NCBI GenBank assembly: GCA_019058165.1
Contig: JAHLVZ010000003.1
Location: 1-64,000 of the forward strand
DNA from: Candidatus Heimdallarchaeota archaeon
GTDB taxonomy: Archaea > Asgardarchaeota > Heimdallarchaeia > JABLTI01
Direction of reading: 5' to 3'
DNA: 64,000 bases
The translations under genes were made by a program, and so were the position numbers. The notes below the pieces were generated by a model, which saw only the letters and a program-made list of their open reading frames with translations, was not told the DNA's origin and ran no database searches. The first letter of the stretch is position 1, and each line of letters opens with the position of its first letter. Below, piece after piece: positions 1 through 64,000 of this stretch.

Positions 1-88
1 CCTTTCTTATCGAGATTCAGAAAACAAAAGTTAGTAGAAAGTATATATCATAAATAGTTGTAATAATTTATGTTTTTGTTCTCACAAC

Positions 89-952
89 CTAGCTTCTTTT
101 TATACAATATATGTCATTATCTTTTGATCCTATTATTACTTCTAATGTTCCATCATCGAATGCTGCAGCTGTGACTGTAGCATCTGTTTCTGTATCTCCA
201 ACATATACATCCATGTATCTTGAATCAGCCCAGATGCGATCTGAGGAAAACGAGAATACCTGAACACTCGAGTAAGAAATATCAGAAATGGTTAGATTGT
301 CAATGTTTTCATTATCACAGTGTTTGTCGAGTCTAAACCAAACATCGTCACAACCAGTTCCGACCATTAAACCATTAAAAATAGTAATGTTACCGGAAGT
401 TGCACCTCCAGCAATGATAGAGCCATAAGTTGTTGAAGGGGTGCTGGCATCTTCAATCAATAAATAAGGATAAGTGTTTGAGTCGAAAGTTTGGTCTTCC
501 CAGAAGAAATATTCATTATCATTGGCATCGACATCTGTTGCATTATCAATCAAATAACTGGGATTGCCAAGAAAAGATGAAGCGCCAAGATTAATTTCTT
601 CTCCCCCGAATTGATCATCTCTTGGATCAACAGCCAGGTTACTGACATCATTAATAGAAAGAGTAGAGAGATCCATCGGTTTTAATCCTACGCCAAAACT
701 GAAGGTCCAAGAGCCATCAGCTTTGTTTGCTGAAAGAGGTGTTTTCCCATCAGCCATTAGTTTAGAAGCAACACTTGACTCATATGTAGTGAAATTACCT
801 AAGAATTTTATCCACATCTCAGGATAAAGAGTCACATCGTCATAATCCCCTAAAACTGCTTGCGCATCTTGAATAACAAAAGAGGCTAAAGCAATTGAAG
901 AGATACTAATGACAAATACGATTAAGGTTGCCTTTAGTGTTCGTTTTTTCAT
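89..952 (-). CDS. secreted protein with signal peptide, function unknown
   Basis: The 287-residue product begins with a basic stretch (MKKR) and a hydrophobic segment ending near AQA at residue 32, which looks like a signal peptide. The rest is hydrophilic, Asp/Ser/Thr-rich and without further membrane segments, so I expect an extracellular protein. The last 20 residues (DGTLEVIIGSKDNDIYCIK) resemble one blade of an FG-GAP or PQQ-type propeller. Only one such blade is visible, so this may be a shortened relative of a larger propeller protein. No lipobox or catalytic motif was seen. The family was not recognised. Confidence 0.7.
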   Translation of the reverse strand: MKKRTLKATLIVFVISISSIALASFVIQDAQAVLGDYDDVTLYPEMWIKFLGNFTTYESSVASKLMADGKTPLSANKADGSWTFSFGVGLKPMDLSTLSINDVSNLAVDPRDDQFGGEEINLGASSFLGNPSYLIDNATDVDANDNEYFFWEDQTFDSNTYPYLLIEDASTPSTTYGSIIAGGATSGNITIFNGLMVGTGCDDVWFRLDKHCDNENIDNLTISDISYSSVQVFSFSSDRIWADSRYMDVYVGDTETDATVTAAAFDDGTLEVIIGSKDNDIYCIKRS

Positions 953-1253
953 TTGAATAAACCTCCCGGGGGATCTTCTCTGGCCCTTAATTCGTTACAT
1001 GGAACAGGCCCATGCTGATTTTGATTTAACCGGAAGAGGTTCGAATTATGAAGACCCCCAGGTTGTTGTAATATACTAGAAAAAAGTGATTAAAAAGGTT
1101 TACGTACACTTGTACGGATACTAAATATCCTATATCCATATTACGTGTGAAATCAAGTTTATTTTCTATATTCTTGAAAAACTACTAATATCAGTAGTTG
1201 TAAGAAAATTAATGTAAAACAAGTGAGAAAAGGAATTATAACTGGGTGTCTAA
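953..1253. other. intergenic region between divergent genes
   Basis: About 300 bases separate two divergently transcribed genes. The left third is unusually GC-rich for this window (CCCGGGGG near 967-974) and contains a GGTTCGAAT string that does not fold into a tRNA. The right part is AT-rich and should carry the promoter of the membrane-protein gene on the plus strand. I see no convincing RNA gene or ORF here. Confidence 0.4.
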
Positions 1254-1820
1254 ATGAGAAAATTTTCTATCCCACTAGTAATCTTAGGAATAGTAGGTTT
1301 GCTTTTTGTTTCATTTGTTCCATTCATGGTTATGTCTTTACCAGATGAGAAGTTTGGTACTGAAGAAGGTCACATTTGGATTTACTTTAACGGTAGAGTG
1401 AAAATCGTTGAATTACCTCCTGATGATAAGATTACTACAGGAACTGACAGTAGTTACTGGGAATTCACTGAGGTAAAATATGGTCAATATATTCTAGCAT
1501 TAATTATTGGTGGAGCTTGTTTATTCCTTGTTGCCGGAGCATATAAAGTAATTAATCCTTTAAAAGAGGATAGAAGAATTAGTGCAGCCATGATGTTAAT
1601 TGGTGGAGTAGTAAGTTTAGGTGGAACACTTCTCTTCATGATATTTGTTAACAATCTCATAAATTATTTCGTTTATGATACGATATTGTATTATTACGGA
1701 TTTTACGGAGCACTAGGTATTTTCAGTCTTTACATTCTCATAGGGATTGTTTTATTGATCCAAGCACTCTTGAAACCCTATCAGGATTTAACTGATGATG
1801 ACCCACTAGGGATACTATAG
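1254..1820 (+). CDS. four-helix membrane protein, function unknown
   Basis: The 188-residue protein has a hydrophobic N-terminal segment (about residues 5-30), an outer loop of about 45 residues, and three more membrane segments near residues 78-100, 110-135 and 145-172. The C-terminal tail is acidic (DDDP). There are no Cys clusters or catalytic motifs. The gene stands alone. Its 3' end abuts the remains of a receiver-domain gene in another frame, so the last residues may have been reshaped by a rearrangement. The family was not recognised. Confidence 0.7.
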   Translation: MRKFSIPLVILGIVGLLFVSFVPFMVMSLPDEKFGTEEGHIWIYFNGRVKIVELPPDDKITTGTDSSYWEFTEVKYGQYILALIIGGACLFLVAGAYKVINPLKEDRRISAAMMLIGGVVSLGGTLLFMIFVNNLINYFVYDTILYYYGFYGALGIFSLYILIGIVLLIQALLKPYQDLTDDDPLGIL

Positions 1821-1957
1821 ATATAACAATGATTTGTGTCTCAGGATCGGAAATGTTTGACATAAAAGACCAGTGCATTGATGCTGGAACAAAGGCGTTT
1901 ATTCTCAAAGATAATTCTGAAGAATTCGTCAAAATTGTTGAAGAGATATTACAGTAA
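1802..1957 (+). pseudogene. 3' remnant of a response-regulator receiver domain
   Basis: A 51-codon stretch with no proper start, opening right after a TGA, reads ITMICVSGSEMFDIKDQC, then IDAGTKAFILKDN, then EEFVKIVEEILQ and a TAA stop. This order matches the end of a CheY-like receiver domain: beta-4 with its Ser/Thr, alpha-4, the A-G-A-x-x-[FY]-[IL]-x-K motif with the conserved Lys, and the last helix. The first half, with the phospho-acceptor Asp, is missing, and the frame runs into the end of the upstream membrane-protein gene. I read it as a decayed gene fragment. A short real peptide starting at ATG 1829 cannot be excluded. Confidence 0.5.
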
Positions 1958-2082
1958 TGCTTTGGTTAAAGTAACAAAAAAAAATTGTAAAAGAAAAACC
2001 AGGTAAGAGGGAAAAAGTAGTTGTTTCTTACCTGAGTTTCTCTTAATTTTTTGAGGGATATTCCAGACCAATTTAATGAGCT

Positions 2083-2799
2083 TTAAATCGAAGCTCCACA
2101 TTGTGAGCAATATCGGGTATCTTTAGGTGTTAACGGTGCACCACAAGATTGACAGAAAACACCGTCTTTTTTGTTTGTTGCAGGTTGCTCAGATACTTGA
2201 GGTTCTTCAGTAATACCTCTTCTTGCTCTTTTTTCTTGTTTTGCGTTGTAAACTGTAGTATGAATAAGTCTTGTTCCAAGACCTGTTGATCCAACTAATA
2301 ATATTATAGCCATAATTCCAGCAGCAATTATGTGTCCCCACGGTACTATTGTGACGTCAATTCTAGCTTCAACATCATACGGATTAGTATTGTATACTAT
2401 GAAATAATACATACCGTCATAAGGTACCTGTAAATTATTAACATCGACTCTTGAATCATCAAAATAAAATGTGGAATTCAAGATCCCCGGTTCAGTACCA
2501 TTTGTTGATATCCAGAGTTCAAAATCATTTTCGCGCATGATTGAGAAAATCACATCTGCACCATCATCGTAAATGCTCAAGTTTTCGGCATCAAAGTATA
2601 TATACAATCTTGCTCCTTCATTGATTTCAAAATTGAAGAGAATGTAATCCCCAGGAGCAATTTCTTCATAATAAGTATCATAGGATTTTACATTTCGTCC
2701 AATATTTATCCCTTCAATTGCTCCAACGATCAAGCTTCCAACTATTAGTAATAGCATAAAACCTGCGAAATCATTGAAGTATTTTTTTCTGTTGACCAT
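2083..2799 (-). CDS. membrane protein with outer beta domain and cytoplasmic zinc ribbon
   Basis: The 238-residue product has an N-terminal membrane segment (about residues 10-30), then an outer domain of about 125 residues with the alternating hydrophobic pattern of a PPC-like beta domain. A second membrane segment lies near residues 155-178 and a basic cytoplasmic linker follows. The C-terminus is a zinc ribbon (FCQSCGAPL...YCSQCGA, two CxxC pairs). It is divergent from the TrmB-family regulator across a short promoter region with inverted repeats, so the two may be co-regulated. The ligand and role are unknown. Confidence 0.75.
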   Translation of the reverse strand: MVNRKKYFNDFAGFMLLLIVGSLIVGAIEGINIGRNVKSYDTYYEEIAPGDYILFNFEINEGARLYIYFDAENLSIYDDGADVIFSIMRENDFELWISTNGTEPGILNSTFYFDDSRVDVNNLQVPYDGMYYFIVYNTNPYDVEARIDVTIVPWGHIIAAGIMAIILLVGSTGLGTRLIHTTVYNAKQEKRARRGITEEPQVSEQPATNKKDGVFCQSCGAPLTPKDTRYCSQCGASI

Positions 2800-2848
2800 T
2801 TTTTTTCGTTCTCCTCTTGAAAGTTACCATAATCAATAAATACTATTA

Positions 2849-2920
2849 GTTACTACTTGAGTAGTGACCTTTAAATATGTATGCGAATATATTATATTTA
2901 AAGAATTCCTTTCGAAGGAA
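2849..2920. promoter_or_regulatory. divergent promoter region with two inverted repeats and a TATA box
   Basis: GTTACTAC and GTAGTGAC (2849-2868) form an inverted repeat around TTGA with one mismatch. A TATA-like stretch lies at 2892-2902, about 40 bases before the regulator ATG at 2942. A second perfect inverted repeat, TTCCTT and AAGGAA around TCG, spans 2906-2920. TrmB-family proteins usually bind such dyads near the TATA box, so autoregulation and control of the divergent membrane gene are plausible but inferred. Confidence 0.45.
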
Positions 2921-2941
2921 AGAACACGATTAGTGGTAAAA

Positions 2942-3967
2942 ATGCAAATCGATGAAAAACTAGTTGAGGGTCTCACAAGGATTGGATTACAGAAATATCA
3001 AGCACAAGTATATATTGCAAGTGTTGTTTTGGGAGATGCCAGTGCTTATCTTATCGCTAAAGAATCCGGTGTTCCAAGATCCAAAGTTTATGAGGTATTA
3101 GATGGTTTAGTTGAACTCGGTTTCATGTCCAAAGTTCCTTCAGATAAAGGAATGCTATTCAGAGCCTTACCTCCTGAGAACACTATCGATAATGCCATTT
3201 CTAATATTGTAAGTACCATTGATGGTGTGAAGAAAGAAATTAAAGTTCTTCAAGAAGATCAACTAGGCAAATCATCCGATCCACCTATTGTAATTTTTAG
3301 TAATACAAGTTCTTTACTCGAGATGATTCAAGAAGGAGAGTTCTATGAGTCTTGGATTGATAATTCATTAGAAATCGCTTTGGATCTACGTAAGATTTTA
3401 TCTAAAAAGAAGTGCGAGATACATACTATTTCCAGTGCTGCACCATTGTCATTTATTCTTGGACCTACTGATTCATACTTTATACGTGGTAGAAATGGTA
3501 CCTTATTCATGATAAAATTCTCAAATAATATAATGCAACAAATCCTTGGCATGGTTGAAAAAACCAAGTCTGAAACAAAGGAAGAATTATCCAAAGATAG
3601 TGGAGTAAGGATAATACGTGAAACCGCCATTATGAGTTTAGTAGACAAAATCAAACTAGTTATTCCTGGGTATGATTGGAAAACAGAGAAAGTGCTCTTT
3701 TGGGGTACGGCTGAAAATATTTCAGGAGCATTTGCCAGTAAAACACCCTGTGATTGTTTCATCACTGAAACCCGATTATTAATTAGTGCCGATGATGGAC
3801 GTGTCTGGGCTAGAGCGATAAAGTTCATACAAAATTTGGAATTGAAAGATAGTACTATAAAACTCACTTTTGGGAAAGTTGGGGGAACAGAAGTTCTTAC
3901 AATTAGATCTATTGCTTATGCAATCGTTATTAGTAATCTAATAAGTTTCATCCTAAAGAAGAAATAA
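2942..3967 (+). CDS. TrmB-family transcriptional regulator
   Basis: From ATG 2942 the product is 341 residues. The N-terminus is a winged-helix domain (LTRIGLQKYQAQVYIASVVLG, AYLIAKESGVPRSKVYEVLDGLVELGFM) typical of TrmB. A short coiled linker and a C-terminal effector-type alpha/beta domain follow, ending with a possible hydrophobic helix. The frame stays open to an ATG at 2864, but the TATA box at 2892-2902 lies inside that extension, so I prefer 2942 (or GTG 2933). TrmB proteins often sense sugars, but no ligand can be named here. Confidence 0.85.
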   Translation: MQIDEKLVEGLTRIGLQKYQAQVYIASVVLGDASAYLIAKESGVPRSKVYEVLDGLVELGFMSKVPSDKGMLFRALPPENTIDNAISNIVSTIDGVKKEIKVLQEDQLGKSSDPPIVIFSNTSSLLEMIQEGEFYESWIDNSLEIALDLRKILSKKKCEIHTISSAAPLSFILGPTDSYFIRGRNGTLFMIKFSNNIMQQILGMVEKTKSETKEELSKDSGVRIIRETAIMSLVDKIKLVIPGYDWKTEKVLFWGTAENISGAFASKTPCDCFITETRLLISADDGRVWARAIKFIQNLELKDSTIKLTFGKVGGTEVLTIRSIAYAIVISNLISFILKKK

Positions 3968-4035
3968 TTATGAGCAACAAGGGAAACTGTAAATAACTCT
4001 TAGAGAGATTATTTTTTAGTTGAAGGGTTATTACA

Positions 4036-6486
4036 ATGATTCCTAAACATTCACAAAAATTAGGCTTTCTTGTTACTCATGGAACAGATACTATGTCATG
4101 GGGATTAAGTGCTATCAGATATATGTTGAAGAATATACCATCTAATGTAGCAATTACTGGATCACAAGTTCCTTTGAGTCTTAAATTCTCTTCTTCAGAT
4201 GTGTATCCGAATGTAGAAAATTCTATCAAATTATTAACGCAATTAACTGGACCAGAAATATTCGTTGTTTTCAATAATGGTCAAGCTGCTTTCCAAGATA
4301 CCTTATGGAAATTTGATAAGTGGTCCCCGGATGCTTTTAGAGGAGAGGAACTTGCGAAAATAGCTCTTGATGAAATCATCATTCGAGGAAGATCCTATCC
4401 ATTAAATCTTAATCGAAAATTGGATAAATTATTCCTAATTAGGACAGGTGGAACGATAGAATCTGAGGAATCAGAAGGAGGTTTCCTAACTCCTACTGGT
4501 AATCTGATTACAGAATTTATTTCGGAGAAATTCAAACAGTTCTACGATGAGTTCATACCAATTTCTTTAATGGCTATTGATTCATCAGATATGATTCTTA
4601 AATCTTGGAAATCAATTGCGAGAAAAATTGCTGTAGAATGCCAAAAAGCTAATTATACAACTTTCTGTGATGATAATTTTAATCCACGAGTCCAAATCGT
4701 TTCTACATCACCCTTAATGACTGAACAAGATTACTTTGATGCTTTTGAAAAAGCTGATGGAATAATTTTGAATGCTTTTGGTAGTGGAACTATAAACACT
4801 GAAAAAGATTCAGGATTTTCACCATTACCTGCAATTGAACATGCAATAAAAAATGGCAAGATAGTAGTTATTGCTTCCCATACTCCTTTTGGCACACAAG
4901 ATTTCATATACCAAAATGCTTGGGAACCAATTAGAGTAGGAGCCATTCCTGCGGGAGATTTCAGTATAGCTCATTGCCAAATAAAGTTATCATATCTGTT
5001 AGGTCATAAAAAAGAAATCGAAAAGGTAGCGAAAAAACACAAAATACCACTAAGTAATTTTATCAAAATTGCATTTCTTTCTGGTGTTGATTTTAGGTCA
5101 TATTCTAGTAGGAAAAAATTTGAAGAATTAATAAAATATCAGATTCCCTTAAAAGATCCATTCTTTAATTTGCCATTTGAAATGGGTCTTCATAAAATCA
5201 TTGCGTTTCTCGAGAGAAAACAAACACAACAAATAACAATTCAATCAATAGAAGCTTTTGAATTAGCATTTGAAAAATACTTCAAAAACCCAAATAAGAG
5301 AAATAAATGGGCAATAATATTAAAACCAGATACAGTTGTCGGATCCAATAAATGGGGGGAACTTGTGGATGCATCTAAAAATCTCGCAACAATAACGAAT
5401 GAGCTTTTAGATTGGAATATTGTTGTTCTCGAATTATCTGAGATTAATTATCAGCATTTACTAGAGAGAATAGAACAATTATGTGATAAAGAAACATTTG
5501 GTGATTTTCTCAGATCCTTTAGGTATGTCATTGTTGAAGGTGGAAGGCAATCATTATATGATTCCGGAAGTTTTGACCAAGTGTCTAATGGCAATTTTTC
5601 CAAAAAAGATTTTCTTCATTTACTTAGGAGTATCATGTTTTCTAGAAACAAAGCTGGATCAAATCCTACACTTTTTCTGTGTTTAGGACATCAAGGATAT
5701 GCTGAAATGCTTCGAGATTATCTGGAGCAGCTAGTTAAAGACAAGAAGAAAATCGGAAAATTACTCGAGAAATATGACATAAAAGCAAAAGAACACTTTC
5801 TTGAGATAATTGAAAAGATAAACTCAGTTGGAACAAATATAATTGTTAAAAGAAGAAACCAAGAAATTGTTGCTTCGGGTTTTAAGGATCAATACTTTGC
5901 AGTGAAATTAAATGAATTACCTGAAATTGGTTTAAAGAAATTACTTGTTTACAAACCTTCAAAGAATATTGTTCCAGATGAATTACTAAAAGCATATCAG
6001 AAAATTGCTAAACTACATGTTGGTTTACTCGAGGATTTCTACGAATTAGAAACACTCGATATTGCCATGCTTCATGGTGACGAAGTGAATGAGGAAGCAA
6101 TTTTGTTTCTTAACTGGGCCTTGAGTCTTTTAGCTAATTTCTCAAGAGTACATTACAAAGTACTACTAAAAGAATCACAATTATGTGAAATTACCAATTT
6201 ACCTATTGGATTAGAAATACCCAGTTCAACTGCTTATAGTATTGAAGAAGATAAACAAGATACATTAACTGAAATAGCAGGATTTGTTGTCTATTATTAC
6301 AATCCTAATACTGGAATCGTGAAGAGAGATTATACTCTACAATTTCACCCAGAGCTATTTGAAGAAATCAGAATTCTGCAAAAAAGAGATTTTGAAAGCA
6401 AAACCCTTCTGGAATTATCTGATGGAATCCAACTCTTACTCTCATGCTTACAAGCTGGTTTCATTGAAACATCAAAGAAGTTCTAG
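4036..6486 (+). CDS. fusion: rearranged asparaginase domain plus class I glutamine amidotransferase-like domain
   Basis: 816 residues. Residues 14-105 carry the second half of a type I asparaginase N-domain (HGTDT at 15-19, then ITGSQVP and NVENSI). Only afterwards comes the first half: TGGTI at 137-141 with the nucleophile-type Thr140, then DSSDM and WKSIARKI. The asparaginase C-domain follows (FGSGTI, VIASHTPFG). In normal asparaginases the TGGTI half comes first, so the domain looks circularly permuted. From about residue 425 a second region contains CLGHQ (Cys549) and FHPEL (His771, Glu773), the nucleophile and His-x-Glu of class I glutamine amidotransferases. Both active sites look complete. 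Substrate unknown. A GAAGGG site precedes the ATG. Confidence 0.75.
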   Translation: MIPKHSQKLGFLVTHGTDTMSWGLSAIRYMLKNIPSNVAITGSQVPLSLKFSSSDVYPNVENSIKLLTQLTGPEIFVVFNNGQAAFQDTLWKFDKWSPDAFRGEELAKIALDEIIIRGRSYPLNLNRKLDKLFLIRTGGTIESEESEGGFLTPTGNLITEFISEKFKQFYDEFIPISLMAIDSSDMILKSWKSIARKIAVECQKANYTTFCDDNFNPRVQIVSTSPLMTEQDYFDAFEKADGIILNAFGSGTINTEKDSGFSPLPAIEHAIKNGKIVVIASHTPFGTQDFIYQNAWEPIRVGAIPAGDFSIAHCQIKLSYLLGHKKEIEKVAKKHKIPLSNFIKIAFLSGVDFRSYSSRKKFEELIKYQIPLKDPFFNLPFEMGLHKIIAFLERKQTQQITIQSIEAFELAFEKYFKNPNKRNKWAIILKPDTVVGSNKWGELVDASKNLATITNELLDWNIVVLELSEINYQHLLERIEQLCDKETFGDFLRSFRYVIVEGGRQSLYDSGSFDQVSNGNFSKKDFLHLLRSIMFSRNKAGSNPTLFLCLGHQGYAEMLRDYLEQLVKDKKKIGKLLEKYDIKAKEHFLEIIEKINSVGTNIIVKRRNQEIVASGFKDQYFAVKLNELPEIGLKKLLVYKPSKNIVPDELLKAYQKIAKLHVGLLEDFYELETLDIAMLHGDEVNEEAILFLNWALSLLANFSRVHYKVLLKESQLCEITNLPIGLEIPSSTAYSIEEDKQDTLTEIAGFVVYYYNPNTGIVKRDYTLQFHPELFEEIRILQKRDFESKTLLELSDGIQLLLSCLQAGFIETSKKF

Positions 6487-7166
6487 CTTTTCGCTTCTTT
6501 TTTCTCTTCATCTGTTGGTTTCCTAGCAACAATCCAAACGTATCCTCTAAGATCTCCAGGTCTGAGAAGTCTTTCATCACGCCCGACACTTAATAGAGTC
6601 CAACCTTCAAATATTTCTCTTAATTCCTTTTCATAAATGAATTTCATTGGGGGATCTGTATCAAAGTGAGGTGGAATGTTTCCGGAATAGGCAACAAAAC
6701 CTCCTGGTTTTATTGCAGCAGCTATTTCTTTCAATTTCGGTACTGCTTCATCAAATAAATACTGAAGAACTTGTACTGCTACTATGATATCATAGCTTTC
6801 TGGCTCCAAAGGAAAAGCTTCAATATTTTTCTGTTCTGTTCTTAGTTGTTTTTCTAAGCCTAATGTTCTTGCTCTTTTATTGGTAATTTCTATGGCACTT
6901 TCTAAAGCATCAATAGCATAAACATCACAACCAAGATGTGCAAGAAAGCAAGCATAGCGACCATCACCACAACCAAGATCTAAAGCTTGTAATCCTTCAC
7001 CTTTCCCAAAGATGTTCGCGCCTACAACTTGGACAGGAGGGGTGATGAAGGATAAATCTTGAAGAATTTTCTCAGAACCTTCTAGAATTTTTTTATGATA
7101 ATTGTCCCAACCAGTCATCCATTTATCTGGAGCAGGAACGTCTAACCAATTTTTCTCAGAATCCAT
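6483..7166 (-). CDS. class I SAM-dependent methyltransferase
   Basis: 227 residues with a Rossmann-type methyltransferase fold. Motif I is LDLGCGDGRYACFL near residue 68, followed by the acidic end of beta-2 (VYAIDA). Motif IV-like YDIIVAVQVLQYL and the post-I segments LKEIAAAIKPGGF are also clear. The C-terminal strand pair (WTLLSVGRDERL...GYVWIVARK) is typical of the family. The substrate cannot be inferred. Its 3' end overlaps the convergent asparaginase-fusion gene by 4 bases. Confidence 0.85.
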   Translation of the reverse strand: MDSEKNWLDVPAPDKWMTGWDNYHKKILEGSEKILQDLSFITPPVQVVGANIFGKGEGLQALDLGCGDGRYACFLAHLGCDVYAIDALESAIEITNKRARTLGLEKQLRTEQKNIEAFPLEPESYDIIVAVQVLQYLFDEAVPKLKEIAAAIKPGGFVAYSGNIPPHFDTDPPMKFIYEKELREIFEGWTLLSVGRDERLLRPGDLRGYVWIVARKPTDEEKKEAKS

Positions 7167-7280
7167 TATTTAACCCAAGAAATAAACCTCTACTAACTAT
7201 TTTAAGAGAAGCTAAACTCTTGGAAATTTTACAAAATAATTTATTAGTTCTATAGGTAGCAATTATACTGTGATGAGGAA

Positions 7281-9026
7281 ATGAGTTGGTTTAAAGAAAA
7301 AGAAAATTTGTACAAATTTCTTGTGATTTTTGGAGTAGTTATGTGTGTTCTCCCGATTACGACACAAGTTATTTCAGATTACCGCTTAAGAGACAATCAA
7401 ACAATTATTTTTACTGATTTAAATGGAAACTCAATTTTTAACAAATACTACCCAGGAGACAGGAATTTTGGAGTCATGATATTTCATGGAATGGGTAATG
7501 ATCAAACATCTTTTGATTTGTACACTTCGCAATTTTCTCAGCAAGGATTCCATGTTTTTGGAACAGATTTCTCCGGTCATAGCAGATCATCTGGATTAAT
7601 TCCATCCGGGAATAATAGTGCCAATGAACTAGCTTTACAGGTTCTTAGAGCAAAAACCGAATTCAAAGAAGTTTCTGGTCTTGAGGATTCTGAGATTTTC
7701 ATGCTCGGACACAGCATGGGAGCACGTGGTGTTATGAAATCTACTACTATTGACAGCAATCCTGTTAATGGTTGTATTTTGCTTGGACCAGCACTACACG
7801 TAAGTGATAATAATGAAACATCAAGTTGGGTAGATGAATTAGGACCAACAAATCCTCTAACAAACATCTTAATTGTAACTGGTGCATGGGAAGATGTTGC
7901 ACCCCCACCAGAAGCAATGAATCTTTATTATAAATTATCAAATGAGACTGATATTATCAAACCTCAATCAACCTATCGATTAACACCAGAAGGATTAGTT
8001 AAGGAGATTACTATTCTAAAATACTTGACTCATACACACGAAACTATGAGTATTAGATCTGTTATGTGGATAGCGAATTGGATTGAAAGAATAGTTCAGG
8101 ATAAACATCCGTCAAATCCACTTATCACACCAGAAGAATATGAACAATGGCTTATAGCATTTGACTTTCTAGATTTCCGCATATGGCTTCTTTTAATGGA
8201 ACTAGGAGGTATTTTTGTTGTATTAATTTTTGGAACCAAATTATTAACCCTAAAACAAAAAGAGCTTTCTGTAGTTGTAAAAGAAGAGAAAGAAGTAGCG
8301 GATCAACAATCCGAAACTCCAGAATTAGCAATTACTAATATAAGGAAATTTATTGGGTATAAACTCTTAATTTGGTTGGGTGCTGCAGTTATCGCACTTA
8401 TACTAGCACTAAATCTAGCAAATTTACCGAATGGCATTCCATACTTCACTTTACTATTTATTTGTCCGATTTCTGGATACGGTTTCATGATGTTAATTCT
8501 TTATTCCATAGATAAAATGCCAGGTTTAGTAGGTAAATGGCGCCCAAAAATAAAACAGATAAAAGAAAACATGAATTGGCGAATAATACTATTCGGATTA
8601 GTAGTTTTTGGAATCATTACAGCTGTTTTTACTTATTTTATCAGCTCATCTTTGTATCATGTTTTTCCAATGAATATTCGACTACTCTGGTTAGTTATCT
8701 TTACAGTTTTAGCAGTACCAGGTTTCTACTTCTTACAAATAGAAACAAAACTCATTCGCAATTATTCTGAGGTTAAAGATTACCACACAAAACTGAATTC
8801 AATTGCATTCCTTGCACCGTTTATTATAGGTAGTTTGTATATCTTATTTAGTGGAACAATCATTTACCTTGTTGATGCTCTTAATGATCTAATGATTCTC
8901 TCATTAATCATCTTAGTTGGTAATCTAATGCAGAGAATCTGGAAAAAACCATTCTTGACAGCACTTTTACAATCGTTTCTATTATTCTTCCTCTTATTAC
9001 CTCGAGGCCAAATGACAATTATGTAA
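7281..9026 (+). CDS. membrane-anchored alpha/beta hydrolase with multi-helix C-terminal domain
   Basis: 581 residues. An N-terminal membrane helix (about 12-30) is followed by an alpha/beta hydrolase domain: FHGMGND oxyanion region, GTDFSGHSRSSG, and the nucleophile elbow GHSMG with Ser145. A candidate acid lies in the VTGAWEDV region and the candidate His is in THTHETM near residue 255. The C-terminal half (from about 300) has some seven or eight hydrophobic segments. The catalytic domain is predicted to lie outside the membrane. Substrate unknown; lipid or peptide ester cleavage is possible. The start ATG follows GAGGAA closely. Confidence 0.75.
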   Translation: MSWFKEKENLYKFLVIFGVVMCVLPITTQVISDYRLRDNQTIIFTDLNGNSIFNKYYPGDRNFGVMIFHGMGNDQTSFDLYTSQFSQQGFHVFGTDFSGHSRSSGLIPSGNNSANELALQVLRAKTEFKEVSGLEDSEIFMLGHSMGARGVMKSTTIDSNPVNGCILLGPALHVSDNNETSSWVDELGPTNPLTNILIVTGAWEDVAPPPEAMNLYYKLSNETDIIKPQSTYRLTPEGLVKEITILKYLTHTHETMSIRSVMWIANWIERIVQDKHPSNPLITPEEYEQWLIAFDFLDFRIWLLLMELGGIFVVLIFGTKLLTLKQKELSVVVKEEKEVADQQSETPELAITNIRKFIGYKLLIWLGAAVIALILALNLANLPNGIPYFTLLFICPISGYGFMMLILYSIDKMPGLVGKWRPKIKQIKENMNWRIILFGLVVFGIITAVFTYFISSSLYHVFPMNIRLLWLVIFTVLAVPGFYFLQIETKLIRNYSEVKDYHTKLNSIAFLAPFIIGSLYILFSGTIIYLVDALNDLMILSLIILVGNLMQRIWKKPFLTALLQSFLLFFLLLPRGQMTIM

Positions 9027-9054
9027 TAGAAAAAAAAATAGTTGAAAACAAGAA

Positions 9055-9906
9055 TTATAGTATAGATAATCCTTGTTTTTTTGCTTTTCTTTCAACGGGT
9101 ATTAGTAGTAATCTTGCTACAATGAAATATAATATTGTCAAAGCACCAAGGATTACAAATTCTTGCCAAACAGGTAGAAGCGTAATGTATTTTTCACCGA
9201 ACATGAAATGCCGCATCAAATCAAAGTTATATGTGAATGGAAAAGCAAGTGTAAGATATTTCATTGCTGTTCCAAATCCTTGATGTAAAACCATAAATCC
9301 TTGAACAGGTAAGAATGCTCCAAATAAAAACTGAATTAGTTGATGTGTTGTGGTAATTAGTAATCTTGCTTGTCTATACATAATAGCTAGCATGCCAAAA
9401 TAGATGCCTACAGAGACATTTGAAATCATTGCTAGGAGGGCAACTAATAATGTAAAACCAATAACTGCAAAATTGGTTAAAGCACCAGCTAACCATAATG
9501 TTAGGATATAGAGAGGGATAAAGAAGATGAAACTAATGATTCCTCTTGCGATAGAAGTTGAAAGCAAGTAGCCCATACGTGATGAAGGAGAGACGAAAAC
9601 TGCTTCCAATGTTCCATAATGAATATCTTCTTCTATTCTATTTAATGGAGCCCAAGTAGCAATGCTTGAGAACAATTGAATGATTGATCCTGTCATCATA
9701 AAGAGAAAAAGATCTTCTTCATTTAATCCAATTCGAGCTAAAACTTCAGGGCTAAAATAATAAGCTCCACCAATTATAGCGAAACCCAGAATTAATGAGA
9801 CAATTTCCAGCAACATTCCTGTAAAGAATGCTCTGTATCTCATGTAGGTTTTCATGTCCCTCCAAACGCCTTTGAAGATAACTCTTGTGCTGTGTTGTAT
9901 ACTCAT
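9055..9906 (-). CDS. ABC-2 type transporter permease
   Basis: 283 residues with six membrane segments in the ABC-2 pattern. The conserved cytoplasmic stretch WAPLNRIEEDIHYGTLEAVFVSPSS, which contacts the ATPase, is clear. It is the third gene of a minus-strand operon (ATPase, permease, permease) and is paralogous to the permease just upstream; the two probably form a heterodimer. The export substrate is unknown; drug, lipid or polysaccharide export are the usual roles of the family. Confidence 0.88.
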   Translation of the reverse strand: MSIQHSTRVIFKGVWRDMKTYMRYRAFFTGMLLEIVSLILGFAIIGGAYYFSPEVLARIGLNEEDLFLFMMTGSIIQLFSSIATWAPLNRIEEDIHYGTLEAVFVSPSSRMGYLLSTSIARGIISFIFFIPLYILTLWLAGALTNFAVIGFTLLVALLAMISNVSVGIYFGMLAIMYRQARLLITTTHQLIQFLFGAFLPVQGFMVLHQGFGTAMKYLTLAFPFTYNFDLMRHFMFGEKYITLLPVWQEFVILGALTILYFIVARLLLIPVERKAKKQGLSIL

Positions 9907-9918
9907 TTTCTTGTCCTC

Positions 9919-10791
9919 CTAAAGTATTGATAATCCATTTTGTTTTGCTTTCTTTTCTACATGCTTTAGCAAGAAATATGCTAAAAACACAAAAAAAAGA
10001 GATGAAGCAGCAAGCAAAACATATTCCAACCAAACAGGGAATAAGGTAATATAAACATCTCCAAACATATAGAATCTGAACAGATCATAACAGTAGGTGT
10101 AGGGGAATATTTGTGCAATATTTTTCAAGATTAATCCCCCAGTTTTATTTATCCCAATGAAGGCTTGAACAGGAACAAAGGCTCCACACATGAATTGGAA
10201 AATATTAGCAAGAAAAATTGCAATTGGTTGTATTCTTCTAATCAATATTGCAAGCATAGCGAAGAATAGTCCAAAAGAAATCATACTAATTATAGTTAAA
10301 AGAACAATGAGAAAAGTTGTTCCCACAATGTAACCATCAGTAAGAACTCCATGAACTCCAAGTATAATTAAATAAGAGGGTACGAAGAATAGGAGATTCA
10401 ACAGGGAATCCGCTATTGTTGGAGATAGAAGATAGGCAATTCTGCTTGTTGGAGTAACAAAAACTGCTTCCAATGTTCCGTAATGAATATCTTGTTGTAC
10501 TCTTTGCATCGGAGCCCATAATGCAGTGCTATCAAATGTACTGAGAGCAATTCCACCTGCAAAGAACACAAAGACTTGTGTGCTCAAAATACCAGTTTCA
10601 GAGGTAGTTGTAGGGTTGAAATTTAGGATAACACCGAAAATATATGCTGCTCCTAATCCAATCGTCATATTCATGAGCCAACCAATGAGTCTTAGCTTAT
10701 ATCTTCGAATATTCACCAAGTCTCGCCAGATGCCTTTTCCAAGTACTCTCATAGAACTATTGAAAGCGATTCTTATATTTTGAACAGACAA
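9919..10791 (-). CDS. ABC-2 type transporter permease
   Basis: 290 residues, six membrane segments, with the same core as its neighbour (WAPMQRVQQDIHYGTLEAV). It starts 3 bases after the ATPase gene ends and stops 13 bases before the second permease starts, so the three genes form one transcript. It is the second half of a likely heterodimeric membrane channel. Both permeases end in the same short signature (KKAKQNGLSIL and KKAKKQGLSIL), which supports a recent tandem duplication. Confidence 0.88.
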   Translation of the reverse strand: MSVQNIRIAFNSSMRVLGKGIWRDLVNIRRYKLRLIGWLMNMTIGLGAAYIFGVILNFNPTTTSETGILSTQVFVFFAGGIALSTFDSTALWAPMQRVQQDIHYGTLEAVFVTPTSRIAYLLSPTIADSLLNLLFFVPSYLIILGVHGVLTDGYIVGTTFLIVLLTIISMISFGLFFAMLAILIRRIQPIAIFLANIFQFMCGAFVPVQAFIGINKTGGLILKNIAQIFPYTYCYDLFRFYMFGDVYITLFPVWLEYVLLAASSLFFVFLAYFLLKHVEKKAKQNGLSIL

Positions 10792-10793
10792 AA

Positions 10794-11771
10794 CTATACC
10801 TCCAGATCAACTTTCTTATCACAGAATTTCAAGAAAACATCTTCTAATGATGCTGTTCGATAAGAAATAACAGGATTGATTCCAAACTTTCTACAGGTTT
10901 CCATAACCGCTTCAAAGGCTTGTGAACTATTACTCACAGGCATCCTTAGATACCCATTATCTTGTTGAACTTCTAATACAGATTCGATGGAAGCAACTTC
11001 CTGTAAAAATTCCGGTGAAGCAATATCTGTAGATCGTAATCGTATCTCGAGGAGCTGAATATTCAAGTCATCCATTAATTTCTGAGGAGTATCAATAGCA
11101 ACTACTTTTCCTTCGTAGATAATCGCAACACGATCACATAATTCTTCAATTTCAGACATGATTTGTGAAGTTATGATGACAGTTTTTCCTTTATTCTTAG
11201 CATAATCCTTTACGAAGTTTCGTATCTTCTTTGCTGCTATGGGATCTAATCCTTTGCTAATTTCATCTGCAAAGACTAAATCAGGATTGTGTAGAAAACC
11301 ACGCATAACAACAATCGCTTGTTTTTGTCCTCCAGATAGCTTCATAACTTCTTTTTCAAAAATTTCATGGTTATCATAAATTTTCTTGAATTCTTCCAAT
11401 TGAACCAAAAAATCATCTTTACTCATATTGTATAACGCTGCAAAGAATTCCAAGTTTTCTTTACCTGTTAACCGAGCATATGTTGAACGCTCAGAATCTT
11501 GACCGATATACCCAATTCGTTTCCTAATATCCTTTTCTTGTTTTTCAATGTCCATTCCTAGAACAGTGACCTCTCCTTCTGTTTTACCAAGTAACGTAGA
11601 ACAAATTTTGATGAGAGTAGTTTTCCCAGCTCCATTAGGACCAAGTATACCAAAAATTTCTCCGCTTTTAACCTGTAAATCTAATCCCTTTAATGCCTCT
11701 GTTTGTTTCTTTCTACTTTTATACGTCTTCTTAACATCTTTCACTTCTAAAGCATACATATCATTCACCAA
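10794..11771 (-). CDS. ABC transporter ATP-binding protein (DrrA/CcmA type)
   Basis: 325 residues. Walker A is GPNGAGKTT, the signature is LSGGQKQ, Walker B is PDLVFADE with the catalytic Glu, and the D-loop reads SKGLD. The C-terminal extension (about 230-325) is the usual DUF4162-like tail of exporter ATPases. It is first in the operon with two permeases. The start is at 11771 or the in-frame ATG at 11759. A TATA box at 11796-11805 lies about 25 bases upstream, so the mRNA is probably leaderless. Confidence 0.9.
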   Translation of the reverse strand: MVNDMYALEVKDVKKTYKSRKKQTEALKGLDLQVKSGEIFGILGPNGAGKTTLIKICSTLLGKTEGEVTVLGMDIEKQEKDIRKRIGYIGQDSERSTYARLTGKENLEFFAALYNMSKDDFLVQLEEFKKIYDNHEIFEKEVMKLSGGQKQAIVVMRGFLHNPDLVFADEISKGLDPIAAKKIRNFVKDYAKNKGKTVIITSQIMSEIEELCDRVAIIYEGKVVAIDTPQKLMDDLNIQLLEIRLRSTDIASPEFLQEVASIESVLEVQQDNGYLRMPVSNSSQAFEAVMETCRKFGINPVISYRTASLEDVFLKFCDKKVDLEV

Positions 11772-11795
11772 TCTGCTAAATTAAAAGATTAGAAC

Positions 11796-11866
11796 TTTAT
11801 ATAAAAGGCAAATTCACAGTTCGAAGACTCAAAATGAGACCACATCTTGTGAGGTCACAACATGTG
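11796..11866 (-). promoter_or_regulatory. ABC-operon promoter with 26-base palindrome upstream
   Basis: TTTATATAAA at 11796-11805 is a TATA box about 25 bases before the ATPase start. About 36 bases further upstream, CACATCTTGTGA (11841-11852) and TCACAACATGTG (11855-11866) form an inverted repeat with 11 of 12 pairs matching around GG. The position fits an activator or repressor site for the exporter operon. The cognate regulator is unknown. Confidence 0.5.
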
Positions 11867-11884
11867 ACTAATGAAGAATATTTG

Positions 11885-11920
11885 AGAAAAAAAAGGAAAA
11901 TTAACACCTTAAGTGTTAAT
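11885..11920 (-). terminator. hairpin plus T-run terminator after the TTGSI surface protein
   Basis: On the minus strand, TTAACAC and GTGTTAA pair around a short loop (11901-11920), followed by a T-rich run (complement of the A-run at 11887-11894). It overlaps the end of the surface-protein gene, and archaeal terminators often end in such T-runs. Confidence 0.5.
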
Positions 11921-12877
11921 TTAAGATGCTTCAATGCTTCCTGTAGTAGTATCTAGATCGAAAATGTATTTTATTAATTCACCAGAATACCCAGTTGATT
12001 CGTACAAGTTTCCTCCACCAGGAAGAGTAATACTACCTGTTGTAGTTTGAGCCGTTATTCTAATTCCAAAATCAGTCTCAGCCAAGGTGTATAGAAGATC
12101 AATTGAACCTGTAGTAGTTCCAACATTAAAGGTTGCAGTATAATTATCTGCAGGAATAGCAACTTGATCTACTGTTAAATCAATTGAGCCAGTTGTTGTG
12201 TCTATTGTCCAGACTATATCATCTACAAATTTGACTTCTTGTGAAATTACATCTATACTTCCAGTAGTTGTTTCTAAACTTACTGTAGAAGTATTTAGAA
12301 ATGTGTTATCACCAAAATCAGCTGTTACTGATCCAGTGGTTACTAAGACATCAAGCATTCTAATTTCGCTTTCAGTTAGGGAATCAAAATCTAAATTGAT
12401 ACTACCAGTAGTAACTTCTAAATTGTAATCTACAATAGCATCCGGATTGATTTTTATGAATAATTTTTGATAATATGCACTTTTGTTTGCCCATTGCCAA
12501 GTAACTTCACCTGATTCAAAAGAGATAAGCACCTTACCTCCTGCAGTAGAGTCTGTAAAATTAACAGCATCTGTTATTGTGGCTTCAGATCTACCCCAGA
12601 ACTCTAATCTTGCTTCCATTAATGATGTAAGTGTATCATCGTTTTCTATCTCAATACTTCCTACAGTGTTGTCAATAGTTAATGTGAGATTAAGATTAGC
12701 TGTGGAAGCATATGTATAATTTGTTTCGCCAATTAATGTAAAAGGTCCTCCTCGAGTTACGAAAACTGCTACTACACCACCAATTATTGCTAAAACAAGC
12801 ACAATTATTATTATTAATCCAACTTGTCCATTTGTATTATTTTTCAGTTTGTTGAATTGTTTTTTCAAAATTACCAA
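11921..12877 (-). CDS. membrane-anchored surface protein with TTGSI repeats (DUF4097-like)
   Basis: 318 residues. After a short basic N-terminus, one membrane helix (about 20-42) anchors a long outer domain. That domain carries the motif TTGSI or a close variant about eight times, spaced roughly 20-35 residues apart (VTTGSINLD, TTTGSIDVI, TTTGSIDLT). This is the signature of DUF4097/putative-adhesin beta-helix proteins, where each repeat forms one turn. The last TTGSI lies at the very C-terminus. Binding partner unknown. Confidence 0.75.
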   Translation of the reverse strand: MVILKKQFNKLKNNTNGQVGLIIIIVLVLAIIGGVVAVFVTRGGPFTLIGETNYTYASTANLNLTLTIDNTVGSIEIENDDTLTSLMEARLEFWGRSEATITDAVNFTDSTAGGKVLISFESGEVTWQWANKSAYYQKLFIKINPDAIVDYNLEVTTGSINLDFDSLTESEIRMLDVLVTTGSVTADFGDNTFLNTSTVSLETTTGSIDVISQEVKFVDDIVWTIDTTTGSIDLTVDQVAIPADNYTATFNVGTTTGSIDLLYTLAETDFGIRITAQTTTGSITLPGGGNLYESTGYSGELIKYIFDLDTTTGSIEAS

Positions 12878-13016
12878 CTCTAGAAATAATAATTGTTACT
12901 AACATTTCGCTTTATAAAACAGTTCCTTTTAATTTTCTAAGGTAAGAACGATTTGTTAGAATTATATTACTAAGTAGAATTCTTTTTTAATAGGAAAAAA
13001 TTAACAAAAATTCATT

Positions 13017-14408
13017 ATGAAGGATTATACACATAAATTGTTGGATAAACTAGACCTTGGTCCGGGTGGTTTTGCGGATATTCGTTTTCAAAATTCTGAA
13101 ACCTTATTTATGCATATTCAGAATGGTGTAACTCAGGAAACCACCTCCACTCGCATGGGAGGATCATCTGCTCGAGCTTTGGTCAAAGGAGCATGGGGTT
13201 TTAGTTCGACAGCCGAGGTTACTAAAGAATCTCTTCAAGATATTCTGAAATCTGCCGTCTCAATGGCAAAAGTTGCTTCTGCTAAAATTAAAGAACCTCG
13301 GAAAGTTGATTCAAATTTTGCAACTCAAGGGACAGCGAAATTAAAAATGGATGTTGATCCAAAGGATATCTCCATTGAAGATAAGATCAAAATTGCTCAA
13401 GATTATGAAAAAAGCATTAGAGAAGTTGATAAGCGAATCGCGACTGCAACAAGTCGTTATGGTGAGACTGTTAGTTCTGAAACTATTCTTAATACAAATG
13501 GAACTGATGTAACCACAGAAAGCGGTGTTTTTCGTCTAATTGGAGGAGCAGTTAGTCGAGAAGGCGATCTTCAACAAAGGGTATCTGATGACGTTGCTTC
13601 TTCTGAAGGAATAAAATCCATTTTGGAATTTAATGCCATAGAAAGAGGGGCAAAAGTCGGAGAGAAAGCAATTGAACTTCTTTCAGCTGAAAAACCATTG
13701 AGCGGAAAAATGAATTTAATCATGGATCCGAGTCTAGTTGGAGTGTTCATTCACGAAGCTTTTGGCCACGCGTGCGAAGCTGATGGAATTATTACTAAAA
13801 GATCAATTTTACATGATAAAATGAACAAAAAAGTGGGAATCGAAGAAATTTCTGTAACTGATGATCCAACCCTTCTTGGATTGCGAGGTAGTTTTGCTTA
13901 TGATTCTGAGGGAACTAAAGCTCGTCCTCGAAAACTTGTTAATAAGGGTGTTTTAACTGAATTCTTCCATACTCTCGAGACAGCAACTATTCTTGGTCAT
14001 GAACCAAATGGTTCTGGTAGAGCTATGGATTTCAAAAGTCCTCCTTTAGCTAGAATGGGGAATACTTTCGTAGAATCTGGGGACAAAACCATGGATGAAC
14101 TATTTGAAATCATCGGTGAGGGAATGTTCTTGGAATTTTCTTACGGAGGATATGTTAATCCAGCCAAAGGTCAATTCATGTTCTCTGCACAGAATGGATA
14201 TATCATAAAAGATGGCAAGAAAGGCCCATTAACTCAGAATGTTTCTATGTCAGGAATGATAATGGAAGTTCTCACAAATACTATTGGCGTTGGTAAGGAT
14301 CAATCACCAGCTTTCAATGGTTCATGCGGTAAATTTGGTCAATGGATTCCAGTTACCGGCGGAGGTCCCGCTTTAGCAGTTAAAGACCTAGTAGTTGGTG
14401 GAAGATAG
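13017..14408 (+). CDS. tldD: metalloprotease TldD
   Basis: 463 residues, full length for TldD. The zinc site HEAFGH (His246, Glu247, His251) followed by ACEAD is the TldD active-site motif, and the glycine-rich C-terminal part (FGQWIPVTGGGPALAVKDLVVGG) is typical. TldD and TldE form a heterodimer that degrades unfolded peptides and matures some modified peptides in bacteria. The partner gene follows 11 bases downstream with a GGAGGA site between them. Confidence 0.92.
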   Translation: MKDYTHKLLDKLDLGPGGFADIRFQNSETLFMHIQNGVTQETTSTRMGGSSARALVKGAWGFSSTAEVTKESLQDILKSAVSMAKVASAKIKEPRKVDSNFATQGTAKLKMDVDPKDISIEDKIKIAQDYEKSIREVDKRIATATSRYGETVSSETILNTNGTDVTTESGVFRLIGGAVSREGDLQQRVSDDVASSEGIKSILEFNAIERGAKVGEKAIELLSAEKPLSGKMNLIMDPSLVGVFIHEAFGHACEADGIITKRSILHDKMNKKVGIEEISVTDDPTLLGLRGSFAYDSEGTKARPRKLVNKGVLTEFFHTLETATILGHEPNGSGRAMDFKSPPLARMGNTFVESGDKTMDELFEIIGEGMFLEFSYGGYVNPAKGQFMFSAQNGYIIKDGKKGPLTQNVSMSGMIMEVLTNTIGVGKDQSPAFNGSCGKFGQWIPVTGGGPALAVKDLVVGGR

Positions 14409-14419
14409 GAGGAAGAACA

Positions 14420-15763
14420 ATGACTAAAATAGACTTATTTGAAATTGCAGAAAAAGTAGTTAAAAATGCTCAAGTTTTGGGTGCTGAACACTCTGAAGTA
14501 GTCTTAGTACAAGGGGATCAGCTCAGCATTAACCTTGAAGAATCAAGTGTAGTTAAGGCTAATAGCAGAAGTAATACTGGTATTGGTATACGTGTTTTCG
14601 TAAACAATGCTGTAGGATTAGGTTCTTCGACACAATTTGATAAGACCATTCTTGATGCCATGACTTTTGATGCTGTTTCTTTAGCTAAAGCTAGTAATCC
14701 TGATCCTGACAATGCAGGTTTGGCTCTGCCACCTGATAAGTATCCAAAAGTTGCAGGTTTATTTGACAAAGAATTAGCTAGTTTGGAAAGCAGTAAACTC
14801 GTAGAGCTATCCATCCGCGCTTTAAATGCAGGATTAGAAGTAGATTCTGCTTTTAACGTATCTGGAAGTGTAAATCTAACTGTGGGCAAAAAAATCATTG
14901 TGAATTCTAATGGTATCAATGTTAGCAGTGATGATACTTTCATGCAGATTTATCTTAATAACAAAATAACGAAGGATGATGATGTTGGTGTTGGATTTGA
15001 ATACCAATTTGGTCGTTCATTGGATGAATTTAACCCTGAAGAGGTTGGAAAAACTGCAGCTGATAAGGCTTTGAAAATGCTTGGAGGACAAAAAATAGAA
15101 ACTGGTCAATATCCATTTCTCCTCGATCAAAGAGCCACACGTGCTACACTCAATGGAATTGTTGGGCAAGGGGTTTCCGCATACAATATTACTCAAGGAA
15201 CAGCCTTTTTCGACGACCGTTTAGGTGAAGAGATTGCAAGTTCGGCGATCACAGTTGTAGATAATCCTCTCGAGAAAGGAGGGTATGGCAGCAGATTCTT
15301 TGACGACGAAGGCACACCTTGCCAAAAAACAACAATAGTAGAAAAAGGAATATTACTCTCATATCTAAGTGATGTTTATACAGCAAAGAAACTAGATATT
15401 CCTAATACTGGCAATGCTACAAAGCAAGGATACGAAGGAATTCCTCACCCAAGAATGAGTTTGGTACAAATAGAACCTGGTTCTGCAACAAAAGATGAAT
15501 TGTTCGCTGAGCTCGGTACCGGACTCTACCTTGAAAGTCCACTCATGGTACGAGGTGGTACTAATGTTAGCCAGCAAGTCGATGTTGGTTACTGGGTTGA
15601 AAACGGTGAAATCAAGTATCCAGTAAAGAATACCATGCTAGGGACTACAGTTTATGATGTTATGAAGAGTATAAAATTAGTTGGTAAGGAACTTCTCATT
15701 GAAGGTGGTATGAAATCACCAATGATTTTAATTGGTCCAACTAAATTCTCCGGTGGAAAATAA
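14420..15763 (+). CDS. pmbA: TldE/PmbA, non-catalytic partner of TldD
   Basis: 447 residues homologous to TldD in overall plan but without the HExxxH zinc motif, as expected for TldE/PmbA. Family segments include TGIGIRVFVNNAVGLGSST near the N-terminus and YLSDVYTAKKL with NTGNAT in the C-terminal half. It is co-transcribed with tldD (11-base gap). The two subunits should form a chamber in which peptides reach the TldD zinc site. Confidence 0.9.
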   Translation: MTKIDLFEIAEKVVKNAQVLGAEHSEVVLVQGDQLSINLEESSVVKANSRSNTGIGIRVFVNNAVGLGSSTQFDKTILDAMTFDAVSLAKASNPDPDNAGLALPPDKYPKVAGLFDKELASLESSKLVELSIRALNAGLEVDSAFNVSGSVNLTVGKKIIVNSNGINVSSDDTFMQIYLNNKITKDDDVGVGFEYQFGRSLDEFNPEEVGKTAADKALKMLGGQKIETGQYPFLLDQRATRATLNGIVGQGVSAYNITQGTAFFDDRLGEEIASSAITVVDNPLEKGGYGSRFFDDEGTPCQKTTIVEKGILLSYLSDVYTAKKLDIPNTGNATKQGYEGIPHPRMSLVQIEPGSATKDELFAELGTGLYLESPLMVRGGTNVSQQVDVGYWVENGEIKYPVKNTMLGTTVYDVMKSIKLVGKELLIEGGMKSPMILIGPTKFSGGK

Positions 15764-15853
15764 TCAATTATTTATTTTCCCCATTAATCTCCTTTTTTTT
15801 CTCCTTCAGCATTCACTTTCAAAATTAAAATTTCATCGATATTCTTTTCTTCC

Positions 15854-16957
15854 TTATCTCCAATCAAAGTAGAATGATTCAATTGTTTCCGGAATTGGTA
15901 TATTCTTCATATTAAAGATATCCAAGTCGATTATCTTCCCGAAGAAGAAGAATTTTGCTTTTTTCAAAGGTTTCATATCAAAATACGGGATATATGGTGT
16001 TTGCAAGCCATACCATCCAAGTTCGTCAGAAGTTTGACACAAATAATTGGCTAACTCACTTGCTTCTTTTGTATTCAATCGATGTATATGAACCATATCT
16101 AGCCAACCAAAAGGAAGCGTATTTCCCATACCTCCAAGGAGGAATTCCCATGCTAGCATGAAGCCTTTGACTTTCCCTTCTTCATCTTCATGCACAACAC
16201 AATTAACATTGGGATTTTTAAGCATCCATTGTAAGTCCTCTAGCTCTGGAACAATTGATAATTGATTTCGTTTTACTTGCTCTTGTATGATTTCAAACAT
16301 TTCTGGAGTATCTTTCTCCTGATATTTCCTGATTTGCTTAGAGCTGATTGTTTTGTACTTTTGATACATTTTAAAAACAAGTTTTTCATACCATCTTAAT
16401 CTGACCACAGTGGAGACTTTAGCTACATCAAAGGCTTTGATAACAAAATGTGTTAGAGTTACTACTTTATGCATAGGAATATTCATCTCTCTTGAGACGG
16501 CAGAAGAAACATCTATTCCATGTTGCTCTGGTTCATGAAAAGAAAATCCCCCATCATAATCTCTAGCAAGACCAACTTCAAATAATTTCTTCCCCATTCC
16601 TTTTGCTAATCCTTTCTTTTGATGTTGAGAATGAACGCACAACCATGAAGGAATTGCGAATTTGTATATTTTTCCATTAATGGAAAGATTGCGAGGAATT
16701 GCCCCTAAGAAACCAACAATTTGTCCTGTTGGTTTATGAATTGCTCTTATGAATAAATCCTTGTCAATTGAAGGAGCCCCATACATAGTGTTAAACGTCT
16801 CTTCTGAAAAAGCAACAGAAGCGCCTTCCTCTATAGCTGATTCATCACTTAAGAACGCTTGAGTAATTAGCTTTGAGAGCTCTGCAAAATTCTCTTTCTC
16901 AATTGTAAATTGCTCAATTTTGTACTCTGAAGCACTTGAAGTCAATTGTTCAACCAC
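15854..16957 (-). CDS. tandem-GNAT protein resembling eukaryotic N-myristoyltransferase
   Basis: 367 residues from a GTG start, with an AT-rich TATA-like stretch about 28 bases upstream. Two GNAT domains are fused as in N-myristoyltransferase (NMT). The first contains VGFLGAIPRN (81-90, compare VGFISAIPAN in NMT), WLCVH (105-109, compare FLCVH) and an acyl-CoA loop HQKKGLAKGMG. A linker leads to a second GNAT (IRKYQEKDTPEMFEIIQEQ, then CVVHEDEEGKVKGFMLAW). Near the end, LKKAKFFFFGKIIDLDIFNMK matches the NMT tail pattern. The C-terminus (FYFDWR) differs from the NMT tail whose carboxylate is catalytic. It could instead be another double-GNAT acyltransferase. Substrates are unknown. Confidence 0.65.
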   Translation of the reverse strand: MVEQLTSSASEYKIEQFTIEKENFAELSKLITQAFLSDESAIEEGASVAFSEETFNTMYGAPSIDKDLFIRAIHKPTGQIVGFLGAIPRNLSINGKIYKFAIPSWLCVHSQHQKKGLAKGMGKKLFEVGLARDYDGGFSFHEPEQHGIDVSSAVSREMNIPMHKVVTLTHFVIKAFDVAKVSTVVRLRWYEKLVFKMYQKYKTISSKQIRKYQEKDTPEMFEIIQEQVKRNQLSIVPELEDLQWMLKNPNVNCVVHEDEEGKVKGFMLAWEFLLGGMGNTLPFGWLDMVHIHRLNTKEASELANYLCQTSDELGWYGLQTPYIPYFDMKPLKKAKFFFFGKIIDLDIFNMKNIPIPETIESFYFDWR

Positions 16958-17032
16958 AAATTGATGATTTCTTCACTTCTTATTAAATTTGCTCAAAAAT
17001 GAAGGTCATTCAGAAAAACAAGAACTTGAATG

Positions 17033-18052
17033 TCAATTCAGGATATCTTTTCTTCTTCTATTTCTTAGTTTACAAATACTATACGATATTGAAAAAACTG
17101 TTAGAACTCCTACTATTAATAATAGATTAAAACCATCAACAGTGACTGATGTAGGATTACTAGGACAAAACTCTTCCCAACTTGGCCAACTTGTAATTGG
17201 TTCAATTGATCCACACCAAGCAATGTCAAATCCTGCTATAGTTTTTAGAATTCCAACAGCTTTAAGATTGTAACAATAACGAATACTATTTGGGCTCAAC
17301 CAATCGTCAAAAGATGGATTTGTTGGGTGATGAATTACCTCATAATCATCACCAAGAACAACTCTTCTGATTTCTTCACGATTAATAGCATATGAGATTA
17401 TTTTCCTTACAACTAAACCAAGTGTCTTTTCTGGATAGCCCGGTGCGTCTATTCGACTACCAATGATAGGTCTTACTTCTCGCATATTGAATATGATAAT
17501 TTCATATGAACTACGGTTATTTTTTTGAGTAAAAAGTGGTAAACAAGATAAGAGTTCATCCATCATATAGTGCTGCCATTCCCAACAAAGATTGATTCTT
17601 GCTTGTGAGTCATTTGGTTCCATTTGAGAACCAGTTTGAATATACCATTCATTCCTACCTGTTCCTAGTTCCGCATCCCAATCCATGTAGGTGCGGTAAC
17701 CAGCAAGATTTAAAGAACCATTTTCTGAATAAAGTTCTGGATTAAACGGATTATCAAAAGCGGAACATGGAAATTCTAATATTTCAAAATCTAAGTCTCG
17801 AAAAGCTATTAATCCTCCAAGGAAACCAATTTCTGACAAGTTAACATATTCTATAATAAGGTGAATGCCAATTCTTGCTAATTGTTGTTTTATCAAATTT
17901 AGGTAATCCAGATGTTTAGTTTTGTAACATTTAGCTTCTAAAAAAAATATTGGATCAATACTTTCAGTTTTTGGTATTGTACTTGGCACTAAACTTATTG
18001 TTACAACTAATGATAAGATAATAATAATTGATTTCTTGTTTTTCTGATTCAT
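17033..18052 (-). CDS. single-lobe, permuted family-5 solute-binding protein
   Basis: 339 residues: a signal peptide, a domain of about 270 residues and a C-terminal membrane helix before a basic tail. The first part (DYLNLIKQQLARIGIHL, ending near LPLFTQ) corresponds to the last part of OppA/DppA-type binding proteins. It is joined directly to LGLVVRKIISYAINREE and YNLKAVGILKTIAGFD, which normally precede it. The roughly 290 residues that form the other lobe in the full-length neighbours are absent. The ORF is intact, and its ATG overlaps the preceding gene's end by 4 bases. Ligand binding by one lobe alone is doubtful. Confidence 0.7.
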   Translation of the reverse strand: MNQKNKKSIIIILSLVVTISLVPSTIPKTESIDPIFFLEAKCYKTKHLDYLNLIKQQLARIGIHLIIEYVNLSEIGFLGGLIAFRDLDFEILEFPCSAFDNPFNPELYSENGSLNLAGYRTYMDWDAELGTGRNEWYIQTGSQMEPNDSQARINLCWEWQHYMMDELLSCLPLFTQKNNRSSYEIIIFNMREVRPIIGSRIDAPGYPEKTLGLVVRKIISYAINREEIRRVVLGDDYEVIHHPTNPSFDDWLSPNSIRYCYNLKAVGILKTIAGFDIAWCGSIEPITSWPSWEEFCPSNPTSVTVDGFNLLLIVGVLTVFSISYSICKLRNRRRKDILN

Positions 18053-19011
18053 TCATTTTTCCCCCCTAGTTTTTTCTTTCTTCTCATATTGCATAAGAAG
18101 ATAATAGAAATTAGCATTAGACATTCTGTAGCTATTCTAAATCCATAATTAGATACACTTATTGTAGTTGGATTATTTGGACAAACTTCCTGCCAATCTG
18201 GATATGTAACATCCCACCAACCAACTTGATATCCGGCAATATACATTAGCTCTCGAGCTGCATCAAGATTGTAACAGTAACGGATACTACTTGGATTCAA
18301 CCATTCTTCTAATGTGGGATTCGTAGGATGATGGATTATCTCATAATCATCACCTAAAACCACTTTTCTTATTTCTTCTCGGTTAATTGCATAAGAAATA
18401 GCTTTTCTAATAACAAGACCTAAAGAAATATCTGAGAAACCAACAGCTGGTTGATCACTTCCAATCACTGGTCTGCTTTCATGTAAATTGTAAAAAAGTA
18501 ATTCATATGTACTTCTATTGGAGGTTTGGGAAAAAAGAGGTAAACAAGGTAAAAGTTCATTCATCATATAATGCTGCCATTCCCAGCATTGATTTATTTG
18601 TTCTTGTGAATCATTAGAAATCATTTCTAATCCATTTTGTATGTACCACTCATTCTTACCAGTTCCTAATTCCTCATCCCAATCCATGCTAGTATGATAG
18701 CCAAACATCATATTATTGAGAGAGCCATTTTCATTATAGACTCCGGTGAAGTCTGGATCAACACCACCACCGGATAGACTAACATAAAAAACATCAGCGC
18801 CCCAATAAGGAGGAAACCCGAAAAAATCCCACCAGCCAAGAAGTTGGATATCAAGTTCAATGTTAATATTTCTCAAATAATCTCGCAATAAATTTAGGTA
18901 ATCAGTTCTTACTCCTCCGCCATATGATTTAGCTGTTAAAGTAAAGAATGGTTCAAAGGAATCCACTTTTGTTGTTGAAATTAATGCCAAGTTTGAGCAG
19001 CAGATTACCAA
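18049..19011 (-). CDS. single-lobe, permuted family-5 solute-binding protein
   Basis: 320 residues with the same plan as the next gene: hydrophobic N-terminus, GGGVRTDYLNLLRDYLRNI, DPDFTGVYNENGSL, then LPCLPLFSQ joined to LGLVIRKAISYAINREE, YNLDAARELMYIAGY and a C-terminal membrane anchor. The missing lobe is deleted at the same place as in its neighbour, so both descend from one deleted ancestor. It overlaps the following gene by 4 bases, so they are translated together. The listed start may be a little late or early; the hydrophobic segment is short. Confidence 0.7.
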   Translation of the reverse strand: MVICCSNLALISTTKVDSFEPFFTLTAKSYGGGVRTDYLNLLRDYLRNINIELDIQLLGWWDFFGFPPYWGADVFYVSLSGGGVDPDFTGVYNENGSLNNMMFGYHTSMDWDEELGTGKNEWYIQNGLEMISNDSQEQINQCWEWQHYMMNELLPCLPLFSQTSNRSTYELLFYNLHESRPVIGSDQPAVGFSDISLGLVIRKAISYAINREEIRKVVLGDDYEIIHHPTNPTLEEWLNPSSIRYCYNLDAARELMYIAGYQVGWWDVTYPDWQEVCPNNPTTISVSNYGFRIATECLMLISIIFLCNMRRKKKLGGKNE

Positions 19012-19066
19012 AGCTAAGCTAACAAAGATTACTCGCTTCGTTATTTTGTTTATTTTTAACTCCTCA

Positions 19067-20932
19067 TTATCTTCTTTTTCTTGACTTAATAGACCAAATG
19101 GAAGCAGTGCATAGAATCAGCATTCCTCCAATAACAGAGATTAATGATAAATCAGTTCCATTTGTTCCAAGCCAACCCAAATCAAAACCTGCTATTTTCA
19201 CGTATTTTCTTGCTTCCTGAATGTTATGATTATATTCAATTATATCAAGATTACACCATACACCTAATTTATGATAAATTGGATGATTCACTACTGCATA
19301 TTCTCCTCCATGAACGATGTTATTCATTTCTTCTCTATTCATAGCATAGGAAATTGCTTTCCTTATTGAAAGACCAATAGATATAGAGGGATCACAAGGA
19401 GCTGGTGCACGATTACCAATCACAGGTCTTACTTCTCGCATATTATAACCAAAGAAACCAAAATTCCAAGTGAGATCAGATTGGATTGCAAAATAATCGC
19501 AACAAAAACTATCCCCTCTCTTATCAGGTAAAGAAGTAATATCAAGAAGATCAATTTTTCCTGATTCAAATTCTAAGAGAGATATCTGCTCATTAGGAAT
19601 TATTCGTATTCTTAGTTGATTTATTCCTCCGGAGAAATCTCCGAATCTTGACTCCCAATTTAGGTTTGGATCATCAGTTATTGTTGGATCAATCCACCAA
19701 CTCTCAGGATTAACACATAATGTGGTTTCAGAGCTTATAGTATAATTGCTGATACTAAACAGACCTGTTCCAATGCATTGTGTAGCTAATGAAATCCAGG
19801 ATGGATGAGTAATATCAGGAGTTTTCCCATCTGGTAGTTGGCTTTGGTTCAAAAAGTGTTCTGGCAAGATTATAGTGCTAATAGCTGGTAAGAAGTCAAC
19901 ATATGGGTCTTGATGTCGTGTATCTGGATCACCATCAATAAAAATGTCCATTGTCCATTGATCGAGGATTTCCATTTTAGCGATCCAGTTATACAAATAT
20001 GGGTCATTAGATACATATTTCCAACAATAAAGGGTGAAGTAAACATCATGAATATCGAAATACTCACTGGTGAACAAGCTATCTGAATCATTTTGCCATT
20101 TAACGCCTTGTCTTGCAGTTATTCTCAACCAAGTATCATTCAGCATTGTGAAGTTTTCTGCTAAATGCGGCCAAACACTCAGATCATTATCATACCAGAT
20201 TAAAGGATCATAACATGCTTTCACAACAAAATCAGATGCAGAGTCATGCTCAAAAATTGGTGTTAAGTCAGACCAAGCAGCATCTGCAATTACAAGTTCT
20301 TTAGAATCTACTTGTCCTGTATGTGTGGTGTCCCAGGACATCTTCCCCCAAGATTGAAGAATTCCTTCTGAAAAATTATATCCTTCCAATTCTGGCCAAT
20401 AAGCCATATATGTTCGAGGTGTGAATGTTGGTTGTAGAGGTAGGATCTTATCCATAAGATACTGTTCCCACGCCCAGTAATGTTGTTTTCGTTCCTCTGA
20501 ATTTGGGGGCATGATCAAATTACCTTGTCTCATGTACCACTCATTCAACCCTGTTCCTAGGCACTCATCCCCATCCATACTTGTATGGTACCCAAACAAG
20601 TTGAGTGAGCCATTTTCATTATAAACACCAGTGAAGTCTGGATCAGCACTTCTTCCAGATAAATCAGTATAACAAATATCAAAATCTCTATAGACGAGTA
20701 ATTCACCTACAAATGTCGGCCAATCTTGGATGATTACTTCTAGATTTATTCCGATTCTAGCCAATTGATCTCTGAGTAAATACCCATAATCCGGTCTTAC
20801 TCCTCCTCCATTTGTTTTAAAAACCAATGTAAAAAATGGAGCTTTAGATTCTACTGTGTTAGTATTCAAATAGATATAACAAAAACTTGTAAGAACTAAT
20901 ACTACTAATAGTAAACTATACCCTTTCTTCAT
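19067..20932 (-). CDS. permuted family-5 (OppA/DppA-like) solute-binding protein, membrane-anchored
   Basis: 621 residues with a signal-type N-terminus (5-25) and a C-terminal membrane helix plus RKRR. Domain order is unusual. The segment with RPDYGYLLRDQLARIGINLEV, DPDFTGVYNENG and LPLQPTF, normally the C-terminal end of SBP_bac_5, comes first. The usual N-lobe follows (ACYDPLIWYD, WPHLAENF, ITARQGVKW, DIHDVYFTLYCW). Last comes the part that normally precedes the C-end (LSIRKAISYAMNREEM near residue 520, YNHNIQEARKYVKIAGF). No permease or ATPase gene is nearby. Peptide or sugar binding is plausible. Confidence 0.8.
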   Translation of the reverse strand: MKKGYSLLLVVLVLTSFCYIYLNTNTVESKAPFFTLVFKTNGGGVRPDYGYLLRDQLARIGINLEVIIQDWPTFVGELLVYRDFDICYTDLSGRSADPDFTGVYNENGSLNLFGYHTSMDGDECLGTGLNEWYMRQGNLIMPPNSEERKQHYWAWEQYLMDKILPLQPTFTPRTYMAYWPELEGYNFSEGILQSWGKMSWDTTHTGQVDSKELVIADAAWSDLTPIFEHDSASDFVVKACYDPLIWYDNDLSVWPHLAENFTMLNDTWLRITARQGVKWQNDSDSLFTSEYFDIHDVYFTLYCWKYVSNDPYLYNWIAKMEILDQWTMDIFIDGDPDTRHQDPYVDFLPAISTIILPEHFLNQSQLPDGKTPDITHPSWISLATQCIGTGLFSISNYTISSETTLCVNPESWWIDPTITDDPNLNWESRFGDFSGGINQLRIRIIPNEQISLLEFESGKIDLLDITSLPDKRGDSFCCDYFAIQSDLTWNFGFFGYNMREVRPVIGNRAPAPCDPSISIGLSIRKAISYAMNREEMNNIVHGGEYAVVNHPIYHKLGVWCNLDIIEYNHNIQEARKYVKIAGFDLGWLGTNGTDLSLISVIGGMLILCTASIWSIKSRKRR

Positions 20933-21046
20933 TTAGCTCAGCCATCCATTTCTTCGAGACTAATGAACTCTCAAACAATAATATAAACCATCGAGGTTTA
21001 TATCATTTTCTATCTTTAAAATTTAATTTTTGTCAGTGGTTTGACT

Positions 21047-21682
21047 CTAAAAACGGGCGGAATACAATTTAACTAAATTCTTCGGAACCCTATTTTGTGG
21101 GCAATGAAGATTCACACATTTTGAGCATAGTTTTGAAGCCAATCCTACAGCGTAATAGATTCCAGTTAGAATTGTCACTCCTAAGAAAATAGAAAACATA
21201 ATCAGTTGATGATTTTTAAAATCACTTACCTTTGTTAACAAGAACCATATTCCGTATGTTTGAATTGTTGTTGGGAACAGCAAAAAGAAAAAGTGACCGG
21301 TAAAATTAACAATCTTCTCTAAGATGTTCATTGGTTTCGATTGATATTTCCAAATTTTTGGTAATGGTTCCATGAATTTCTTTTGTTCATAATATGGACA
21401 ATGAGAGCACAGTACCTTTAATCTGATGATGAAGAAATATACTACAAGAAAACTAGTATAAATTATCGAATAAACTCTAATTCCGGACCAGATACTAAAG
21501 AGAACCATACCTATTGTTGATACGAGTAGATATGGAGAAAAGACTCTTTGAAATTGCCATAGTAGTTTTCTTTCCCATTTACAATTTAATTTGTTTTCTA
21601 ACACACAATTAGTGCATTTATTCTTCTTAAAAGCTTGACAATAAGTTGTTTCATCCTTTTCTTCTTGTTTTGTGTCAGCCAT
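21047..21682 (-). CDS. Cys-rich four-helix membrane protein
   Basis: 211 residues with four membrane segments (about 50-70, 75-95, 130-150, 160-185). Cysteines cluster on the N-terminal side (YCQAF, CTNC, NC), in the middle loop (CSHC) and at the C-terminus (CSKC, HCPQN), all predicted on one side of the membrane. They could bind zinc or an iron-sulfur cluster. The gene lies between two binding-protein genes, 5 bases from the upstream one, so it belongs to their operon. The family was not recognised. Confidence 0.7.
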   Translation of the reverse strand: MADTKQEEKDETTYCQAFKKNKCTNCVLENKLNCKWERKLLWQFQRVFSPYLLVSTIGMVLFSIWSGIRVYSIIYTSFLVVYFFIIRLKVLCSHCPYYEQKKFMEPLPKIWKYQSKPMNILEKIVNFTGHFFFLLFPTTIQTYGIWFLLTKVSDFKNHQLIMFSIFLGVTILTGIYYAVGLASKLCSKCVNLHCPQNRVPKNLVKLYSARF

Positions 21683-21687
21683 TTATC

Positions 21688-23592
21688 TCAGCTTTCAATA
21701 TCATAATTTTTTTTTCTTTTTATGAAAACAGTTACTACCCAAAGGATAGTTGATATTGCAATAAAATAAGTATACCCAGAGATCATTTTTGATATTCCTG
21801 TTGCAGGCGTATAATCGACAGCATATCCTGCTAGATCCATGTAATATTTTGCTTTCTGTAAATTATAATTGTAACGAATAACATTTGGATTAATCCAAAC
21901 ACCAGAATTTGGAGATAATGGAGTATAATAAATAGCATATTCTCCCTCATGGATATTGCTATTAATTTCCACTAAATTAATTGCATATGATATTGCTTTC
22001 CTAACTGCTAATCCAATAGTGATTGAATCATCAAGGGGGCATGGTTCTCTACTACCAATATGAGGACGATTTTCTCTCATATTATAAGCAATAAATGAAA
22101 ATGATTCGGTCGATTTGTACTGCAAATCAAATCTGATATCCGTTAGAAACTCATCTTTTTTATCAGGATTCCATCCTATAGAATGAAGATCAACCTTCCC
22201 TGCTTCAAACTCAAGGAGTGCTGTTTGTAGATCGGGCATTATTCTTATTCTTAATTGATCAAGCCCACCTGAGAAATCTCCGAATCGTCTATTCCATTCT
22301 AGGTTTGGATCACTTGTTATGGAGGTATTTAATCTCCAACTTTCAGGATTTATTGTAAGAATTGTCTCTATACCTTCATAGAATTGGCTAATTTCGAACA
22401 ACCCAGTTCCAAAACAATGATTACTAAAAATCTCCCAAGAAGTATGATTACTGTCAGGTGTTACTCCATCTGGTAACTGGGTTTGATTCAAATAGTGTTC
22501 CGGCAGGATTAAATCTGTCAGTGTAGATAAATACGGAGCATATGGCTCATTTTCTTCGGTGATTTGATTCCCATCTATGTAGATATCTAATGTGTAATTA
22601 TCTATAATTTCCATATGTTCTATCCAATCATAGAGATGTTGATCATTTGAGAGGTATTTCCAACTATAAAATGTGAAATAAACATCTTCAACATCTAAAT
22701 ATTCATTGGTAAAATTTCCTTCATAATCAGAAGCCCATTTTACTCCTTCTCTTATTTTTATTCTGATGTGTGTATCATTAATATGGGTATAGCTTTCTGC
22801 CAGATGTGGCCAAACAATTTGATCTCCATCGAAAGAAATTAGGGAATCCATGCAAGCACTGCTAATGAAATTTGAGGAAGTATACTCTTGGGATAGTGGG
22901 TTTAAATCAGTCCAAGCAGCATCAGTTATTACTAATTCATCGGTACTTACTTGTCCTTCATGAGACCCATCCCAAGACATCTTACCCCATGACTGCAAAA
23001 TACTATCTGTATAATTATAGCCTTCTAAATTGCTCCAATATGCCATAGTTGTTTGAGGTGAAAATGCCGGTAACATTGGACAGATTTTATCCATCAGGTA
23101 ATCTTGCCATGCCCAGTAGTGCTGAATTCTTTCGGGAGAATTTGGGGGCATTATTTTCGTTCCTTCTCTCAGATACCACTCATTTACACCTGTTCCTAAA
23201 TCATCATCCCAATCCATTGATGTGTCATAGCCAAAAATATTCAATGATCCATTTTCATTATAAATTCCAGTAAAATCCGGGTCATAACCTCCTCCTGATA
23301 AACCTAAAAACGTAATGTCAAAATTCCTTGTATATAACAATTCTTGAACATATGTTGGAAAATCAACAATGCGAATATCTAGTTGAATTCCTATTCGAGA
23401 TAAATGTTGTTTAAAGAAATTGAAATAATCAGGCCTAACTCCTCCACCATGTTCCAATCCAGACAAAGTAAAATTATAAGTAACTGCTTCTGTTTTTAAA
23501 GGGTGCAGTGTGATTACATTAGCGAAAAAAACTGTTGTTATTAGTAACATCAACAATGCATTTCTCGTAAAACACCTCATTATAACAGCCAA
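21688..23592 (-). CDS. permuted family-5 solute-binding protein, membrane-anchored
   Basis: 634 residues; an ATG at 23580 (MRCFTRNALL) may be the true start. It has the same rearranged order as the 621-residue neighbour: GGGVRPDYFNFFKQHLSRIGI and DPDFTGIYNENGSL first, then the N-lobe (ACMDSLISFD, WPHLAESY, IREGVKWA, DVEDVYFTFYSWKYL), then LAVRKAISYAINLVEI and YNYNLQKAKYYMDLAGY. The C-terminal membrane helix is followed by KRKKN. It is probably the first gene of the binding-protein operon. Ligand unknown. Confidence 0.8.
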   Translation of the reverse strand: MAVIMRCFTRNALLMLLITTVFFANVITLHPLKTEAVTYNFTLSGLEHGGGVRPDYFNFFKQHLSRIGIQLDIRIVDFPTYVQELLYTRNFDITFLGLSGGGYDPDFTGIYNENGSLNIFGYDTSMDWDDDLGTGVNEWYLREGTKIMPPNSPERIQHYWAWQDYLMDKICPMLPAFSPQTTMAYWSNLEGYNYTDSILQSWGKMSWDGSHEGQVSTDELVITDAAWTDLNPLSQEYTSSNFISSACMDSLISFDGDQIVWPHLAESYTHINDTHIRIKIREGVKWASDYEGNFTNEYLDVEDVYFTFYSWKYLSNDQHLYDWIEHMEIIDNYTLDIYIDGNQITEENEPYAPYLSTLTDLILPEHYLNQTQLPDGVTPDSNHTSWEIFSNHCFGTGLFEISQFYEGIETILTINPESWRLNTSITSDPNLEWNRRFGDFSGGLDQLRIRIMPDLQTALLEFEAGKVDLHSIGWNPDKKDEFLTDIRFDLQYKSTESFSFIAYNMRENRPHIGSREPCPLDDSITIGLAVRKAISYAINLVEINSNIHEGEYAIYYTPLSPNSGVWINPNVIRYNYNLQKAKYYMDLAGYAVDYTPATGISKMISGYTYFIAISTILWVVTVFIKRKKNYDIES

Positions 23593-23788
23593 ATTAAACT
23601 TGTACTTTTCTTATTATATATTTTTTCTGAATATAATCGCAAATTTAAGTTTATTATATTACATTTTGAGGATTTGAATCTTAAGATTTTAACTCATTAC
23701 TATTAATTAATATCTAGAGAATTGTTAAACTAGTTCTATAAGCAATTTTTATGAATAGCTAAAACAAACTATTATTGAGGTAAAAAAA

Positions 23789-24298
23789 ATGGAAATGATG
23801 GAAGGAATTCTTACAAGGAGAAGCATTCGTAAATTTACTGATAAACCTGTTTCTAAGGAGGATATTAACGATCTATTAAAGGCTGCTATGCAAGCTCCTT
23901 CAGCAGGCAACAATCAACCATGGTATTTCATAGTCATTGACGATCGCAAGATTTTAGACAAAATACCAGAGTTTCATCCTTACTCGAAAATGTTGAAAGA
24001 AGCTCCAATTGCAATTTTGATTTGTGCCAAAGTTACTACTGAGAAATATTGCGATTATTGGGTCCAAGATTGTTCTGCTGCAACCCAGAATCTGCTTCTT
24101 GCTGCTCATGCCAAAGGTCTTGGAGCAGTTTGGTTGGGTGTTTATCCAATTCAAGAACGAGTTGTTGGTATTACTGATTTAATAGGGCTCCCATCGGATG
24201 TATTTCCTCTTTCTTTGAATGCAATAGGTTATCCTTCTGAGAAAAAGGAACCAGTTGATCGTTTCAAAGAGGAAAAAATAAAATACAATAAATGGTGA
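23789..24298 (+). CDS. nitroreductase-family flavoprotein
   Basis: 169 residues, normal for a compact nitroreductase. The FMN-binding N-terminus ILTRRSIRKFTDKPVS and the APSAGNNQPWYFIVI motif are typical, as is GLGAVWLGVYP in the second half. The NAD(P)H-dependent reduction substrate is unknown. A GAGGT ribosome site lies 8 bases before ATG 23789. A hairpin terminator overlaps the stop codon. Confidence 0.9.
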   Translation: MEMMEGILTRRSIRKFTDKPVSKEDINDLLKAAMQAPSAGNNQPWYFIVIDDRKILDKIPEFHPYSKMLKEAPIAILICAKVTTEKYCDYWVQDCSAATQNLLLAAHAKGLGAVWLGVYPIQERVVGITDLIGLPSDVFPLSLNAIGYPSEKKEPVDRFKEEKIKYNKW

Positions 24299-24321
24299 GT
24301 CTTTTTTCACCATTTTTTTCT
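24290..24321 (+). terminator. hairpin terminator after nitroreductase gene
   Basis: AATGGTGA (24291-24298) pairs perfectly with TCACCATT (24307-24314) around a T-rich loop, and a run of T follows. The stem includes the stop codon of the nitroreductase gene. Confidence 0.6.
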
Positions 24322-24404
24322 TTGCCTACACCAACGGTTTATTAAGTTTATTTTGTCCTTATTTTCACTTGCTTCCTACTAACATATGGTGTTTGGGGTT
24401 AACT

Positions 24405-24743
24405 ATGAGCGTTAAATTAATTCTTAATACACCGGATCTAACTATTGGGGGTAATGCTCCTAAGAGATCTGTTGATTTGAAACCTGCTGATTACCTGGAT
24501 AAAACCATAAAGCAAGTTGTTTCTCAACATGTTTTCGCTGATATTCTTAAGGGTCAAGATGAAAGTGTTATGCAACAAGCAGTTGAACTTATTTTCAATT
24601 TCATTCAACCAAAGGGTATTGAAGATCCTCCTACTTGGTGGGTTAAACCATTTACTTCTCTTATTACTAAAGGAACCAAAGAAGTTGTTCTTGACTTAGA
24701 ATTTAGTGAAGAAGGGATTGCTTTCATGAAACAAATGATGTAG
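24405..24743 (+). CDS. small conserved-looking protein, function unknown
   Basis: 112 residues from ATG 24405 (MSVKLILN). An upstream in-frame start at 24369 would add 12 residues, but GGGG directly before 24405 favours the shorter form. The protein is soluble, with mixed alpha/beta pattern and no Cys clusters (TIGGNAPKRSVDLKPADYL; PTWWVKPFTSLI). It lies between the nitroreductase and the aminopeptidase, in the same direction. The family was not recognised. Confidence 0.6.
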   Translation: MSVKLILNTPDLTIGGNAPKRSVDLKPADYLDKTIKQVVSQHVFADILKGQDESVMQQAVELIFNFIQPKGIEDPPTWWVKPFTSLITKGTKEVVLDLEFSEEGIAFMKQMM

Positions 24744-24848
24744 AATTCTCCTGAAGATTGCTATTTTTCTTCTTTTTTTTCTTTTCCTTTGCTTATAACA
24801 AAATATAAGTAAGGTTACTTTTTCCTTTACATCAGAAAATTATCAGAT

Positions 24849-26357
24849 GTGTCTGAAATGAAAGTTTCCACAGTGATTTCTGTTTTAGAAAAAATTGATG
24901 CACCATTAATTATAGTTGGTGCTGTTGAGAAAGCTAAGGATGATTCCTTAGTTGGGAAAGATAAAGGTTCTCTTGGCAAGGTCGTTAAGGAAATTATTGA
25001 GCTTGATGACTTTAAAGGTGAATCCGGCGAGCTTCTTTTCACATATACTCAAGGTGAACTTCCAGCAAAACGTCTTCTTCTTGTTGGGTTAGGCAAGGAA
25101 GAAGAGCTTAAAGCTGAGAGTATAAGAAAAGCTTTAGGCAATGCTTCTAGAAAAGCTCGAGATCTTAATGTCAAGAAAGTAGCTATTAGTTTTAATCATT
25201 TCTTACGAAACAAAATTCCACTTGCTGATGTTGCAGAAGCTCTTGTCCAAGGGATAATCATGGGTAGTTTCCAGAATTTAAAATATAAGACAAAAGATTT
25301 GGATAAGTTCAAGCACATAGAAGAACTCGTCATCTTTAGTTCTGATGCTGATGAAAAAGCTTTGAAAGCAGCAGTAAAATCTGGCAAAGTAATCGCAAAA
25401 GCAGTCAACTTTTGTAGGGAAATGGCTTGGGGTCCAGCAAATGACATCACCCCCACAAAATTAGCTGAGGAAGCAATACGATTAGATAAAGAATATGGCA
25501 TCAAAACCACCGTGTTTGATCGTAAAAAATCCGAGGAAATTGGATTACATAGCTTTTTGGCTGTCGCTCAAGGAACTGAAGAACCTCCCAAATTCATTAT
25601 CATGGATTATGGTTCTGAGAAGAAAGATGTTGATACTATTGCTTTAATTGGCAAAGCTATTACTTTTGATACAGGTGGTATAAGTCTAAAACCAAGCCAA
25701 GGTATGCCCAGCATGAAGGCTGATATGACCGGTGGAGCTGTTGTTATCGCTGCAATGGAAGCCATTGCACAATTAAAACCAGATTTAAGGATTGTAGGAG
25801 TTGTTCCTGCAACTGACAACATGCCTTCTGGTAAAGCTTATCATCCCGGAGATATCGTCAAGAGTTACAGTGGACAGACTATAGAAGTCGTTAGCACTGA
25901 TGCAGAGGGAAGGATGGTCATCAATGATGCCCTAACTTATGCAGCTCGAAACTACAAACCAAAAGCTATGTTTGATTTTGCTACCCTTACTGGGTCAATA
26001 AGTGTTGCTTTAGGCAATCATGCCATTGGTTACTTTGCAAATGATGATGATTTAGCAGAGATACTTGAGAAAGCATCTGAAACTAGTGGTGAACGCATCT
26101 GGCGTATGCCATTATGGAAAGTGTATGATCAACAATTTAAAAGCGATGTTGCGGACTTTAAACACACAGGCGGTCGTCCTGGTGGAGCAATCACAGCTGC
26201 AAGATTCTTGAGTAAATTTGTAGAGGAATTTCCTTGGATTCATATGGATATTGCTGGTGTCTCCGGACAAGAAAGCGACAAGGACTATAATCCTCAAGGA
26301 AGCAAAGGTGCAGCAGTTCGTTTAATTGTTGATGTTTTAAGATATTGGAAAAAGTAA
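24849..26357 (+). CDS. pepA: leucyl aminopeptidase, family M17
   Basis: 502 residues, the usual length for M17. The metal-binding and catalytic motifs are clear: GKAITFDTGGISLKPS with the metal Lys/Asp, MKADMTGGA, and the signature STDAEGRMVIND. The N-terminal macro-like domain is present. It removes N-terminal residues from peptides in the cytoplasm as a hexamer with two metal ions. Start is GTG 24849, with TATA-like sequence at about 24793-24812. Confidence 0.93.
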   Translation: MSEMKVSTVISVLEKIDAPLIIVGAVEKAKDDSLVGKDKGSLGKVVKEIIELDDFKGESGELLFTYTQGELPAKRLLLVGLGKEEELKAESIRKALGNASRKARDLNVKKVAISFNHFLRNKIPLADVAEALVQGIIMGSFQNLKYKTKDLDKFKHIEELVIFSSDADEKALKAAVKSGKVIAKAVNFCREMAWGPANDITPTKLAEEAIRLDKEYGIKTTVFDRKKSEEIGLHSFLAVAQGTEEPPKFIIMDYGSEKKDVDTIALIGKAITFDTGGISLKPSQGMPSMKADMTGGAVVIAAMEAIAQLKPDLRIVGVVPATDNMPSGKAYHPGDIVKSYSGQTIEVVSTDAEGRMVINDALTYAARNYKPKAMFDFATLTGSISVALGNHAIGYFANDDDLAEILEKASETSGERIWRMPLWKVYDQQFKSDVADFKHTGGRPGGAITAARFLSKFVEEFPWIHMDIAGVSGQESDKDYNPQGSKGAAVRLIVDVLRYWKK

Positions 26358-26382
26358 AGGTGAAGTATTGTTTCACCTTTTT
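26355..26382. terminator. bidirectional hairpin between convergent genes
   Basis: AAAGGTGAA (26356-26364) pairs with TTCACCTTT (26372-26380), followed by T residues on the plus strand. It sits between the convergent aminopeptidase and NAD-kinase-like genes and can serve both. Confidence 0.6.
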
Positions 26383-26390
26383 ATCATTTC

Positions 26391-27338
26391 TTATCGAACT
26401 ACCAGATTCGCCTTTTTATCAGCTACTCCAATTTTTGCAATAGTACCTGAATTAAATTCGAGAAAATCTTTTTGTATACCATCACTAAAAATGACTCCAT
26501 TTTCTGGCATATTTGACTCTATAATTAATTCATCATCTGAGTAGATTGTATCATAAATCATTGTTGCTTCGGAGATTTTACTGATGAAAGGTTCTCTTAC
26601 TGCAAAGGAGAGATAACTTGCATCCCATGGAAAACGATATTCATCTTCAGTAGCTTGCTCCAACCAAACATCGTTTCTTCTGAATTGATTTACTAAACCT
26701 ATTGCACCTGTTATGATAGATTTAAACCAAGCAGATGAACCTGCACCTGTTGATACAATTATCCCACTTGAACTATGAGGTTCGGTTCTTCCTTTGAATG
26801 TAATTGAATAACGAGCGGAACCATGTGATTTGTGACCAATGAATAAATCATTTACACCATATAGTTGTTGATTATTGTTTAGTTTTGCAACTGCCATTGT
26901 TACTCTAATTACCGAATGATCGCCGTCTACCACTTTCTTCAATATTTTAGGAAATTGTTCAACAGAAAATGGTATCATGACACCGTCAAACCTTTCCGGA
27001 TCAGGATTCACTGCAATTATTAGTTGATTCTCGAGATATTTTGCAGTATTAATTACTAATCCATCTTGACCGATGCAAACGACTAGGTTATTTGGTCCAA
27101 AGAGAAAATTTGGGAGAAATGATTTTTCGATCATTTGATATTTAATATCCAGTGGCATTGATTTTTTCAGCTTATCAAGTGATACATAGTATTGTTTATG
27201 GGCAGCTTCATAATCTTCGAACGAGCCACCCATGTGTTCTATGTAAAATTTTGCTTGTGATTTCGTATTGAATCGCTCTATAAGTTCTTCTAACCAAGTT
27301 TTTTTGGTTACAACAACTATTTTGTCAATCTTGACCAT
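26391..27338 (-). CDS. NAD-kinase-like protein
   Basis: 315 residues with the fold signatures of the NAD kinase/diacylglycerol kinase superfamily. IGQDGLVI stands where NAD kinases have GGDGT, then NDLFIGHKSHGSARYSI, and SSGIIVSTGAGSSAW in place of the usual STPTGSTAY. The altered GGDG motif makes true NAD kinase activity uncertain. It follows the SPFH gene by 13 bases and so is in its operon. Confidence 0.7.
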   Translation of the reverse strand: MVKIDKIVVVTKKTWLEELIERFNTKSQAKFYIEHMGGSFEDYEAAHKQYYVSLDKLKKSMPLDIKYQMIEKSFLPNFLFGPNNLVVCIGQDGLVINTAKYLENQLIIAVNPDPERFDGVMIPFSVEQFPKILKKVVDGDHSVIRVTMAVAKLNNNQQLYGVNDLFIGHKSHGSARYSITFKGRTEPHSSSGIIVSTGAGSSAWFKSIITGAIGLVNQFRRNDVWLEQATEDEYRFPWDASYLSFAVREPFISKISEATMIYDTIYSDDELIIESNMPENGVIFSDGIQKDFLEFNSGTIAKIGVADKKANLVVR

Positions 27339-27351
27339 CTACATTACCTTG

Positions 27352-28215
27352 CTATTTTTTGGTCTCTTTTAGAATCGAAGCAAGTATGTCTGGTGTTATT
27401 GTTAAGGTGTCTATTTTCTCTGCGTTTTCACCTATTTCCTTGAGTGCTAGAGCGAGTAATACATTAGGAGCTAATTTCTTGTAAGCTGCAAGCTCTGTTT
27501 CTTTTGCTTTTGCGTGAAACTCTGCTTCTTTAATAATGTTTGCTCCTTCTAATGCAATCAATTCTTTTCGTTTCTTTTCCAAAGTAATTTGTGAATTGAG
27601 TTCGTTTTCCTTAATCTTGCTTTCTTGTTCCACTGCTACAGCTCTTCTTTCATAAATAGCTTTGTCTGCTTTCATTTGCAAGTTTTCTCTATATTCAGCT
27701 TCTAACGCTCGAGCAATTTCAGGTGTAGGAGTAATTGCTAGAAAAGTGATTGAGAGAATATCTATCCCCATTTCTTTTATTATCGCTTGCCCTTCTACTG
27801 ATTCCAAAACTACACTAGTTAGTTTCTCGGAAGCAACCAATGCATCTTCCAAAACCATTTTCTCAACTTCACTTCGAGTTCTAACCTGAATAACATTTCT
27901 TATTCTTAACTCGAGTTTTTCTGGATCTTCAGTTTGATATTGTCTTGTTCGGGGGTGTATTTGGAAGTCAAGAATTGTAGCCATCCTCTTAGGATCTTTA
28001 ATTCTGTAAGTGAAACGTCCTTGAAGAGTAATTGCTTATTTATTCTTGGTTGTTTCATTAAACACAAATCCAGAATCATTTGTCAATGCAGGAATTGCTG
28101 CAATGCTTGTGTTCATCTTGAAATAGAAGAAGCTTAAACCTAAACCAGCACGTCTTCTTTTTCCATCAACAAATTTAATGAGATATTTTGAAGGATCTCC
28201 TCTAAAGTAAGCCAT
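27352..28215 (-). pseudogene. SPFH/band-7 domain gene interrupted by one in-frame TAA
   Basis: Reading from ATG 28215, the first 59 codons give MAYFRGDPSKYLIKFVDG, then SFFYFKMNTSIAAIPAL and FNETTKNK, followed by TAA (complement of 28036-28038). The same frame continues with AITLQGRFTYRIKDP and the rest of an SPFH domain, ending in a long Glu/Lys/Ala-rich coiled coil. In relatives as I recall them, the position after ETTxxx holds Gln, so a CAA-to-TAA change would explain it. Translation could restart at ATG 27984, giving 210 residues without the first SPFH strands. SPFH proteins scaffold membranes. A real mutation, a read error and programmed readthrough are all possible. Confidence 0.75.
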
Positions 28216-28512
28216 TTTAATTCACCATTAAGTTATCTGATTCATTTTTTATTGTTTTAATTTATTCTGAATAATAATCAATTTCTTTCCTTTTATTTTA
28301 ACTTTTCACATAAGAAAAACTTAGATATTGATTCATAAGAAATCTAATTTTTCCATAATTCAGTTTTGCGTTCAACTATAATTATTTATATGATGCGACA
28401 GAAAATTAATTGTGCCGATAAAAATAGGGTTGAATTAGTTAAAAATATTCATACTAAAAACAATACAACGCAATTGAATTTAAAGAAAAATTAAACTGGG
28501 GCTGATTAATTG
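28216..28512. other. intergenic promoter region between divergent genes
   Basis: About 297 AT-rich bases separate the SPFH gene and the atypical GTPase gene. A TATA-like ATTATTTATA lies near 28380-28390, about 125 bases before the GTPase start. No ORF, RNA gene or strong repeat is visible. Confidence 0.35.
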
Positions 28513-29277
28513 ATGATTCAGGATGCAAATATGGCTAAATTGATTCGATTTACTGAGAGTAAAATTATTTGCACTGGAGGTGTTGTATTTATTGGTGATG
28601 GCAATACAGGTAAAACACATACTGCCATGAGTATAACTGAATTTAAAGGAAAATCCTTTTTCAATCTTAGCGATGCAACTATGAAGAAATCAGTAAATTT
28701 GGAATGGGATTACTTTATTTTTCAATCAAACATTGAAGAATATCTCATTAGAACAAGTTCACAAATCTTTATCATGCCTGGTCAAAAAGGGAGAGCTAGG
28801 ATGGGTGAAGGGTTAGCTTTCGAGGATGCAGCGGATCTATACTTCCACGTAGCGCCAATTAAAGTTGTTTTATCATTAATTCTAACTTTTGATTTAACAG
28901 ACATCGAAACATTTCTGGAACTGGAATATTGGTTAGGTAGAGCCATTGAGAGAGAGATAGTTCAGCCATATACAAGTATAATAATTCTAGGAACTCATTT
29001 AGATCAAGAAGGCCGAATGGTTACTGATGAGAATATGCAAGAAGCAAAGACCTTTGTAAGAGATCTCATCTTGGAGAAAACAGGTCTTGATAAAAATATT
29101 GTAGACATTCATACTATCAAAGTTTCCAATCTTACAGGTGAGGGTATTGATGAGTTAAAATCAGCTATTAATATTTCTTTTTTTTCAGCTTTTAATTTAA
29201 ACCATTACATTACTGAACAAAAAGAAAACAATAATCGTGATGAACCAGAAGAACCATCAAGTTCTGTTTATATTTGA
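28513..29277 (+). CDS. atypical Ras-like small GTPase
   Basis: 254 residues from ATG 28513. The P-loop is GDGNTGKTHT. The switch II region reads IMPGQKGRARMGEG in place of DxxGQ, so the Mg-coordinating Asp is replaced. The base-recognition loop is GTHLDQEG (compare NKxD), and VSNLTGEGIDEL resembles the G5 region. Nucleotide binding is likely; hydrolysis may be slow or altered. It lies just upstream of a giant surface protein and two Rag-like GTPases, which suggests a shared signalling role. No lipidation or membrane motif is visible. Confidence 0.75.
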   Translation: MIQDANMAKLIRFTESKIICTGGVVFIGDGNTGKTHTAMSITEFKGKSFFNLSDATMKKSVNLEWDYFIFQSNIEEYLIRTSSQIFIMPGQKGRARMGEGLAFEDAADLYFHVAPIKVVLSLILTFDLTDIETFLELEYWLGRAIEREIVQPYTSIIILGTHLDQEGRMVTDENMQEAKTFVRDLILEKTGLDKNIVDIHTIKVSNLTGEGIDELKSAINISFFSAFNLNHYITEQKENNNRDEPEEPSSSVYI

Positions 29278-29452
29278 TTTTTTTTTACCACATTATAAAT
29301 ACTTAAAAGTTTGTTTTGTCGTTCATTAAAATAAGACTAAAGAAAGAATCTTTGAACAAGATGGATTAATTGATTTTTTCCTAAGAATTAAATTTATGAT
29401 TTTTGAAAAAAGCATATACTAGGTTAAAAATGAAATTAAAACGAGGTCTCGA

Positions 29453-32400
29453 TTGTTGAAAAAACTATCAAAAATATATTGTCTATTTTTACTGATATTA
29501 TTTATCAATTCATTAATTTATTATTCAGAAATTAATGGAGAAGATCCCTCTGTTGACAACTTAACTGAAACTCAACTATCTCCTCATCTATCAATTATAG
29601 ATGAAAATATTCTTATCCCTCTTGAGATTGCTAATACAATAAACACAAGTGGAAGTTTTAAAACAAGAGCATTCTTCACCCAAGATAATTTTGTTGATAT
29701 AGATGATAATGGTTATGTTTTCGAATGGGAGGAATTTGATGATGTTAAAGGTGATGAAGAAAATAGCGTTTATGCAAATTTTCAACAATATTCTGGTTCT
29801 TCTGACCCAGATATTTTTTGGCCTCCAGTTGATACTTATCAACAATTACGTAGTAAGAGCTTAATAAATGGCGAACACATTAATTCAACAGTTTTTAGTC
29901 CCATTTTTGATTTTGTTACTAAAATTCAAGGGAAAATCTTCTTTTTAGTCCATGGAGATGTTACGCCAAGTGGATCAACAAATTGGACAATGAGAATCAC
30001 AATTGACAGTTTTAACCCAGCAGATAATACTACAACATATATAACTTCAACTGAGAATTATTTTGATGATACACCAAATCAAGGCACTACTTTTGAAGCA
30101 AATATTGCTAGTACAGTGACAATCCCTGCTGGTAACAGATTGAGATTAACCTATGAAGTTATGAGAGATATAAATACTTCTTTTGGAAGTGTTGAATTGG
30201 TAACTGGAGAAATCCAAATGGGATCAGACCTGGAATGGGAAGTTGATGATGTAAACAATACTTATGATAAAACTTACAGATTTCGCGACATTAGTTCAAT
30301 ACTAGGCATCCAGCTCTTAATGTATGAGGAGAATATTCCGAGAATTGACTTAACAGGATTTACTAATAACACAATTTATTATAGTCCATCAAATGCTACA
30401 ATAACCGTTTCTAATTCTTTAGAAAATAACTATAAATGGGATAGTGAGACGTTTGAAAAATTCAATTCTCCAGAGATTGTCTTTTTACCACTAACTTTTG
30501 GATGGCATACTTTAACAATAGAAGCTATTGATTATTATGATAATAATGCAACAGCTGTTTATCGAGTTGGTTACGATACTTCGTTAATCAATATTGAGTT
30601 ACATAGTCCTTTGAATAATTCAATTGTTACTGATGGTCAAGTACTTAATTTTAGTATTTATGATATAGATTTAGCTCTTTATGAATGGGATGATGAGGAC
30701 TCACAAGTATTCTTTCCAAGTCCGTATGATATTCCACTATTTAGGGATTTTAATGGCATCCATAAATTAACAATAAACATAACAGATGACTTCTTATCTG
30801 AGGAGGTAAATTATTACTTCGATTTTGATAACTCTGTTCCTATAATTTCACTAAAAAATGTGGTAAACAATACTGATCAACCCCCCTTTAAGAATATTGA
30901 TGTTGAAATAACTGATAGAAGTAATTTGGAGATACTGTACCATTGGGATGGAAATAGTAATTCTACTTGGAATCCAATTGAAGGTGATACATATAGAACC
31001 TATATGCCTTCTCTAAGCGGATATCATTATCTGTATGTTTACGCTGAAGATAGTTTCAATCTTTCTAGAAAAAAAGTTTACAGATTTAATACTAGTGCAG
31101 ATGCTCTTTTGGTTGAACTAAAGACGATGGTGAATGGTTCCTATTATTACGGTGGAGATACTGTTAATGTCACTATAGTCAATTACAATCTAACATGCGA
31201 GTATTTCTGGGGAAATGATCCTTGGAGTTCTGGGACTGTTATTAGTGACATATTAACATTAAGTGGTGGAGATGCTCTTTCACAGACACCAGGAACATAT
31301 TGGTTAACGATAATAGTAGGTGACTTGCAAAATCTTCAATACGAATTCGTTTTCAAATTTATAGTGGATCGTGAAAAACCAACTATAATTCAATCTCCAT
31401 CAGATCCCGATTATAATGATACTAGATTTTTACAAGCGACAACTCTTAGCTTTACAATATCAGATAATTGGACAACATCAGATCAATTGCAAATTTACCT
31501 TTCTCTTGATAGTGCTGCAAATGTTACTTATTCTGCAATAATTAACTACTATTTAGGTTCTGTTGAAGAGGGATTACATAACTTAACAATAATAGCTATA
31601 GATATTGCAGGTAATTCATACAAATATTATATTACATTTACTATTGATATCTCAAGTCCAGGAGTATTAGTTAGTATTGCAGATTTAGTAACTCTTCCAG
31701 ATGGTAGTAAATATGTACCTGCTGATTCAACAGTTACAGTTGTCTTAACGGATGATGATCCAATAATTAATAACTACTATAGCTGGAATTCTAGTGATTA
31801 TCTTTCATTCTCAGACAGTTTTATTTTGCCTTCAATTGAAGGTTTTGCTACTTTGATAATAAAAGCAAATGATAGTCTAGGAAATTATAAAACGATAATC
31901 TATTGGTTTACAATTGATAATACCTCACCAGATATAACTTTGAAATTCATTAGCAATGAATCAAAAATTAATCTTGTAACAGCATTAAGGTTCAATATTG
32001 AAGATTTATCTAACAACACAATAGAGTTCATAACAACTGAATGGAATTTAGATGCTGGACCAAGCGTAAAAATTGACACAAATTTTACAATTTATCTACT
32101 GGGATTGTATATAACATATACAGAAGCTACTTTGACAGTCTATTCACGTGATATAGTAGGCAATGAACGAACCCATGTTTATTTATTCTTTTTAGATTTT
32201 ACAGCTCCTGTCTATGAATTAATTGGATTAATAAACAATTCTTATGTTAGAGGAAATTCTACAATTGATTTCAATGTCGTATCAAGTGACTTATCATCAT
32301 TTTATTATAGTTGGGACAATAATCCCGATTTAACTTCATTAAGTGACCCTTGGGATTTACTTATTCCCCTAGACGATGGAGTGCATAAACTCTATATTTT

Positions 32401-33769
32401 CCTTGAAGATGACACTGGTGGAGGGTTATATACTAACTCAATCGAAGCAAATTATGTCTTTATTGTTGATGATTTATCTATTGACTATATTACACCGAAT
32501 GATTTCACTGATAATTGCAATCATACTATGCTTTATGGTGAGAATTTCACTATTATAGTCAATATTACAGATAGATGGACAAACGATGAAATTGAAAATA
32601 TGTCGTTTGCTATAATTAAGGAAGATGTTTTACTGAATTTATCAGTAAACGTTAGTAATATCACAAATACAGAATATATTATTACTATATATGGAACTAA
32701 TGTTACTAATAATCAACTAACTGGTATCGAAGTACGTTTCTGGCAAATAATAGAGAATAACCATTCTGTTTCTGTAAATCTTAAGATTGACAAACTTGAT
32801 GGCTATATTGCTATTCTGAGTACAAGTGAAACAATTATTTTTGGTGAGAATTTCACCATGACTCTACAATTATTCGATAATCTTAATGATAGCTCACAAG
32901 AGATTCTTTACATAAGTGTTGACGGTAATGATCAAGACATATTCTATACTTGCATTGACGAAGCAAACCAAATTTACCAAATTACCTTTAACACAAGATT
33001 CTTTGTAGAAGAGGAAGGAGAACATTCATTCATCATTCATATTGAAGCTAATTTCTATAGTAGCACTATTAACAGTGATGTCCTTCATATTGTAGTTCTA
33101 TCTGGATTATCTTTACAATGGATTATCATTATAATTGCTTCGGCAGTTCTATTTTCATTAGTCGTGGGTTTTGTTATTTATAGAGTTGTTCGAGCTAGAC
33201 CATTTGAAGAACTTATGGAGAAAGTAACCGAAGAGGATATCATTGAAAATATGGAGAAAGTTTCACCTGGTGTTGTATTGTCTATATTTGACCAAAAGAA
33301 AGGACCAATACCATTAGTAGGAATTCACTCTCTTGAGACTTCATTATATAAACCAAGAATGAGAATTGGTTATGAAAATTTTCTCCTGAAAATTTCAGAT
33401 CAAGCTTATTCTTCCCTTGGATTTGAGGAACACGACGAAAGACGAAGAATCGGTTCTCTTAATTTACCTAACGAGGATATGATTGGATTTATCCATGGAA
33501 TTCAATTACCAAATCCTTTAATGCGTGGAGGATTTGAGAATTTAACATTAATAGTTCTTGCTGACATAGAAGCTGGTGGATTTTTACTCGCAAATCAGGA
33601 ATTTATGTTCTTGGAAATTGATGAGCTCATAGTAGCACTTCAAGGTAGAGCCCCATTATCGGTAGTTGAAGAACATCTTCAGAAATTACGTAGACGTTCT
33701 GTTATCATAATGTTAACAGCTCAAAATAACGTTAAAAAAGATAAAAAAGAGATCAAGAAATATCAATAA
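29453..33769 (+). CDS. giant cell-surface protein with Ig-like repeats and longin/roadblock-like cytoplasmic tail
   Basis: 1438 residues from TTG 29453. A signal peptide (about 8-28) precedes a folded beta domain (about 60-300). From about 300 to 1000, modules of roughly 90 residues repeat the pattern HxLxIxAxDxxxN...FxIDxxxPxI, typical of Ig-like domains. A membrane helix lies near 1221-1243 (WIIIIIASAVLFSLVVGFVI). The 190-residue cytoplasmic tail contains GVVLSIFDQKKGPIPLVGI and ENLTLIVLADIEAGGF, which resemble the strand pairs of longin/roadblock domains that bind GTPases. The Rag-like gene starts 81 bases downstream. The protein may pass an outside signal to it. Confidence 0.7.
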   Translation: MLKKLSKIYCLFLLILFINSLIYYSEINGEDPSVDNLTETQLSPHLSIIDENILIPLEIANTINTSGSFKTRAFFTQDNFVDIDDNGYVFEWEEFDDVKGDEENSVYANFQQYSGSSDPDIFWPPVDTYQQLRSKSLINGEHINSTVFSPIFDFVTKIQGKIFFLVHGDVTPSGSTNWTMRITIDSFNPADNTTTYITSTENYFDDTPNQGTTFEANIASTVTIPAGNRLRLTYEVMRDINTSFGSVELVTGEIQMGSDLEWEVDDVNNTYDKTYRFRDISSILGIQLLMYEENIPRIDLTGFTNNTIYYSPSNATITVSNSLENNYKWDSETFEKFNSPEIVFLPLTFGWHTLTIEAIDYYDNNATAVYRVGYDTSLINIELHSPLNNSIVTDGQVLNFSIYDIDLALYEWDDEDSQVFFPSPYDIPLFRDFNGIHKLTINITDDFLSEEVNYYFDFDNSVPIISLKNVVNNTDQPPFKNIDVEITDRSNLEILYHWDGNSNSTWNPIEGDTYRTYMPSLSGYHYLYVYAEDSFNLSRKKVYRFNTSADALLVELKTMVNGSYYYGGDTVNVTIVNYNLTCEYFWGNDPWSSGTVISDILTLSGGDALSQTPGTYWLTIIVGDLQNLQYEFVFKFIVDREKPTIIQSPSDPDYNDTRFLQATTLSFTISDNWTTSDQLQIYLSLDSAANVTYSAIINYYLGSVEEGLHNLTIIAIDIAGNSYKYYITFTIDISSPGVLVSIADLVTLPDGSKYVPADSTVTVVLTDDDPIINNYYSWNSSDYLSFSDSFILPSIEGFATLIIKANDSLGNYKTIIYWFTIDNTSPDITLKFISNESKINLVTALRFNIEDLSNNTIEFITTEWNLDAGPSVKIDTNFTIYLLGLYITYTEATLTVYSRDIVGNERTHVYLFFLDFTAPVYELIGLINNSYVRGNSTIDFNVVSSDLSSFYYSWDNNPDLTSLSDPWDLLIPLDDGVHKLYIFLEDDTGGGLYTNSIEANYVFIVDDLSIDYITPNDFTDNCNHTMLYGENFTIIVNITDRWTNDEIENMSFAIIKEDVLLNLSVNVSNITNTEYIITIYGTNVTNNQLTGIEVRFWQIIENNHSVSVNLKIDKLDGYIAILSTSETIIFGENFTMTLQLFDNLNDSSQEILYISVDGNDQDIFYTCIDEANQIYQITFNTRFFVEEEGEHSFIIHIEANFYSSTINSDVLHIVVLSGLSLQWIIIIIASAVLFSLVVGFVIYRVVRARPFEELMEKVTEEDIIENMEKVSPGVVLSIFDQKKGPIPLVGIHSLETSLYKPRMRIGYENFLLKISDQAYSSLGFEEHDERRRIGSLNLPNEDMIGFIHGIQLPNPLMRGGFENLTLIVLADIEAGGFLLANQEFMFLEIDELIVALQGRAPLSVVEEHLQKLRRRSVIIMLTAQNNVKKDKKEIKKYQ

Positions 33770-33849
33770 CGACAATATTGTATAAATAGTAATATTGATA
33801 TCAAGACAAAAGATTAAAAGACCACAGTAAACCGCAAACACAAATTCCA

Positions 33850-35499
33850 GTGATCGACATGTCATACTTATTTGAAGAACTACAACAAAAAGATGGTAAA
33901 CCGAAAGATGAGGATAAAATTCTCTTTATGGGTTTACAACAAGCTGGTAAAACAGCTATAAAGGATGTTGTGTTCTTTGGTAAGAAACCGGAAGAAGTCG
34001 AAGGTTATATGGCTACAATTCATTATGAGCGTCAATTCATTGATGTGGATCAGAAGAATATAGTTGTAGATTCTGGAGGTCAAGAAAGTTATTGGAATGA
34101 AGCTGTTACACAGTTCCGTCATCTTGTTTTCTCTAATGTTAAATTGCTTTTATGGATCATTGATATGACTCATCCTGAATTTTTCGAAGAATCAGAACGA
34201 AGATTTAGTTTTACAATTCGTCAGTTCAAAAAAGAGAATCCTAAGGGAAAAATAGCAGTTCTTTGCCATAAAGTGGATATGATTCAACCAGAAGAACTTG
34301 TTACTTTACTAGATAAAGTCAAAGAATCATTTGATGATCCTAAATACGACATCCAATTTGAATCTAGTAGTATATATTATGCTGAAAGTTTGATAGAGTT
34401 AGTCTATAAACTCATGAAAGAAGCAGATATGAATATACAACGGTTTGAGTTAATTGAGGATCTCGGAAAGAAAGTCGAGGAAAGTGAAGAATTTCAAAGT
34501 TACGTAGTGGAACATCAAGAAGATCAAAGAATTCGTCAACTTATGGATTACTTAAAACCTGAACATGGTGGGACATTGCCAACTTATGGTAAATCGACTA
34601 TCCAATTGGATCTCAGTGATTATGATATTATTGAAATAGTGTTAATAGATAAGACTACTCTTTCTCCAGTTATAGGAACTTCTGCTCAATCAGCAGTACA
34701 TGTTGAAATGTCCATTGATTATATTGTTGCTTTACAAGAATTTAAAGCAAGTATTAGGGAACATAAATTCGATAATGGTTCAACTGTTAATGTCGTTACC
34801 GCTTCTAACGAAAAAATTCATGGCATGATTATCAGTATGGAGAAGAACTACTTACTAATCACTTCATTTTCTCCTATTACAGAGGATAAAACAAAGAACC
34901 TTTATGGTCTTATTAGTAAATTCTCTCAATCGCTTGATACAACAGAAAGAATTAAAGTAAAGGCTCTTAGTGAAGCCCTTCCTAAACCTAAAGAAGTTGT
35001 TGTTGCTCCAACAATTGATGCAGTAAAAGCATCTGTTGAAGTTGAACAACCAATTGTTGAGCGAGAAGGAGAAAGTTTTTTCACTTTTGTCAATAAACTG
35101 AAAGAAAAACATGATATTGAAGAAATAAAAGAAATTGAACCAGTTCCTCCAGTTCCAAAACCAGAAAAAGTTTTAGCTCCTGTTCCGGAATCTGTTCATA
35201 TAGTTGAACCAGATACAGAAGTTATATTAGAACCTGACCTTACTGCCGAAGTTGAAGAACCAGTTGAAGCTCTAGTAAATGTAGAGGAACCAAAACCTGA
35301 ACCAATTATAGAACAAGTAGTAGAAACACCTCAATCCGTGAAGAAAAAGAGTTCCAGATTCATGGAGAGAATAAAAGAAGAACGTAAAAGATATGCAATC
35401 AAACAGATCCAAATCCAAACAGCAAGTCTTGATCTATCAGAGGATGATATGAAGGATTTAGCTGAGTTTCTTAAGAAAGAGAAGAAATCTGAATCTTAA
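33850..35499 (+). CDS. Rag/Gtr-like GTPase (RagA-type) with C-terminal roadblock-like domain
   Basis: 549 residues from GTG 33850 (ATG at 33859 also possible). The GTPase domain has GLQQAGKT (28-35), VDSGGQESYW in switch II (RagA has CGGQD), and HKVDMI, the Rag form of NKxD. After a linker, LSDYDIIEIVLIDKTTLSPV starts a roadblock-like domain (about 245-380), as in Rag proteins. A long Pro/Glu-rich linker (about 400-495) and a basic helix (KKKSSRFMERIKEERKRY) end the protein. TATA-like TGTATAAATA lies near 33779. It is convergent with a second Rag-like gene, a candidate partner. Confidence 0.82.
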   Translation: MIDMSYLFEELQQKDGKPKDEDKILFMGLQQAGKTAIKDVVFFGKKPEEVEGYMATIHYERQFIDVDQKNIVVDSGGQESYWNEAVTQFRHLVFSNVKLLLWIIDMTHPEFFEESERRFSFTIRQFKKENPKGKIAVLCHKVDMIQPEELVTLLDKVKESFDDPKYDIQFESSSIYYAESLIELVYKLMKEADMNIQRFELIEDLGKKVEESEEFQSYVVEHQEDQRIRQLMDYLKPEHGGTLPTYGKSTIQLDLSDYDIIEIVLIDKTTLSPVIGTSAQSAVHVEMSIDYIVALQEFKASIREHKFDNGSTVNVVTASNEKIHGMIISMEKNYLLITSFSPITEDKTKNLYGLISKFSQSLDTTERIKVKALSEALPKPKEVVVAPTIDAVKASVEVEQPIVEREGESFFTFVNKLKEKHDIEEIKEIEPVPPVPKPEKVLAPVPESVHIVEPDTEVILEPDLTAEVEEPVEALVNVEEPKPEPIIEQVVETPQSVKKKSSRFMERIKEERKRYAIKQIQIQTASLDLSEDDMKDLAEFLKKEKKSES

Positions 35500-35535
35500 T
35501 TTTTGAATAAATTGAGTAGTTAAGGAATGCGCTTT

Positions 35536-36765
35536 CTAAATTGGTCTACTTTTATCATATCGTCTGTATTCTAAATTATTATCAAGTATTACCGGAATTT
35601 CTCTTATTCCTTCAACACATTCATGAAGTGGATAAATTTCTACAGAGGTAGCACCAAATCCAGAACTAATTTTAATACCTCTTTCTAGTTGCTCTGAATT
35701 TTCTAGTGCAATTTCTAAAACAGATTTTTGTATTTGTTTTCCACAAACATCACATTTAACACCAATTTTAGTGTCAAATCTTATTTCTAATTCTTTAACA
35801 TTTTTGATTTTATGTTTTTTGAGATAGTCAGCAAGAGTTTTCTTCATCTTTGCCTTTGCTTGTCCTAAGAGCTCATCAGGTTGGAATAAACTATTAATCT
35901 GATTACTTAAATAACTGAATTTATCTTGAGCATCAGTAATCCCTGTTTTTTCTGGAAAAATAGTTGTTACAATTAAATCATCAGCAACTTCTTTCATGAG
36001 GACTGTATAGTTTCCGTAAGCAAAAATTGCTTGTTGTAATACCATTCCAGGGAAGTATGCTTTAGCAAGTTCATTTTTCAACCTTTGAAAATTAACTCCT
36101 GAAACTACCTCAGGTTCTGAATATAGTATCAATCCTTGTGAGGTTGAAAGCGCTAAGAATTCTAGGTTATAATTACCTACAATTCCTTTTAATTCAGTTG
36201 TTTTTACACCATCTCGAGGATAAACATAAGAAAGCACTTCTTGCATTGCTTCCCAAACTGTATTATCAAATATTGAAGTTCCGTAAATTTTGACATTTTC
36301 ATATTCTTCTATTTCAAAAATATCTCCAATTGATTTTACAATTGAAGTGCGTTTATTCAATGAGACAACATCGATTTTGTGAGCAAAAACATATATTCGT
36401 GCTTTTTTACTCATATCTCCTAAGCTCTTAAGCATTAAATCAAAGTAATATTTTGATCTCATTACATTGGCTGCATCTGAAACATCTACCACAAAAATCG
36501 CTGCTCTTACATCAGTAAAAGTCCTTTCCTTATATTGTTGGAAAATTTCGTTTAGATAATTAGTTTGACCACCAATATCAAAAAGATTTATTGCCCCGCC
36601 GGCCAAATTAAACAACTTTCTATTGATTCTCACTGTTGCAGGATTTAGTGCTGTTGCTTCTGGAGTAAAACCTTCAAAAACAACTTGACGTATAGATGTT
36701 TTTCCTGACTGTGATAATCCTAAAACGACCACTTTTGATTCTAATTCGCTAGTTGTAGGAGGCAT
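35536..36765 (-). CDS. Rag/Gtr-like GTPase with roadblock-like domain and zinc module
   Basis: From ATG 36765, preceded by GGTGA, the product is 409 residues; an upstream TTG at 36795 would add ten. Numbering below counts from 36795. The GTPase domain shows GLSQSGKT (26-33), FDIGGQTNYL and AHKIDVV. A roadblock-like region follows (FLALSTSQGLILYSEPEVVSG, about 215-300). The C-terminal module has Cys348, Cys351, His391 and Cys393 (CDVCGKQI...HEC), probably a zinc site, and recurs in the protein encoded at 48315-49334. Rag proteins work as heterodimers in eukaryotes; the convergent RagA-like product is the obvious partner. Confidence 0.8.
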   Translation of the reverse strand: MPPTTSELESKVVVLGLSQSGKTSIRQVVFEGFTPEATALNPATVRINRKLFNLAGGAINLFDIGGQTNYLNEIFQQYKERTFTDVRAAIFVVDVSDAANVMRSKYYFDLMLKSLGDMSKKARIYVFAHKIDVVSLNKRTSIVKSIGDIFEIEEYENVKIYGTSIFDNTVWEAMQEVLSYVYPRDGVKTTELKGIVGNYNLEFLALSTSQGLILYSEPEVVSGVNFQRLKNELAKAYFPGMVLQQAIFAYGNYTVLMKEVADDLIVTTIFPEKTGITDAQDKFSYLSNQINSLFQPDELLGQAKAKMKKTLADYLKKHKIKNVKELEIRFDTKIGVKCDVCGKQIQKSVLEIALENSEQLERGIKISSGFGATSVEIYPLHECVEGIREIPVILDNNLEYRRYDKSRPI

Positions 36766-36910
36766 AAGTTCACCATTCTTGTTTAAATTATTCAATTCTA
36801 AACGCTATTTTTAATCTTTGTATTTCGTCAATTCTCGACAAAAAAGCGTTTTTTGTATAATCTGACTAAGACCAACAGTTAAAAACTAAATGGATTAGAA
36901 AAATAACATT

Positions 36911-37713
36911 ATGTCTTCAGATAGAAAAAAATCCTTCTTACTTGTGATGATGGTATTCGAAGTAATGGTTTAATACAGCTTTACTATGAGCTCGCTAAAT
37001 TTGCAGATGTAACTATAATTACTCCCAACGTCCAACGAAGCGCTGAAGGAAAAGCCATTACTATTAATCAAATTATTCGTGTAGGAAAAGAAGAAATAAC
37101 TCCGGATATCTCTTGTTATTCTATATCTGGATCATCAGCTGATGCATTTATTTTTGGATTAAATACATTAGAAGAAGGGTCATTTGATTTAGTTGTAGCT
37201 GGTATAAATCAAGGATTAAATATCTCTTCTCATATTGTAATGACTTCAGGTACTTGTACTGCTGCTTTTGAGGCTTCATTTTATGATGTTCCAGCAATTG
37301 CATTTTCAATGCATATGAATCCTGCTAATTACTTTGTTACTCCTACTGCTGAAACCTTTAGTAATTCAGCTAAAATTTCTGCTAAGATAACAAAACAAGT
37401 ATTGAAGATGGATTTCCCAGAAAAATTGGCTTTCATAAATATTAACTTTCCATATAATACTTCAAATGATACTCCTGTAAAAATCACTAAATTGGCAAAT
37501 AAATTCCTTGTTTTCAAACCTGAATTAAGAAAGGATCCAAGAAAAAACGATTATTATTTCTTTTGGGGTGATCCTGTCAAAGAAGCTCCAGAGGGTAGTG
37601 ACATAGAAGCAATAACTAAAGAATATATTAGTATCTCACCTGTGACAAGTGACTTAAATTTAAACAATAAAGCAGAAGAATTTACTCTATTGGATATATT
37701 AGTTAAAAAATAA
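36911..37713 (+). pseudogene. surE: 5'/3'-nucleotidase SurE gene with a one-base frameshift near the start
   Basis: The body encodes a SurE protein: ILLTCDDGIRSNGL with the metal-binding Asp pair, TPNVQRSAEGKAIT, SGSSADAFIFGL, FDLVVAGINQGLN and SGTCTAAFEASFYDVPAIAFS. ATG 36911 gives MSSDRKK in a different frame; both frames meet in a run of seven A at 36925-36931. One more A would join them into a full protein of about 267 residues. The body frame has a TAG at 36922 and no usual start before the active-site Asp. A start at ATG 37240 would lose the active site. The cause may be an A-run read error, slippage, or a real mutation. Confidence 0.85.
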
Positions 37714-37731
37714 AAAAAATAAGGTAATACC

Positions 37732-39144
37732 TTACTTTTTCTCTTTCTTCTTTGGTTTTAAAGGTCCTATTTTGTGGTAAACTCCTCTTTCAAAAATAAA
37801 ACTAATTTTGCCTGTTTTTGAATCAATTCTGAATTCACAAGGGAATTTAGTTATACCAGCTGGCATCCAGAATTTATAATTCTTTTTTGTATCTGTATAG
37901 GGAATTATTGGGAATGTTGGGCAGTCTTGTTCATGGTCTTTGAAATACAGTTGTTGACCATTTTTCACTATCTCTATTTTATTGATTCCCTTATATGATT
38001 GATACGAACCTACCAATTGATTTAGTTTTGATTCAAGTCTCAATGTTGGATGCTCTTCCATTGGATTCTTTCCTAATAAACTTGCAAGTAATGCTTGTGC
38101 TATTAATTCCCCTTGTGTTGCTCCTACGTTACCTTCAACAACTACACCCATTTTTTGCTTCAGAATAAAAGCTAAAAATGCACTTGATACTGCTGTAGAA
38201 CCTCCATGAGTATAGAGAGTCTCACCAAAGAAATCTTCAGTTTTTCCCAATCCAAAACAATAGTATGTTTTCCCAAAAACTCCTTGTGGCACCTCAATCA
38301 TTGGTTCTAACATGGTTTTGAGAGATTCCGGTTTTAGGATTTCATTTCCTTTAAAGGTTCCTTTGTTAAGAAACATCTGCAGATAGTTTTCCATTTCTTT
38401 TACTGAAGAAAGCAATCCTCCAGCAGCATAAATTAATTCATCAAAAGGATGAATAGATTCCTTTACCATCCCTTTGACTGTTGCATACGCAGTCATTCTA
38501 TCGTCTTCTTTTTCGAATTCTTCTCTCAAATATGTGGAACGCTTCATTGAGAGTGGTTTCAGGATATATTCATCCATGTATTCAGTATATTTCATTCCTG
38601 AAACTGCTTCTATTATTAATCCTAATAGAGCATACCCACCATTGAAATAGAAGAAGCGTTTTAGTGGTTCATCAAAAACTTCACCTTGTGCAGCATTTGC
38701 ATGCATTAACCAATCTTCAGAACTACTCATGGGAACATAGAGTTCCATCTCTGGAAAAGAATGTCTTCGAATTAAGACTGCAGCTATTCCAAGATCTGGA
38801 ATTCCAGATGAATGTGACATAAGATGTTTAATTAGCACTGGTTTGTCTTCTTTACCTAGTTTGAAGTCTATATATTTAGAAACAGGATCGTCAATTTTCA
38901 GTTTTTCTTGTTCAGCAAGTTGCAATATTGCAATACAAGTAAATGATTTATTTACTGAACCAATTCCATACAAAGTATCTGGTGTTGCAGGTAAGTTACC
39001 TTTTATTGATCTCGCACCAATTCCTTTGGTATAAATTGCTTTTCCATCTTGTACAACTGTTAAGCTTATTCCTGGGATTTTCATTTGTTGCATTAAAGCA
39101 GCAATCATCCCTTCTATTTTCTCTAATGAGTTATTTTCTGTCAA
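37732..39144 (-). CDS. serine hydrolase of the beta-lactamase/penicillin-binding family
   Basis: 470 residues. The catalytic SxxK is SVNK near residue 63, the Tyr-x-Asn motif is YFNGGY with Phe-Tyr-Phe before Asn, and THGGST near residue 310 matches the HxG box. LMSHSSGIPDLG is a family hallmark. A C-terminal domain of about 110 residues (MEEHPTLRLESKLN onward) is beta-rich. No signal peptide is visible, so it may act in the cytoplasm on peptides or esters. It is convergent with surE; AAGGT and ACCTT near 37722-37734 form a weak hairpin between them. Confidence 0.85.
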   Translation of the reverse strand: MTENNSLEKIEGMIAALMQQMKIPGISLTVVQDGKAIYTKGIGARSIKGNLPATPDTLYGIGSVNKSFTCIAILQLAEQEKLKIDDPVSKYIDFKLGKEDKPVLIKHLMSHSSGIPDLGIAAVLIRRHSFPEMELYVPMSSSEDWLMHANAAQGEVFDEPLKRFFYFNGGYALLGLIIEAVSGMKYTEYMDEYILKPLSMKRSTYLREEFEKEDDRMTAYATVKGMVKESIHPFDELIYAAGGLLSSVKEMENYLQMFLNKGTFKGNEILKPESLKTMLEPMIEVPQGVFGKTYYCFGLGKTEDFFGETLYTHGGSTAVSSAFLAFILKQKMGVVVEGNVGATQGELIAQALLASLLGKNPMEEHPTLRLESKLNQLVGSYQSYKGINKIEIVKNGQQLYFKDHEQDCPTFPIIPYTDTKKNYKFWMPAGITKFPCEFRIDSKTGKISFIFERGVYHKIGPLKPKKKEKK

Positions 39145-39309
39145 GAATTAGCACCTTTGAATTACAGAAACAAATTAAATGTTTGTATTTTCTTATTATT
39201 CTTCGGAAAATTACCAATCTTATGTAAATGGAATAAGATTATTATACGCTAAATTCAATGTGAATCTTACCTTTATTTTAAGGTAATATTAACTTGATAG
39301 TGACTAAAT

Positions 39310-39795
39310 ATGGGAAACCCAGAAGCAGCATTTGATAAGATATTGAAAAAACAGTTAACTAAACCTAATATTTCACGCAGTACAGCTTTAAGTATTATAC
39401 TTTTGGAATTAAAGAAAAAGAGCAATTTTCTGTCTTGTGTTTTAACAGATAATAATGGTTTACTTATGGCTGAAGATTTGCATCCACAGGATAATAGAGA
39501 CAATTTTTCAGCATCTTCTGGTTTGATCACTGATACTGCAGAGAAACTATCAGATTATTTAGGTATTGGAGGAATTGACTTAAGTTATTTTGTTACTCAA
39601 ACTAACATAATTTGGATGAAATCTATTTTTCTTCCTGATTGTAATGACAGACTTATCTTACTTGCTGTCAAAAGAAATTCCCTTTTATCTAAATTGCCTA
39701 AATCTACGTTAAAATTACTTGGCAAAGAAAAGGTTTTCATTCCATTGCTATTAGAAATCGCTTCTAAATATATCAGAGAATTTTGTGATGAATAA
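39310..39795 (+). CDS. roadblock/LC7-like protein
   Basis: 161 residues. After a helix (ALSIILLELKKKSN) comes FLSCVLTDNNGLLMAED, the first strand pair of roadblock domains. A helix (ITDTAEKLSDYLG) and the second strand set (NIIWMKSIFLPDCNDRLILLAVKR) follow, with an extra C-terminal helix. Such proteins are platforms for small GTPases. The gene is convergent with a TPR-longin protein, between the Rag-like genes and the RING cluster. Assignment rests on the pattern, not a motif with catalytic residues. Confidence 0.6.
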   Translation: MGNPEAAFDKILKKQLTKPNISRSTALSIILLELKKKSNFLSCVLTDNNGLLMAEDLHPQDNRDNFSASSGLITDTAEKLSDYLGIGGIDLSYFVTQTNIIWMKSIFLPDCNDRLILLAVKRNSLLSKLPKSTLKLLGKEKVFIPLLLEIASKYIREFCDE

Positions 39796-39883
39796 ATCAC
39801 TTATTTAGCTCTTTTTTTTTGATAAAAAGGAACATTTACTTAGATGGTTATTTATACAAATATTTGTTTAGACATCCCCTACT

Positions 39884-39926
39884 TTCGTCGATTTTTCGAC
39901 GAATATTGAGGTCTTAAAAACGAGAC
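39884..39926. repeat. hairpin repeat copy 1 between convergent genes
   Basis: TTCGTCGA and TCGACGAA pair perfectly around TTTT (39884-39903). A second hairpin (GGTCT and AGACC, 39909-39926) follows. The same 16-base core recurs at 45470-45487 and 46182-46201. Here it lies between two gene ends, so it may act as a terminator. Confidence 0.6.
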
Positions 39927-39965
39927 CGAATTATTTGCTTTGAAAAAAATAGTGAATAAGCTGAA

Positions 39966-42128
39966 TTAACTAAGTAATTCAGCAACTTTTTCTTCAAACC
40001 AGTTATAGAGTGGTGATGATTCTTCGAGTTCTTTATTGAGAATTAGAGATTTATCGATCATAAATTCGGATATTTCTTTTGAGAGTGTATTTAGTTTCAT
40101 AACAGCATCATAGTTCTCTTGGCTAACAATAAGTGCTAGGTTTAAATCATCAGTTACGTTTTGATAAAGAATAATGTTGTTTCCTCTACTTATAGAGAAA
40201 TAGGGTTCTGTAGTTCCAAATAGTTGCTTACCAAATGAATCAATTGCTGAAATGAAATTTGAAATCAATTGTTGATTCATTTTTTGAACATCAAAGATTT
40301 TTGTGTAAATAGTTAATCCTGCATTATTGATTAGAAGAATTAATTTTATATCAGCTTTTATCGGATCGATTTGTTGTGGCAATTGTACTAATTCTTCCAT
40401 TGTTGACTCGAGAACATGCATAACCATGACTTTCGCAGCATCTTTATTAGTAGCAATTTCATTCAAAAGTGGTTCAGTGAATAAGATCTCTTTTTCATCT
40501 TTTTCTTCTTCAGATTTCTTTCTTCTTGAGAATTCAAGTAATTGTGTAATCATTTTCTTATTTGCTTTTATTTGCGAATCTTCACTATCGGGTATTTCAT
40601 TGATGAATCTCTCAGCTGCATCCAAATTTTGTGAGAGAATCTCAAATCCCGCAAGTGTAACATTCTTTGTAGCTACCCATTCTGGTAAATCTAATGCTCC
40701 TACAAGTGTTAATAATTCATTTAATCTCTTCTTTGCAGAACCAAGATATCGTTCCTTTTCAGATATTTTGTAAAATTGTAAATCGGTATTTACTAGATTA
40801 TACACTGATGCTAAAGCATTGAGATAATCTTTTTGTTTGTTAAAATAATAAAGTGATTCTTCACCGTATTTATAAGCCAATTCGGAATTTATCTCTGCAT
40901 CTAGATAATAAACGAATTTTGAACTTGCTAGTATTGCCTTATTCATTAGTGTTGGTGCCTGTGCAACTTTTTCTTCCAAGATCTTAAGATATTTTGCTGC
41001 TAATTCATAATCATCTAAAGTCATTGCATTTGATGCAACAGCATAGGCCCTAAAAGGTGTCACTAATTCATTACTGGTATCAAGAATTTCTACAAGGCGT
41101 TTTAGATACTTTCTTGCTTCTCCTTTTCTGTTTGCTTGATTATGAATTCCTATTAAATTGCTTAATGTAGTAGCTATAGATTGATAATCACCTGTTCCTT
41201 CTACTAAATCAAGACACTTTTCATATGCTTCAGTACATTTGTCAGAATCAGTTAATGTATACATATAAGCTAAATTATGATAGAATGTAGATTTCCAAGA
41301 GTGACGTCCATGTACCCTGCCTAGTAATTTCTCTGCTTTCTCTAGATAGTCTAAACCTTTTGTTGGTTGTCCGGCACTATAATAAAGCATACCACTTACG
41401 TGGAGAATATTAGCTTTCATAACAGTGCTTTGACTCAACTCTAATACTTGTTGAATTTCTGGTCGTTCATAATACGCAAGGGCAGCATCGAGATTTTGTG
41501 CAGACATTAATATCTGACTTTTCTGTAAAATCATTCGAATAGCTAATTCTTGCACAAAAAAAACTTCTTTCGCTTCTACCCATTTCACAGCTCGTTTCCA
41601 AATCGCTTCTGCTTTTTGTGACAATTCTTCTATCTTATCGTATTCCTGTTTCATTCCATGAAACATTATTTCCAATAAAAAGCTTTGAAGATCAAGAATT
41701 ATGCTTGCTAATTTATCAGCTGCAACTAACCTATTAAAAATCATATTCCTGTTTTCATCAGTTAATCTTGATTTTGTAATTACTTGCTCAATATTGTCAA
41801 ATATTCCCTTATCTACTTGTAATTGAATATTATAATACTGCATTTCTGGGGAAAATGGATATACCGCAGCCATAGATGATATGTCTTTTTCTTTAGCTAA
41901 ATCCAATGAGATTTGTCCAAACATGATAAAGGCTAGAGAGGAGATATCCTCACCTTGAAACTTTGTTAAATAATCCTTTAAACCCAGGAATAATGCTTCA
42001 TATTTGTTTTTCATTTCAGCATAATTTTCTCTTATTATCTTTAGTATTCCTGATTTTTCTATAGGAGAAATAATAGCAAATAATGATCGATATTCAATAG
42101 GAATTAAATCTGTAGGATCGAAACTCAT
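39966..42128 (-). CDS. TPR-repeat protein with C-terminal longin/roadblock-like domain
   Basis: 720 residues, soluble. Residues of about 140-540 are helical repeats in the TPR style (TKGLDYLEKAEKLLGR, FYHNLAYMYTLTDSDKCTEAYEKCLDL, LSNLIGIHNQANRKGEARKY). From about 590 the pattern changes to alternating strands: IKLILLINNAGLTIYTKIFD, a helix, PYFSISRGNNIILYQ and NLALIVSQENYDAV, which fits a longin/roadblock domain. TPR repeats bind peptides and the C-terminal domain may bind GTPases. The ATG is preceded by GGAGGT. Confidence 0.65.
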   Translation of the reverse strand: MSFDPTDLIPIEYRSLFAIISPIEKSGILKIIRENYAEMKNKYEALFLGLKDYLTKFQGEDISSLAFIMFGQISLDLAKEKDISSMAAVYPFSPEMQYYNIQLQVDKGIFDNIEQVITKSRLTDENRNMIFNRLVAADKLASIILDLQSFLLEIMFHGMKQEYDKIEELSQKAEAIWKRAVKWVEAKEVFFVQELAIRMILQKSQILMSAQNLDAALAYYERPEIQQVLELSQSTVMKANILHVSGMLYYSAGQPTKGLDYLEKAEKLLGRVHGRHSWKSTFYHNLAYMYTLTDSDKCTEAYEKCLDLVEGTGDYQSIATTLSNLIGIHNQANRKGEARKYLKRLVEILDTSNELVTPFRAYAVASNAMTLDDYELAAKYLKILEEKVAQAPTLMNKAILASSKFVYYLDAEINSELAYKYGEESLYYFNKQKDYLNALASVYNLVNTDLQFYKISEKERYLGSAKKRLNELLTLVGALDLPEWVATKNVTLAGFEILSQNLDAAERFINEIPDSEDSQIKANKKMITQLLEFSRRKKSEEEKDEKEILFTEPLLNEIATNKDAAKVMVMHVLESTMEELVQLPQQIDPIKADIKLILLINNAGLTIYTKIFDVQKMNQQLISNFISAIDSFGKQLFGTTEPYFSISRGNNIILYQNVTDDLNLALIVSQENYDAVMKLNTLSKEISEFMIDKSLILNKELEESSPLYNWFEEKVAELLS

Positions 42129-42323
42129 ATTATGACCTCCAGCTACTTTGGAGAAAAACTGCTTAAAAAGGGAATTATTTACTATATTTAGTCTTTTTTG
42201 GTAGAAGCAAAAGCACTAGTTTTGATTACTTTTGCTATTTCAAGCAAAATTATGATTTCAAACAGGATAAAATGGTTTTTGTTTCAACCAATTATTTAGA
42301 TACTCTTTATGGAATTGGTTCTC

Positions 42324-42874
42324 TCAATTTGGACAATAAACAACAATTTGATTAGTTATGAAAGTTAATTTACATACTCCACATCGCTCTGCTAATATTT
42401 CCTCATCATAAATTAATGAATCTAGTGAGATTTCTTTTTCATCAACTGTAATTGGAAAAACTTGGCTAGATAATTGCAGCTCTTTTTCAAAAGAGCCATA
42501 GCGATCAAAGAATCTTTGACTTAAAGTATCTGTTCTGGGTTTAGAAACTTCTAAAACATCTTTTTGTTTCTTGAGAGAAACACTATGTCTGATACCAGCA
42601 AATAACCGATCCTTTGGTTCCGCTTTCCAATGGCTAGCTTTATTTCTTATGAAAATAATAAAGTGTATTAGTAAAGTAAAAGTAAAACAAAACCACCAAT
42701 TAGCATAAATGAAAAACTTATTCGGGCCATCCCGTCATTCGTGAGAGAATAAATGTGATTGTTTTCAATTATTAACAGTCTACTTAATTGCCAAATAAAA
42801 ATTGTAGCGTTAATAGCTACAAAGGGAATTGTTAACCAGTAAATTATGTTATAAGCCCGTTTTTCTCCTATTTT
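42324..42874 (-). pseudogene. decayed membrane RING-like protein gene
   Basis: On the minus strand one frame reads RAYNIIYWLTIPFVAINATI, then a second membrane segment FSFMLIGGFVLLLLY, and stops. A frame one base away continues with FIIFIRNKASHWKAEPKDR, a hydrophilic linker, then ERCGVCKLTF and YCPN before a TGA where the intact paralogues have the fourth Cys. No start codon is found upstream. Plan and length match the intact RING-like proteins at 43221-45419, so this is a fifth copy in decay, in inverted orientation. Confidence 0.6.
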
Positions 42875-43220
42875 CTATCCCAATTTACTTGATTTACTAA
42901 TGGTATTTTGTCTTCTTTATTTATATATGCCTTTAAATAGAGAATATATGATATTAACCATTATCATATAACCAGACGAATGTTTGTTTTAAACCTGAAA
43001 TTCTTTGATTAGATCTACTTATGATAATAAAGTGCCTCTGTAAGCATAAACTTAGGTTAATTAGTATAGACCAATTTAACACAAGTTCATACGAGAAGAA
43101 CAGTTAGTTATTTTATATAAAATCATGAATCTATCTAGCCTTATAATATGTCTCTTTCTTGAATATAATATCTATAAATAAGAGTAGATACCAATCAATA
43201 TTATTGTTAACATATGTCAG
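42875..43220. other. AT-rich region without a recognisable gene
   Basis: About 346 bases between the decayed RING-like gene and the first intact one. Several TATA-like stretches occur (for example near 42918 and 43111-43120) and may serve the plus-strand RING genes. I see no ORF, RNA gene or repeat. Confidence 0.35.
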
Positions 43221-43691
43221 TTGGGGATAATAATTAGTACTAAAAGAATAAGCAGATCCTTCCTTTACTGTGGAATTTTATCTTTAGTCTTAGCTGTTTC
43301 ATCAATCATCATTTTAGCCACTGTATCAGGCATGTTTCCAGCAGTATTCCCCGTCTTCATAATAATTTTATTTCTAACCTGTCCTATCTCACTAATCTTC
43401 TTATTTATCGCTTATCGAAGAGGGAAATCTCCACCGGACATTCAAACAAAAATTGAATTTATTAAATCTCAATATAAGTCATTTAGGTTGAAAGATACAT
43501 CTAAAGCCTACGTTTGTATGGTTTGTAAAAGGGATATCGAAATTAACCAAGATGTTCATAATTGCCCTAATTGTCACTCCTATTATCATGAAGAACATCT
43601 ATTTCAATGGTTACAAGTCAATACTTCATGTCCTGTTTGCAGTTTTGATTATTATCAAAATGCTTTGAAGACTAGAAAAAAGAAGAAATAA
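43221..43691 (+). CDS. membrane-anchored RING-like protein, copy 1
   Basis: 156 residues from TTG 43221. Two membrane segments (about 13-38 and 44-68) form a hairpin that leaves the C-terminus in the cytoplasm. The C-terminal domain has ligand order C-x2-C-x12-C-x2-C-x4-H-x2-H-x10-C-x2-C (CMVCKRD, NCPNCHSYYHEEH, SCPVC) with WL after the second His. This resembles E3 RING domains, but with four Cys before the two His. It is the first of four tandem paralogues, so a membrane ubiquitin-like E3 role is a hypothesis. Start MGIIIST is not certain. Confidence 0.7.
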   Translation: MGIIISTKRISRSFLYCGILSLVLAVSSIIILATVSGMFPAVFPVFIIILFLTCPISLIFLFIAYRRGKSPPDIQTKIEFIKSQYKSFRLKDTSKAYVCMVCKRDIEINQDVHNCPNCHSYYHEEHLFQWLQVNTSCPVCSFDYYQNALKTRKKKK

Positions 43692-43857
43692 AATAGAAGT
43701 CTCATTTTTATAAGACCCCTATTTGTTTCATTAGATCTTCAAGTGATTTTACCCAAAGAAATAGATAGAAATTGATATTATATTCCTTGAAATATTAGAT
43801 TTATATAGAGGGATTAAGAAATATAGTTTAAAGAAGGATTATTACGAGGGTTAAAAA

Positions 43858-44286
43858 ATTAGCAAGCTAAGAAAATCGCCTAAATTAGGTTATATTTGGT
43901 CAGGTATTTCTCTACTAACTTTCATTACTTCAATTGTACTATTATCAACGGTATTTGATGCTGGTACGACGGGTTTTTTAATACTAATACTCGTTTTAAC
44001 TTTATCATTTCCGAATATCTTTATTGGGTTATTGATAGGTTCTGTCTTAAGATCTAGAAGAAAGAAATCTCTAACAATAAATCAAATGAAATCAGTATAT
44101 CAACCAAAATTCAATGGAGAAAGTGCAGAAGAACTCTTATGTATGATTTGTAAACTGGAAATATTTCCAGGAGACATAGTCTATATTTGTTCGAACTGTA
44201 AATCTTATTATCATGAAAGCCACTTCCTTAATTGGTTAGTGATTAAAGCAACTTGTCCAGTCTGTGAGTTTAATTTCCTACAATAA
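43858..44286 (+). CDS. membrane-anchored RING-like protein, copy 2, with apparent ATT start
   Basis: About 142 residues if read from ATT 43858: SKLRKSPKLGYIWSGISL, two membrane segments (about 12-36 and 40-65), then LCMICKLEI, ICSNCKSYYHESHF and TCPVC, with the full ligand set of copy 1. The frame has no ATG, GTG or TTG between the TAA at about 43852 and TTG 44032; a start at the latter would remove both helices. The first residues align with MSKSRSS of copy 4, and GAGGG lies 9 bases upstream. So either ATT initiates or the start has been lost. Confidence 0.6.
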   Translation: MSKLRKSPKLGYIWSGISLLTFITSIVLLSTVFDAGTTGFLILILVLTLSFPNIFIGLLIGSVLRSRRKKSLTINQMKSVYQPKFNGESAEELLCMICKLEIFPGDIVYICSNCKSYYHESHFLNWLVIKATCPVCEFNFLQ

Positions 44287-44378
44287 TTTAGAAAAATAAA
44301 AATTAAAAGAAAGCAGAAACAATCTAATTTCTATAGTTTTAAATAATCAATAAAATAAAATATTAGTAGGGTGGAAAT

Positions 44379-44729
44379 TTGGGAAGTTCGTCGAACAGGA
44401 AGATTTTCACACCACAAATTGTTTTTGCAAGTTTAATAATCCTGAGATTTAATAAACATAGACAAGATAAGTGGCTTAAGACAGAATATGATGAGTTATT
44501 TAAAGACGAAGATAGAGAACAAGAACTAAGTGAAGAATTTAAATTAGTTCTCAAACCAGTTGTTTTCCAAGGAACTCTTGAGAATCAAATACACTCCTTA
44601 TACAACAATGATAATAAGGAAGGACAGGTAGTTCTTATTTGCTCCAAATGTACATCACATTTTCATAACAATCATCTATTGGATTGGTTAAAAGATAATC
44701 CCTTATGCCCTGTTTATCATGAAGATTAA
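44379..44729 (+). CDS. RING-like protein, copy 3, without membrane helices and with degenerate zinc site
   Basis: 116 residues from TTG 44379, with GGGTGG 5 bases upstream and stops just before in this frame. The membrane hairpin of the paralogues is absent. The domain keeps ICSKCTSHFHNNHLLDWL and CPV, but the first Cys pair is lost (FQGTL) and the last Cys is replaced by Tyr (CPVYHED), so it can hold at most one zinc. The N-terminus MGSSSNRK fits an N-myristoylation consensus. It may be a decaying copy or a regulatory variant. Confidence 0.6.
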   Translation: MGSSSNRKIFTPQIVFASLIILRFNKHRQDKWLKTEYDELFKDEDREQELSEEFKLVLKPVVFQGTLENQIHSLYNNDNKEGQVVLICSKCTSHFHNNHLLDWLKDNPLCPVYHED

Positions 44730-44777
44730 AAGAAATAAGAAGTGTTATGTAATAACAAAAAAAAAGGGAAATAAAAT

Positions 44778-45419
44778 ATGTCTAAATCTCGATCATCAAG
44801 AAGATTAATTGTCGAGTTAATAATCGGAGTTATTTTAGTTTTATCCTTAATTGCAACGATTTTAGTTGCTGAATTCGTTGAGGGTATTACTCAACAATTT
44901 GTAACAATTGCATTTATCACTTTAGGCATCCTTGTTTTATCCTTTATTTCTTATGGAATTTTTTATAGATTGTATAAGGCAAGACCTGAACTTTTCACTA
45001 GTTCATCTCAAAGTGGATTTAGAAAACCAATTGATAGTGTTCACTCTGACACTACTCGATTTGAGCCTATAATTAAAGAAGCAAAACCTGAGCTTTTTTA
45101 CGAAGGACCAAATGGGAAGAGAATTAGAGTATACCATGATAGTATCGAATCTGATAAGAAAAGATCTAGTTCACCCTATGATAGTGTTAAATCTGACTCG
45201 TACCAATATAAACCAAACAGGGGTTCCGGTAAGAAACCATTTACAGATTTTTGTTTGGAAGAAACAACAATATGTTTCATTTGTAAATTAAAGCTAGATA
45301 AAAACGAAAAAATCTATAGATGTCCAGAATGCAGGTCACCTTTTCATATTAAACATTTAGCTGAGTGGCTCAATGAGAACTCAGATTGCCCCGTTTGCAA
45401 TGTTGAATTATCACTTTAG
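44778..45419 (+). CDS. membrane-anchored RING-like protein, copy 4
   Basis: 213 residues, the longest copy. Two membrane segments (about 10-32 and 40-63) are followed by a polar linker of about 95 residues. The linker contains a repeated phrase (IDSVHSDTTRFEP, YDSVKSDSYQYKP). The RING-like domain reads ICFICKLKL, YRCPECRSPFHIKHLAEWL and DCPVC, the same ligand order as copy 1. The gene follows copy 3 by 48 bases. The linker repeat could be a binding or modification site. Confidence 0.72.
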   Translation: MSKSRSSRRLIVELIIGVILVLSLIATILVAEFVEGITQQFVTIAFITLGILVLSFISYGIFYRLYKARPELFTSSSQSGFRKPIDSVHSDTTRFEPIIKEAKPELFYEGPNGKRIRVYHDSIESDKKRSSSPYDSVKSDSYQYKPNRGSGKKPFTDFCLEETTICFICKLKLDKNEKIYRCPECRSPFHIKHLAEWLNENSDCPVCNVELSL

Positions 45420-45440
45420 CGGGTTTCACTTATGTTTTTT

Positions 45441-45487
45441 TGTCTCATTTTTTTGAGACCCCGAATGTGCGTCGATTTTTCGACGAA
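45441..45487. repeat. hairpin repeat copy 2 with terminator-like stem
   Basis: GTCTCA (45442-45447) pairs with TGAGAC (45454-45459) around a T-loop just after the last RING-like gene. It is followed by the core repeat CGTCGATTTTTCGACGAA at 45470-45487, seven paired bases around TTTT. The next bases (GATAAG...CATTAGTTGAA) resemble those after copy 3. It lies between convergent genes. Confidence 0.6.
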
Positions 45488-45543
45488 GATAAGTAATGAG
45501 AAAAACATTAGTTGAAATATTAAACAATGAAATAAATGATTAA

Positions 45544-46056
45544 CTAAAATAATGTATTTAGTTTTTCTATTAATTGTTGTGCAGTATCATATCCAATTAT
45601 TGTATCGGATCGTTTATTATCTAATTGCATTTCAGATAATTTTCCAGACCAACCAGTTTTTTTATACGAGAAGAGAGGTTTCCCCAATTGCCAGGCAAAA
45701 GCGATTTCGCTTAGGGTTCCTGACCCCCCACCAATTGCAGCAATCGCATCACCAGAAGCTGTTATAATCTGATTTCTCGCATAATGAATACCCGTAGCAA
45801 TTACTATATCACAGAATTCATTCGCATCATTTGATTCAAGTGACGCGATGACTCCTATAGTATCACCTTCTTTATACTTGTTAGAGGATCTAGCGCCTTT
45901 ACAAACTGCTTCCATGACTCCACCATAACCACCACATAAAATCCTATAACCATTATCAATTAGCAATTTACCAATGGTTAAGGCTATAGCTCTGTCTTCG
46001 TCCAAAGCTGTTTGGGCACTCCCACCGATTATAGAAATTATTTTACGACGACCCAT
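45544..46056 (-). CDS. LOG-like / TIGR00725-type Rossmann protein
   Basis: 170 residues from ATG 46056 (MGRRKIISIIGGS); an upstream ATG at 46086 would add ten. Motifs GGYGGVMEAVCKGA and IGGGSGTLSEIAFAWQLGKP match the LOG/YvdD-like family that binds nucleotides, some members of which hydrolyse cytokinin riboside monophosphates. The classic PGGxGTxxE appears here as GGGSGTLSE, as in TIGR00725. The physiological substrate is unknown. Confidence 0.85.
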   Translation of the reverse strand: MGRRKIISIIGGSAQTALDEDRAIALTIGKLLIDNGYRILCGGYGGVMEAVCKGARSSNKYKEGDTIGVIASLESNDANEFCDIVIATGIHYARNQIITASGDAIAAIGGGSGTLSEIAFAWQLGKPLFSYKKTGWSGKLSEMQLDNKRSDTIIGYDTAQQLIEKLNTLF

Positions 46057-46086
46057 AGAAATCAACCATATGTGTCTAATGCACAT

Positions 46087-46424
46087 CAGATATTAAAATA
46101 GTTAGTGCTAAAAATTATTCAGACGAATAGTTAATTAATAAAATAATTATCTAATAAAATATTTTAGAAATGTGTCAAATATTCGTCGATTTTTCGACGA
46201 AGATAGAAGTTGTATAAATCATTAGTTGAATTTTTATAATAATAAACAAACATCTAATTTATCAATAATATATGTAAAAATATTTAAGCAAAAATTATCG
46301 CTGGAAAAAAAATAATCCAAATTTACACAATTCGATAGACTTTAAACTGCAAATTACCATAAGTCATTATTGTCGAATAAATCCTCGACAAAAATGCTCT
46401 AATATTAACTGAGGGTTCCAATAT
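46087..46424. other. divergent intergenic region with hairpin repeat copy 3
   Basis: 338 AT-rich bases. TTCGTCGATTTTTCGACGAA lies at 46182-46201, identical to copy 1 over 20 bases. Near the right end, CTCGACAAAAATGCT (46384-46398) resembles CTCGACAAAAAAGCG at 36834-36848, upstream of the Rag-like gene. No ORF or RNA gene is visible. Confidence 0.5.
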
Positions 46425-46859
46425 TTGATCAGGAAAAGGAAACAATCTATCAGTCACAATAATCAAAATTCTAATGGACCATTTACACATCTTTCAGAAG
46501 ATTACCCCTCAGAAATTAGTGAATTGGTTTCTGAACTTATTTCCATGAGAGGAATTCTCAGATTAGATATCCTTACTATACAAGGTGAATTGATTTTCTG
46601 TTATAATCGCTGGGGAGATTCCGCTAAAACTCTAAATGAACATGATGCTTTAGAGTTACTCGAGAACCTTAAGAATCAATTACAGAAAGCCAATAAAAAA
46701 GAAATTAACCATTTCATTATTAGAGCTGAAGATGCTAATTATATTGCTTTTTCAAATAAAAAGATCTATCTCTTTCTACAATGCGATAAAAAATGCAGAT
46801 TACCATTTATTACTCTTAAAGCAAAAAGAATTGCTTCAGATATTTCATTGTTGCTTTAA
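46425..46859 (+). CDS. roadblock/LC7-like protein
   Basis: 144 residues from TTG 46425 (GAGGG upstream). A helix (EISELVSELISMRG) is followed by LRLDILTIQGELIFCYNRWGD, a helix pair, then NHFIIRAEDANYIAFSNKKIYLFLQC, matching roadblock strand order. The Rab-like GTPase gene follows 80 bases downstream in the same direction, as with the MglB/MglA pairs of bacteria. It may act as a GTPase-activating or scaffold partner. Confidence 0.6.
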   Translation: MIRKRKQSISHNNQNSNGPFTHLSEDYPSEISELVSELISMRGILRLDILTIQGELIFCYNRWGDSAKTLNEHDALELLENLKNQLQKANKKEINHFIIRAEDANYIAFSNKKIYLFLQCDKKCRLPFITLKAKRIASDISLLL

Positions 46860-46939
46860 TTTTTAGGTTATTTTTACTATCTTTGTCCAACATCTAATCA
46901 GACAAAGAAGTTAAAAATAAAGAGTTACTAAAATAAAAT

Positions 46940-47632
46940 ATGCCTTTCGCTAAGACCAACAATGCCAAGTCTACTATTACTAGAAAGACACTTGAAACAG
47001 GTTTACCTTTGGAAAGAGGTAAAAGTCATTTGGTTAAAATTTCAATCGCAGGCGTTGGTGGGGTAGGAAAAACTACTCTCTGTCAAAGAGCCATGGGCCA
47101 TATTTTAGACGATTTTTTTGACAACTACCGAATCACTATTGGAGTTCAATTCTTCACTCATAACATTGATACTGATTTTGGTAAAGTAGTAATGTCTGTT
47201 TGGGACCTGGCAGGTCAACCACAATTTAGACAAATTATGGACAGATTTCTATCTGGAAGTAAAGGCATCATTCTTGCTTATGATTGTACTAGGATTGATA
47301 CTTTCTTTTCTTTGTATCATGAATGGATTCCCTTAATTAGAGAGAACTGTGATGAAAATATTCCAATAGTTATAGTTTCCACTAAAAATGATCTCTTGGA
47401 TGAAAGGGAGATAGAACCTGAAGTGGTTACAGAGTTTATAGACTCGAGAGAGGATCATAATTTAAACATAATTGGTTTTATAGAGACTTCCTCAAAAAGC
47501 AATATTAATGTTCGTGAGACCTTTGAGTTTCTTTGTAAGAATATAGTTAACAAAGAAGTTCATAAATATTACAAACAAATAAGTGTTGAAAAAAGACGAA
47601 AAAAGAAAACGAAAGCTAACAAGTCTACCTAA
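46940..47632 (+). CDS. Rab/Ras-like small GTPase
   Basis: 230 residues. P-loop GVGGVGKTT (38-46), switch I with Thr in ITIGVQF, DLAGQPQF in switch II, TKNDLL in place of NKxD, and ETSSK as the G5 loop (Rab/Ras have ETSAK). All catalytic elements are present. An N-terminal extension of about 30 residues precedes the domain and the C-terminus is strongly basic (KRRKKKTKANK), without a prenylation Cys. The basic tail may bind membranes. The adjacent roadblock gene is a likely partner. Confidence 0.85.
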   Translation: MPFAKTNNAKSTITRKTLETGLPLERGKSHLVKISIAGVGGVGKTTLCQRAMGHILDDFFDNYRITIGVQFFTHNIDTDFGKVVMSVWDLAGQPQFRQIMDRFLSGSKGIILAYDCTRIDTFFSLYHEWIPLIRENCDENIPIVIVSTKNDLLDEREIEPEVVTEFIDSREDHNLNIIGFIETSSKSNINVRETFEFLCKNIVNKEVHKYYKQISVEKRRKKKTKANKST

Positions 47633-47636
47633 TTTT

Positions 47637-48305
47637 TCAAAGACATTTATTCATTGCTTTCTTAATGAGCTCTGCAAATTTCTTATAGAGAGAATCATAC
47701 AACTCAAATGTTTCGAGGCCAAATTGATTGTATTTTGTTGTTATATAGAGGTCTAGAATAAGATTGACTGTTTTAGTTTCACCTTGTTCGTTGATGTAAT
47801 GATGAAGGTTATATTTTATTTCGATTTTTTCATTCTCCGTTGCATTATCAGCTTTCAAATCACTTATTACACCTTTTAGAGTGTAAAGATCATCAACATG
47901 ATGCATTTTGGGTTCAATGTGAATTTCTTTTAGAATAAGATCTATTATTTCCGTTATAAATTTCTTAAAATCAGGTTCACATACTCTTGTCCTAAAGTAA
48001 TATGAATCAAGAATCGAATCTTTAAAAAATACTGGTAATTTTTCGCGCACATCTACGAGTATTTGTAATTCTGGTTTAAGTTTAAAAGACGCAAAATCAT
48101 CTAGCCAATTGTCTTTGATTTGATCAATTATGAATTGGTTGTTTTGTTCCAGAAAATGTTTATTCTGAATGCCATTTTGCAGGAATTTCAATATATAAGC
48201 GATATGAGCAGTATCTTCTTCTAATCTTGGAAAACAAAATAGTAAACATTTTTCGGATTGTAAATCAATTACATAATGATTCATTGGGGTAAAATATTCA
48301 TGCAA
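47637..48305 (-). CDS. hypothetical protein, operon partner of the Cys2-HisCys protein
   Basis: 222 residues, acidic and mostly helical in its second half. The N-terminus alternates strand-like segments (HYVIDLQSEKCLLFCFPRLEE), which might be a longin-like fold, but no motif supports this strongly. It follows the 339-residue gene by 9 bases in the same operon. The family was not recognised. Confidence 0.6.
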   Translation of the reverse strand: MHEYFTPMNHYVIDLQSEKCLLFCFPRLEEDTAHIAYILKFLQNGIQNKHFLEQNNQFIIDQIKDNWLDDFASFKLKPELQILVDVREKLPVFFKDSILDSYYFRTRVCEPDFKKFITEIIDLILKEIHIEPKMHHVDDLYTLKGVISDLKADNATENEKIEIKYNLHHYINEQGETKTVNLILDLYITTKYNQFGLETFELYDSLYKKFAELIKKAMNKCL

Positions 48306-48314
48306 TAACAGATT

Positions 48315-49334
48315 TTATCTTTCAGTGGCAATTAATTTTTTAATTCGATTTAGTATTTTTTCCTCTTTGAAATTATACGGCAAATCATCTTTTATCTCAT
48401 AGAAATAAACTTCAGGCAGAATAAAATCAAAAAACCATATTCTATTTGGCTTTACTTCCACAGCTTCTTGTGGTGAAATAATTTCATAATTACTTCTGTA
48501 ATAATGGGCAATAATGTGATTCAATTGTGCGGATAGTGCCACAACTAATTCTACAACCTCTTGAGGAACTTCTTCCAAAGTTAATGTTGAAAGATAAGAC
48601 TCTATCTCACTTATTTCCTCAACTAGGATAAACTCTTTTGTGATTTCTAAAACAGCATTTATTTCATTCTTAATTATATCCTCGAAGGATTCTATGTCAG
48701 AAACACCGTAGAGATAATTAAGTAGACTTAAAGCATAGCTATTTTCTTCTCCCCGGAAAATTTCTTTCTTAGAAAGATCAACAATTATTGAATTTTGATA
48801 ATATTTTGCTAAATCAGGTTTTGTTCCTATAATATCAGCAAGAGATTTTTCCTCTATCCAAGAATCACAACTATAATTTCTGTGCCTAGCGAATAATTCT
48901 AAACTATAAATTGAAGCTTCTACTTCGAGCTTATTCCCCACAACTACTACTTGTTGTCCCAAAATAATGCCATAAATTACTTTCGCTAAATCCTTATTGA
49001 ATATCTTTCTAAGAAAATTAAAGCCACCATACCTCTTCAAACTAGTTTTTTGAAACTCGTTGAAAATGTCGCTTTCTTGAATTCCTGCAATTGTTACAGG
49101 AGTAACGACCTTTTGTCTCAAGGCTAAATGATCATCGAAAAATAAGAGATAAGCTACTTGTTCCTCAGCACATTGATGTATAGCCACAATTCTAAAGATT
49201 CCACCAGAAGAATTCTCTTTCTGAGATTTTTTTATTGGAACTTCAATATTCTTTTGGCAAGTGTCACAATTTATCGAGTAAATATTGATGATATCATTAT
49301 GATTCTTCGAATTCCTCGTAAATCCCATATACAC
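48315..49334 (-). CDS. protein with N-terminal Cys2-HisCys module, possibly DENN-like
   Basis: 339 residues. Cys23, Cys26, His53 and Cys55 (CDTCQKNI...IHQC) form a putative zinc module similar in spacing and sequence to that at the C-terminus of the Rag-like protein at 35536-36765. Both modules are followed by a D-x-x-L-x-x-R phrase. Next comes VIYGIILGQQVVVVGNKLEV, which recalls the hydrophobic core strand of DENN/folliculin-type domains; this is only a visual hint. The C-terminal half is helical. It could be a GTPase regulator, but the family was not recognised. Confidence 0.6.
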   Translation of the reverse strand: MYMGFTRNSKNHNDIINIYSINCDTCQKNIEVPIKKSQKENSSGGIFRIVAIHQCAEEQVAYLLFFDDHLALRQKVVTPVTIAGIQESDIFNEFQKTSLKRYGGFNFLRKIFNKDLAKVIYGIILGQQVVVVGNKLEVEASIYSLELFARHRNYSCDSWIEEKSLADIIGTKPDLAKYYQNSIIVDLSKKEIFRGEENSYALSLLNYLYGVSDIESFEDIIKNEINAVLEITKEFILVEEISEIESYLSTLTLEEVPQEVVELVVALSAQLNHIIAHYYRSNYEIISPQEAVEVKPNRIWFFDFILPEVYFYEIKDDLPYNFKEEKILNRIKKLIATER

Positions 49335-49456
49335 ATAACCTTCGACTTGCTTTTGCTAACTACAATACAAAAATAAAATTAGTTTTAATACTATTTGATT
49401 AGAGCAAGCTTTAACAATTTTCCACTTAAAACAATTCTATTTGAGGGGATTAGAGT

Positions 49457-50323
49457 TTAATCGAATAATTCAGTTTGAATGTTTTTCCAAATGCTAATTA
49501 TTTCCTTTGAAACTGGATTCTCCTCTAATTCAAAAGTGCTTTTCCCTTGTATAATGCTTTTAGGAACTATCTTGTTAAAGGGTATTTTTCCAACAACTGT
49601 AATGTTGTTTTTCTTGCAAAATTGCATGATATTATTTGTATTTTTGATGTTTAAATCAAATTTGTTAATACAGACAACTGATTTTACTTTGAAGTGTTGC
49701 GCTACACCAAAAATTCGTTCTAAATCATGGATCCCACTTAAAGTAGGTTCAACAATTATGCAAGCCAAATCTACTCCTGTGATTGAAGCAATAACAGGGC
49801 ATCCTATCCCAGGGGAACCATCTACAATGACAAAATCTAACTTTTTTGTTTCAGCTATCTTTCTAGCTTTTTGTCTAATTTGATCAACAATTCTTCCCGA
49901 GGTTCCTTCTCCAATTGTCATTTCTGCGTGAACAAATGGTCCAAATCTTGTTTGTGATTCGAAAATTTTCGCTGACAGAATTGGTTCCATTGAAAGGGCT
50001 TTTTCTGGACAGATATGAACACATAATCCGCAGCCCTCACATTTAAAATAATTTATTTCATCAGCAGTTATTGCTTGGAACTCACATACTTCGCTGCATT
50101 TATTGCATTTAATGCATTTCTCTTCTTCTCTTTTTACTTTTTTAGAGATGTAGAGTTCCTCTTCAGAAATAATTGTTGGATGAAATATTAAATGTAAATC
50201 AGGGGCATCTACATCGGCATCAGCAAAAATAGCTTTATCTCGAGTCAAATATGCAAAACTAGCGGTAAGAGTAGTTTTACCAGTTCCCCCTTTACCACTA
50301 ATAACTGTTATTTGTTTAAACAT
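49457..50323 (-). CDS. MinD-superfamily ATPase with inserted ferredoxin domain
   Basis: 288 residues. The deviant Walker A GKGGTGKTT is near the N-terminus, and DGSPGIGCPVIASI is the Walker B/switch region. Between them lie two 4Fe-4S motifs (CIKCNKCSEVCEF, CEGCGLCVHICPEKA). The family often accompanies NifX-like proteins, is related to Mrp/NBP35 carriers, and may insert or carry iron-sulfur clusters. It is the second of a tandem pair one base apart and is last in the operon. Confidence 0.88.
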   Translation of the reverse strand: MFKQITVISGKGGTGKTTLTASFAYLTRDKAIFADADVDAPDLHLIFHPTIISEEELYISKKVKREEEKCIKCNKCSEVCEFQAITADEINYFKCEGCGLCVHICPEKALSMEPILSAKIFESQTRFGPFVHAEMTIGEGTSGRIVDQIRQKARKIAETKKLDFVIVDGSPGIGCPVIASITGVDLACIIVEPTLSGIHDLERIFGVAQHFKVKSVVCINKFDLNIKNTNNIMQFCKKNNITVVGKIPFNKIVPKSIIQGKSTFELEENPVSKEIISIWKNIQTELFD

Positions 50324-50324
50324 T

Positions 50325-51164
50325 TTATTTTACAAGCTCCTGAATTTTTGCATACAATTCTCTAAATTTCTTTTGCCATTCTTTGTCATGACTTGTTAAT
50401 GGGATGCCTTCAGAATACGCCTCAGCAATGGATCGATCAAATGGAACTTTCATGAGAATTGGGATGTTTTCATCCTTACAATATTCCTCTATTGGCTCTT
50501 CATATCCTAAACCGTATCTGTTGATTATAACTCCAGTTGGTAGTGCAAGTTTTTTAGCAACTTCAACTGCAATTCTTAGGTCCCATAAACCAAAAGGAGT
50601 TGGTTCAGTTACAAGCAGACAGAAATCAGTATCGGAAATAGTCTCAATTACCGGACAAGAAGTACCTGGAGGAGCATCCAAAATAACGGTCTTTGAGTTA
50701 TCAATGCAATCTTTCACTGCAGAAATTATTGGTATAGATCTTGGAGAACCAATTCTTAGTAACCCATTGACAAACAAAGTGTTTTCTTTCGCATCTCCGA
50801 TTTTAAGTACACCAATTTCTCTTTCGACCATTGAAATAGCGTTTTCTGGACATAATATTTTACAAGCATTACAGCTCATGCATAAATCTGCGAAAAAAAT
50901 TACATGATCAGGTAATTGAACAAGGGCATTAAATTCGCAGGCATCAGAACAAATACCACAGTTTGTACATTTAGTATTTTCAATTAATGGAACATTAACT
51001 AATACTTTTTTTGTAGTATGAAACTTGGGTTTCAAAAAGATGTGGGCATTTGGTTCTTCGACATCACAATCCAGAAATTGACAATTTCTAAGAGAGAGTG
51101 CTAAGCTAGTAGCAATTATTGTTTTTCCAGTTCCCCCTTTACCACTAGCTATACTGATTTTCAT
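50325..51164 (-). CDS. MinD-superfamily ATPase with inserted ferredoxin domain
   Basis: 279 residues, paralogue of the following gene. Walker A reads GKGGTGKTI and the switch region DAPPGTSCPVIETI. The ferredoxin insert has CTNCGICSDACEF and CMSCNACKILCPENA. The two ATPases probably form a heterodimer. The NifX-like genes directly upstream suggest a role in metal-cluster handling. The start is ATG 51164. Confidence 0.88.
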   Translation of the reverse strand: MKISIASGKGGTGKTIIATSLALSLRNCQFLDCDVEEPNAHIFLKPKFHTTKKVLVNVPLIENTKCTNCGICSDACEFNALVQLPDHVIFFADLCMSCNACKILCPENAISMVEREIGVLKIGDAKENTLFVNGLLRIGSPRSIPIISAVKDCIDNSKTVILDAPPGTSCPVIETISDTDFCLLVTEPTPFGLWDLRIAVEVAKKLALPTGVIINRYGLGYEEPIEEYCKDENIPILMKVPFDRSIAEAYSEGIPLTSHDKEWQKKFRELYAKIQELVK

Positions 51165-51240
51165 TAGTAGATTATCATCTCTTTAATTTGTATCCTTAAA
51201 CGAATAATGAAATAGTAATAGCAATGATGTAGAAAGTTAA

Positions 51241-51612
51241 TCAATGATGTTTACTATCTGCACAAGCTTCACTTTCAGTTGCTTTTCGTAGTTCTTGCTT
51301 ATTAAAAACTTCAAGGGCATTTTTAACAGTAAGTTCTTCTGTAATGTAGACTTCTATGCCTAATTCTACAAATTTAGCTATTGCCTTACGTCCTAACGCT
51401 TTGCAAACAAGCACATTTGTTCCATTATTAACTACAAGAACTGGAGCGGATTGACGACCACCGAAATGCTCACCTGAATTATCTATGACTTTTAGTTCAT
51501 CCGTCTCAGAATCAATTATTGTAAATGTTGCTGCACGACCAAAATGGTCTGCCAGTTGGCTTTCTAAACCTTTAAGATCATTTGTTGGAAATGTTATTTT
51601 CATTTTTATCAC
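51241..51612 (-). CDS. NifX/dinitrogenase cofactor-like protein
   Basis: 123 residues; start at 51612 or ATG 51606 (MKITFPTN). It has the RNase-H-like fold of NifX/NafY: FPTNDLKGLESQLADHFGRAATFTIID, then VLVCKALGRKAIAKFVELGIEVY. The C-terminus is Cys/His-rich (CADSKHH), which may bind metal. No nitrogenase genes are visible; such proteins occur widely in anaerobes. It is in one operon with a second copy and the MinD-like ATPases. Confidence 0.85.
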   Translation of the reverse strand: MIKMKITFPTNDLKGLESQLADHFGRAATFTIIDSETDELKVIDNSGEHFGGRQSAPVLVVNNGTNVLVCKALGRKAIAKFVELGIEVYITEELTVKNALEVFNKQELRKATESEACADSKHH

Positions 51613-51675
51613 TCATGTTAATTATTTCTTATCTTTATTATATAGAAGTTTTTTAGACTAAATACTCCTTAACAT

Positions 51676-52059
51676 TCAAGAACGTCTACCACGACCAGAA
51701 CCTCGACCCATATGACCTGCGTTAGACGGTTGTGTCACTTCAATTAAATTTCCTTTCTTGAAAGCTTCTACTGCATTTTCTATTGTTCCTGAACTTGTAT
51801 ACATTCTGATATTCGCTACACTTAACACTTGAAAAGCATTGGGGCCAATGTTCCCAGAAATTATAGCAGACACACCGAATTTTAATAGATCTTGAGCGGC
51901 TTTTGTTCCAGCTCCATGACCCACAAATTGAGCACCATTCTCATGAACAGCTAAAGACATTTCGGAAATCTCAATAATTATGAAATTCTTACATCGACCA
52001 AAACGAGGGTCAACTGCGGATTGTAAATTATCACCACTAGAAGATATTGCAATTTTCAT
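51676..52059 (-). CDS. NifX/dinitrogenase cofactor-like protein
   Basis: 127 residues: IAISSSGDNLQSAVDPRFGRCKNFIIIE and AAQDLLKFGVSAIISGNIGPNAFQVL are the family hallmarks. The tail is Gly/Arg-rich (GRGSGRGRRS), like its operon neighbour. It shares only distant similarity with the next copy. A role in iron-sulfur or molybdenum cofactor trafficking is inferred from family and context. Confidence 0.85.
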   Translation of the reverse strand: MKIAISSSGDNLQSAVDPRFGRCKNFIIIEISEMSLAVHENGAQFVGHGAGTKAAQDLLKFGVSAIISGNIGPNAFQVLSVANIRMYTSSGTIENAVEAFKKGNLIEVTQPSNAGHMGRGSGRGRRS

Positions 52060-52084
52060 TATGAAGCACCAAATCTTAGTTACT

Positions 52085-52408
52085 TTATCTTAACTCTTTT
52101 GATCTTCTTTTAAGATCTTTAAGTTCATCTTCGAGGAACCTAATTTGATCAGAAATTAAGTTTTTCTCATGGTCAGGATTTTTATCAAAATCTCCAAAAG
52201 TATTTGCCAAACCCGGATTTTTTGCAGCAAAATCTTTTAGAAATTCATCAAATTTACCAATTCGTTGCAGATATTCTGCACAAGGACCGAGTCCTCGTCC
52301 ACTTCTTCCGCCTTGCATAGCACCAAATCTTATCCAACCTGGTACTCCCGTTAATTCATACATTCTTCTATGTCTACCTCTATCAGAGGATCTTCCACGA
52401 CTACTCAT
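52085..52408 (-). CDS. small Gly/Arg-rich protein, DUF5320-like
   Basis: 107 residues from ATG 52408 (MSSRGRSSDRG), preceded by GGTGA. The in-frame extension to 52489 runs through an operator-like palindrome and is unlikely. The pattern TGVPGWIRFG...GRGLGPCAEYLQ followed by a coiled coil (FLEDELKDLKRRSKEL) fits DUF5320 proteins, which commonly accompany NifX-like genes. The function of the family is unknown. Confidence 0.75.
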   Translation of the reverse strand: MSSRGRSSDRGRHRRMYELTGVPGWIRFGAMQGGRSGRGLGPCAEYLQRIGKFDEFLKDFAAKNPGLANTFGDFDKNPDHEKNLISDQIRFLEDELKDLKRRSKELR

Positions 52409-52422
52409 AAATTTCACCTTTT

Positions 52423-52448
52423 TATTTATGTGCATTAGCACATAAATA
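52423..52448. promoter_or_regulatory. 11-base-arm palindrome between divergent metal-cofactor genes
   Basis: TATTTATGTGC and GCACATAAATA pair perfectly around ATTA, 15 bases before the DUF5320-like start. A related half-site (ATATGCACA) lies near 52482-52490. The divergent gene encodes a DUF134 helix-turn-helix protein, so an autoregulated operator is likely but not shown. Confidence 0.6.
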
Positions 52449-52550
52449 GATAAGTTTTTCACTATAAAAATCTTTATGTTCATATGCACAAAAATAGTTT
52501 AGTTTATAAAATATAAAACTTATAAAACAAGAGGTTAGTATTGACACAAG

Positions 52551-52925
52551 GTGCAGAACATGAGAATGTATCGTCGCAGAGGAGGAGGAAGAGGAGGTAG
52601 AAGAAGAAAATCCTTAGGTGATTCAGAGAGTGAACTTCAATTACGAGGAAGACCACTAAAAGAAATTGTAATAGAAGATTATCCTGAGATCACAAAGATT
52701 ACTCCACATCCAACTCTTTCAGAAAATCAGCTGACTTTAACTATTGCTGAATATGAAGCAATGAGATTAATTGATTTAAAGGGATTAAATCAAGAAGAAG
52801 CTGGGTTATTAATGAATGTTTCAAGAGGCACTATTTGGAGATTATTAGATTCTGGGAGAGAGAAAATTATGAAAATGCTTTCTGAGGGCATGGAAATAGT
52901 TATTGAAAAACAAGAAAAAATATAA
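52551..52925 (+). CDS. DUF134-family helix-turn-helix protein
   Basis: 124 residues from GTG 52551 (ATG at 52560 also possible). The Arg/Gly-rich N-terminus is followed by LRGRPLKEIVIEDYPEITKI and a helix-turn-helix (LTIAEYEAMRLIDLKGLNQE, EAGLLMNVSRGTIWRLLDSG), the typical DUF134 layout. Its place opposite the NifX/MinD operon and next to a palindrome suggests that it regulates that operon. Confidence 0.88.
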   Translation: MQNMRMYRRRGGGRGGRRRKSLGDSESELQLRGRPLKEIVIEDYPEITKITPHPTLSENQLTLTIAEYEAMRLIDLKGLNQEEAGLLMNVSRGTIWRLLDSGREKIMKMLSEGMEIVIEKQEKI

Positions 52926-52935
52926 TTAAGTAAAA

Positions 52936-53790
52936 TTGTATTTACACCCTCAAACAAAGTATCATTGGATGTTTACTGAAAAGAATATACCAGAGAGAAG
53001 AAATTTGACCTCTAAGGAAAAGGAACCGAAGATTACTGAAGAAATGCTTAGCTCAATTAAAGAGCTCATAGGTAATCGAGATGAAGTTAGCTTAGAGTGG
53101 ATAAAAACGGTCACTCAGTTACCCGTCGGAGCAATTTCTCGTGTTGTAATACAAAAGCTTGGAATGGTAGTATTAGAAGGTACAGTTTATTCAAAACCCA
53201 AAGCTGAAAGAAAACTAGCACAAATGCAGCAAGATGCACAAGCAGTCGTTGATCGAGAAGAGTTTAGAAAAGGACCAGTTAATATTGACATGAAAAGCTT
53301 ACGAGAAAAACTGTGGACTGTTATGTTGAATGAAAAAATAATGGGGCAAGAAAGGCATCAATACTGTCCTATCTGGATTTTCTTAGAACAAGATAGTAGT
53401 AGTTCCATAATTTTAAGGTATGACTGGATTATTAGACTTGATGAAATCATAGCTAAGAAAGGATTCCAGAATTTACGAGTTATTGAAGTTGAAAGTTTAG
53501 AAAATGAATTCGGGGAAAACTACAAAGGTAAAGCTCGAGTTGTTTTTGCACGAACATTTCCTAGAGATTCACTCTTAGCAAAAAACAAACCTGTTTGGGT
53601 TATGTTTCTAGTTTCTACTATCGAAGGAGGAGTAAAATTAGAAGGTTTAAACATGACCAATGTACTTACTCTTTCCACAAAATTTAGATCCAGAGAAAGA
53701 GCTTATGCTGCTTTAAGCATGTACATTGAATTAGTTAATTTTTTAGTTAGTGATCCAACAATATTTGAAGAGGTTATTGTTGGGTTTTAA
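52936..53790 (+). CDS. hypothetical protein with winged-helix-like N-terminus
   Basis: 284 residues from TTG 52936; ATG 52972 is an alternative start. Residues of about 45-85 (EVSLEWIKTVTQLPVGAISR, VVIQKLGMVVLEGTVY) look like a PCI or winged-helix segment. A coiled stretch and a mixed alpha/beta C-terminal domain follow, with WIFLEQDSSSSIILRYDWII near the centre. It lies 10 bases after the DUF134 gene, so they may be co-transcribed. The family was not recognised. Confidence 0.65.
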   Translation: MYLHPQTKYHWMFTEKNIPERRNLTSKEKEPKITEEMLSSIKELIGNRDEVSLEWIKTVTQLPVGAISRVVIQKLGMVVLEGTVYSKPKAERKLAQMQQDAQAVVDREEFRKGPVNIDMKSLREKLWTVMLNEKIMGQERHQYCPIWIFLEQDSSSSIILRYDWIIRLDEIIAKKGFQNLRVIEVESLENEFGENYKGKARVVFARTFPRDSLLAKNKPVWVMFLVSTIEGGVKLEGLNMTNVLTLSTKFRSRERAYAALSMYIELVNFLVSDPTIFEEVIVGF

Positions 53791-53794
53791 GAGC

Positions 53795-55867
53795 TTAAGT
53801 TGAGAGTTTAGATTTTATGAGTGGTAAAGCTCCACCTTTTCCTAACATTTCAATTTCTTTTGATGAAAGATTTATCTTAGCTTTGAATGTTCGTTTCTTG
53901 GTTTTGTTCTCAATAGTAATTATAGAAATCCCTTCCTTTAACGAATCTAATCCTTTCAATACTAATGTGTCTTCCTGAGTGACTTCATCATAATCTTTTG
54001 GATCAACAAATTCGAGTGGTAGCATTCCCCATTGAATTAAATTATCTCGATGGATTCGAGCTATACTTTTTGCTATTACAGCTCCTAATCCTAACCACAT
54101 TGGAGCTATTGCTGCGTGTTCTCGACTTGATCCCTGACCGTAATTGTTCCCACCTACCACAATGAAGACTCTTCGTTTATTTTCAGGATTCAATTTTTTA
54201 GCTTGTATTACAAACCACTCATCAATAGGATTGAAGACGTATTGAGAAATTGCTGGTATATTCGATCTTAGTGGCAATACTTTAGCTCCAGCCATCATTA
54301 TGTCATCAGTAGTAATATCATCTTTAGTTTTCAATAAAACAAGACTGGTCATTTCATGCCCTAATGGTTCATTTATTGGACAATCAGCAATATTTGGTCC
54401 TTTTATAATTTCTATTTTTTCTCGTTCTTTCTTGTCTTTTGGAGGATAAATGAACAGATTTTTTGTTGTAATGAATTTGTCTGGTTCATCAAAGATTTTC
54501 GGTTTTATTGTTTTCTCTTTTAGTGGGTCTACGAATTTTCCTTTGATTGCAATTAGCGAAGCAGAGGCTGGGTTCATTAAATATGCTCCTGCAGTTTTTT
54601 CTCCCGTTCGAGCATAGAAATTCCTATTAAAAGTTCTCACGGAAATTCCATTTGTAGGAGGAGTTTGACCCATTCCAATACATGGACCGCAACCACTTTC
54701 CAATATTCTAGCACCAGAACCAATGATATCTGTTAATAGCCCTTCTTGTGCTAATTGCATGAAAACATTCTTTGAACCAGGAGTAATTGTCATACTAATA
54801 TTTGCTGCTACTGTTTGATCCTTTAGTATTGAAGCAGTTGTAGCAAGGGCAAGATAAGAAGCATTAGTGCAACTACCAACACAAACTTGGTCTACTGCCA
54901 AATTACGCTCATATAATCTTCCCATGTGTGTAGTAATATCAACATGAACTTTACTTGGAAATCTCTTGAGAAGGTCTGAAATGGGCACTTGTTCTACTAA
55001 CTCTCGTATTTTTACAACAGAACCTGGACTATGTGGCAATGCAACGTTTGGTTCTAATTTTGAAAGGTCAATATTCACAATTTCATCATATTTTGCATCA
55101 TCGTCAGCAAGAAGTAAAGAATAATCTTCTTCTCGGTCTTGAGCTTTTAAGAAGTGCTTTGTTAGCTCATCACTTGGAAAAATAGAAGTTGTTGCACCTA
55201 ACTCAGCTCCCATATTTGTAATTGTAGCTCTCTCAGGTGCTGAGAGATCTTTAATCCCGGGACCTGAGTATTCAAAGATTGATTTTAATCCACCTTTGAC
55301 CCCACGTAGTTTTAGGAGTTCAAGAATCACATCCATAGCTGTAACCCAAGGACGATTCAATTTTCCAGTAAGGTTTACTTTTATCACTTTCGGGTATTTT
55401 AACTCGAAGGATTCTCCTGCCATAGCTGTAGCAACTACTAATCCACCTACACCTATCGCGAGTGATCCTACACCTCCACCCGTTGGTGTATGGGAATCAG
55501 TCCCAAGCATTATTTTTCCCGGTGCAGCAAAATTCTCGAGATGAACTTGATGTATTATACCATTTCCTGGTTTTGATAAGATAGCTCCTTTCTTAGCAGC
55601 AATGGTTTGGAGAAATAGGTGATCATCAGCATTTCTAAAATCAGTTTGTAACATATTGTGATCGATATAAGAAACTACAAGTGGAACTTTTACCTCTGGA
55701 ATATTAATTGCTTCAAATTCAAGCCAAGCCATAGTTCCAGTAGCATCTTGTGTGATACATTGATCAATTGTTACGAATATTGGATCACCAAGTTCGTAAT
55801 CGGTTATTGGTTTCTTAGAGATATTGTGAGCTTCTAGTATTTTCTGTACAATGTTTTTGCCACTCAT
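53795..55867 (-). CDS. aconitate hydratase
   Basis: 690 residues. The iron-sulfur ligands lie in VGSCTNAS and SGCGPCIGMG. The large domain has GTDSHTPTGGGVGSLAIGVGG and the C-terminal swivel domain has GNNYGQGSSREHAAIAP, all diagnostic of aconitase. The length suits the compact single-chain type. It converts citrate to isocitrate. The upstream isocitrate dehydrogenase gene is 33 bases away on the same strand, so the operon covers two successive TCA-cycle steps. Confidence 0.92.
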   Translation of the reverse strand: MSGKNIVQKILEAHNISKKPITDYELGDPIFVTIDQCITQDATGTMAWLEFEAINIPEVKVPLVVSYIDHNMLQTDFRNADDHLFLQTIAAKKGAILSKPGNGIIHQVHLENFAAPGKIMLGTDSHTPTGGGVGSLAIGVGGLVVATAMAGESFELKYPKVIKVNLTGKLNRPWVTAMDVILELLKLRGVKGGLKSIFEYSGPGIKDLSAPERATITNMGAELGATTSIFPSDELTKHFLKAQDREEDYSLLLADDDAKYDEIVNIDLSKLEPNVALPHSPGSVVKIRELVEQVPISDLLKRFPSKVHVDITTHMGRLYERNLAVDQVCVGSCTNASYLALATTASILKDQTVAANISMTITPGSKNVFMQLAQEGLLTDIIGSGARILESGCGPCIGMGQTPPTNGISVRTFNRNFYARTGEKTAGAYLMNPASASLIAIKGKFVDPLKEKTIKPKIFDEPDKFITTKNLFIYPPKDKKEREKIEIIKGPNIADCPINEPLGHEMTSLVLLKTKDDITTDDIMMAGAKVLPLRSNIPAISQYVFNPIDEWFVIQAKKLNPENKRRVFIVVGGNNYGQGSSREHAAIAPMWLGLGAVIAKSIARIHRDNLIQWGMLPLEFVDPKDYDEVTQEDTLVLKGLDSLKEGISIITIENKTKKRTFKAKINLSSKEIEMLGKGGALPLIKSKLST

Positions 55868-55900
55868 GATTTAGGACCTTCGAATGTTGCGACTTTTTTG

Positions 55901-57202
55901 TTACATGTTTTCAATTATTGCATCTGCAAAATTAGATGTTCCTATGGGTGTTACGTCTTTCAATTGTCTCGCAATATCATAGGTAACTTTCTTTTGCAAA
56001 ACAGTCTTCTCTATAGCAGTTTTAATGATATCACAAGCTTCGGTCCAACCCATATAGTCAAGCATCATTACAGCAGAAAAGATGACTGAACCAGGATTTA
56101 CTTTGTTTTTACCAGCATGTTTTGGAGCTGTTCCATGAGTTGCCTCAAATACTGCAGCTTCATCACCAATATTTGCTCCAGGAGCAAAACCTAAACCACC
56201 AACTTGAGCCGCTAAAGCATCACTTATGTAGTCGCCATTTAGGTTTGGTAAAGCAAGAACACCATATTCATCTGGTCTTAGCAAAATTTGTTGAAACATT
56301 GAATCTGCAATTCTGTCTTTAATCAAGATTTTACCTTTCGGTAGTTTTCCATCATGCTTTGCCCACATTTCATCTTCACTTATAACAATGTCAGAAAATT
56401 CTTGGGCAGCAAGTTTGTAACCCCAATCTTTGAACTTGCCTTCTGTAAATTTCATTATGTTTCCCTTGTGTACGAGGGTAACTGAATCATATCCTTTGTC
56501 TATAGCATATTTAATAGCCATTCTAACTAATCTCGAAGTATTTGCCCAAGACATTGGTTTTATTCCAATACCGGATTCCATAATTATCTTGGTACCTAAT
56601 TCATCATTCAGGAATTTGATTAATTTCTTAGCATCCTTTGATTCAGGTTCAAATTCAATACCAGAGTAAACATCTTCTATATTTTCTCGAAAGATTACCA
56701 TGTTTACTTTCTCAGGTGTTTTTACAGGTGCTGGAACGCCTTTAATGTGAGAAACTGGTCTAACACAAGAATAAAGATCTAATAATTGTCTAATTGCTAC
56801 GTTTAAGCTTCTAAATCCCCCACCTATTGGAGTAGTAAGAGGTCCTTTAATAGCAACTATGTAATCAGTTATTACTTTCAAGGTATCTTTAGGGAGAAAG
56901 AGATCTCTAACATCTTTGGAATCCATATCCTCGATTTGCTTTTCAGTAAAATCAGCAGCATAGATATCTCGAGCCTTTTCCCCTGCGAAAATCTCAAACC
57001 AGATAATCTCTTTTTTACTATTATAGGTGGTTTTTACCGCAGCATCAACTACTGCTCGCATTGCATCTACAACTTCTGGTCCAATACCATCTCCAGCTAT
57101 ATATGGAATTATAGGCTTATCAGGAACGATAAGGTTTCCATCTTTATCTCTTGTAATTTTTTCTCCATTTGTTGGAGGTGTTAATTTTTCGTATAAACTC
57201 AT
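55901..57202 (-). CDS. icd: isocitrate dehydrogenase, probably NADP-dependent
   Basis: 433 residues. Motifs include [31 protein letters not shown] for isocitrate binding, and [41 protein letters not shown] is the nucleotide loop; Lys and the later Tyr region favour NADP. It oxidises isocitrate to 2-oxoglutarate. It is first in the operon with aconitase. Together they can run from citrate to 2-oxoglutarate for glutamate synthesis. Confidence 0.92.
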
Positions 57203-57450
57203 TTTTATGCCCCATATGTTAAATACTTTCTAATACTTTAATATAAATTCTCTTGAAGTTATTCCTACTGAAAAAATATTCTGTTATTTAATTAAAATTC
57301 CTATTTTGAAAATAAATCGGCAGCTATTGTTATAATCAACCATGATTTTCTATTTCGAATCTGTTTTACACATAATAGTTAAATAAATGCAAGTTTTCTA
57401 ACATATCAATTCAATAATAAGTAATTATTGTTTTACGGAGATTTCTAACA

Positions 57451-58350
57451 ATGAGTAAAAGAAAAGTAGCGATTGTAACAGACGCCTCTGGTGATATACC
57501 ACCTGAATTAGAGGAAAAATACAATATCTCTATACTTCCAATTCTGATGAATTTTGAGGAAGAGTCCTTTAAATCGGAGGGTATTGAGAAAGGATTCACT
57601 TGGGATGAATTCTACAAAATTGCTGAGAAGGAAGTTCCTTCGACAGGAATTCCTGGTCCAGGAGTCTTTATGAAAACTTTTAACAAAGCACTTGAAATTG
57701 CTGATTCGGTTATTGGGATTTTCATTTCAAATAAGCTTTCTGGAGTATATAATACTGCTACAATGGTTGCAAAACAACATATGCAAGATAAAGACATTAG
57801 TGTCTATCACGCAGGAGTTAATAGTGTAGGTGTTGGAGTGGTTGTAGTAGAAGCAGCACGTCTTGCAGCTGCAGGTCAGACAAAAGCAGAAGTTTGTGAA
57901 AAAGTTGAAACTTGGATTAAATCGGTTAAATATGCCGGAATCATCAATCAGCTCGAAAATCTTGTGCGAACTGGGAGATTATCAAAGACAAAAAAATTCT
58001 TTGCCAATATTCTAAAGTACAAACCCGTTTTAGGTTTTGAAGATGATGAAATCCATGTGTATGGTAACATAAAAGCTGATGATGTATTGATTATTGAACA
58101 AATGAAGAAATTTGGCAAACAAGCTTTAGAAAGCATGGTTGAGGACAACAATACATTGTTTCTCGCACATTCAAGATGGCCAGAAGCAGCAGAAGAAGTA
58201 GTAGCTTATCTCAGAACAGTAAATCCCCAGAATAAGGAAATAATAATCCAAGAAACTGGAGTTATAAATGCCTTCTATACTGGGAAGAAATTGTTAGCTT
58301 ATGGTTACATCGGAAAATTTGATCCAAATTGGTTATTAATAACAAAATAA
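57451..58350 (+). CDS. DegV-family fatty-acid-binding protein
   Basis: 299 residues with the DegV pattern: VAIVTDASGDIPPELEEKY at the N-terminus, TGIPGPGVFMKTF, FISNKLSGVYNTA and LVRTGRLSKTKKF. DegV proteins bind a fatty-acid chain and in bacteria (FakB) present it to a kinase. No kinase gene is near and archaeal membranes lack such lipids, so the ligand is open. The ribosome region GGAGATTTCTAA is shared with the tandem copy downstream. Confidence 0.9.
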   Translation: MSKRKVAIVTDASGDIPPELEEKYNISILPILMNFEEESFKSEGIEKGFTWDEFYKIAEKEVPSTGIPGPGVFMKTFNKALEIADSVIGIFISNKLSGVYNTATMVAKQHMQDKDISVYHAGVNSVGVGVVVVEAARLAAAGQTKAEVCEKVETWIKSVKYAGIINQLENLVRTGRLSKTKKFFANILKYKPVLGFEDDEIHVYGNIKADDVLIIEQMKKFGKQALESMVEDNNTLFLAHSRWPEAAEEVVAYLRTVNPQNKEIIIQETGVINAFYTGKKLLAYGYIGKFDPNWLLITK

Positions 58351-58362
58351 ACGAATTTTTCA

Positions 58363-58390
58363 GGCTCTTTTAGAGCTTTTTTTTCTTTTT
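58363..58390 (+). terminator. hairpin terminator between the DegV genes
   Basis: GCTCT (58364-58368) pairs with AGAGC (58372-58376) around TTT, followed by a long T-run. This is 14 bases after the first degV stop codon, so the two DegV genes probably have separate transcripts. Confidence 0.65.
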
Positions 58391-58499
58391 CTTTTTAAGA
58401 TTAAGCATGTTTTTGTCCGTAAACAAAAGTTATAAACTGAATAACGTTTTTAGATTAAATCTTATTATTATGAAAATTAATTACAGGAGATTTCTAATT

Positions 58500-59399
58500 A
58501 TGAGTAAAAGAAAAGTAGCAATAATTACTGACGCTTCATCTGATCTTCCACCGGAGCTTGTTGAAAAACACAAAATTACAATTCTACCGATTTTGATAAA
58601 TTTCGAAAGCAAGTCTTACAAAGTTGAGGGTATAGAAAAAGGCATTACTTGGGATGAATACTATAGTCTTGTTGACAAAGAAATTCCAACTACGGCAATC
58701 CCTGGTCCTGGTGTTTTTCTGAAGGCATTTGAAGAAGCATTAACAGTCGCAGATACAGTCATTGGGTTATTTATTTCTGAGAAATTATCTGGAACATTCA
58801 AAACAGCACAAAGTGTTGTAAAGCAATACCTACCAGATAAAGATATCAGTGTATATGATTCGCAAGTTACTTGTTCTTCTTTAGGATTAATAGCATTAGA
58901 AGCTGCTAGATTAGCATCAGAAGGCAAATCAAAAGAAGAAGTAGCAAAGAAAATCGAAGAATGGTTACCCGATTTGCATTTAAAAGGAATTATGAATACT
59001 CTAGAGAATCTTGTTCGGGCTGGACGACTTTCGAAAACAAAGAAATTTATGGCAAATATTTTGAAATTTAAACCAGTTTGTGGTTATGTTGATGGCGAAG
59101 TACACATCTATGGACAACTTCGAGCCGATGATGAATTGATAATTCAGCAAATGAAGAAACTTGGAGTGAAAGCTTTACAAAACATGCATCCAGATAATAA
59201 AACATTGTTTATCAATCATACAAGATGGCCTGAAGCTGCAGAAGATATAGCTAAACATATTGAGAAACACAATCCCGAAAATAAGGAAATAATCATCCAA
59301 GAAACTGGTCCTCTTACTTCATTTTTCACTGGCAGGAAGCTCTTAACAGTGGATTATATTGGTAAATTTGATCCTGATTGGTTGTTAAAAACAAAATGA
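58500..59399 (+). CDS. DegV-family fatty-acid-binding protein, tandem copy
   Basis: 299 residues from ATG 58500, the same length as the upstream copy. The frame is open to 58407, but the shared start context (GGAGATTTCTAA, then ATGAGTAAAAGAAAAGTAGC) fixes the start. The two proteins share most motif residues (TDASSDLPPEL, IPGPGVFLKAF, LVRAGRLSKTKKF), so this is a tandem duplication that included the ribosome site. Differences cluster in the middle, possibly altering ligand choice. Confidence 0.92.
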   Translation: MSKRKVAIITDASSDLPPELVEKHKITILPILINFESKSYKVEGIEKGITWDEYYSLVDKEIPTTAIPGPGVFLKAFEEALTVADTVIGLFISEKLSGTFKTAQSVVKQYLPDKDISVYDSQVTCSSLGLIALEAARLASEGKSKEEVAKKIEEWLPDLHLKGIMNTLENLVRAGRLSKTKKFMANILKFKPVCGYVDGEVHIYGQLRADDELIIQQMKKLGVKALQNMHPDNKTLFINHTRWPEAAEDIAKHIEKHNPENKEIIIQETGPLTSFFTGRKLLTVDYIGKFDPDWLLKTK

Positions 59400-59411
59400 A
59401 AAATAACACGG

Positions 59412-59580
59412 GGAAATCCTAAATATAGGCTATCCTTTCTCTTCTTTTTTATTCAGAGTTCAATGGAATACTAGATAACTTTGAGTAATATTCAATTGCT
59501 TCTTGAATGAATTCTTTCTTTAGAAATCCGTGTGGAGTTTTGAATTTGAAAATGCGTTCAGCGAGTTTATCAATAGAGAA
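59412..59580 (-). pseudogene. duplicated 3' end of an aldehyde:ferredoxin oxidoreductase gene
   Basis: These 169 bases align without gaps to 61618-61786, the 3' end of the intact AOR-family gene, with 18 differences by my count (about 89% identity). In the coding frame it reads IDKLAERIFKFKTPHGFLKK, then EFIQEAIEYYSKLSSIPLNS and a stop. The similarity ends abruptly upstream near 59582. A whole gene or its end was duplicated and mostly lost, with the surface-protein gene now lying between the two copies. Confidence 0.8.
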
Positions 59581-59620
59581 CAAGAAAAAGAGGATATAGA
59601 AGAAGTTGAAGAATAAATCT

Positions 59621-61414
59621 TCATTTCTTTCTTCTTCTCGAGTAAACTATACAGACAATTTCTATTGTTAGCAAACTGATTATGGATATCGCAAAATCGA
59701 ATCCTGAGCCTTTCTTTGTCACATCCTGAACTTTAACTATGAGATAGTATTCACCTAAGGATCCATCAGATTTTATAACAATATAATAGATTCCTGGTGC
59801 GGGAGGTTCAAATTCGATTATATAAGAATCATTCAGTGCCCACAAATAAATTGATTCCAATTCGTCATTATAGATTTGAATTGAAACATTATCAATGGAA
59901 TTTGGGTAAGAAGTATCAAGTGAAATTTCAAGGAATTTTGTTTCTGTAACGTTTACTCTATACATATCAAAATCAGCTTCATTTAGAAATTCACCTGTTA
60001 GGGTATCTTCCTCATAGTCATCAGGTAAAATATATTCTTGTATAAGAAGTCCTACTTTGAAATCTAACTGAGTACTATGTTGGCTCAGATTAAACGTTAG
60101 ACTACATGATTGATCAACTAATTTTGAGTAAACTGGATCTTTGAAATTATGAGTTTTCAGAAAAATAACTGGTGGAATCCATGTTACAGTATAGTAGAAA
60201 TTAGCCCAACCATCAGAGTAGCCTTGTGTAAAGTTAAGAACCCAATCATGACGGGAACCTAATTCCAGAATTTTGAATTGATAATGACCTGCGGGTATAT
60301 TGATATCATATTGTATATTATCACTCGTAGAGAAGAAATTATCTTCTAAAATTATTAGTTCATCCAGTACGAGATCTACTTCTAATGCACCAATTTGCAG
60401 CTTAAGCGTATAGTTGTTCTTTGTCGAAGCTATGGGTGTATTCCAAGATACTTTTAGTAAATAATCACCATTTTCAGTGAAAGTATAATCCCATCCGGGA
60501 TCCCATTCGTTGAATATTTCATGTGTTGTATTGAAAATGTACAAGTTTAGAGTATAGTTTGATTCATAAAACACTCGCATTTTAATTGGAGCTTCAGTAA
60601 TGGTTATTTCATAAAAGTGAGAGCTATCCTCTTCAGTTAGAAAACTACTAAATTCCGCAGGATTAGAATTTACACTTGTTTTATCTGAAATATCTATATT
60701 CATTGTAAAATTTAGAGGATAAATAGTTGGATCACCGACTGTTTCAACATATATTTCCCAAGTTTCTCCAGGCATTACTTGAAATGAAAGAAAAGTCTCT
60801 TCTTCTGTTGAATAATCCTCATATAACCAACTTGAAGTACCGAAGTATCTTGCTTTAACCCAGAAATCAGTATCATCTTCATCTGTTTCGTTTAATACCG
60901 AATGAATATTCACAGAAGTAATTTCATTATACGTGAAAATAAGATAATTATAATCACCACTATAATAGAGTGATTCTTCCCAAGTATATTCTTCTTGATC
61001 AACAATATATGGAATTGGATTTACATGAATTGTTAATCTAAATGGTGCAGGATAAACTTCAGTATCATCTGTTGATGTTACAGTAATATTCAAATCAATA
61101 TTTGACTCAAATCTCATTGTATAATACATCTCAGAGTCACTCCACATCTGGGTGTTATTTCCAGCAGTGATGTTATACACTTGCATAACCATATTAGGTA
61201 CATTGGATGATAAATAATCAAAACGAAGATGTAGAACTGCAGGACTTGAAGTAATACTAATTTCCTCAAAATATGTTTCCACATTTTCAGTAAATGTCTC
61301 TTCAATGTAATAATCATCAGCCTTCACATTTGGTAATTGAAAATTACTAAATCCAAAAACCAAACTTATAATTAGAATAGTTGTAATAAAAGTTAATTGC
61401 GTTTTATTCTTCAC
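59621..61414 (-). CDS. membrane-anchored surface protein with PPC-like beta domains
   Basis: 597 residues. A signal peptide (about 8-30) is followed by several beta-rich domains of 100-130 residues. The last one (SIQIYNDELESIYLW and APGIYYIVIKSDGSLGEYYL) has the PPC (bacterial pre-peptidase C-terminal) pattern, and weaker copies precede it. A C-terminal helix (FDFAISIISLLTIEIVCIVY) followed by SRRRKK anchors it. Asn-x-Thr/Ser sites are frequent. It may bind polymer or other cells; no catalytic motif is visible. Confidence 0.75.
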   Translation of the reverse strand: MKNKTQLTFITTILIISLVFGFSNFQLPNVKADDYYIEETFTENVETYFEEISITSSPAVLHLRFDYLSSNVPNMVMQVYNITAGNNTQMWSDSEMYYTMRFESNIDLNITVTSTDDTEVYPAPFRLTIHVNPIPYIVDQEEYTWEESLYYSGDYNYLIFTYNEITSVNIHSVLNETDEDDTDFWVKARYFGTSSWLYEDYSTEEETFLSFQVMPGETWEIYVETVGDPTIYPLNFTMNIDISDKTSVNSNPAEFSSFLTEEDSSHFYEITITEAPIKMRVFYESNYTLNLYIFNTTHEIFNEWDPGWDYTFTENGDYLLKVSWNTPIASTKNNYTLKLQIGALEVDLVLDELIILEDNFFSTSDNIQYDINIPAGHYQFKILELGSRHDWVLNFTQGYSDGWANFYYTVTWIPPVIFLKTHNFKDPVYSKLVDQSCSLTFNLSQHSTQLDFKVGLLIQEYILPDDYEEDTLTGEFLNEADFDMYRVNVTETKFLEISLDTSYPNSIDNVSIQIYNDELESIYLWALNDSYIIEFEPPAPGIYYIVIKSDGSLGEYYLIVKVQDVTKKGSGFDFAISIISLLTIEIVCIVYSRRRKK

Positions 61415-61617
61415 AATAATTTCTCCCTATAATTCTTATACAATTTCATTATAAATTAGTTTAGGAAACAAGCAAATTATGAGTAATACTAATAAAAAAA
61501 AAGTGAAAAATTACCTAATATTCTATTACTTACAAATTAATATTTACTACTGGCGATTTATTGTCAGAAGCTGGGGTTTTTTTCTAGTAATGATTTCCAC
61601 ATTGAATACAAATTATT

Positions 61618-61786
61618 GGAAATCCTAAATATAGGATGCCCTTTCTCTTCTTTTTTATTTAGAGTTCAATGGAATACTTGATAACTTTGAATAATATTCA
61701 ATTGCTTCTTGAATGAATTCTTTCTTTATGAATCCATGTGGAGTCTTTAATCTGAAGATACGCTCAGCAAGTTTATCAGCAGAGAA
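61618..61786. repeat. 169-base direct repeat, second member
   Basis: This is the intact counterpart of 59412-59580. It covers the last 44 codons of the AOR-family gene and about 37 bases beyond its stop codon. The repeat extends outside the coding region (GGAAATCCTAAATATAGG in both), which shows duplication of DNA rather than of a protein domain. Confidence 0.85.
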
Positions 61787-63403
61787 TGCCTGTCCTGCGT
61801 CCTTTTTCCATTGATTCTTCTTCTGATAAGCTTCATCTGCAAGTTTGAGCAAGGATTTTTCAGAATAGTCTTTGCCGATTGAGATTAAACTTTTTAGAGT
61901 TCGTTCAATATTGAATACTTTTCTTGCAAATAAGCAAACTACTAAAGAATTGAGTATTAAACGCCATTTCTCCTCTTGTATTAAGGAATCAACAACTTCT
62001 TTTGGTAAAAGCTCCTTGCCGAATGCTTTCTGGTCATAGCTGTAACCAGCATTACAAAGGTGAGAATGTCTTTGTCCTATCATGTGTCCAATTATGCTTG
62101 CTGGACCAGTCATATATCCTGCGGGAGTTTGTCCTCCAATTCTAATGGCATATTGTTCTCCACCATATTTTTCTACACAAGCATCTATTCCTTCTCCGAG
62201 AGTATAATAGAAATCATTCTCTCTTCTTATTGTCAAATTGATAGCTGTTAGATAATTTATAGTGTCTCCGAATTCAAAATTAACACCCATGGTGTCTGTT
62301 GCAGTTATAATTCCTTCTTGATAAGCATCTGTGGCCCAAGCTAATATTCCTCCTAAAGAAATGATGTCAAAACCATTCCTATCTGCGATTTCAATCAATC
62401 TTAAAACATCGGAGCCAGTTTCGATCCCTAAATTCGATCCTAATGCATATATTAACTCATAATCATATGGAACAAAAGTTGTTTCCACATCATATTCTTC
62501 TTTCTTGTAAGGAACTCGTAGATATGCAACATGAATACACCCAACAGGACATTGGGAGCAAGCAATTTTCCTTAACAACAGATTATCTGCAAAGAATTCT
62601 CCAGAGATTTTGTCTATATGTTCGAATTTACCACTGCTGAAATTCCTGGTTGGTAAAGCTCCCATTGCATTAATTGATTTTATACCTGCAGCAGTCCCCA
62701 AAATATGGTATTTGTCCATGTCATCACTGTTTTTGAGATGATCATAAATTTCTCGATATGCTTTCTTGTATGCTTTCATATCAGGATACACAAAATCTTT
62801 GGTTCCTTCTATCACTAAAGCTTTTAGATTCTTTGAGCCAAAAACTGCCCCTAAACCTAATCGACCAAAATGACGATAATTATCAACGTTAATATTTGCA
62901 TATTTGACTAATCTATCTCCTGCCCTACCAGATCTAATGAAACTCCGTCGGCCCGGACCTTGTGGTTCCGCATCTCTTAAAATTCTCCCAACTGCAAAAA
63001 CACTTCTAAGATTCCATAGTAATTCGGCATTCTTGATAGTAATACTGTCATCATGTACTGCAATATATACAGGATGTGTTGCCTTTCCTCGAATAATTAA
63101 TCCATCATATCCTGCAAATCTTAATGCAGAAGCCAACCTTCCTCCGGCATAGCTTTCACCTAGCTCATTGTTTAAAGGTGATTTGAACAAAGCAACGGTT
63201 TTAGAAGCAGTTGGAAAAGCTGCAGTTAAAGGACCATTTGCAAATACAATTACGTTATCTTCCGAAAGTGGATCAGCAGTAGGTGAGCAATTCTTCGTGA
63301 AAATCTCTGTAGCTAATATGACTCCACCCAAGTATTTGTCTAGTGTGTGGTCATTAGTAGCTTTAACTTTTCTTTTAGATAAATCTATATCAATAATCTT
63401 CAT
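61655..63403 (-). CDS. aldehyde:ferredoxin oxidoreductase family protein
   Basis: 582 residues, slightly short for the family (about 600). The N-terminal domain has LDKYLGGVILATEIF and FANGPLTAAFPTASK. The 4Fe-4S cluster is held by CSQCPVGC and probably a Cys near SLVVCLFARKVF. RPAGRD-like loops bind the tungstopterin. It oxidises an aldehyde to the acid and passes electrons to ferredoxin. The ferredoxin gene overlaps its start by 4 bases. Which paralogue (AOR, FOR, GOR or other) it is cannot be decided here. Confidence 0.88.
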   Translation of the reverse strand: MKIIDIDLSKRKVKATNDHTLDKYLGGVILATEIFTKNCSPTADPLSEDNVIVFANGPLTAAFPTASKTVALFKSPLNNELGESYAGGRLASALRFAGYDGLIIRGKATHPVYIAVHDDSITIKNAELLWNLRSVFAVGRILRDAEPQGPGRRSFIRSGRAGDRLVKYANINVDNYRHFGRLGLGAVFGSKNLKALVIEGTKDFVYPDMKAYKKAYREIYDHLKNSDDMDKYHILGTAAGIKSINAMGALPTRNFSSGKFEHIDKISGEFFADNLLLRKIACSQCPVGCIHVAYLRVPYKKEEYDVETTFVPYDYELIYALGSNLGIETGSDVLRLIEIADRNGFDIISLGGILAWATDAYQEGIITATDTMGVNFEFGDTINYLTAINLTIRRENDFYYTLGEGIDACVEKYGGEQYAIRIGGQTPAGYMTGPASIIGHMIGQRHSHLCNAGYSYDQKAFGKELLPKEVVDSLIQEEKWRLILNSLVVCLFARKVFNIERTLKSLISIGKDYSEKSLLKLADEAYQKKNQWKKDAGQAFSADKLAERIFRLKTPHGFIKKEFIQEAIEYYSKLSSIPLNSK

Positions 63404-63822
63404 CCTTCAACTTCCTCCATTTCTAGGATGCCATGAGGGCAGAAGGGAACACACTTTCCACAATGAGTACAGACAATTGGTATTCCTGATTTTCCATCTA
63501 ATCTTATTGCTCCAATAATACATGCCTTTTCACAGAGACCACAAGCATCACATTTTGAAGGATCTAAAATAACTCCTCCACCTTTTCTTTTTCTTAACGC
63601 ATTTGTAGGACATGCTCGTACGCATACAGGATCCAGGCAACCTCTACAAACTACTACCGCATAATAGGCTGTTTGTCCTGCTGCTTTTACTTTTATGGCT
63701 GATTGATCGATAGATAAGGTATTGAACCTCTCTCGAGCACATGCCATAACACAACATAAACACCCCACACATCTTTCCAGGTGTCTAATTGTTAATTTCT
63801 TGGGCATATCTTTACTTTGCAT
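63400..63822 (-). CDS. polyferredoxin partner of the AOR-family enzyme
   Basis: 140 residues; ATG 63807 (MPKKLT) is an alternative start. Four Cys-rich motifs are visible: CVGCLCCVMAC, CRGCLDPVCVRACP, CDACGLCEKAC and CTHCGKCVPFCP, enough for up to four 4Fe-4S clusters. Proteins of this type form the electron-transfer subunit of AOR-family enzymes. The stop overlaps the AOR start (ATGA), which indicates translational coupling. Confidence 0.88.
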   Translation of the reverse strand: MQSKDMPKKLTIRHLERCVGCLCCVMACARERFNTLSIDQSAIKVKAAGQTAYYAVVVCRGCLDPVCVRACPTNALRKRKGGGVILDPSKCDACGLCEKACIIGAIRLDGKSGIPIVCTHCGKCVPFCPHGILEMEEVEG

Positions 63823-63944
63823 CTTTAACCTTATTAGTTTTTACAGACTCATATATCTAATCGGAATTAGTGAAAAATAATCTCAGTATTTTAACTGAAA
63901 AGTTTAAGTTGTATTGTCATTTATGATAATATGTGGTGTAGATA

Positions 63945-64000
63945 ATGCTAGATGAAATAGGTTTCTTCATTTTTCTTTGGTGTATTCTAATGTCTATTTT
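63945..64000 (+). CDS. start of a possible gene cut by the window end
   Basis: An ATG at 63945 opens a frame (MLDEIGFFIFLWCILMS) that runs to the end of the window and looks like a membrane segment. TATGATAATATG lies about 20 bases upstream. Too little is present to identify it. Confidence 0.25.
   Translation, partial: MLDEIGFFIFLWCILMSI

Follow-up and report, generated by a model that had tools for sequence, protein, structure and literature searches.

Do the solute-binding proteins encoded by a gene cluster of a Candidatus Heimdallarchaeota archaeon carry the two halves of the OppA/DppA family in exchanged order, and, if so, how did that order arise and what might such proteins do? The cluster lies in a 64,000-nucleotide stretch of contig JAHLVZ010000003.1, called the window here, and runs on the minus strand from 23592 to 17033, encoding four relatives of the solute-binding proteins of family 5 and, unrelated to them, a 211-aa membrane protein (Table 1). 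An earlier note on this DNA had held that all four relatives appear circularly permuted, with lobe II split between the two ends of the chain and lobe I inserted in the longer proteins, and knew of no described case. The four open reading frames all lie at the coordinates given there, each on the minus strand. Here we report that the order is reversed in the two long proteins (52–53% identical to each other) and in relatives throughout the genus and class. We propose, with a probability of roughly 0.85, that these are true circular permutants of OppA/DppA-type proteins working as peptide-import receptors, that they came about through permutation by duplication, and that their membrane anchor thereby moved from lobe I to lobe II; ligand, partner, anchoring geometry, mechanism and direction of change are all inferred.

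Table 1. The permuted gene cluster and its flanking genes (positions are those of the window).
Feature	Positions	Strand	Basis
634-aa circularly permuted family-5 solute-binding protein	21688..23592	-	ORF; PF00496 3.4e-33, in two stretches; profile A1 3-588 colinear; AlphaFold2 model; DppA 1dpe fold match
Residues ~41-205 of the 634-aa protein, directly following its signal peptide and matching the C-terminal half of DppA by homology	22978..23472	-	PF00496 297-355; A1 33-193 = DppA chain 371-528
Residues ~216-590 of the 634-aa protein, matching the N-terminal part of DppA by homology and ending at the VRKAISYA...AGY helix	21823..22947	-	PF00496 4-279; A1 196-551 = DppA chain 20-368
C-terminal transmembrane anchor of the 634-aa protein (residues ~601-633)	21691..21792	-	Hydrophobic helix H601-633 in the AlphaFold2 model
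621-aa circularly permuted family-5 solute-binding protein	19067..20932	-	PF00496 5.4e-25; PF00496 289-355 then 4-284; A1 1-589 colinear
320-aa permuted protein of lobe II only, with transmembrane tail, lobe I deleted	18049..19011	-	A1 15-173 then 460-589; clean alignment gap; AlphaFold2 model
339-aa permuted protein of lobe II only	17033..18052	-	A1 1-173 then 456-586; alignment
Multi-pass membrane protein of 211 aa, its gene lying between the two long ones and possibly co-transcribed	21047..21682	-	ORF; no Pfam family matched
TldD/TldE-type (PmbA_TldD) metallopeptidase pair flanking the cluster	13017..15763	+	Pfam PF19289/PF19290/PF01523
M17 leucyl aminopeptidase flanking the cluster	24849..26357	+	PF00883 1.9e-117

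The surroundings of the cluster recur in part elsewhere. A gene of about 500 aa that resembles the M17 aminopeptidase, as judged by its N-terminal sequence, occupies the equivalent place at four related loci (L178, L179, L181 and L183), and three permuted proteins at another locus (L038) are also flanked by TldD/TldE-type genes. A search of the window for RNA families (Rfam) returned none.

The order of the halves can be read from profile matches. In the 634-aa protein, positions 4–279 of the 368-position SBP_bac_5 profile (PF00496) correspond to residues 262–591, and a separate match to positions 297–355 lies in the N-terminal region (window positions 23272–23448). The 621-aa protein is built alike, with profile positions 289–355 matched near the N terminus (20633–20833) and positions 4–284 at 19166–20170; the E values for both proteins are better than the cut-off. 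Profile A1, which was built from 25 permuted proteins and searched against all PDB sequences, matches Escherichia coli DppA in the two exchanged blocks listed in Table 1, with E values of 1.3e-67 for A1 196–551 and 7.5e-24 for A1 33–193, and these blocks place the cut, relative to DppA, directly after the AGF/AGY helix. The PDB proteins matched in two stretches fit the normal order. As a control, normal-order proteins from the same phylum show the reverse block order with A1, so the method separates the two orders.

With each half aligned on its own, as the earlier note had suggested, both parts of the long proteins match the SBP_bac_5 (OppA/DppA) family significantly, and the canonical lobe order of the family is reversed in the window, its genome and its class. 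The segments are homologous to those of the reference, exchanged, and present in one copy each, which fulfils the criterion for a natural circular permutant. It is confirmed that the two long proteins carry the C-terminal segment of OppA/DppA first and the N-terminal segment second. Two findings had been named in advance as fatal to such a reading: an N-terminal segment unrelated to the C-lobe of solute-binding proteins, and a normal C-lobe elsewhere in the same chain. Both were tested and neither materialized. Chance similarity of the N-terminal segment is ruled out by its match to the DppA block (7.5e-24), and a normal C-half hidden at the C terminus is absent from the profile matches and from the structural model of the long protein; past the AGF/AGY helix there is just a hydrophobic helix of about 30 residues, the transmembrane tail.

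An AlphaFold2 model of the 634-aa protein, computed from an input of 72 permuted sequences, has a mean pLDDT of 88.6 and a pTM of 0.83, and its helices at residues 2–27 and 601–633 are compatible with a signal peptide and a membrane anchor. In a Foldseek search with this predicted, experimentally unsolved structure, the top PDB fold matches are family-5 proteins, the best being DppA (1dpe; E = 7.8e-15, 405 aligned columns). Foldseek aligns in sequence order, which restricts the length of the alignment: about 405 of the 634 residues are covered, and the packing of the N-terminal block is not directly captured. The comparison of a predicted structure with known folds returned the OppA/DppA fold, and the division of lobe II between the chain ends, on either side of an inserted lobe I in the longer proteins, is borne out by the block alignments together with the predicted fold.

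Lobe II of the permuted proteins corresponds to domain III of OppA. According to the rearrangement that we propose, the old N and C termini, both in lobe I, would have been joined, and new termini would have opened in lobe II, past the AGF/AGY helix and ahead of the following β-strand. The chain would then run from the signal peptide through the second half of lobe II, the end of lobe I, the start of lobe I with domain II and the first half of lobe II to the transmembrane tail. With its new termini in lobe II, the protein would have its anchor attached to that lobe, compared with a position after lobe I in normal-order members; this geometry is inferred. Fold and two-lobed peptide trap would be retained, with the tether passing via lobe II and not lobe I.

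What the earlier note had said of all four proteins needs one correction: the two long ones are permuted as wholes, but the two short ones (320 and 339 aa) lack lobe I. The latter retain only the parts matching A1 ~1–173 and ~456–589, that is, lobe II in permuted order, and are therefore permuted single lobes, not whole binding proteins; profile matches and an alignment gap agree that all lobe I material has been cleanly deleted. The 339-aa gene overlaps the 320-aa gene by 4 bases, and the two proteins are 49% identical. A congener (L178) has a like-built pair and another locus (L179) has one member of it, in both cases near the same nitroreductase-like and aminopeptidase-like genes as in the window. 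An AlphaFold2 model of the 320-aa protein reaches a pLDDT of 72.7 overall and about 90 in the core, and a PDB fold search with the short protein gave no significant match, only weak ones (E = 5e-3). Estimates of dN/dS are about 0.1–0.45 and are uncertain, as dS is either very low or near saturation; selection on the short proteins is moderate, with that uncertainty attached. From the sequences, the pair is best read as a derivative of a permuted gene that would have lost lobe I by deletion and then been duplicated in tandem; any role is inferred only.

The window's genome contains 17 matches to PF00496, none of which continues past about profile position 287 in the normal direction. Every full-length family-5 protein with a readable order is permuted, the halves of the Pfam family being swapped elsewhere in the genome just as they are in the cluster. 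The order was read in about 100 different permuted proteins, most of which belong to the class of the window's own genome (Heimdallarchaeota). At 22 loci from MAGs labelled 'Candidatus Heimdallarchaeota archaeon' or 'Asgard group archaeon', found by a DNA-pattern scan with an alignment of nine relatives, the full-length copies are all permuted; the same type of scan with a single window protein as query had found nothing. Across 228 genomes of the phylum, colinear permuted matches occur throughout the class and in several families outside it, so that the Asgard survey suggested by the earlier note returns the same order throughout genus and class. Normal-order family-5 proteins coexist with permuted ones in the Asgard phylum. 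Six plasmid-borne bacterial relatives comprise five in normal order and one that was only partly matched; absence of the permuted order from bacteria and other archaea is not shown.

In a tree built from 75 proteins that were aligned by profile column (a quick tree, with some long branches), the window-type permuted order changes eight times, at least six of these by well-supported branches. A single clade of all window-type permuted proteins is rejected (p-AU = 3e-55), and with it a single origin of the window's cut. Asgard archaea have seen more than one such switch; which way each of them went is unsettled, and the tree cannot separate gains from reversions. It is possible, if doubtful, that one ancient permutation was followed by several reversions in place of several independent permutations: eight normal-order rows are nested in the largest permuted group and one normal-order protein (L122) within another, which looks like reversion. 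This reading has to contend with the six or more supported changes and the rejected clade, and also with a permuted group (L020) that is closest to bacterial normal-order proteins in both halves; the other cut sites described below require separate events anyway.

One switch can be followed at a single locus. The permuted protein L118 and the normal-order protein L122, both of 586 aa, come from two species of one genus; when the exchanged blocks are aligned with each other, identity is 66% across 349 residues for one and 53% across 171 for the other, and the transmembrane tails coincide in position (59%). They share a gene neighbourhood in the same relative order, comprising OppB, the solute-binding protein, a protein of about 260 aa, an M20 peptidase, two paralogous proteins of about 530 aa and more. 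Two further genomes (L226 and L227) have the permuted form beside Opp genes, identified by similarity to those of the locus L224.

Besides the window's cut, the family has at least three others. The first (CP-B) is found in 28 proteins of families f11 and f28, which start with the strand after 'RNPDYY', end just before it, follow the profile order 404–552 then 35–404 and form a single clade in the tree. The second (CP-C, L049) lies within the C-half, and a protein with the third (CP-D, L050) starts just before the 'FRKA' helix. A differently permuted solute-binding protein is fused to a subtilase in other Asgard genomes. We lean, with some reserve, towards a general picture in which the Asgard family-5 gene repeatedly rotates between a fixed signal peptide and a fixed anchor. 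Four cut sites were seen, and one of them would have undergone repeated use or reversal, in one instance at a syntenic locus shared by species of a single genus; topology, as an evolvable trait, would then decide which lobe the membrane tether holds, and permuted single lobes would have been spun off as new proteins.

In family f2, permuted proteins adjoin complete OppB, OppC, OppD and OppF genes at two loci (L058 and L059, the latter set also including an M19 dipeptidase), and at L224 a permuted protein again accompanies OppBCDF. No Opp permease or ATPase genes were found beside any permuted gene in the window's genome, so the partnership is indirect there. That genome does encode Opp-type importers (13 BPD permease matches and seven oligo_HPY ATPases), and since no family-5 protein was seen in normal order, the importers probably use the permuted proteins. 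Peptide capture for import is the best-supported role, because permuted proteins adjoin Opp genes in relatives, peptidases flank the window cluster and the genome encodes Opp-type permeases and ATPases; ligand and partner transporter are inferred, and there are no binding data. Most likely, the permuted proteins would pass peptides to OppBCDF-type importers.

They might instead, in the window's genus, serve at the cell surface in binding, in sensing or in association with proteases, having kept the fold and lost the importer. The lack of adjoining Opp genes in the window's genome would suit such a loss, as would the many paralogues, the lobe-II-only derivatives, which could not close a two-lobed trap, and the subtilase fusion. 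We nevertheless consider it unlikely, given the stock of permeases and ATPases in a genome without any visible normal-order partner, and the permuted proteins that stand within complete Opp gene sets in other families.

Taken overall, the two halves of the permuted proteins share one history. Distances to normal-order relatives, computed separately for the N-terminal part and for the C-half, agree (r = 0.67; highest shuffled value, 0.17), and the nearest normal relatives are identical for both halves in three separate groups; both halves pointing to the same relatives, whole genes were rotated and halves were not swapped between genes. Domain shuffling, with the N-terminal block taken from another binding-protein gene, would be permitted by the large paralogous families and tandem arrays, and was proposed as possible for MglB-2 of Treponema pallidum (PMC4990184). 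In the window's own clade the test is weak, as the nearest normal relatives are about 25% identical and the halves do not converge on a single one, but the agreement of the halves elsewhere makes such a capture very improbable.

Permutation by duplication should pass through tandem duplicated intermediates (PMC3320104), and the same phylum supplies such forms: two fused N–C–N–C proteins (L145, 1,817 aa; L146, 1,663 aa) fulfil this expectation, and two others (L120 and L121) have the arrangement in part. None was found in the window's own genus. We suggest that everything between signal peptide and tail would have been duplicated in tandem and in frame, yielding N–C–N–C, and that the leading N block and the closing C block would then have been lost, leaving the permuted gene. 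An artefact, whether from wrongly read ORF ends, from frame errors or from tandem normal-order genes that were assembled incorrectly, is conceivable for tandem arrays in a fragmented MAG but is refuted by recurrence of the same order in many independent genomes, including the single-contig G019 and G027, and further by the signal peptide and tail that each protein has of its own and by purifying selection (dN/dS about 0.17–0.27 among full-length permuted proteins, well below 1).

Most cases of circular permutation are deduced by comparing distant proteins, and its mechanism and any selection on it are open questions. Normal, permuted (at several cuts) and tandem-fused forms here share one family and phylum, including a syntenic pair at 53–66% identity, so the path between topologies can be followed and tested. 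The Pfam model breaks in two on the permuted proteins, and Asgard peptide uptake is therefore likely to be mis-annotated. For building sensors from binding proteins, the permuted forms also offer natural templates whose termini lie in lobe II. The loss of lobe I in the short proteins, the other cut sites and the tandem intermediates had escaped the earlier note.

In the open-access literature we found no described permuted family-5 protein, and none for Asgard archaea; a permuted binding protein of another family, which the earlier note did not know of, is already described. Tp0684 (MglB-2) of T. pallidum is a naturally circularly permuted, membrane-tethered glucose-binding protein, and its authors proposed the permuted topology as an anchoring adaptation (PMC4990184). 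It is like the Asgard proteins in being a natural permutant of a tethered binding protein, but it is a bacterial type I (cluster B) protein with one permuted subclass, and the accessible part of that report mentions no syntenic normal/permuted pair or tandem intermediate. The long window protein showed no homology to type I/cluster B proteins (TpMglB-2-type, cluster Bc), its sequence and fold matches being to family 5.

With the OppA/DppA/NikA proteins of family 5 (cluster C, PF00496), the permuted proteins share homology in both halves, the predicted fold, a signal peptide and, in relatives, Opp partners, and a C-terminal transmembrane anchor is also present in normal-order Asgard members; they differ in their reversed blocks, in having termini in lobe II and not lobe I, and in splitting the Pfam model in two. 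DNA methyltransferases and saposin/swaposin likewise offer tandem intermediates and permutation within one family (PMC3320104); their folds are unrelated, and in the Asgard case the blocks rotate between a fixed signal peptide and a fixed anchor. Single-lobe variants of ribose-binding protein (PMC10601554) are binding proteins cut to one lobe, as are the short Asgard proteins, which differ in that lobe II is the part retained, its order is permuted, each protein bears a signal peptide and an anchor, and the tandem duplicates are conserved between species. Naturally permuted binding proteins are thus already known; to judge from the open-access literature, what is new is their occurrence in family 5, with several cut sites, intermediates and a syntenic swap.

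Outside the window, the permutation of the family-5 binding proteins occurs with other cut sites and in larger architectures. An additional site, CP-D, lying just before the 'FRKA' helix, was found in L050, and the blocks swapped relative to the normal-order protein of L034 are 44% and 48% identical to their counterparts there; the contig of L050 also bears Opp permease-like and ATPase-like genes. A binding domain permuted at CP-B, which starts at the strand after 'RNPDYY', forms the N terminus of giant proteins in L142, L143 and L144, of 2,299–2,513 amino acids (the L142 copy is incomplete, with 1,510 amino acids up to the end of the locus). The L143 protein unites this domain and a subtilase (Peptidase_S8, 8.7e-33) in one chain, a secreted protease joined to a peptide-binding domain. 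L145 and L146 each encode two complete binding domains in one protein, in the order N-C-N-C, beyond which unidentified C-terminal sequence continues.

Genes that hold only part of a binding protein were also observed. One, adjoining a tandem pair of permuted genes, combines leucine-rich-repeat-like N-terminal sequence with a C-terminal stretch of roughly 57 residues, which is a permuted binding protein's AGF helix (the helix at the window's cut site) and membrane tail. A 257-amino-acid normal-order remnant, in which the C-half is joined straight onto part of lobe I, neighbours a full-length normal-order copy and is perhaps a deletion product. In the L178 array, several broken permuted-gene fragments lie alongside intact genes, suggesting active duplication and decay.

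Features of the window and of the compared loci
Source	Positions	Feature	Remark
Window	15854-16957	GNAT-like protein	also above Pfam cut-off for PF01233 (1.8e-9)
Window	21047-21682	cysteine-rich multi-pass membrane protein, family unknown	between the two long binding-protein genes
L050	1754-3868	CP-D protein
L143	181-7080	giant CP-B protein
L145	1491-6944	N-C-N-C protein
L146	2283-7274	N-C-N-C protein
L014 (L002)	10341-11171 (3202-3897)	leucine-rich-repeat-like/AGF-helix gene
L037 (L131)	79-852 (244-1017)	normal-order remnant
L178	6372-10028	array with fragments

Within the window itself, the PF01233 match places a eukaryote-type N-myristoyltransferase N-terminal domain match in an Asgard archaeon.
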